25,893 bases of DNA from Gemmatimonadota bacterium (GTDB lineage: Bacteria; GCA-2686955), in assembly GCA_002686955.1 (NCBI GenBank), contig NYZA01000012.1, forward strand, positions 1-25,893, given 5' to 3'. Shown in pieces: positions 1 through 25,893 of this stretch (the stretch's first letter is position 1; every line of letters begins with the position of its first letter). A program made the translations under genes and the position numbers. The notes under the pieces are model-generated. The model saw only the letters and a program-made list of their open reading frames with translations, did not search any database and was not told where the DNA came from.

Positions 1-4
1 GGCG

Positions 5-571
5 ATGTCCGTTCCGGAAAACGATGATTTCTGCCTGCCCTGTCACGAAAGGCTTCACGGAAAACCCGCGGTTTTCGATGTGATCGATATCGACGAGCAC
101 TACGCTGAACGCCGTCTGGAACGGGACGAGGTGGGCTGCATCATCTGCCATCCGCCCCATTGGCCGCGAGTCGAGCCGACCGGCTGCGGGGACAGCGACT
201 GTCACGAGCGCCGCGTCGAGGTGATTCATTTCGCGGAGCATCGATTCGTGACCTGTGTCGCCTGCCACGGCGTCGCTCTACCCGCTCACTCCCGGCTCGT
301 CGATGGCAATCCCTCGGTCGAGATGCCGACGCACGGGCAGAATGATCGATTCTGCGAGAGCTGCCATGCTGAGCCGAAGAGCTCCGAGAAACACTCCAAG
401 ATCTTGGCCAAGATGGAAGCAATGCATTGCATCGAGTGTCATCCTCCTCACGATCCGGTCGGAAGCGCCCGAATCGAGGGCCTGAGGGACGAATCGGATA
501 CCGGGGGGGCGATCGAATTCGAGGACGGGTTCGAAGAGTGGGAGGAGTGGGAGGAGTGGACGGATGAGTAA
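5..571 (+). CDS. Hexahaem c-type cytochrome, electron-transfer subunit (5' end probably missing)
   Basis: The 188 residues seen carry five CxxCH haem-binding motifs (C10-H14, C45-H49, C84-H88, C117-H121, C142-H146) and one wider Cx4CH site (C61-GDSD-C66-H67), so up to six covalent haems. Extra histidines such as those in HPPHWP and HPPHDP could be distal ligands. No signal peptide is visible although such proteins must be exported, and the frame is open to the window edge, so the true start is likely upstream and the ATG at 5 is only the first in view. The C-terminus is acidic with three EEW repeats. It overlaps the ferredoxin gene by 8 bases. By analogy with Dsr, Hmc and Nrf-type modules, it would carry electrons between periplasmic partners and the NrfD subunit. 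The exact complex is unknown. Confidence 0.85.
   Translation: MSVPENDDFCLPCHERLHGKPAVFDVIDIDEHYAERRLERDEVGCIICHPPHWPRVEPTGCGDSDCHERRVEVIHFAEHRFVTCVACHGVALPAHSRLVDGNPSVEMPTHGQNDRFCESCHAEPKSSEKHSKILAKMEAMHCIECHPPHDPVGSARIEGLRDESDTGGAIEFEDGFEEWEEWEEWTDE
533..559 (+). repeat. Three tandem 9-bp units encoding EEW repeats
   Basis: Three consecutive 9-base units (gaagagtgg, then gaggagtgg twice) encode EEW-EEW-EEW at the acidic tail of the cytochrome. They lie 4 to 31 bases before the ATG of the ferredoxin gene and each contains a GGAG or GAAG purine core, so the array also supplies Shine-Dalgarno-like sequence for that start. Confidence 0.7.
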
Positions 572-1376
572 TCCCCGCGCGTCTCGCGGATGCGCCCCAC
601 ATCGACACACGGATCGCCGGGAGTTCATGAAGATCACGGCCCGCACGGTCGCCGCCGGGGTTGTGTCCTACTCTCTCTCGCTGCGCATACCGAAGCTCGC
701 CAAGGGGACCGCGCTAGAAAGCGGTCCATCGGCCGATGCTTTCGAGGAACACTTCTGCAACTTCATCGTGAATACGACGAAGTGTATCGGCTGCGGATCC
801 TGTGTCCGTGCGTGTCGCAATGAGAATCACGTACCGGGTGGTTACTACCGAACCTGGATCGAGCGCTATACGGAGTCCGAGGATCACGAACTTTTCGTTG
901 ACTCTCCCGGCGGCGGCGAAAACGGATTCATGAGTGCCCCGCGCATGAAGGGTCGCAATCCGAAGGCATTCTTCGTGCCCAAGCTCTGCAACCAGTGCGA
1001 GAAGCCGGCCTGCACTCAGGTGTGTCCCGTCAGCGCCACCTACTACACCGATGGAGGAGTGGTCTTGGTGGACAAGGATCGCTGCATGGGCTGCGGGTAC
1101 TGCGTGCAGGCCTGTCCCTACGAGGCTCGATATGTCGACCATGCGGCAGGCACTGTCGACAAATGCACTTGGTGCTACCACCGAATCACGAGAGGCCTCC
1201 CTCCGGCCTGCGTTCTGACCTGTCCCACCGGTGCGCGATCGTTCACCACCCACGTGGAAGGCGAAACCTGCGCCGCGTGTGAGCTCCTGAAATCGGAACG
1301 ATACGATGTATTGAAAGAGGAGCTCGGAACCGACCCCCAGGTCTACTACCTCGGGTTCAATCGAGAGGTTCGCTGA
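564..1376 (+). CDS. Tat-exported ferredoxin with four [4Fe-4S] clusters (DsrO/NrfC/HmcB-like)
   Basis: This 270-residue protein has a twin-arginine signal near the N-terminus (DRREFMK, R18-R19) followed by a weakly hydrophobic stretch. Four cysteine sets bind four [4Fe-4S] clusters: C74/77/80/84, C142/145/150/154, C174/177/180/184 and C201/204/216/220. This is the pattern of the periplasmic iron-sulphur subunits of DsrO, NrfC, HmcB and PsrB type. It would pass electrons between the NrfD-type quinone subunit encoded 2 bases downstream and the multihaem cytochrome upstream. Start at 564 is supported by the overlap with the cytochrome stop and by GGAG-rich sequence just before it. The N-terminal 15 residues are unusual for a Tat signal; a later start would still need to precede R18. 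Family assignment is firm, the physiological partner complex is not. Confidence 0.93.
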   Translation: MSNPRASRGCAPHRHTDRREFMKITARTVAAGVVSYSLSLRIPKLAKGTALESGPSADAFEEHFCNFIVNTTKCIGCGSCVRACRNENHVPGGYYRTWIERYTESEDHELFVDSPGGGENGFMSAPRMKGRNPKAFFVPKLCNQCEKPACTQVCPVSATYYTDGGVVLVDKDRCMGCGYCVQACPYEARYVDHAAGTVDKCTWCYHRITRGLPPACVLTCPTGARSFTTHVEGETCAACELLKSERYDVLKEELGTDPQVYYLGFNREVR

Positions 1377-1378
1377 CC

Positions 1379-2557
1379 ATGGAAGAGATGATCGGCTTCC
1401 ACTATCCGAACGAGCGGATCTACTGGTCATTCATGATCGTCCTCTATCCGTACATCACGGGACTCGTTGCCGGCTCTTTTATCACCTCGTCCCTTTACCA
1501 CGTCTTCGACGTCAGAGCGTTGCGTCCCGTCGCACGGATGAGCCTGCTTGCCGCTCTTTGCTTCCTCGCGTTCGCGACAATGCCCTTGCTCTTGCACTTG
1601 GGGCATCCGGAGCGTGCATTCAACATCATGATCACGCCGAATCGCAGCTCCGCGATGGCGGGCTTCGGTTTCATCTATGTTGCATTTGCAATGATGGTCG
1701 TGGCCGAGCTCTGGTTCGACTATCGTGCCGATCTCATTCGCTGGGGCAATGAAATCGAAAGGGGTTCTCTGATCCGACGCATCTATCGAATGCTCGCCCT
1801 CGGCACAACCGACCTGAGCGTGGAAGCCGTGGCCGTGGACCAAAAGGCGGTCCGTCTTCTCGCGGCCATCGGTATCCCCGCCGCCTGCATCCTAACCGGC
1901 TACGTCGGCTTCATCTTCGGATCGATCAAGGCGAATCACTGGTGGTCGACCGAGCTGATGCCGATCATCTTCATTCTCTCCGCAATCGTGAGCGGAATCG
2001 CGATTCTGACCTTGATGTACATGTTCCTGGCGGTCCGAGGGGCGGTTCCCTACGATGGCGAATGTGTTCGGGCGCTGGCGCGCCATCTCTGGTTCTTCCT
2101 CATCGTGGACGTGACGATCGAGGGACTCGAGTTCTTGAACATGGGATACAAGGGTGTAGAGGGCTGGACGCTAATTCGTGCCCTGATCTTCGAACGTCTG
2201 TTCCCCTCCCTGATCATCGTACAGTTTCTCCTGGGCTCGATCGTTCCGCTGCTTCTGCTGTGGCTTGTCTTGCAACGAAGAATCGCCTTCGGGGCCGGCA
2301 GGGTACTGGTCGCGATCTCGTGCGTGCTGGTCTTGGTGCAGGTGTTCGCCATGCGGTGGAACGTTGTAATCGGCGGTCAGATTCTGTCGAAGAGTCTGCG
2401 CGGATTCCTGCCCTTACACGTGGACTTCTTGGGCCGTGAGGGTGTTCTGCTCGGGCTGGTCGTGCTAGCTCTGCCCTTCGTTCTCTTCGCGCTCATCGCC
2501 CGCTTCTTCCCACCGTGGGAGAGTCACGACAGCGCGTCAGCCCATGCTTCGGGCTGA
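1379..2557 (+). CDS. NrfD/PsrC-family integral membrane quinone-interacting subunit (DsrP/HmcC-like)
   Basis: A 392-residue polytopic membrane protein with roughly ten hydrophobic segments, starting 2 bases after the ferredoxin stop. The N-terminal motif around YPYITGLVAGSF and the late FAMRWNVVIGGQ segment are typical of the NrfD/polysulphide reductase membrane subunit family, in particular the longer DsrP/HmcC type. In known complexes this subunit exchanges electrons with menaquinol and docks the four-cluster ferredoxin. With the two genes before it, it forms a three-subunit cytochrome-ferredoxin-NrfD unit. A catalytic subunit is not in the window and may lie upstream. A hairpin spans the stop codon. 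Whether the module reduces or oxidises quinone, and whether it translocates protons, cannot be read from the sequence. Confidence 0.92.
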   Translation: MEEMIGFHYPNERIYWSFMIVLYPYITGLVAGSFITSSLYHVFDVRALRPVARMSLLAALCFLAFATMPLLLHLGHPERAFNIMITPNRSSAMAGFGFIYVAFAMMVVAELWFDYRADLIRWGNEIERGSLIRRIYRMLALGTTDLSVEAVAVDQKAVRLLAAIGIPAACILTGYVGFIFGSIKANHWWSTELMPIIFILSAIVSGIAILTLMYMFLAVRGAVPYDGECVRALARHLWFFLIVDVTIEGLEFLNMGYKGVEGWTLIRALIFERLFPSLIIVQFLLGSIVPLLLLWLVLQRRIAFGAGRVLVAISCVLVLVQVFAMRWNVVIGGQILSKSLRGFLPLHVDFLGREGVLLGLVVLALPFVLFALIARFFPPWESHDSASAHASG

Positions 2558-2561
2558 CGCG
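2533..2561 (+). terminator. Perfect 11-bp stem-loop across the nrfD-type stop codon
   Basis: The arms cgcgtcagccc (2533-2543) and gggctgacgcg (2551-2561) are perfectly complementary with a 7-base loop (atgcttc). The TGA stop at 2555-2557 lies in the right arm. No T-run follows on either strand, so it is not a textbook intrinsic terminator. It more likely protects the 3' end or helps Rho-dependent termination of the redox operon. Confidence 0.5.
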
Positions 2562-2871
2562 ATCGTCACGGAATGCGAGACGATCACGACGATCCTCGCG
2601 GCCTGCAAACGCGCCTCTTGGTTCACAGCCTGGGATTCGTCGCTGTAGACCTGGAAGCGCCGGCCGATCGTGGTCCGAATTAAATATGAGGCGATACGCG
2701 ATTTCGGAACCCGCCCGCCCGTGCGACGCAATCTCCCGCGGCCGTCACCCACGAAGAGACAAGGTTCCGGTGCCTTTGAACGCGTGCGCCGAGGCGGGAG
2801 CTCGGTTGCGAGTGGTGCGGCAGCTTCTCGCACACCGCCAGTGCGCCCCACCGATCCGGAATCCGGCGAGC
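2562..2871. other. Gene-poor stretch, nothing recognised
   Basis: About 310 bases between the redox operon and the kinase pseudogene. Long open frames occur on both strands, as expected in GC-rich DNA. The minus-strand frame over roughly 2540-2700 (containing YLIRTTIGRRF) looks somewhat protein-like but has no start, no ribosome site and no family I recognise. It may be the remnant of another decayed gene. No tRNA or promoter was identified. Confidence 0.4.
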
Positions 2872-3618
2872 TCATCGAGCCAACACTCTGGCCAGCGTCA
2901 TGGAGTCGCGGCTCCAGACTTCGCGGGGCTCCGCGGCGGTACGTGCGATCAGCCACAATCGAACGCGTTCGCCTTCAACCTCGAGAAGGTCGGCGAAGCG
3001 ACCGATCGTTGCTTCGGGTTCGGTCAGTAACCGTCGTTTGCAGTTGAGGAGGTGTTGGGTCGCGTCGTAGGCACGGTCCCCGATGAAAGGCTTGGGGTCG
3101 ATCATGAGCCACGGCGCTCGCTGCGCCCGCAAAACGTTGCCCACGTGCAGATCAGTCGCCAGCAGCACGTCGTCGGCGGATGGGCGAGACAGTTCGCGCA
3201 TCAGGCGCAAACCGGTCGGGACCAACTCCGCATCGACCCATCACGAAGAGGCGGCGATCGTCTCTCTTGCCCAGTACGCGGTCATTTCGGAGAGCGGACG
3301 AAAGCTGTGCGACCTGGAGGGCCGGCGGCAAAGGCGGCGCGGCAAACCCGCGATCACGACATCTTGGTCCGCTTCCGGCGGATCGCTCAGTTTGCTACTA
3401 TGCGGCATGCCGAGTTTCAATATGGCCCGCGTGCCGTCGTCTCGTACCGCGGGGGCCACCCACGCACAGCTTCCACCACAACCGTCGAATGGGGCGCCCG
3501 GTGAAAGCGACCACTTCGCTTGCAGCGCGTTGATGGCGCAAGGCAACCGCTCGAGCCAAATCCGATGTTCGTGCGTCAGGCGACAGGCGGCAGCAAGCCG
3601 CTCAGGAATAATGTGCAT
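2872..3618 (-). pseudogene. Decayed APH(6)/hydroxyurea-phosphotransferase-type antibiotic kinase
   Basis: One reading frame from 3618 down to 2872 contains most of an aminoglycoside/hydroxyurea kinase of the APH(6) family, which inactivates streptomycin-type drugs by phosphorylation. The N-lobe is recognisable (CAWVAPAVRDDGTRAILKLG, with the ATP-binding lysine in AILKLG). The C-lobe has the catalytic loop TDLHVGN and the metal-binding IDPKPF, then YDATQHLLNC. It is broken in two ways. A TGA stop interrupts the frame at 3243-3241, between ETIAASS and WVDAEL, with homology continuing in the same frame on both sides. Also, about 50 residues expected between KLGMPH and DQDVVIAGL are missing near 3393, leaving about 248 codons against the usual 280-300. 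The 5' region 3619-3804 shows no clear promoter. Family assignment is confident from motifs; the deletion size is estimated from memory of the family. Confidence 0.82.
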
Positions 3619-3804
3619 CGCGGGTCACTTCATCCTACCGGTCGCATTAGTCTTGACCGGTTCCGAGTGAGCATCAAATCGGTGCGAGCGACGAATGATA
3701 GGGCCAAGAGGCGCGAGGCGAAGCGCCTATTGGGTGGCGGATCCCGGTCGGGCTCTCGTTGATCGGCCGGCAGTGTACTCTATGAATGAGCCAGAGTGTT
3801 TGGC

Positions 3805-5730
3805 TCAGATCTTTCCCTTCACCACCGCCTCCGCGCCCCCGGCCAGCACCAGTTCCTGGGCAACGGTCGAGAGGGGCGGAATCGGGAATTGTCGCCTTCT
3901 CCACTCGATCCGGTTCTCGGCGAAATCGACCTTCGCCTCGCCCTCCAACGCGATCGTCGGCGCGTCGCTCAGCTCGCCTCGCTCGCGGATCTCGACGAGC
4001 GCATCGACCAGCGACGGACAGGCGAGGGTGATGAAACCGTTATTGAAGGCGTTGCGCATATAGGTCTGCGAAAAACTGCCCGCGACGACCATGCGTATGC
4101 CCTTGTGAGCGAGAGCCGTGGCCGCCTGCTCGCGCGACGATCCGGTCCCGAAATTGTAGCCACCGACCAATATGTCGCCCTCGCGAGCGATCTCCTGAAA
4201 AGCGGGATCGTAGTTGAGCATCGCCGCCGCGGCCATCTCCTCCGCGCTCAGATCGTCCTTGTAGGTGAAGTCCTTCCCGTAGATCCCGTCGGTGTTCATA
4301 TTGTCTTTGGGGACGAAGAGCAATCGTCCCGCGACACTTTTCGGAAACCCTTCGAGGAAATCGACCGCCTCGCGCGGCGCATCGGCGGCCTCATGGGTCT
4401 CGTAGGAGACAACGATCGGCTCATCGGCGAACTCCTCGGGACCGGTGATATGGCCCGCCAGCGCCGAAGCTGCCACGATGGCGGGACTCGCCAGATAGGC
4501 CCGCGCATCGCGAGAGCCCATTCGCCCTTGGAAGTTTCGATTGGTCGCCGAAATGGCGTTCTCTCCCGGGCCGAGTGTTCCTTCGCCCAACCCGATGCAG
4601 GGTCCGCAGCCCGGAGGGAGCACCTTCGCCCCCGCGCGGACCAGGTCGCCCCAGGCACCGAGGCGCTCCGCCTCCTGCTCCACCTCGCGGCTGGCGGCGG
4701 CCAGGTAGAGCTCCACGCCCGGCGCGACCGAGCGGCCCCGAACCACCTCCGCCGCGTCGACGATGTCTTCGAGACGGCTGTTGACGCAGGAGAGCAGGTA
4801 GGCCTTGTGAACCGGGATCTTCTTCGCCGCCATTTCGGGCAGCGCCGTGATCGCCTTGACCTCGTCGGGTCCCGCGATCTGGGGCACGAGGTGCGCGAGA
4901 TCGATCGTCAGCGTGCGTTTGTAGAACGCGTCTGGATCGGGCTCCACGGTCGTCGCTCGCCACGATCGAATCTGCTCAGCGGAGAATCTCCCGTGTTTCT
5001 CCGCCCGGGCGAGCAGCCACTCCTCGAGCAGATCGTCGAAGGGAAAGCGTCCTACGAGCGCGCCCCATTCGGTGCTCATGTTGGCGATGGTCAGCCGTTG
5101 ATCCATCGAGAGCGAGGCCAACCCGTCCCCCTCGAACTCGATCGCGCAGTTCAGCGCATCGTCGTCGCGGAAGGTCCCGATCAGGGCGATGATCACGTCC
5201 TTCCCCCGAACCCCCCTGCGCAGCCTCCCCTTCAGCACGACCCGCACGACATCGGGCACCTGCCACCAGGTCTCGCCGGTCGCCCAGATCGCCGCCGCGT
5301 CGGTGCGAACCACCGGCGTGCCTACCGCCGCCAACCCACCGTAGATATTGGAATGGGAATCGGAGGCCACGACCATGCTGTCGGGCACGACGTAGCCCTC
5401 CTGGCACATGATCTGGTGCCCGATCCCGCTTCCGGCGGGCCAGAAATCGACATCGTGCGCGCGCGCGAAGCTCTCGATCCGCTCGTACTTCGCGAGATTC
5501 CCCTCGGACCGGTTCTGGATGTCGTGGTCGAGTGTGAATACCGGCTGCCTGGGATCGTGCACCCGCTCGGCGCCGATCGCGCTGAACTTCCCCAGCACCG
5601 CGCCGGTGTTGTCATGGGTCATCACGTGACGTGGGCGAATGGTGACGTAGTCACCGGAGTGGACCAGGCTCGTTTCGGGAAGTCCTACGGAATGGGCCTG
5701 GACGATCTTCTCAACGGCGGTTTGAGACAT
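3805..5730 (-). CDS. Homoaconitase/aconitase-family hydratase, fungal Lys4-like single chain
   Basis: The 641-residue protein fuses the three-domain [4Fe-4S] part and the C-terminal swivel domain of the aconitase superfamily. Cluster cysteines are C315 (SCVNSR), C375 and C378 (PPGCGPCIG). Substrate-site motifs include DSHSN (124-128), NRNFQGRMGS (397-406) and, in the swivel, NFGTGSSREQAATA (about 526-539). Several blocks (IWATGETWWQ, LTIANMSTEWGAL, GKDVIIAL, NFGTGSSREQAATAL) match yeast Lys4 homoaconitase, as far as I recall it, better than standard AcnA or AcnB. The family hydrates and dehydrates citrate/isocitrate or homocitrate/homoisocitrate. Start at 5730 is chosen because a GAGGT ribosome site lies 8 bases before the ATG and the longer upstream extension is unlike the family. 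It is the last gene of the citrate-lyase-like operon, 14 bases after the small membrane protein. The substrate is not settled. Confidence 0.9.
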   Translation of the reverse strand: MSQTAVEKIVQAHSVGLPETSLVHSGDYVTIRPRHVMTHDNTGAVLGKFSAIGAERVHDPRQPVFTLDHDIQNRSEGNLAKYERIESFARAHDVDFWPAGSGIGHQIMCQEGYVVPDSMVVASDSHSNIYGGLAAVGTPVVRTDAAAIWATGETWWQVPDVVRVVLKGRLRRGVRGKDVIIALIGTFRDDDALNCAIEFEGDGLASLSMDQRLTIANMSTEWGALVGRFPFDDLLEEWLLARAEKHGRFSAEQIRSWRATTVEPDPDAFYKRTLTIDLAHLVPQIAGPDEVKAITALPEMAAKKIPVHKAYLLSCVNSRLEDIVDAAEVVRGRSVAPGVELYLAAASREVEQEAERLGAWGDLVRAGAKVLPPGCGPCIGLGEGTLGPGENAISATNRNFQGRMGSRDARAYLASPAIVAASALAGHITGPEEFADEPIVVSYETHEAADAPREAVDFLEGFPKSVAGRLLFVPKDNMNTDGIYGKDFTYKDDLSAEEMAAAAMLNYDPAFQEIAREGDILVGGYNFGTGSSREQAATALAHKGIRMVVAGSFSQTYMRNAFNNGFITLACPSLVDALVEIRERGELSDAPTIALEGEAKVDFAENRIEWRRRQFPIPPLSTVAQELVLAGGAEAVVKGKI

Positions 5731-5744
5731 CGATTTACCTCGAT

Positions 5745-5990
5745 TCAAACGATTCGCTCGCGCGCCCGCGCATACGCCCGCTGCCAGAAAAGAGCGAGCA
5801 GTATGGGGAACGCTATCTCCGGCCATGAACGCACGGAGGAGAACTGAACGATGCTGATCCCCAGACAGATCACCACTCCCGACCCCATCACCACGCGCCG
5901 AAGCCGCGGGTCGGTTTCACAGAGCTCGACTAGAAAGAGCGCGGCTCCCGGCAACGCTCCGCCGAGTAGCAAGGTGTGGATCCAGCTCAT
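5745..5990 (-). CDS. Small three-helix membrane protein, unknown function
   Basis: An 81-residue hydrophobic protein with three likely membrane segments at about residues 5-22, 34-50 and 57-71, a short charged loop (CETDPRLRR) and a basic C-terminal tail (QRAYARARERIV). I recognise no family. Translation probably begins at the ATG at 5990, preceded by GGGAGCAGG; an alternative TTG lies in frame at 6029. It sits 14 bases upstream of the homoaconitase gene on the same strand, so the two are probably co-transcribed and perhaps coupled. Its size and position suggest a membrane accessory, perhaps for transport or for anchoring the enzymes, but this is only inference. The alternative is a non-coding leader, since the evidence is hydrophobicity and context only. 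Confidence 0.55.
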   Translation of the reverse strand: MSWIHTLLLGGALPGAALFLVELCETDPRLRRVVMGSGVVICLGISIVQFSSVRSWPEIAFPILLALFWQRAYARARERIV

Positions 5991-6055
5991 CCGGGCGCCT
6001 GCTCCCATTCCCGGATGCGGTCCGTACAATTGATTGCGGCGCCCTTCCGGCCCTC

Positions 6056-6095
6056 CCGAGAGATCTCTCTCGGCCAGCGCGAGGACAAGTCCTCG
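6056..6095. repeat. Two adjacent short palindromes in the citF-membrane protein gap
   Basis: In the 213-base gap between the CitF-like gene and the small membrane protein, two inverted repeats lie 6 bases apart. The first is CCGAGAGA/TCTCTCGG (6056-6063 and 6066-6073, 2-base centre). The second is CGAGGAC/GTCCTCG (6080-6086 and 6089-6095, 2-base centre). They could be protein-binding sites for a promoter of the downstream gene pair or RNA processing hairpins; the 2-base centres favour DNA sites over RNA hairpins. Confidence 0.4.
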
Positions 6096-6203
6096 TTTTC
6101 GGCGGGGGACCGGGCAGAAGCGCCGCAGCTAGAATCAATATGGCCTCGAATCGCGGCCGAGTCCACAGATTTCGTGCTATTTTTTTTGCGGGACGATCTC
6201 ATC

Positions 6204-7757
6204 CTATTTCACCGCATGAACGCAGTCGATCGTCGTCCCGTCGACCCATTGGATCGCGGCCACGACCTGCTCCGATTGCGCGGGTTTTGCCGGGGGACCG
6301 CCACAGATCCTCTCGACTTCCGCCTTGAGCTCGGCGATCTCGATCAGAGGCAGATCGGAGCCGCGAAGCGCCTCGATGAGATCTTCGCGCCTCGGGTTGA
6401 TGCACAGGCCCCGCTCGGTGGCGATCACGTCGATCAGCTCGCCGGGGCCGCAAAGCGTCGTCACCCGATCGAGCACCACAGGAACACGATTCCGGAACGA
6501 GGGAACGGCCAAGATAGTGCACTTGGAAGCAAGACAGTTCTGCCAGCCGCCGATGCCGTGAAGCAGCCGTCCGTCGGTGTGGGTGACGACATTGGCATTG
6601 AAATCGATATCGACTTCCGTCGCACCCAGTATCACGACGTCGACCATCGAGGCGAAGTTCCCTTTTCCGTGGAAATTGTATGAAGTGAAGGGGCTCGTGT
6701 TCAGATGTCCCGGATTCTCCCGCATCGAGCGCACACCCTCGAGGTCGAAAGTCTGCCCATCGAGGATGTACGGAGTGAGTCCTTCCTCCAACATCTCGAC
6801 GAGGTAACGGTTCGAGCCGCCCCGCACGAAACCGGCCTTCACTCCCGCCTCTCTCATCATCTCTCTCAAGTAGATCCCGAAGGAAAGCGCGGTTCCTCCG
6901 GCGCCGGCCTGGAAAGAAAAACCGTCGCGCATGATGCCCGAATCGCGCACGAAACGAGCGGCGTATTCGGCGATGAGCAACCGGTCGGGACTCTTGGTGA
7001 TCTGGGTCGTGCCCGAGACGATTCTGGACGGATCCCCAACCTTGTCGACCACGACGACGGAATCAACGTTGTTGCCCTGAATCTGCCAGGGGACGCAGGG
7101 GAAGGGAACGAGATTGTCGGTGACGACAATGACATGATCGGCGAAAAGCGAGTCGGCCAGGCCGAAGCCGAGCAGACCGCACGCGCTCGGCCCGCGATCC
7201 CCCGTCGCATTGCCGAAGGGATCGGCCGTTGGCGCCGCCAGGACGGCGATGTCGATCCGCACTTCTCCATCCTGGATCGCCTGCCACCGGCCGCCATGGC
7301 TGCGCAGCACGCCGAGTCCCCGCATCTTCCCGCGGCTGCAGTAGCCCCCGAGCGGACCGTTCATCGAGCCTTCGATATGATGGATGACTCCACTCTCGAG
7401 ATGGTCGATCAGGGGCGCATGACAGGGAAAGCTCGCCGAGGGGAACCATCGGAGATCTTTCACGCCCAGCTCGGCGGCCGCATCGAAAATCGCGCGGGCC
7501 ACGAGATCGCCATTGCGGAAATGATGATGTGTACTGATCGTCATTCCGTCGCGGATTCCCGCCCTTTTCAGCGCATCGTGGATCGAGGAGACGCATTTAT
7601 TGCCGTCAACGGGAAAGTCGGCCGCGGAACGGATCGGCGGACTCCATTTTCGTCCCGAAGGACGCCATGCTCCGACTCCTTGGTAGGGCTTCGTTTCCAG
7701 CTCATTGATGCGGGTCGGAATCAGGCGCCCCGCCGCATTGCGGATCAACTCGCTCAT
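6204..7757 (-). CDS. citF: Citrate lyase alpha subunit-like acyl-ACP:citrate transferase (CitF)
   Basis: A 517-residue protein collinear with CitF of citrate lyase, in which the alpha subunit swaps the acetyl group on the acyl carrier protein for citrate. Family blocks are seen through the whole length: DGMTISTHHHFRNGD near residue 80, SHGGRWQAIQDGE, TADPFGNATG, GDPSRIVSGTTQIT, DGFSFQAGAGGTAL, DIDFNANVVT, GPGELIDVIATERG and a C-terminal TIDCVHAVK like the usual VIDVIRQVK. The ATG at 7757 overlaps the stop of the CitDE gene as ATGA, which fixes the start and indicates coupled translation. It ends with TAG at 6204. No CitC, CitX or CitG (needed to make and load the prosthetic group of known citrate lyases) lies in the window. 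Given its homoaconitase neighbour, homocitrate or another 2-hydroxytricarboxylate is an alternative substrate. Confidence 0.9.
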   Translation of the reverse strand: MSELIRNAAGRLIPTRINELETKPYQGVGAWRPSGRKWSPPIRSAADFPVDGNKCVSSIHDALKRAGIRDGMTISTHHHFRNGDLVARAIFDAAAELGVKDLRWFPSASFPCHAPLIDHLESGVIHHIEGSMNGPLGGYCSRGKMRGLGVLRSHGGRWQAIQDGEVRIDIAVLAAPTADPFGNATGDRGPSACGLLGFGLADSLFADHVIVVTDNLVPFPCVPWQIQGNNVDSVVVVDKVGDPSRIVSGTTQITKSPDRLLIAEYAARFVRDSGIMRDGFSFQAGAGGTALSFGIYLREMMREAGVKAGFVRGGSNRYLVEMLEEGLTPYILDGQTFDLEGVRSMRENPGHLNTSPFTSYNFHGKGNFASMVDVVILGATEVDIDFNANVVTHTDGRLLHGIGGWQNCLASKCTILAVPSFRNRVPVVLDRVTTLCGPGELIDVIATERGLCINPRREDLIEALRGSDLPLIEIAELKAEVERICGGPPAKPAQSEQVVAAIQWVDGTTIDCVHAVK

Positions 7758-8980
7758 TCTTCGTCCGCCGATTCCCAGTCGCCGGCCAATCGCCCCGTCG
7801 CGATCGCCATATCGACTGTCGCCAGCGCCCGCTTGACCACGGGCGGATCGATCATCCTTGTACCGAGGCTCACGACGCCGAGCCCGCGCGCTTCGGCCTT
7901 TCGGAAAGCGCGTACGATCCGGCGGGCCCGATCGACTTCGTTCGCCGCGGGCGCGAGAGCAGCGTGAACGACACCGATCTGTCGGGGATGGATGCAACCC
8001 TTGCCTTCGAAACCTAGCCTTCGCGCTTCATCCACCGATGCCCGCAGTCCTTCTACGTTGCCGACGTCGGAATAGACCGAATCGATCGCCTGAAGCCCGA
8101 ATGCCCGGGCCGCGTTGACGATGGCGCACCGCGCCCACAGGCTTTCCTCACCGCTTTCGGTCCGCTGCACGCCGATGTCCGCCGTGTAGTCCTCGAGGCC
8201 GATCGTCAGTGCCACATTTCTGTCGCTGGCTCCCGCGATCTCGGTGGCGTTGGCGACGCCGCGCGCCGACTCGATGATCGGCATCAAGAAGACCTCGTCG
8301 GCGCTCAGCTCGCGGATCCGTCCGTCGACCGCCTGAACCTCCCCCGCGCTTTCCACCTTCGGGATGAGGATCAGATCGACGCCGTGCGGGGCGATCTGCT
8401 CGAGATCGCTCAGACCCAGCTCACCCTGGTTGATTCGCACCATCCGCTCGGCGCCCATGAAATCGACCTGCCGCAGGGCGTTGCGTACCAGGATCCTCGA
8501 CGCGAGCTTCGCCGCCGGCGCGACCGAATCCTCGAGGTCGAGGATGATGGCGTCGGGCCTATGGAGGCCGGCGTTCAGGAATAGCTTCGGCTGGCTGCCG
8601 GGAAGGTAGAGACGGGAGCGGCGGAAACGATCCCTTCGGGTCGCTCCGCGTGCCGGGTCGTGGATCGGCGGAAGCCAGTCGCCCTTGGTCTCCAGCCCTG
8701 CCTCGCGGATCGCCGCTTCGAGCCTCGCCATCAGCACGAAGGGGACGGCACCGCCATCCTCACAGAGAAGGGCGCCATGCTCGGCACCGAGAGCCGCGCA
8801 CCCTTCTCGCAGAAGCGCGTCGATCGATTCTCCGTAGTACGCCTCTGCGGTGCTCTTCAGCTCGATTTCGAGCCCGCCCTTCTCGGCCGGCTCGAATCGA
8901 ATCCAGCAATCGGAACGAACCCGCGGCCCGCGGCTACCCGCCTCACCGGCGTGCCCGCGGGTTGAGGGATCGTGAGTCAT
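7754..8980 (-). CDS. Citrate lyase gamma-beta fusion (CitD acyl carrier domain + CitE lyase)
   Basis: The 408-residue protein joins two normally separate subunits. Residues about 11-100 resemble CitD, the small acyl carrier protein (DCWIRFEPAEKGGLEIEL, YYGESIDALL, FVLMARLEAAI). Residues about 118-408 are CitE, the lyase that splits citryl-carrier into acetyl-carrier and oxaloacetate: RRSRLYLPGSQP, IILDLEDSV (148-153), RINQ (R182), PKVES (208-211), IIESARGV (236-242), GLEDYTADIG and GKGCIHPRQI. In CitD the prosthetic group sits on a serine in LES-S/G-D; here the aligned position appears to be R22 with a serine next to it (VRSD, S23). Start at 8980 has AAGGA 7 bases upstream. It is the first gene of the operon and overlaps citF by 4 bases. 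A fused carrier would act in the cytoplasm as part of a citrate-lyase-like complex. Confidence 0.87.
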   Translation of the reverse strand: MTHDPSTRGHAGEAGSRGPRVRSDCWIRFEPAEKGGLEIELKSTAEAYYGESIDALLREGCAALGAEHGALLCEDGGAVPFVLMARLEAAIREAGLETKGDWLPPIHDPARGATRRDRFRRSRLYLPGSQPKLFLNAGLHRPDAIILDLEDSVAPAAKLASRILVRNALRQVDFMGAERMVRINQGELGLSDLEQIAPHGVDLILIPKVESAGEVQAVDGRIRELSADEVFLMPIIESARGVANATEIAGASDRNVALTIGLEDYTADIGVQRTESGEESLWARCAIVNAARAFGLQAIDSVYSDVGNVEGLRASVDEARRLGFEGKGCIHPRQIGVVHAALAPAANEVDRARRIVRAFRKAEARGLGVVSLGTRMIDPPVVKRALATVDMAIATGRLAGDWESADEE

Positions 8981-9113
8981 GGAAGGGTTCCTTCGGCTCC
9001 GTGCTTCGGAGGAATGAATTCCGCAATCGGGCGCCCAGCCTACCGCCCTCAGCGGGTCCTTTCCAGTTCATTGAGCCGGTCCTTCCCCTCGATCTCCTGT
9101 ACTCTCCCTCCCC
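8981..9113. promoter_or_regulatory. Divergent intergenic region, probable promoters of the lyase operon and the nuclease-helicase operon
   Basis: The 133 bases separate two divergent operons and must hold both promoters. AAGGA before the CitDE start is seen on the minus strand. I could not assign convincing -35/-10 pairs on either strand. No long palindrome that would mark an operator was noticed. Confidence 0.45.
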
Positions 9114-10673
9114 ATGAATCCTCCGATCACCGCCACCCACGTCTACCGCTACTTGCTTTGCGAGCACACGGCGACGCTCGCCTTTCATGGGGACCCCGCT
9201 CGTAGCGTGGCGCCGCACGAGGGGCTCAGGCTCCTGCTCGAGCTGGGGAATCGTCACGAAGCGAGCTGGGTGGCCGAGCATTGCGCCGATTGGGCCACGC
9301 CGAGCTATCCCGAGAGGGACTGGGCGGCGGGCCTGGCAGCGACACTCGATCTGATGCGCTCGGGCGTGTCCGGCGTACTGCAAGGTGTGTTGATCGACGT
9401 CGATCGCGTGGGAAAACCGGATCTATTGCGCCGAGAGGAGGGACCAAGCGATCTCGGAGATCACCATTACATTGCCGGCGACGTGAAGAGCAGCGCCGAG
9501 CCGCACACGGAGCAAGTGATGCAGGTGCTCTTCTATGCGCGCTTGCTGGAATTGCTGCAAGGTCGCTTGCCTTCCTACGGCTACTTGATCATGGCGGATG
9601 GGCGCGAGGAGCGCTTCGATGTCACGTCGCTCCTGCCGATCTTCGACGAGGTATTGCGTGAGATACGGCAGATCCGGGACAGCGGCCGGCAGACAAAGCT
9701 ACACCTCTCACACCAGTGCGGCGCCTGTGGATGGCGTGTGTTCTGTCGCGATCTGGCGCAAGAAAAGAAGGACCTATCGTTGATCCCGGGCGTCGGCCGC
9801 GGCACGGCCGACCTGCTTCGCCAAACTGGAATCGCCACCGTGCGGGATCTGGCGACACTTTCGCTCGAGCAGGGCCGAAAGTTGGCGGAAGCGGAGGTGC
9901 TGGGCATCGAGGTGCTCGGACCGTTGCGAAGGCGGGCGCGGGCGGTCGAGCGCGGGGAGCCAACGATCCTCTCCGCGCCGGAGGTGCCGCCGCCGCCCGA
10001 GGGGATCTATGTCGTCGCCTCGAGCGACCCGCGTCGCAATGGTGGGGCTTTTCTTTACGCCATTCTCGAAATAGACCGATCGGGCAAGGAGCGCCGCGAA
10101 ACCCTGTACGCGAAGACTCCGGCGGAAGAGCGCGAGCTCTGGCACCGTTTCCTGGAGCGGATCACGGCATCGAAAAAAGGAAATCGACGTGAGAGGTTTA
10201 GCGGCATTCCAATCTTCCACTCCGGCGGGCTGGCTCCCGCGACCGTAGAGGCGATCCAGAGCGCGCACGGTGGCGATCCGATCGCATTCGAACGCGTGCA
10301 CGATGAGGGGGTGGACTTATCGCGCATGCTCTTGCGATCGATCGCGGTCCCCACGCCCTCGGCGAGTCTTCGGGCCTACACATCTTTTTCAGGTGGCGTC
10401 GGAGCCGACGGCGAGGGAATAGGGGCAGGCCAGCCGGGGGGCTCGGGCTTCGAAGCACGCTACGGAGGACCGTTCGGGCACTACTACCCCTGGCACGAGC
10501 GTTTCACCGCCACTGGCGACGAAGCTTGGAGGAGGAAGATCCTGGCAGCCGCCGAGCTAGAGATCGAGGCACTCCGCTCGTTGAGACTCAGGCTGCACGA
10601 GGCGGCAAAAAGGGCGGAACGAAAGCCCGCGACAACGACCCGCGGGCGGCGGACGAGGAATGGGACGCGATGA
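9114..10673 (+). CDS. Cas4/RecB-like PD-(D/E)xK nuclease with HhH and degenerate RNase H-like domain (TM0106-type)
   Basis: The 519-residue protein matches the layout of TM0106-type RecB-family nucleases. Residues 1-215 form a Cas4-like nuclease: H48 in GNRHEASW, D103 in KPDLL, D123-x-K125 in GDVKSS, and four cysteines (C16; C202, C205, C211) placed like a Cas4/AddB iron-sulphur cluster. Residues about 222-250 are a helix-hairpin-helix (IPGVGRGTADLL). Residues about 295-495 correspond to the YprB-like RNase H-fold exonuclease, but the expected DxE acid pair reads VVASSDP and the late DD motif reads ELE, so this part is probably inactive. The gene overlaps the helicase start as ATGA. Homologues are often one long nuclease-helicase polypeptide; here they are two genes. 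Role in repair or defence is inferred, not shown. Confidence 0.85.
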   Translation: MNPPITATHVYRYLLCEHTATLAFHGDPARSVAPHEGLRLLLELGNRHEASWVAEHCADWATPSYPERDWAAGLAATLDLMRSGVSGVLQGVLIDVDRVGKPDLLRREEGPSDLGDHHYIAGDVKSSAEPHTEQVMQVLFYARLLELLQGRLPSYGYLIMADGREERFDVTSLLPIFDEVLREIRQIRDSGRQTKLHLSHQCGACGWRVFCRDLAQEKKDLSLIPGVGRGTADLLRQTGIATVRDLATLSLEQGRKLAEAEVLGIEVLGPLRRRARAVERGEPTILSAPEVPPPPEGIYVVASSDPRRNGGAFLYAILEIDRSGKERRETLYAKTPAEERELWHRFLERITASKKGNRRERFSGIPIFHSGGLAPATVEAIQSAHGGDPIAFERVHDEGVDLSRMLLRSIAVPTPSASLRAYTSFSGGVGADGEGIGAGQPGGSGFEARYGGPFGHYYPWHERFTATGDEAWRRKILAAAELEIEALRSLRLRLHEAAKRAERKPATTTRGRRTRNGTR

Positions 10674-12460
10674 GGGAGCCGATCGTTCGATTCCTGGAGC
10701 GGGGCCGGCGAGCGGAGCGCCGTGATCTCAGAGATCTGCACCTCAAACCGGTCGAGGAACGGGTGGCCGATGGCTCGGCGATCGCCGGGTTGCGCCGGAT
10801 CGAGCAGCGGGGGGACGCCGCGGTCTATCGGATCCCCGGAACCGCCACGAAGCTCCGGCCGGGGGACGCCTGCTGGCTCTCGTCAGGAGCCGAGATCACA
10901 TCGGGTCGGCCGGTTGAGATCGAGGAGATCGATCTGGGCGCTGGCGTCCTGGTGCTCCGTCCCGATCGCTTCGCCGACGCGTCGGGCCCCCCGCCGGAAG
11001 GGGGCGTGCTCGACCGCCGCAATCTCGACCTGACCGACCATCTGGTGCGAGGACTGGAGCCGATCTTCGACGACGAAAGGGGACGCCTCGCCGGTGCGGA
11101 CTGGGTGCGCCGGGCGGTAGAGGGCGAGGCCGAATTGGGTCCCCGGAACGACAGGCTTGCGCGGGCGAAAGAGGCAGTGGAGGCGGATGCACTGACCGAG
11201 AGCCAACGAGAGGCGTTCTCCGCCGCCGTCGCCGCCCGGGAGCTGGCGCTCGTGCAAGGACCACCCGGCACCGGCAAGACACGGGTCGCCGCCGCGGTGG
11301 TCCTGGAGGCACTTCGGCACGGCGAGAAGGTGCTCGTGTCGGCGCTCACGCATCGTGCGATCAACAACGTGCTCGCCGCCGTCGCCACACTCGGAGAGAA
11401 GAGCCGCGGCCACAGGGTTTTCAAAATCGGTCGCCCGCATCAGGGCGCTGAGCTCCGAGCGCTCGGGATCGAAAGCCGCACCCGCCTGCAAAAAGGTGCA
11501 GTCCTCCCGGGCGAGGGCATGGTCGTCGGCGCGACCACCTTCGGGGCGGTGAAGCTGCGACGCGATTACTCCCCCTTCGATCTGGTCCTCCTGGACGAAG
11601 CGGGTCAGGTGCCGATCCCACACGCAATGTCGGCCTTCGCGGGAGGGCTGCGCGGTGTCGTCGTGGGTGACCATCGACAGCTCGGCCCGGTCGTGGCGGG
11701 GGGGGGAACGGGCGATCCGATGGAGCGCTCGATCTTCGAGCATCTGGCGGAACGCTACCGCGGCCGGATCCATCTCTTGCGAGAAAGCTGGCGAATGAAT
11801 GCAGGAATCTGTCGTTTTTCCAGCCGCTTTTTCTACGAGGACGCCGTCGTACCCCACAAGAGCGCGGCCGACCGGCGCCTCCAACTGGACGAGGGTGGTC
11901 AGTACCGCGCGATTCTCGATCCGGAGAAAGCCTCGGTCTGGGTCGCGGTCGATCACCTGGCCCGCCGCAACCACTCTCGCGAAGAGGCGCGGGTCGTCGC
12001 GGCGCTCGTGCGCGAGCTCGTCTCCCATCACGGAGTCCCGCCCGCGGAGATCGCCGTCGTGAGCCCCTTTCGAGCCCACGCCGGCGCTGTGTCGCATGAG
12101 CTCGCCCGCGCGATTCCCGAGGCCGCCGGTGCCCTGATCGAGGGACTCGTGGTCGACACGGCCGAGCGGATTCAGGGACAGGAACGCGAGGTCGTTCTCT
12201 ACACCTTCGGCTCCTCCGACCGCGACTACCTGTCACGCAACGCGGAGTTCCTCTTCGACCCGGGACGTCTGAACGTGGCCCTCACGCGCGCCCGAACCAA
12301 GCGGATCATCATCGGCTCTCCCGAAGTGGCTCGGGCCCGTCCACGCAAGTTGGAGGCACTGCGGCGGGCAGCGCTCGTTCAGGCTCTCTGGAGCGAGCAC
12401 ATTCCGATCGAGCAGGCGACTCCGGAATGCGATACGATTCGCGTGCGCTGGGAGGAGTGA
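10670..12460 (+). CDS. SF1B helicase, Upf1/Dna2-like (AAA_11/AAA_12)
   Basis: A 596-residue helicase. Walker A GPPGTGKTR lies at about 197-205, Walker B LVLLDEAG at about 305-312, motif III GDHRQLGPV at about 333-341, a QGQE motif near 502-505 and motif VI NVALTRAR at 535-542. The region before residue 170 is an OB/beta-barrel-like segment (RPGDACWLSS, ITSGRPVEIEEID), as in Upf1/IGHMBP2 proteins. The ATG at 10670 shares ATGA with the nuclease stop, so translation is coupled; the longer frame from 10526 runs inside the nuclease gene and is rejected. Together the two proteins reproduce the nuclease-helicase pairing of Dna2 and of TM0106 fusions: ATP-driven unwinding plus single-strand cleavage. 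The substrate could be DNA or RNA-DNA; this is inference. Confidence 0.92.
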   Translation: MREPIVRFLERGRRAERRDLRDLHLKPVEERVADGSAIAGLRRIEQRGDAAVYRIPGTATKLRPGDACWLSSGAEITSGRPVEIEEIDLGAGVLVLRPDRFADASGPPPEGGVLDRRNLDLTDHLVRGLEPIFDDERGRLAGADWVRRAVEGEAELGPRNDRLARAKEAVEADALTESQREAFSAAVAARELALVQGPPGTGKTRVAAAVVLEALRHGEKVLVSALTHRAINNVLAAVATLGEKSRGHRVFKIGRPHQGAELRALGIESRTRLQKGAVLPGEGMVVGATTFGAVKLRRDYSPFDLVLLDEAGQVPIPHAMSAFAGGLRGVVVGDHRQLGPVVAGGGTGDPMERSIFEHLAERYRGRIHLLRESWRMNAGICRFSSRFFYEDAVVPHKSAADRRLQLDEGGQYRAILDPEKASVWVAVDHLARRNHSREEARVVAALVRELVSHHGVPPAEIAVVSPFRAHAGAVSHELARAIPEAAGALIEGLVVDTAERIQGQEREVVLYTFGSSDRDYLSRNAEFLFDPGRLNVALTRARTKRIIIGSPEVARARPRKLEALRRAALVQALWSEHIPIEQATPECDTIRVRWEE

Positions 12461-12461
12461 G

Positions 12462-13436
12462 ATGATCGAAAAGTGTTGCGGCCGCTGCGGCTACCCCTGG
12501 CAGGCCTTCGGCAAGGAGGCGATCCCCAAAGCGGCCGCCGCTACCCGCTTCCCGACCTCGGCCGATGCACCGCCCCCGCTGCCCGACCGGGGGGACGAGA
12601 AAACCTCATCGGACGCGCTCTTCTATGTCGACGGCGCGGGTGCCGCGCACTGCGAGGTTTGCGGCGCCCACTGCCCCGCGAGCTGGCTCACCCCATTCCG
12701 CTCCACTCTCGGAGCCCTGCTCTACGGCATATCGGCACCTCCGCGGGGCCTGGCGCTGTTGAGAACCAGAGGAGCCCTGCTGCGCCGTGTGGCTCTGCCT
12801 CCCCTGCTCGCGATCACCGCCTACCTCATCGTGCTCTTCCTGGGACTGAGTTTTCTTAGCGGCTACGCCGATGCCCTGGCGGCGGGATCCTGGGGCTTCT
12901 TCGACTGGGCCCGTCCCGCCGCCGGGGCCGGAATGGGCGGCGCATTCACTCTAGTGGTCGCCCTTCTCGCCTACTTTACCTTCGCCCCCGTGACGATGGC
13001 GATCGCCGGCCCCCTGCTCGATCCTGTGGTGGCGGAAGTCGACCATCACGTGCTCGGTGTGGCGCCGGAGCACAGCCGGGGTCTGGTTCGCGACCTCTGG
13101 TTCTCGACACGCTCGGCGATCGGCATGCTCGCACTCAGTCTCGCGGTCATGCTGCTCGCCCTACCTCTGAACATCGTGCCCGTCGTCGGCAACCTGCTCT
13201 TCTTGCTCGTGGCGGGGGGACTGACCGGTTTGCAGTGTCTCGATCCGGCGCTCGGCCGGCGGCAGCTCCCCTTTCGCAAGCGTCTCGCCATGATCAGACG
13301 AAACAAGGCGGCGACACTCGGGCTCGGGGTCTCCTGTTACTGTCTCTTTCTTGTGCCGCTCGTCGGTTGGCTCATCGGTCCCCAGGTTTCCACCGCCGGA
13401 GCCGCACTGGTGGCCCTGCGCATGAACAAGCGATAG
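12462..13436 (+). CDS. CysZ/EI24-like integral membrane protein with N-terminal zinc ribbon
   Basis: A 324-residue protein. The N-terminal 75 residues hold two CxxC pairs (C6/C9 in CCGRCG and C64/C67 in HCEVCG), a probable zinc ribbon, on the cytoplasmic side. From about residue 90 on there are several hydrophobic segments with the layout of the EI24/CysZ family (PVTMAIAGPLLDPVVAEVDHHVLG, a region typical of CysZ), ending in a transmembrane pair. CysZ proteins let sulphate into the cell; EI24 relatives have other or unknown roles. The gene starts 1 base after the helicase stop with GGAGGAG just upstream, so it is in the same operon. A sulphate role would fit the sulfotransferase that follows, whereas a membrane partner for the nuclease-helicase would fit what precedes it. 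Neither is proven. Confidence 0.75.
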   Translation: MIEKCCGRCGYPWQAFGKEAIPKAAAATRFPTSADAPPPLPDRGDEKTSSDALFYVDGAGAAHCEVCGAHCPASWLTPFRSTLGALLYGISAPPRGLALLRTRGALLRRVALPPLLAITAYLIVLFLGLSFLSGYADALAAGSWGFFDWARPAAGAGMGGAFTLVVALLAYFTFAPVTMAIAGPLLDPVVAEVDHHVLGVAPEHSRGLVRDLWFSTRSAIGMLALSLAVMLLALPLNIVPVVGNLLFLLVAGGLTGLQCLDPALGRRQLPFRKRLAMIRRNKAATLGLGVSCYCLFLVPLVGWLIGPQVSTAGAALVALRMNKR

Positions 13437-13447
13437 CGATATCTCGC

Positions 13448-14521
13448 GTGCTACCCACGAGAACCCAACCGCGTCCTTCCAGTTGCCCCAACCCGATCCT
13501 CATCGTCGGAACGGAGCGCTCAGGCTCAAATCTGTTGCGATTGATCCTGAACGCGCACTCGCGCATTGTCGTGCCCCATCCTCCCCACCTGGTCCACTAT
13601 TTTCGACCGCTGGAAGATCTCTACGGCGACCTGGAGCAAGACGATCGTTATCGTCGCTTCCTCAACGATGTCAACCGCGTCTTTCAAACACATATCCACC
13701 CGTGGAGCCACGCCGTCGTCCCCTCGGCGGTAGAGGCTCTCGCGCCCTCCCGCGACGCGATCGGCACATTCATCGGCGTCTACGAGCTCGCCCGCATCGA
13801 GACCGGCAAGGCCCGCTGGGGCTGCAAGAGCACCTTCCTGATCGACCACGCCGACGCCGTACTGAATGCGCTTCCCGGGGCGCAGCTGATCCTGCTCGTG
13901 CGAGACCCCAGAGATGTCGCGCTCTCGTCAAAGAAGTCTGTATTCAGTCCCTGTCACCCGCAGCTCACGGCACGCCTATGGAGGCGGCAACAGGATGCGG
14001 GGCGCGATCTGCTGGATCGCCTGCCGGCTCGAATGATCCTGCTTCTTCGGTACGAAGATTTCGTCGCGACCCCGGAGAAATGCATCAACCGAATCTGTGA
14101 CTTCCTCGGTGAGAGCTATGAGCCGGGAATGCTGCGTTTTTTCGAAACCGACGAAGCCCAAACCAGTGGCGCGCTCTCGGAATCGTGGCGAAACACCCGC
14201 TCACCGATCATCGAGCAAAACGTGAGGAAGTTCGAGCGGGAGCTCTCGTCCAAAGAGATCCTCATGGTCGAGGCGGAGTGCCGGCAGACGATGTCCGCAT
14301 TCGACTACGAGACGACCCAGGCGGCGAACACGCAGTCGACGAAGAGCCTGAGACGCCGAACGCCGCTACGCCTGGCACTGCCCGAGGCCTACCTGCGAAC
14401 GCGAGTCGAGCTGCGATCGCTGGTACACGACGGCAACCACTGGCTTCGCTGGCGCCGCGCCTGGACCCTGGCGTCGATCCGGGCGCGGCTCCGAATGAGC
14501 CGTCTGCTCAGGGGCTCGTAA
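13448..14521 (+). CDS. PAPS-dependent sulfotransferase
   Basis: The 357-residue protein has the 5'-phosphosulphate loop GTERSGSNLLR near residue 23-33 and the 3'-phosphate motif LLVRDPRDVALSS near 150-162, both diagnostic for PAPS-using sulfotransferases. A later MILLLRYEDF block also matches the family. It would move a sulphuryl group onto an unknown carbohydrate, lipid or peptide acceptor. No in-frame ATG precedes the PAPS loop after the previous gene's stop, so a GTG at 13448, 11 bases after that stop, is the likeliest start; no strong ribosome site precedes it, suggesting coupling to the membrane protein gene. The basic C-terminal 60 residues are family-atypical. Its last 14 bases overlap the convergent Ycf48-like gene. 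Confidence 0.82.
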   Translation: MLPTRTQPRPSSCPNPILIVGTERSGSNLLRLILNAHSRIVVPHPPHLVHYFRPLEDLYGDLEQDDRYRRFLNDVNRVFQTHIHPWSHAVVPSAVEALAPSRDAIGTFIGVYELARIETGKARWGCKSTFLIDHADAVLNALPGAQLILLVRDPRDVALSSKKSVFSPCHPQLTARLWRRQQDAGRDLLDRLPARMILLLRYEDFVATPEKCINRICDFLGESYEPGMLRFFETDEAQTSGALSESWRNTRSPIIEQNVRKFERELSSKEILMVEAECRQTMSAFDYETTQAANTQSTKSLRRRTPLRLALPEAYLRTRVELRSLVHDGNHWLRWRRAWTLASIRARLRMSRLLRGS

Positions 14522-16022
14522 TCTCGATGCTGAAGGTCGCGTAGGCCGCGATCTGGAGCGGATCGGCCACTCCGGTCGGCCCGAGAATCGTCTCCACGGC
14601 ATAGAGACCGACCGGAACCCCCGGCAGACTGAAGGTCACGCGGTGGACCCCCTGATAGTTCGGCGGCACCATGAGACCGGTGGCAAGCTCCACATCGGCC
14701 GCATAGCCTGGAATCGTCGGGCCGGTCCCTTGCAGCCAGGCATCGAAGCTCTGCTCCGAGCCGGTCAGGTTCTCCACCAGCAGATCCCACTCGATCGTGT
14801 CGGAGCCGCCGGCTGTCTCCGGCGAAGCGACCACCGTCAGTCTCATCTTCGGATTGCGCGCCGGCTCGTCGTAGGCGACCACTTTGGTCACATTGAAGTT
14901 GTTACCGCCAACGGTGAAGCCGCTCGATTCGTCCACCCACGACATATGGAGCGGACCGATGTTCGTCTCGAAGGGATCGGCCTGCCAGCTCTCACCCCCG
15001 TCGAATGTGTGCATGAAACGAAGCCTCGGGTTGCCCAAGGGCCCCCCTCCCCATCCAAGCACCCATCCTTCGCGCCGATTGAACATATGCACGTCGGTGA
15101 GTGATACCAGATCGGCCTCGAGAGGATGTGGCTGCTTCGTCCACGTCGACCCACCGTCGGTCGTGTGCATGATCGAGGTGTTGACCTCGCCCTCGGCCAC
15201 GAACCACCCTTCGTTCCGATTCACGAACTCGATGTGATTCGGATAGTACTGGTTGCTCGTAAACACTGTCTCGAAGGTCTGGCCACCGTCGCTCGTGCGA
15301 CCGATCAGGCATCCGTAGTCGTCCGCTTCGGCCTGGGGTCGGCCTTGCAGCTCCGCTGGGAGCGGAATGGCAATGGGAAAGTTCCGGGTCGGCTTCCACG
15401 AAATGCCGCCCGCGGCGACGGAGCTCGAGGGCCAGTGGCCACCACTCATCCACCCGTGTTTCTCGTCGACGAAATGCACGAATCGCGCCGCCTCCGGCTT
15501 GTTCCAATCGTGCGCGCTCCACGATTGCCCGCCGTCGGTCGTCCTCAACAGGCCCTCGTGTTCCCTCAGGAGCCTCATCCAGAAGCCGCTGCTCCATGCA
15601 TACTTCTCATCTAGCGCGAACATGTCCAACCACGCCGCGATACCGTACTGGCCCACCTCTTCATTCCAGGTCGTGCCGCCGTCTTCGGTTCCCGCGACAC
15701 TTTGGCGCCCGATAAATGCGACCAGGCTGTTCGCCCACCCCTTGTCGATGCTGGCGAAGTCGATGTCGAGCCACCACATATTGACCAGATCGGTGGACTG
15801 GTAGGTCCAACTCACGCCCCCATCGTCGGTGCGCTTGATCACCGGACCGAGCCCGTCGAGAGCCCCGGCGGCCCATCCCGTATCTTCGGTGACGAAATCG
15901 ATGCCCAGCAGGATGTCCATATGAGTCGATCTGACCTCCCAACCCGCCTGAGCAGTGCCAAGCGGCGAAGCGATGATCAGAGCGATTGCGACCGAGGGGA
16001 GAGCGATGCTGCGTTTACGCAT
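14508..16022 (-). CDS. Exported Ycf48-like beta-propeller protein with Asp-box repeats
   Basis: A 504-residue exported protein. The signal peptide (MRKRSIALPSVAIALIIASP..., AQA cleavage near residue 26) is clear, and GAGGAA lies about 8-13 bases before the ATG at 16022. Six Asp-box/BNR-like motifs of the form DGGxSW lie at about 65-72, 112-119, 161-168, 243-250, 287-294 and 339-346, alternating with VxFxDxxxGW strands, as in Ycf48/HCF136 photosystem II assembly factors and many secreted relatives in non-phototrophs. Residues 395-504 form a separate beta-rich domain ending in SIEITSP with no sorting motif recognised. Role is probably protein or glycan binding in the periplasm or outside the cell. 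Nothing suggests photosynthesis. It is divergent from the amidinotransferase gene across 90 bases. Confidence 0.85.
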   Translation of the reverse strand: MRKRSIALPSVAIALIIASPLGTAQAGWEVRSTHMDILLGIDFVTEDTGWAAGALDGLGPVIKRTDDGGVSWTYQSTDLVNMWWLDIDFASIDKGWANSLVAFIGRQSVAGTEDGGTTWNEEVGQYGIAAWLDMFALDEKYAWSSGFWMRLLREHEGLLRTTDGGQSWSAHDWNKPEAARFVHFVDEKHGWMSGGHWPSSSVAAGGISWKPTRNFPIAIPLPAELQGRPQAEADDYGCLIGRTSDGGQTFETVFTSNQYYPNHIEFVNRNEGWFVAEGEVNTSIMHTTDGGSTWTKQPHPLEADLVSLTDVHMFNRREGWVLGWGGGPLGNPRLRFMHTFDGGESWQADPFETNIGPLHMSWVDESSGFTVGGNNFNVTKVVAYDEPARNPKMRLTVVASPETAGGSDTIEWDLLVENLTGSEQSFDAWLQGTGPTIPGYAADVELATGLMVPPNYQGVHRVTFSLPGVPVGLYAVETILGPTGVADPLQIAAYATFSIEITSP

Positions 16023-16112
16023 GGCGGTGTTCCTCAATTCGAAACTCGGAGACAGTACATCTGGATGGTCGACCGTCCACTCTAACACGCGCGATCCCGC
16101 TATCATGGCCCC

Positions 16113-17063
16113 ATGCGAACTCCAATCGACAACCATCCTTCCTATGGCGGACCGGGCTGGCGCTCTCGCCCCGAACGCCACTCCGACGATGTCGCCCGGG
16201 GCGAGCTCTGGCGCCCCTGCGGCTTCGACTCCGAAACGGCACGGCTGCGCGAGGTCCTTATCTCCTGGCCCAGCGACGCACTCACGGCGATCGACGATCC
16301 GGCCGAGGAGCTGATGCTGGAAGCGATCGACCTCCCCGCTATTCGTCGCCAAACCGAATCGATCGCGGCGCTCTACGAATCGCTCGGAGTGGTCGTCCAC
16401 ATCGCCCGCCCGGCTACCCCCCCGCCCCCCAACTACCTCTTCATGCGCGATCTCTTCTTCATGACCACGGAGGGGGCCGTGGTGGCACGTCCGGCCGCCC
16501 CGCAACGCGCGCGAGAGCCGCGTTTCGCCGCCGAGGCCCTTGCCCGCATCGGCATCCCGATCGTCGCAACCATCCGCGGCGCCGGTCTATTCGAGGGCGC
16601 CGACGCCTTGTGGTTCAATGCCAAGAACGTGCTGATCGGTGTCGCGAGGCGCACCAACAACGAGGCCACCCGACAGCTCTCCCCGATCCTCGACGAAATC
16701 GGAGCCCGCCTCACCGCAATCCCCCTCCCAAATGGGGTGCAACATCTTTTGGGCGTCGTCAACTTCCTGGCCGGCGATCTGGCGGCCGTCCGAAGCGCAA
16801 AGGCGCCCAGCGAGCTACATACTTTTCTCGACGAGCATGGTGTCGAACAGGTCTCTCTCGAGCCTTCCGACGAGGTCGACCGGCTGGGAGCCATGAACTT
16901 CGTCACCATAGCCCCCCGCGAGATCGTGATGCCGGCCGCGTGCCCCCGAACGCGCGAAATCTACCAGCGCTACGGCATCGAGTGCCACGAGGTCGATGTC
17001 AGCGAATACCTGAAGGCGGCCGGTGGTCCCGGCTGTCTGACCGGGATTCTGCGCCGCGGTTGA
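16113..17063 (+). CDS. Amidinotransferase/arginine deiminase-fold enzyme (DDAH/GAT superfamily)
   Basis: The 316-residue protein has the pentein-fold active-site set: D113 in MRDLFFM, E161 and D164 in LFEGAD, H211 in NGVQHLLG and the nucleophile C308 in GGPGCLTG near the C-terminus. Members hydrolyse or transfer the guanidinium group of arginine or related compounds (arginine deiminase, dimethylarginine hydrolase, glycine amidinotransferase). The substrate cannot be told from this sequence; the general architecture is closest to the DDAH-like amidinotransferase group. The ATG at 16113 has no strong ribosome site. The start is not decided by context; the divergent partner is the propeller gene. 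The last 65 bases, including the C308 codon, overlap the end of the convergent sulfatase-like gene. Confidence 0.85.
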   Translation: MRTPIDNHPSYGGPGWRSRPERHSDDVARGELWRPCGFDSETARLREVLISWPSDALTAIDDPAEELMLEAIDLPAIRRQTESIAALYESLGVVVHIARPATPPPPNYLFMRDLFFMTTEGAVVARPAAPQRAREPRFAAEALARIGIPIVATIRGAGLFEGADALWFNAKNVLIGVARRTNNEATRQLSPILDEIGARLTAIPLPNGVQHLLGVVNFLAGDLAAVRSAKAPSELHTFLDEHGVEQVSLEPSDEVDRLGAMNFVTIAPREIVMPAACPRTREIYQRYGIECHEVDVSEYLKAAGGPGCLTGILRRG

Positions 17064-18516
17064 TCTCGCCTCCTTCCCTCTTCTCGTGCTCCCAGTAGCC
17101 GCCCTTGCGTAGCGCCCTTTCGAGCCGCGCATCGAGGTTGACCGACTCCGCCTTCGGGGCGCTCGGCTGGGCGGCCAGCCATCGATCGAGCTCTCGGACA
17201 AGATCGGTGACAACACCCGGAAGCGAATCGGCAAGATCGCGAGATTCATCGGGATCGCCGCCAAAATCGTAGAGCTCGATCTCCGGATCGTAGCGACGGG
17301 ATTGTCCCGTCCTCCGAATCAGATGCCATTTCCTATCGATGATCGATTGCTGATCGGCGAGCACCGAGAAGACCGGTCCTTCCTCCGGTGCCACGTCCTC
17401 ATCGAGCCCGATCCCAAGATCGCGGCCATCGACCTGGTCGACCGGTGGCTCGACCCCAATGAGGCCCAAGAGTGTCGGCATGACATCGACGGTCGATACG
17501 GCATTCGACACACGCCGACCCGCCCATCGGTTTCCCGGTAGCTTGAAAAGCAAGGGGGTGTGGATATTATGTCTGTAAAGAGCATTCCGATGGAAGAAAA
17601 AACCATGTTCCATCAAATCCTCGCCGTGATCGCCGATCAGCAGGATCAAAGTGTCGTCGTATAGGCCGCGCTCTCGCAGTCCGTCCAGCAGAACCCCGAT
17701 CCACAGATCCACATACCAGACTGACGCATCGTAGTGGGAGCGAATGTGGTCGATGTCGCGCTCGGCCAGCTCGATCACGCGCCCTTCGATCGGCAGCCTT
17801 CTCGGATCGGCCGAAACCGGCACCTTACGGTCCGGGTAGTAATGTCCGTCGCGAATCTGGTGCAATCTGGTGAAATCGAGCAGATCCAGATCGTGCACCT
17901 TCCCCCGATATTCCGGATCGAAAATCTCTCCCAGTGAGTTCGGAACAAAATATGGTGTGTGACAATCGTAGCCGTGGACCATCAACAAGAATGGCTCGTC
18001 CACCGCGAGCCGGTCCAGCCAGGCCATCGCGCGCGGAACACTATGAAAGAAAGACCCGAAATTCGGTTCGTCCTCCCACACTTCGAAGCCCTGTTTCAGA
18101 TTGAACACGCCGGTCAAATGCGAGCCTCCGACGAACCCCGCCGCTCGATAACCGTACACACCGAGCACCTCGGCCAGAGTGTAGAGGTGGTCCGGCAATC
18201 TCTGATTCTGATCGAGAACGCCGTGTCGGCTCGGCAGCGCACCGGTGAAGAGGCTCGAATAGCAAGGCAGGCTCCACGAAGCCGGAGCATAATGTGACTC
18301 GAACACAATGGCGTCCGAGGCGAGTCGGTCGATGTTGGGTGTGATCGATGGTGCACGCCCAAAGGCGCCCACACGATCGGCCCGAAGAGTGTCGATCGCG
18401 AGGATCAGAACGCCGCGTGGTCGGCTCTTCGAAGATGCCTCCGGCGGCGCCCCGACGACGTCGCCACAAACGAAAATGAGCAAGAGGACAAGGGGGGCGA
18501 TACGCGGATTCTTCAT
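16999..18516 (-). CDS. Exported sulfatase-like hydrolase (alkaline phosphatase superfamily), no formylglycine cysteine
   Basis: A 505-residue protein with a Sec signal (MKNPRIAPLVLLLIFVCGDVVG). Metal-site motifs of the alkaline phosphatase/sulfatase superfamily are seen: AIDTLRADRVG (D42), ASWSLPCYSSLFTG (80-92), HGYDCHTPYF and GDHGEDLMEHG (295-305). True sulfatases need C-x-P-x-R for conversion to formylglycine. Here the aligned residues are S82-L-P84-C-Y86, with serine for cysteine and tyrosine for arginine, so it may be a phosphohydrolase or a serine-type relative. The ATG at 18516 overlaps the stop of the upstream gene as ATGA. The C-terminal 30 residues are hydrophilic and unlike the family; they overlap the amidinotransferase gene. 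Confidence 0.88.
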   Translation of the reverse strand: MKNPRIAPLVLLLIFVCGDVVGAPPEASSKSRPRGVLILAIDTLRADRVGAFGRAPSITPNIDRLASDAIVFESHYAPASWSLPCYSSLFTGALPSRHGVLDQNQRLPDHLYTLAEVLGVYGYRAAGFVGGSHLTGVFNLKQGFEVWEDEPNFGSFFHSVPRAMAWLDRLAVDEPFLLMVHGYDCHTPYFVPNSLGEIFDPEYRGKVHDLDLLDFTRLHQIRDGHYYPDRKVPVSADPRRLPIEGRVIELAERDIDHIRSHYDASVWYVDLWIGVLLDGLRERGLYDDTLILLIGDHGEDLMEHGFFFHRNALYRHNIHTPLLFKLPGNRWAGRRVSNAVSTVDVMPTLLGLIGVEPPVDQVDGRDLGIGLDEDVAPEEGPVFSVLADQQSIIDRKWHLIRRTGQSRRYDPEIELYDFGGDPDESRDLADSLPGVVTDLVRELDRWLAAQPSAPKAESVNLDARLERALRKGGYWEHEKREGGEINRGAESRSDSRDHRPPSGIR

Positions 18517-19526
18517 CGATACCCCTCGCGGCGACCAGCCCTCCCCAGCTCCTCTCGAATCTGCTCCGTGAGGGACCGAGCCCGCTCTTCGACCTCGCTC
18601 CACCCCATCCCGCCGCTTCCCCCCGGGTCGATCGGCCCTGCGCGGCGCAGAGCCTCCGCCACGGCCGCCCAGCTGCGTGCATCGATCCGGTGATGCGCCA
18701 CCGCGCGGAGCGCGTGCAGTCCGGCCGCCTTCGTATCTCCCAGATCCAGGTCCAAATAGGCGAGCTCGAGATTCGCCTGAAAGGCATCTTCCGGCGACGA
18801 AGGGGGACTTCTGAGCGCCTCGTGGAGAATGCTCCGGGCCTCTTCGAGTCGACCCGAACCACGATAGAGTCGGGCCAAAGTCGTCCGCGCGCAGAGCCGG
18901 TAGGATGGAACGTGCATCTTCGACTCGAGCAGATCGATCGCCGCCGCCGCCCGGCCCTGCACGAGCAGAATCTGGGCTTCGAGACACCATACGTCTCCGG
19001 CTGAGGGATCGAGGGCATGTGCCCCCTCGGCGCATCTCTTCGCCAGATCCAGTCGCCCGGCGCTCACCGCGAGCCAGCCGATGTGCAGGTAGAGACGATA
19101 ATCGCCTCCGACGCGCTCCAGGCCTTCGGTTCCGATGTCGAGAGCGGCGTCGATTCCTCCCTCTTCGGCTGCCTGCGCCATGCGCCATACATAGTACTCG
19201 GCCAGGAGCCCACTCGCGAGGGGCGGTCGGTGCCAATTCGTCGCGATCGACGCGGCGAGCTCCTCGAGATCGATCGCGCCGTCGCGGTCGCCGCCCGCGT
19301 CGATCAGAGCGATCGCCGCCGCCGGGAGCTCCCCTTCGATGAGGCGCCCATCGCCGTTGGCATCAAACGCGGCAAATGCCGCCCGGAGCGAGGCCGAAGG
19401 TGCCGAAGCAATCTTCGTACGTATCGCCTCTTCCCGCGCGACGCCGTCGGAAGCCGCCGCGAGAGGCTGAGTCCACGCCATCGCGACGACGAGCGCGCAA
19501 CGGAGAAGATTCGTCGGTTCTTGCAT
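18513..19526 (-). CDS. Exported EF-hand plus TPR-like protein
   Basis: The 337-residue protein begins with a signal peptide (LRCALVVAMAWTQPLAAA, cleavage near 25). One canonical EF-hand loop lies at D55-N57-D59-G60-L62-E66, and a second degenerate one at about 78-89 has lost the first acidic ligand (G78) but keeps D80, D82 and E89. From about residue 105 on, repeated helical pairs with the TPR character continue to the end (GGDYRLYLHIGWLAVSAGRL, TTLARLYRGSGRLEEA). The ATG at 19526 is chosen because AAAGG lies 9-10 bases upstream; the one at 19532 has only 3 bases spacing. It overlaps the sulfatase-like gene by 4 bases and precedes it in the operon. The pair is likely to act together in the periplasm; calcium binding could serve the metal-dependent partner, which is inference. 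Confidence 0.8.
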   Translation of the reverse strand: MQEPTNLLRCALVVAMAWTQPLAAASDGVAREEAIRTKIASAPSASLRAAFAAFDANGDGRLIEGELPAAAIALIDAGGDRDGAIDLEELAASIATNWHRPPLASGLLAEYYVWRMAQAAEEGGIDAALDIGTEGLERVGGDYRLYLHIGWLAVSAGRLDLAKRCAEGAHALDPSAGDVWCLEAQILLVQGRAAAAIDLLESKMHVPSYRLCARTTLARLYRGSGRLEEARSILHEALRSPPSSPEDAFQANLELAYLDLDLGDTKAAGLHALRAVAHHRIDARSWAAVAEALRRAGPIDPGGSGGMGWSEVEERARSLTEQIREELGRAGRREGYR

Positions 19527-19620
19527 CGCCATCGCCCTTTCGCGACATCCGCCAAGATCCAAACCTAGCATGCACGTAGTAGGCTTTCGAGCCCAGGTCC
19601 GAATCCCACACCCTCGAGCG

Positions 19621-20577
19621 ATGCCGCGATCCGATTCTCCGCCCGTCGAAATCCGCGTCGACGCCGCCATCGTCGCCGTGACCGGAGGTGCACCCAAGGT
19701 CTGCACCGTGGGGGGCGATCCTCCCGCGCTCCCCTCCGGCGCCCTCGATCTCGCGAGAGATCGCACGCTCGAGATCGCACTGCGGCGGCGGGTGACCGAG
19801 CAGACCGGGATCGAGCTCGGTTACGTGGAGCAGCTCTACACCTTCGGGGACCGACACCGCCAGCCGACCGAGCGCAGTGGGGGGGCGCGGGTGGTATCGG
19901 TGGCCTATCTGGCTCTGGCCCGCGAGAGTCCGCCAGAAGAACCGATCTCGCCGGCGACCACCGCCTGGCGCGATCTCTACAGCTTCCTGCCCTGGGAAAA
20001 CCGGTTGGCGGGAGGAGGAGAGCGCATCGCACCGAACCTTCAAGAGTGGATCGAGCAACCGAAAGAACAGCGTCAACGCACGCGCCGCCGCGATCGCGCG
20101 GAGATGAGTTTCGGCGTGGGTGGAGCTCCCTGGGACGGGGAAGGGGTGCTCGAACGGTACGAGCTCTTGTACGAGGCAGGGCTGGTCGAAGAATTCCACC
20201 GCGATCGGCAGCAGGACTCCGAGCCGATCGGCGCAACCCTCGGCGATGCGATGTCGGTCGACCACCGGAGGATCTGCGCCACCGCCCTGGGCCGAATTCG
20301 GGGAAAGATCCGCTACCGCCCCCTCGTCTTCGAGCTGCTCCCCGAACGATTTACTCTTTTTGAGCTGCAGCGCGTCGTCGAAGCCCTGGCCGGCGTGCCG
20401 ATCCACAAGCAGAATTTCCGCAGAGTGGTCGACCGGGGAGGGCTCGTCGAAGGAACCGGAAAGTACCGGTCCCGCGTGCGCGGTCGCCCCGCCGAGCTCT
20501 TCCGTTTTCGCAAGGACGTTCTGCGAGAGCGCCAAGGTCCCGGAGTGGGGTTGCCGGTCGCGCGTTTCGAGCCATGA
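19621..20577 (+). CDS. nadQ: NadQ-like Nudix/winged-helix regulator of NAD synthesis
   Basis: A 318-residue protein made of an N-terminal Nudix-like domain and a C-terminal winged helix. The Nudix box is degenerate (ALRRRVTEQTGIELGYVEQLYTFG in place of REUxEExGU), as in regulators that sense NAD metabolites without hydrolysing them. Residues 120-190 (FLPWENR, APWDGEGVLERYELLYEAGLVEE) and 213-300 (VDHRRICATALGRIRGKIRYRPLVFELLP, FTLFELQRVVEALAG, HKQNFRRVV) match the long NadQ/COG4111 type of NAD regulators, distinct from the shorter NrtR. ATG at 19570 is an alternative start. nadA lies 1 kb downstream with a 21-bp palindrome in its leader, supporting the assignment. Target sites elsewhere in the genome are unknown. 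The stop is followed at once by the terminator of the convergent gene. Confidence 0.8.
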   Translation: MPRSDSPPVEIRVDAAIVAVTGGAPKVCTVGGDPPALPSGALDLARDRTLEIALRRRVTEQTGIELGYVEQLYTFGDRHRQPTERSGGARVVSVAYLALARESPPEEPISPATTAWRDLYSFLPWENRLAGGGERIAPNLQEWIEQPKEQRQRTRRRDRAEMSFGVGGAPWDGEGVLERYELLYEAGLVEEFHRDRQQDSEPIGATLGDAMSVDHRRICATALGRIRGKIRYRPLVFELLPERFTLFELQRVVEALAGVPIHKQNFRRVVDRGGLVEGTGKYRSRVRGRPAELFRFRKDVLRERQGPGVGLPVARFEP

Positions 20578-20581
20578 CGAG

Positions 20582-20611
20582 AAAAACCACCCGGCCTTGG
20601 GAACCGGGTGG
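20582..20611 (-). terminator. Intrinsic terminator of the exported protein gene
   Basis: Arms ccacccgg (20587-20594) and ccgggtgg (20604-20611) form an 8-bp GC-rich stem with a 9-base loop. On the minus strand the stem is followed by TTTTTC, a standard intrinsic terminator 31 bases after the stop of the gene at 21340-20642. No T-run follows on the plus strand, so it is directional. Confidence 0.8.
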
Positions 20612-20641
20612 CCATTTCGAACAGCTCGGCTTCGTTCGTGG

Positions 20642-21340
20642 CTACTCGTTGGGCGAGCAGCCATGTCCGAGCTGCAGGGCGCTCGTTCCTTCGGTCACCT
20701 CTCCGGATTCGAGGCTCTGGGCGACGTACGATATTTCGTACGGACCGGGCATGAGTCCGCCCGTGTTCATGGTCAAGGCCTGCAGCTGACAGGTCAGGCC
20801 GAGACCCGGAGGCGGCAAGAGCATCGGGGGCATCGGCATCACACTCAGATCCGGCAGCATCACGAGCCAATCGATGAAGAACTCACCACCGGAGAGCTCG
20901 TCTCCTACGGTTTCAGCGCTGACTGTTACGGTCTCACCGACGTTCAGCTCGGTCTGATCGATCGAAAGCGAAGCTCCGGCCAGGGCCGTGTGGATACTAC
21001 CAATGCGGTTTCCATCCTTGGTCCACCACCACTTTTTCACGGTGATCTTCGGCCCGCCGTTCTCGAAGCGGATCTTCGTCGTGGCGCCGTCGGCCACCGA
21101 ACCACCGTCGAACTCGGCGCTGCTCGATCCCGGAGAGCTGTTGTAGTTGTCGAAGGCTCCGTACGATCCACCCTCCAGTTTCGGCGTCACTCCCTGCTTG
21201 AATTCGATGTGCAGATCGTTGGCGGCCTGGCCGGTGTCGTTCTTGAACGGAAGCTTCTTCGAGGCGGCTTCGGCGGTTCCGGCAACCACTAGTGTCGTCA
21301 GAAGGGCGGCGGTCGTTGTGGCGAAAGTTCTGATGTTCAT
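20642..21340 (-). CDS. Exported protein of unknown function
   Basis: A 232-residue protein with a clear Sec signal peptide (MNIRTFATTTAALLTTLVVAG, AEA cleavage near residue 25) and GAGGAA 6 to 11 bases before the ATG, a leader very like that of the propeller gene at 16022. The mature part is rich in Gly, Ser, Thr and Asn (DNYNSSPGSSSAEFDGG), then has a beta-rich region (KIRFENGGPKITVKKWWW) and a Pro/Met-rich segment (MPMPPMLLPPPG). Two cysteines near the end (LTCQLQ, HGCSPNE) may form a disulphide. I recognise no family. Its own terminator at 20582-20611 and an upstream space of 209 bases shared with nadA suggest a single-gene transcript. A surface or periplasmic structural role is possible but unsupported. 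Confidence 0.8.
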   Translation of the reverse strand: MNIRTFATTTAALLTTLVVAGTAEAASKKLPFKNDTGQAANDLHIEFKQGVTPKLEGGSYGAFDNYNSSPGSSSAEFDGGSVADGATTKIRFENGGPKITVKKWWWTKDGNRIGSIHTALAGASLSIDQTELNVGETVTVSAETVGDELSGGEFFIDWLVMLPDLSVMPMPPMLLPPPGLGLTCQLQALTMNTGGLMPGPYEISYVAQSLESGEVTEGTSALQLGHGCSPNE

Positions 21341-21464
21341 GGCGAGTTCCTCTTGAGTGGGCCCCTGGAGCGGGGCGACTGAGAACGAGGTCTTCTTCGT
21401 TCTTGCCCAATCGGTCGCCGCGGATCAGCGGAATCGTGGCGGATCCTGGAAAAAAGTGCTGAGG

Positions 21465-21494
21465 TTGACTCCCGACCCACCCCGTGCGACATTA
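21465..21494 (+). promoter_or_regulatory. Weak candidate nadA promoter
   Basis: TTGACT at 21465-21470 is a good -35 match. An acatta at 21489-21494, 18 bases further, is a poor -10. The TSS would then fall about 21500-21502, just before the palindrome. Assignment is tentative. Confidence 0.35.
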
Positions 21495-21506
21495 GGAGCC
21501 AGAGAG

Positions 21507-21527
21507 TTATGCTCATTCTGAGCATAA
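21507..21527 (+). promoter_or_regulatory. Perfect 9-3-9 palindrome, probable NadQ operator of nadA
   Basis: TTATGCTCA (21507-21515), a 3-base spacer ttc, and TGAGCATAA (21519-21527) form a perfect inverted repeat of 21 bp. It lies 22 bases before the nadA ATG, between the candidate promoter and the ribosome site AGGAG. A TATGCTCA-n3-TGAGCATA form agrees with what I recall of NadQ motifs in alphaproteobacteria. Binding there by the regulator encoded at 19621-20577 would repress nadA. It could also be an unrelated regulator's site. Confidence 0.75.
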
Positions 21528-21549
21528 ATACCGCCAGGAGCCCCCTCCG

Positions 21550-22581
21550 ATGTCCCCACTAGCCGTCCCGCGCAAGAAGCCGGCCCTGAGCCCCGCCGTC
21601 AGAAAGGCGACCGATCCGATCTATCAGAGGGTGAAGAGGATCATCCCCGAGATCGAATGGGCCGTGCACGCCCCCCTCATCGCACGGATCAACGAGCTCA
21701 AGAAGACACGCAACGCGCTCCTGCTAGCGCACAACTACCAGACACCCGAGATCTTCCACGGCGTCGCCGATCTCTCCGGCGACTCGCTGGCCCTCGCGCG
21801 GCAGGCTTCCGAGACCGATGCCGAGATCATCGTGCTCTGCGGCGTTCACTTCATGGCCGAAACGGCCAAGATTCTGAGCCCCGACAAAACGGTCCTGATC
21901 CCCGATCTCGAAGCCGGCTGCTCACTCGCCGACTCGATCACCGCCGCCGACGTGCGCCTGCTGCGCGAGCGTTATCCCGGAGTGCCGGTCGTCACTTACG
22001 TGAACACCTCCGCCGAGGTGAAAGCCGAGACCGACGTCTGCTGCACCTCCGCCAACGCCGTCGAAGTCGTGGAATCGCTGGGGACGGAGCGCGTCATCTT
22101 CCTGCCCGACGAGTACCTCGGTCACCACGTTCGCAACCACACCGATGTCGAAGTGATCCTCTGGAAGGGGCATTGCGAGGTCCACGAGCAGTTCTCAGCC
22201 GCCGAGCTTCGCGGCTACCGCGATCTCCACCCCGGGATCCGCATCATCGCCCATCCCGAATGTCCCCAGGACGTCTTGCGCGAAGCCGATTTCGTCGGGT
22301 CCACTTCCGGCATGATCAACTGGGTCGGCGATCACCGGCCCGCCAAGGTCGTGATGATCACCGAGTGCTCGATGAGCGACAACGTCGCCGTCCACTACCC
22401 CGAGGTCGAGTTCGTCCGGCCCTGCAATCTCTGCCCCCATATGAAGAAGATCACGCTCGAAAACATCCTCTCCGCCCTCGAACGCACCGAGCATCGCGTC
22501 GAAGTCGACCCCGCGGTGGCCGAACGAGCGCGCGGAGCGGTCGACCGAATGCTCGCGGTGGGGCGCGGCGCGCGGGGCTGA
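21550..22581 (+). CDS. nadA: Quinolinate synthase NadA
   Basis: The 343-residue enzyme condenses iminoaspartate with dihydroxyacetone phosphate to quinolinate in de novo NAD synthesis. The three cysteines expected to hold its [4Fe-4S] cluster are C97 ([13 protein letters not shown]), C209 ([10 protein letters not shown]) and C295 ([11 protein letters not shown]). Other family blocks are [43 protein letters not shown] and GSTSGM. The ATG at 21550 has AGGAG 9 bases upstream and the palindrome above. nadB and nadC are not beside it, so the aspartate oxidase or dehydrogenase step is encoded elsewhere. The gene ends 6 bases from the convergent epimerase stop. Confidence 0.97.
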
Positions 22582-22587
22582 TCCCGA

Positions 22588-23697
22588 TCAAGACCTGAAA
22601 GGCGCGATCCCACTCAGATAGAACGAAGGCGCCAGTGCCGCCTCCGGGGGATCGCCCACAACCGCCTCGAAGAATGCCCTGGCTCGGGCGCGGCCTCGCA
22701 TCACGGCGATCTCGTTGCACAGAAACCAGGCGACCGCGCGCACGAACACCTCTTCGGCGGAGCGCGCCGAATACCCCAGCTCCCGCTCGGCCTTCTCCGA
22801 CGAGTAGTACATATACCTCCCGCAAGCCGCACTCGCCTGCGCACGCGTCGCCCGAGGCGGGCTCGCCCTCAGACGCCCAAACGCCTCCAACCCGAGTCCG
22901 AGCACCCACATCGTCCCCCGCCCGAGCTTCAAGACCGGAAAGGGAGTCCCCGTTAGCTTCGCCAAGATCTCGCCCGCCCGCCGAATCGTGATGTTCTCGC
23001 CACCAAGAATGTAGCGCTCACCCTCCCTGCCCCGTTCCGCCGCCAGAAGATGCCCCCGGGCGACATCTTCCACGTCGACATGGCTCCGCCCTCCGGACCA
23101 ATAGGCCCGGCTTCCCCCCGCCAGCGCGCGAAGCACGACCCGGTTCGATGGGGTCGGCCGGAAGTCGCCCGGACCGAGGACCACCGCCGGATTCACAACC
23201 ACCAGCGGAAGCCCGAGCTCACGGGCGATCTTTAGCGCCGCGCGTTCACCCGCGATCTTCGCCCGCCGATAGATCTCCATCTCGTCCCCCGCGATGCTCG
23301 ACTCGTCCCTGATCTCATCCGATTTCGGGGAGCTACCGACCGTCGCGCATGACGAGGTGTGCACGATCCGCTCCAGGCTCCCCGCCGATGCCGCCGCCCG
23401 CAGCACGTTCTCGGTCCCCTCGACCGCCGTCCCCCAGATCTCTTCAGCCTCGTCCGGGCTGTGACTGAAGCGCGTGGCGGTATGAAAGAGGTGGGTGCGC
23501 CCCTCCATCGCACCGCGGAGTGAATCTCGGTCGAGCAGATCCCCGACCCGCACCTCGATCTTGCCCTCGATCCCGGCCAGAGATCGTCGATCCGATCCCG
23601 CCCGGACCATCGCCCGCACATTGTGCCCACCCTCGACGAGCAGTCGCACGATTCGCGACCCGATATGGCCGTTCGCGCCGGTAACGATCGCTTTCAT
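22588..23697 (-). CDS. NAD-dependent epimerase/dihydroflavonol reductase-like SDR (HpnA-like)
   Basis: A 369-residue extended short-chain dehydrogenase. The Rossmann glycine motif is GANGHIG (7-13), and the catalytic pair is Y143-x3-K147 (YRRAK) with S115/S116 upstream (HTSSCATVG). The segment NPAVVLGPGD and the downstream SHVDVEDVARGHLLA follow the pattern of HpnA-like and dihydroflavonol-reductase-like epimerases, which often act on sugar or hopanoid-linked substrates. A start at 23697 is the best fit to the family; an ATG 12 bases earlier (23709, MIPAMK) is possible and neither has a strong ribosome site. The C-terminal part of about 100 residues (AFGRLRASPPRAT..., RGRARARAFFEAV) is less conserved. 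Substrate unknown; there are no hopanoid genes in the window. Confidence 0.87.
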   Translation of the reverse strand: MKAIVTGANGHIGSRIVRLLVEGGHNVRAMVRAGSDRRSLAGIEGKIEVRVGDLLDRDSLRGAMEGRTHLFHTATRFSHSPDEAEEIWGTAVEGTENVLRAAASAGSLERIVHTSSCATVGSSPKSDEIRDESSIAGDEMEIYRRAKIAGERAALKIARELGLPLVVVNPAVVLGPGDFRPTPSNRVVLRALAGGSRAYWSGGRSHVDVEDVARGHLLAAERGREGERYILGGENITIRRAGEILAKLTGTPFPVLKLGRGTMWVLGLGLEAFGRLRASPPRATRAQASAACGRYMYYSSEKAERELGYSARSAEEVFVRAVAWFLCNEIAVMRGRARARAFFEAVVGDPPEAALAPSFYLSGIAPFRS

Positions 23698-23800
23698 TGC
23701 TGGGATCATGCACTCTGGGTTCCCCTCGGTAAAGCGCCGAGGATGACGCTCCCGACATCCAGATGGTAGGTTCGCCGACCCTGAAAACACACCGATTCGA

Positions 23801-23817
23801 TCGCTCCTCACGAGCGA
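23801..23817 (+). promoter_or_regulatory. Small hairpin just upstream of the PC4-like gene's ribosome site
   Basis: TCGCTC (23801-23806) and GAGCGA (23812-23817) form a 6-bp stem with a 5-base loop, immediately followed by AGAGAGG, the ribosome site of the ATG at 23831. It may tune translation. Short enough to be chance. Confidence 0.3.
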
Positions 23818-23830
23818 AGAGAGGAACACG

Positions 23831-24082
23831 ATGGCCAGCGAAGAAACCGTCATCGCCGATATCGAGAGAAACCCGGAAGAGATCGTCCGGGCGAGAGTGA
23901 CCGAGTTCAAGGGCCGCCATTACGTCGATTTCCGCACCTACTATCTTGCCGACAACGACGAGTGGCGCCCCACCAAGAAAGGGATCTCTCTCGCTGTAGA
24001 GAGCTTCGAAGAGCTCGAATCGGCCATGGCAAAGGTGAGAGAACACCTGCTCGCCCAGAAGCTGATCGGCGCCGAGGCCTGA
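23831..24082 (+). CDS. PC4/SUB1-like single-stranded nucleic acid-binding protein
   Basis: The 83-residue protein has the pattern of the transcriptional coactivator p15/PC4 domain (VTEFKGRHYVDFRTYY then WRPTKKGISL), a curved beta-sheet dimer that binds single-stranded DNA and is seen in many bacteria as a small protein. Length, basic KK near the end and the helix after residue 55 (FEELESAMAKVREHLL) agree. AGAGGA lies about 6 bases before the ATG. The next gene begins on the base after its stop, so the pair forms an operon. The role in bacteria is usually linked to transcription or repair; nothing local adds to that. Confidence 0.82.
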   Translation: MASEETVIADIERNPEEIVRARVTEFKGRHYVDFRTYYLADNDEWRPTKKGISLAVESFEELESAMAKVREHLLAQKLIGAEA

Positions 24083-25135
24083 GTGCTCTCGGCGCTGGCC
24101 TCGGTCCCGCGTTACCCCTGCGCGCAACTGCCCACGCCGGTCCAGCGCCTCGCCGAGCTGGGGCGCGCCTTGGGTATCCCCGAGCTCTGGATCAAAAGGG
24201 ACGATCTGAGCGGAACGCTCTACGGCGGAAACAAGATCCGCAAGCTCAGTTTTCTGCTCGGCCAAGCTCTCGAGGAGAAGCGACACCGAATCGTCACCGC
24301 CGGCGCGATCGGCTCGCACCACAGTTTAGCGACGACACTCTACGGCCGCCGTGCCGGCCTCGAGGTAGAAGCCGCGCTCTTTCCCCAGCCTCCGACCGAC
24401 CACGTGAAAGCGAACCTCGCGGCGAATCTAGGAGCGGGAGCTCACCCGATACCGCTCCGCTCGCCGATCGAGGTTCCCTTCGTGCTCGCGTTGCGCTCGC
24501 GCCGTAGCGGAGCGATGCTCATTCCTGGCGGCGGATCGAGCCCCCGCGGCGCGATCGGCTACGTCGAGGCCGCGCTCGAGCTCGCGGAACAAGTGCGCAC
24601 CGGTGAGCTACCGGAGCCGGACCTGGCGATCGTCCCGCTCGGCACGGGAGGCACCGCGGCCGGTCTCGAATTGGGCCTACGACTCGCCGGCCTGCGAACC
24701 CGTCTGCTCGCCGTGCGAGTGATCGACCGCATCATCGGAAACGCGACAACAGTAGTTCGTCTCGCGCACCGCATTCAAAAAGAGATGCACCGATTCGATC
24801 CCGCTCTGCCATGGGTTCGTGTCGGGCGCTGCGATGTCGAGCACCGACAGTTCGGAGGGCGCTATGGTGAAGCAACACCCGCCGCGATCGACGCAGCCCA
24901 CCAGGCACGAGCTCTCGAAGGGATCGAGCTGGAGACAACATACACCGCCAAGGCCCTCGCCGCAATCGTATGCCGCGCCCGTGAAGGCAGCCTGCCCAAT
25001 GGACCGATCCTCTTCTGGAACACTTTCAGTTCGGTACGCCCCCCCGGCTACGACCCCACCGGCGCCGCCATCCGCCACCTGCTCCCTCCCCAATGGAAAC
25101 ATATTTTCGATGATGAGAATATGTGGGATGACTGA
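24083..25135 (+). CDS. PLP-dependent D-cysteine desulfhydrase/ACC deaminase-family enzyme
   Basis: The 350-residue protein belongs to the fold-type II PLP family. The Schiff-base lysine is K51 in YGGNKIRKL after KRDDLSG, exactly as in DcyD and ACC deaminase. The loop at 74-80 reads GAIGSHH, where the family usually has GGIQSN-H/Q; serine 78 is kept but Q and N are replaced. The glycine-rich phosphate loop is PLGTGGTAAGL (about 195-205). Members break C-S or C-N bonds in D-cysteine or aminocyclopropane carboxylate; the altered loop makes the substrate uncertain. The GTG at 24083 directly follows the upstream TGA, and no ATG is close. Last functional gene before the recombinase remnant. Confidence 0.88.
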   Translation: MLSALASVPRYPCAQLPTPVQRLAELGRALGIPELWIKRDDLSGTLYGGNKIRKLSFLLGQALEEKRHRIVTAGAIGSHHSLATTLYGRRAGLEVEAALFPQPPTDHVKANLAANLGAGAHPIPLRSPIEVPFVLALRSRRSGAMLIPGGGSSPRGAIGYVEAALELAEQVRTGELPEPDLAIVPLGTGGTAAGLELGLRLAGLRTRLLAVRVIDRIIGNATTVVRLAHRIQKEMHRFDPALPWVRVGRCDVEHRQFGGRYGEATPAAIDAAHQARALEGIELETTYTAKALAAIVCRAREGSLPNGPILFWNTFSSVRPPGYDPTGAAIRHLLPPQWKHIFDDENMWDD

Positions 25136-25149
25136 ATACTGGCGCTCCG

Positions 25150-25690
25150 AGATCCGTGATAAGCAGCCAGGCACGCCCCGTGGCTCCGCCCCCCCCGAAC
25201 CTGAGATCCCGACCGCCAGTAGGAGCGACGCCGGAGCATCTGAGTTCAGCTTTCCCGCCCCGACCCATACAGCGCCGTGCCGCAGCGCGCCCAGCAGGGC
25301 CGGCAACAGCCACGCGCCCGCCGCCGGTAGCGAGGGCGCGAACCAGGCTGCGGCAACCCGCGGCACCGCTTCGGCGCGGCGCTTCGAGATGCTCGGGGCG
25401 GGGCCGGGCCGCGGGCGTGGGTCCGCGGACAGGTGGAGACCAGAGCTCGCATCACAGGCGATCCAAGGGGCTCTCGATGCCGCAGCTCATCTGCTCCAAG
25501 ATGGCGCTGTATCGCAAGGTGGCTGAGGAAGGCTCTCACGTCGGCGCTGGTGCGCGCGGCGACCGCGTTACGCTGGCCCAGGTGGGCGAAGAAGCGCTGC
25601 GTCCATCCCAGATAGGCCGCCTCCGTCGCCGGCGCGTAGTGCGCAAGCGCAGCAGCTTGCGCATGTTGCCGAGCCTCTCGTTTGCTGGGA
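25150..25690 (-). pseudogene. Decayed tyrosine recombinase/integrase
   Basis: In one minus-strand frame, 25689-25498 encodes the N-terminal core-binding domain of a tyrosine recombinase (REARQHAQAA, HYAPATEAAYLGWTQRFF, VRAFLSHLAIQRH). After about 75 codons that do not align in this frame but partly do in another (SKRRAEAVPRV), the same frame resumes with ALYGSG near 25275-25258, then a TGA stop (25248-25246) and LRRRSYWRSGSQVRGG, resembling the LYGSGLR...D-x-D...VRGGKG block of phage/integron-type integrases. The catalytic HxxR and Y regions are absent, and the next 15 bases run into the dcyD-like gene. It is therefore degraded by at least one frameshift, one stop and a 3' truncation. Whether it was an integron or phage integrase cannot be told. 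Confidence 0.7.
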
Positions 25691-25882
25691 CCGCACGCTC
25701 CGGACTCTGCTTCGCACCCTCCTCTCAGGCTCGTTCCAGTCGAAACTCCTGGCAGTAGAGCGTCACCGAATGAGCCGCCTGCCGCATCCGCTACGTAAGC
25801 GATCAATATGCGGCGTTCTTCACAGTCACCCCCACGCGTCATATCGTCTCCTCCACTTCACCCACAACGAGGAGCCCTCGCA
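25691..25882. other. Leader region before a possible gene at the right edge
   Basis: About 190 bases with no recognised gene. It probably contained the 5' region of the decayed recombinase on the minus strand and the promoter of the next plus-strand gene. A short inverted repeat (cgagg-agc-cctcg, 25868-25880) overlaps the ribosome site. No attI or attC-like site was identified. Confidence 0.35.
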
Positions 25883-25893
25883 ATGCACACGAA
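25883..25893 (+). CDS. Possible start of a gene cut by the window edge
   Basis: An ATG at 25883 has GAGGAG 8 bases upstream, a good ribosome site. Only the first three codons (M-H-T) and part of a fourth are visible, so no function can be given. Confidence 0.35.

What the first reader, a model, noticed from the sequence alone, without database searches (positions are those of the whole stretch)
3805..8980. Citrate-lyase-like subunits in one operon with a fungal-type homoaconitase
Seen: CitDE fusion, CitF, a small membrane protein and a Lys4-like homoaconitase are all on the minus strand with overlaps of 4 and spacing of 14 bases within two pairs. Known: citrate lyase splits citrate to acetate and oxaloacetate; homoaconitase interconverts homocitrate and homoisocitrate in fungal lysine synthesis. 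Inferred: the operon may cleave homocitrate (to acetate and 2-oxoglutarate) or run a citrate/isocitrate cleavage cycle in either direction. Homocitrate synthase and homoisocitrate dehydrogenase are not here. A homoaconitase of this type beside lyase subunits is, to my knowledge, not a described pathway.
Basis: partly seen in the sequence, partly recalled or inferred. Interest (0 to 1): 0.78.

Follow-up and report, generated by a model that had tools for sequence, protein, structure and literature searches.

The report
Citrate-lyase-like operon with fungal-type homoaconitase
A bacterial operon joins a citrate-lyase-like enzyme to a homoaconitase of the fungal lysine pathway; relatives across many phyla carry a matching homoisocitrate dehydrogenase but none of the genes that activate true citrate lyase, so it looks like an undescribed homocitrate/2-oxoadipate pathway still untested at the bench.

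Summary
In detail: CitD-CitE fusion, CitF, a small ORF and a 641-aa Lys4-type homoaconitase lie on the minus strand at 3805-8980. The same genes recur in at least 80 genomes of many phyla, often with two more: a dehydrogenase carrying the substrate motif of fungal homoisocitrate dehydrogenase (S-P-I-V, 31/31; isocitrate dehydrogenases have S-[LI]-N-V, 13/13) and a MmgE/PrpD-family protein. In 22 genomes examined, CitG and CitX are absent and CitC shows only weak partial matches; 9 lack any HMGL-family gene, hence any known homocitrate synthase; 16 also hold citrate synthase, a canonical aconitase and a canonical isocitrate dehydrogenase, the window's genome among them. In one Marinimicrobia genome the module shares a same-strand gene run with 2-oxoacid dehydrogenase E1/E2 genes and glutaryl-CoA dehydrogenase. 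Best reading: a homocitrate/2-oxoadipate module in which CitDE-CitF, probably on CoA thioesters, splits homocitrate to 2-oxoglutarate and acetate. Substrate is well supported by sequence, direction is not, and activity is untested. No paper found describes it.

The parts
7754..8980 (-). CitDE: N-terminal CitD/MdcC-type acyl-carrier-like domain (residues ~10-95) fused to a CitE/CoA-lyase TIM barrel (residues ~115-397)
   Evidence: PF06857, PF03328, TIGR01588 below cut-off; AlphaFold model pLDDT 94.3; nearest solved folds malyl-CoA lyase, CLYBL, CitE; (R/K/S)SD motif in 67 of 69 relatives with a readable N-terminus
6204..7757 (-). CitF: citrate-lyase alpha-type CoA/ACP transferase, 517 aa
   Evidence: PF04223 1.5e-127; TIGR01584 477.7 bits against cut-off 501.5; nearest solved structures 2hj0 and 1xr4; 38% identical to E. 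coli CitF
5745..6008 (-). small putative membrane ORF (87 aa from ATG 6008; 94 aa from TTG 6029), no known family
   Evidence: open frame, GC3 0.74, stop 14 bases before the hydratase start; no relatives; may not be a gene
3805..5730 (-). HYD: Lys4/TIGR00139-type homoaconitase, 641 aa, swivel domain fused at the C-terminus
   Evidence: PF00330 + PF00694; TIGR00139 725 bits, cut-off 530; nearest solved sequence homoaconitase large subunit 4kp2; clade of 30 rows, support 100

Best explanation
The operon encodes part of a homocitrate/2-oxoadipate module. With a homoisocitrate dehydrogenase (in this genome at G000:C191) and, in most relatives, a MmgE/PrpD-type dehydratase, it interconverts 2-oxoadipate + CO2 with homoisocitrate (dehydrogenase), cis-homoaconitate (Lys4-type HYD) and homocitrate (PrpD-type protein or an aconitase). 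CitF moves the CoA (or carrier thiol) from an acetyl thioester to homocitrate, and the CitE domain splits homocitryl thioester into 2-oxoglutarate and the acetyl thioester; net homocitrate -> 2-oxoglutarate + acetate. I think cleavage, that is disposal of 2-oxoadipate (for example from lysine), is the likelier direction, and that free CoA thioesters are used because the prosthetic-group genes are missing. Shown: gene content, family membership, motifs, operon structure, absences within these assemblies. Inferred: substrate, direction, CoA dependence, lysine as source.
For: HYD passes the homoaconitase equivalog cut-off and is not an aconitase by tree. The partner dehydrogenase family is present in all 22 genomes; its substrate segment matches S. 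pombe homoisocitrate DH best; S-P-I-V in 31/31, against S-[LI]-N-V in 13/13 isocitrate DHs and neither in LeuB. 16/22 genomes also have citrate synthase, a canonical aconitase and a canonical isocitrate DH, so the module is a second set. 9/22 have no HMGL-family gene, so no known homocitrate synthase. G011: E1 - CitDE - CitF - HD - HYD - dehydrogenase - PrpD - glutaryl-CoA DH - CDF - E2 - LipA on one strand. GCDH at 54-65% identity in 16/22. No CitG or CitX in 22, only weak partial CitC hits; nearest folds of the CitE domain include CoA-dependent lyases. Lys4-type enzymes do only homoaconitate<->homoisocitrate and need a partner dehydratase (PMC3556520), which would explain the PrpD-type gene.
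Against: No biochemical data. In the window's genome no PrpD-type protein and no GCDH were found, though the assembly is 84.5% complete. Reductive carboxylation of 2-oxoadipate is the uphill direction of a homoisocitrate dehydrogenase. No lysine-to-2-oxoadipate genes were tested or seen next to the module or next to GCDH. In G014 a citrate synthase gene sits beside the module. G019 lacks citrate synthase and canonical isocitrate DH, so there the module could serve citrate. The near-invariant Ser of the CitD domain hints at a bound prosthetic group after all.
Confidence: 0.42

Rival explanations
1. Same substrates, opposite direction: CitDE-CitF acts in condensation, making homocitrate from 2-oxoglutarate and an acetyl unit; HYD, PrpD-type protein and dehydrogenase make 2-oxoadipate, which goes through 2-oxoadipate dehydrogenase and glutaryl-CoA dehydrogenase to crotonyl-CoA. 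This would be an oxidative by-pass of the second half of the TCA cycle, or a non-orthologous homocitrate synthase.
For: In G011 the genes form one run that reads as a linear pathway from CitDE-CitF to E1/E2 and GCDH; no homocitrate synthase in 9/22 genomes; HICDH, 2-oxoacid DH and GCDH steps are decarboxylating and could pull the reaction.
Against: Citrate lyases work in cleavage in vivo (established knowledge); condensation from free acetate has an unfavourable equilibrium; 6/22 genomes including the window's have no detected GCDH.
Confidence: 0.18
2. A citrate/isocitrate module: an ordinary (though divergent) citrate lyase with an alternative aconitase and isocitrate dehydrogenase, used for citrate breakdown or a reverse-TCA segment.
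For: Families are homologous to citrate lyase, aconitase and isocitrate DH; a citrate synthase gene lies beside the module in G014; Marinimicrobia 'citrate lyase' has been read as reverse TCA (PMC5688066); G019 lacks citrate synthase.
Against: CitG and CitX absent and CitC only weak partial hits in 22 genomes; CitD S-G-D site altered; CitF, CitE and CitD all score below their equivalog cut-offs; canonical CS, aconitase and IDH coexist in 16/22; SPIV motif unlike isocitrate DH; homoaconitase rather than aconitase models hit.
Confidence: 0.22
3. A chain-shortening module for another 2-substituted malate, e.g. citramalate (2-oxobutyrate -> pyruvate + acetate) or 2-isopropylmalate.
For: CitE-type lyases and LeuCD-type hydratases cover such substrates; citramalyl-CoA lyases are near neighbours of the CitE fold; three genomes use a LeuCD/HacA-type hydratase instead of HYD.
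Against: HYD and the dehydrogenase resemble the tricarboxylate C7 enzymes, not IPMI/LeuB. 2-Methylcitrate is unlikely for the full module since 2-methylisocitrate is a tertiary alcohol that a dehydrogenase cannot oxidise (established chemistry).
Confidence: 0.1

Closest known systems
Citrate lyase operon citCDEFXG(T) (E. coli, Klebsiella)
   Same: CitD-, CitE- and CitF-type domains in an operon; E. coli CitF 38%, CitE 39%, CitD 28% identical
   Different: CitD fused to CitE; S-G-D site replaced by (R/K)SD; CitX and CitG not found and no credible CitC in 22 genomes; paired with homoaconitase, HICDH-like and PrpD-like genes rather than with a citrate transporter
Upper alpha-aminoadipate pathway of fungi (Lys20/21, Lys4, Lys12)
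   Same: Lys4-type homoaconitase and a dehydrogenase with the SPIV segment of S. pombe homoisocitrate DH; need for a separate homocitrate dehydratase (PMC3556520)
   Different: No homocitrate synthase in 9/22 genomes; a lyase in its place; dehydratase role probably filled by a PrpD-family protein; bacterial
Thermus/methanogen homoaconitase pathways (HacAB, AksDEF)
   Same: Homologous steps and enzyme superfamilies
   Different: Two-subunit HacAB against one fused Lys4-like chain; HICDH there lacks SPIV (Thermus); homocitrate synthase is part of those pathways
CoA-dependent lyase pathways: itaconate (RipABC), citramalyl-CoA, malyl-CoA lyases
   Same: CitE-fold lyase on CoA thioesters, with a CoA transferase in the itaconate route
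   Different: Different transferase family (CitF) and different partner enzymes; a CitD domain is retained

Membership tests
Citrate lyase (CitDEF, EC 4.1.3.6) | CitF alpha subunit at equivalog level (TIGR01584) | tested here: not met
   477.7 bits, cut-off 501.45; PF04223 clearly met
Citrate lyase (CitDEF, EC 4.1.3.6) | CitE and CitD at equivalog level (TIGR01588, TIGR01608) | tested here: not met
   254.8 against 443.4 and 46.1 against 63.5 bits
Citrate lyase (CitDEF, EC 4.1.3.6) | CitC, CitX, CitG for acetylation and prosthetic group | tested here: not met
   CitG 0/22, CitX 0/22; CitC 8 weak partial hits (best 1.2e-6), none in the window genome; assemblies are incomplete drafts
Citrate lyase (CitDEF, EC 4.1.3.6) | S-G-D prosthetic-group site in CitD | tested here: not met
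   (R/K/S)SD in 67 relatives, N or G at the Ser in two
Citrate lyase (CitDEF, EC 4.1.3.6) | Cleavage of citrate | not testable with these tools
   needs enzyme assay
Homoaconitase, Lys4 type (TIGR00139) | Equivalog HMM above cut-off | tested here: met
   725.4 bits, cut-off 529.9; a relative scores 892.5
Homoaconitase, Lys4 type (TIGR00139) | Separate clade from true aconitases | tested here: met
   tree, support 100; fungal sequences could not be included
Homoaconitase, Lys4 type (TIGR00139) | Homoaconitate <-> homoisocitrate activity | not testable with these tools
   needs enzyme assay
Aconitase (AcnA/AcnB/mitochondrial) | Equivalog HMMs above cut-off | tested here: not met
   AcnA 133 against 945, mitochondrial 185 against 825, AcnB 69 against 1287 bits
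Homoisocitrate dehydrogenase (partner gene G000:C191, not in window) | Fungal HICDH substrate segment S-P-I-V-x-[LM]-R | tested here: met
   31/31 family members; top match of the segment is 3ty3
Homoisocitrate dehydrogenase (partner gene G000:C191, not in window) | NCBIfam HICDH equivalogs (AksF etc.) | tested here: not met
   272 and 368 bits against 540 for two relatives; those models are methanogen-specific
Alpha-aminoadipate lysine biosynthesis | Homocitrate synthase present | tested here: not met
   no HMGL-family gene in 9/22 genomes; the window genome has two HMGL genes, both below homocitrate-synthase cut-offs
Lysine catabolism via 2-oxoadipate | Genes from lysine to 2-oxoadipate | not tested

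The most novel reading that the evidence does not exclude
A widespread, undescribed bacterial pathway splits homocitrate with a CoA-using citrate-lyase homologue and runs the upper alpha-aminoadipate pathway backwards, turning 2-oxoadipate + CO2 into 2-oxoglutarate + acetate, a GCDH-independent fate for lysine carbon; several 'citrate lyase' annotations taken as reverse-TCA evidence would be misread.
Probability: 0.33. Interest if true: 0.85.

Novelty: new variant of a known kind. Interest (0 to 1): 0.7.

Why it matters
If right, a citrate-lyase-type complex has been repurposed for homocitrate and works without the CitCXG maturation genes, and fungal-type homoaconitase and homoisocitrate dehydrogenase occur across many uncultured phyla outside lysine biosynthesis. 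It would give a new route between 2-oxoadipate and 2-oxoglutarate + acetate. It would also warn against reading such genes as citrate lyase for reverse-TCA autotrophy, as has been done on citrate lyase genes in Marinimicrobia (PMC5688066; whether that study's gene is this one was not checked).

Tried and rejected
Reading HYD as the TCA aconitase: rejected, AcnB is present and the tree separates them. 2-Methylcitrate cycle: the dehydrogenase has no role there. A regular sigma-70 promoter or terminator between the gene pairs: nothing useful. Phylum-wide co-occurrence test: only two genomes of the phylum are held, and the other lacks a strong HYD match, so there is no control for how often the module's genes occur apart. 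GCDH neighbourhoods as a clue to lysine catabolism: housekeeping or unrelated genes only. Paper searches for homocitrate lyase, homoaconitate with citrate lyase, and homoisocitrate dehydrogenase with lysine degradation: none. Fold searches of the CitDE model matched only the CitE domain; the CitD domain was barely tested.
Full report
1. Observation. Pfam and NCBIfam support CitF, CitE, a CitD/MdcC-type domain and an aconitase-family protein that passes the TIGR00139 homoaconitase cut-off (725 against 530 bits). CitF, CitE and CitD score below their citrate-lyase equivalog cut-offs. The small ORF has coding-like GC3 but no relatives and may not be a gene.

2. It is a conserved module. A scan of genome contigs found 545 relatives of CitF; the best 80 (67-84% identical) come from Planctomycetota, Bacteroidota, Ignavibacteriota, Marinimicrobia, Calditrichota, Krumholzibacteriota, Aminicenantes, Acidobacteria and others. 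For comparison, E. coli CitF is 38% identical. CitDE lies next to CitF in most loci; an aconitase-family gene is near and on the same strand in all 25 loci where one is seen. Clustering the neighbours gave further recurrent genes, all on the CitF strand: C2, a ~395-aa member of the Iso_dh family (23 loci); C4, a ~477-aa MmgE/PrpD-family protein (20 loci); C5, a ~180-aa HD-domain protein (18 loci).

3. The dehydrogenase. C2 falls under the HICDH/IDH models without reaching a cut-off. With only the substrate-recognition segment of the window genome's own copy (G000:C191) as query, the best solved structure is S. pombe homoisocitrate dehydrogenase 3ty3, sharing YSSPIV-LR (that 3ty3 is the S. pombe enzyme is from my own knowledge). 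S-P-I-V is present in 31 of 31 C2 proteins; the 13 isocitrate dehydrogenase rows from these genomes and E. coli have S-[LI]-N-V; LeuB proteins have neither. 17 members are aligned.

4. Genome context. In 22 genomes (the window's and 21 chosen from the CitF loci, so not a random sample) the C2 family is in all 22 and HYD in 19; the other three carry a LeuCD/HacA-type hydratase instead, beside C2 in two of them. Citrate synthase is in 21, a canonical aconitase in 19 and a canonical isocitrate dehydrogenase in 17, counting monomeric enzymes; all three in 16. The window's genome has citrate synthase, AcnB and monomeric isocitrate DH. So HYD and C2 are a second, parallel set. Nine genomes have no HMGL-family gene at all, so no known homocitrate synthase. 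CitG and CitX were not found in any; CitC gave only weak partial matches, which I take for related nucleotidyltransferases. MmgE/PrpD-family proteins are in 16 genomes, not in the window's. These are draft assemblies; the window's is 84.5% complete, so single absences are weak while repeated ones are stronger.

5. The most telling neighbourhood. In G011 (Marinimicrobia) one strand carries, in order: a 664-aa 2-oxoacid dehydrogenase E1, CitDE, CitF, HD protein, HYD, C2, C4, an acyl-CoA dehydrogenase whose best solved matches are glutaryl-CoA dehydrogenases (E 3e-137 against 5e-83 for the next kind), a cation-efflux protein, a 2-oxoglutarate-DH-like E2 and lipoyl synthase. 2-Oxoadipate, the product of homoisocitrate dehydrogenase, is the intermediate that ties these together. 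GCDH at 54-65% identity is in 16 of 22 genomes, clearly apart from other acyl-CoA dehydrogenases at 38% or less, but it is not seen in the window's genome or five others. Three Marinimicrobia-type loci have GCDH in the cluster.

6. The carrier domain. The CitD-like domain keeps a nearly invariant (R/K/S)-S-D in place of the S-G-D site of E. coli CitD (67 of 69 readable; N or G at the Ser in two). With CitX and CitG missing, I think the lyase acts on CoA thioesters. The AlphaFold model (pLDDT 94.3) has a CitE domain nearest to CoA-dependent malyl-CoA lyases and CLYBL as well as CitE, which fits but does not prove this.

7. How it would work. CitF: acetyl-CoA + homocitrate -> homocitryl-CoA + acetate; CitE: homocitryl-CoA -> 2-oxoglutarate + acetyl-CoA. 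HYD: homoisocitrate <-> cis-homoaconitate. Fungal Lys4 enzymes do only this half and need an aconitase for homocitrate <-> homoaconitate (PMC3556520); the PrpD-type protein is the obvious candidate for that step where present, and AcnB in the window's genome. From established stereochemistry, a si-type lyase would act on (S)-homocitrate, and PrpD acts on the corresponding (propionyl-derived) arm of methylcitrate, so the two would fit each other; this is reasoning, not a test. C4 is a family of its own: its catalytic-type residues are conserved and its nearest solved relative is cis-aconitate decarboxylase at low similarity, so decarboxylation is not excluded.

8. Direction. For cleavage: lyases of this kind cleave in vivo; genomes without GCDH still have the module. 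For synthesis: the G011 gene order reads as a linear path from CitDE-CitF to crotonyl-CoA, and the decarboxylating steps would pull it. I give cleavage the edge. The supply of 2-oxoadipate (lysine is the obvious one) was not tested.

9. Known or new. No paper in the library mentions homocitrate lyase or combines homoaconitate with citrate lyase; the library is open-access only. One study took citrate lyase in a Marinimicrobia clade as evidence of reverse TCA (PMC5688066); I did not check which gene it meant. All enzyme families are known; the combination and proposed reaction are not, hence 'new variant of a known kind'.

Noticed in passing
window 5-2557 (+): Partial respiratory module: cytochrome c3-like multihaem protein, ferredoxin-type subunit of the TtrB/DsrO kind, NrfD/PsrC membrane subunit; it may continue outside the window.
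   Followed up: partly
window 9114-12460 (+): TM0106-family RecB-like nuclease (TIGR03491) overlapping an IGHMBP2-type helicase; the helicase also matches MkoA and other defence models partially. Could be a nuclease-helicase pair.
   Followed up: partly
L078:2373-2915, L213:12878-13405, L204:131-682, L205:8482-9054, L209:1694-2230 and others: A ~180-aa HD-domain protein (C5) travels with the hydratase even when CitDEF is elsewhere or the hydratase is the LeuCD type; function unknown.
   Followed up: partly
L186 (G000:C76): NifV/homocitrate-synthase-like gene next to a LeuC-like gene, an apparent radical-SAM protein and an oxidoreductase; looks like a biosynthetic cluster for a chain-extended amino acid.
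   Followed up: no
L189:5720-7525 and L190:3809-5782 (G000:C134 and C146): Two further fused aconitase-family hydratases (602 and 658 aa) in the same genome, of unknown substrate; the first groups with the hydratases that replace HYD in G019, G020 and others.
   Followed up: partly
L070:1-1404: A citrate synthase (TIGR01798 above cut-off) upstream of the module in an Acidobacteria genome that has a second copy elsewhere.
   Followed up: no
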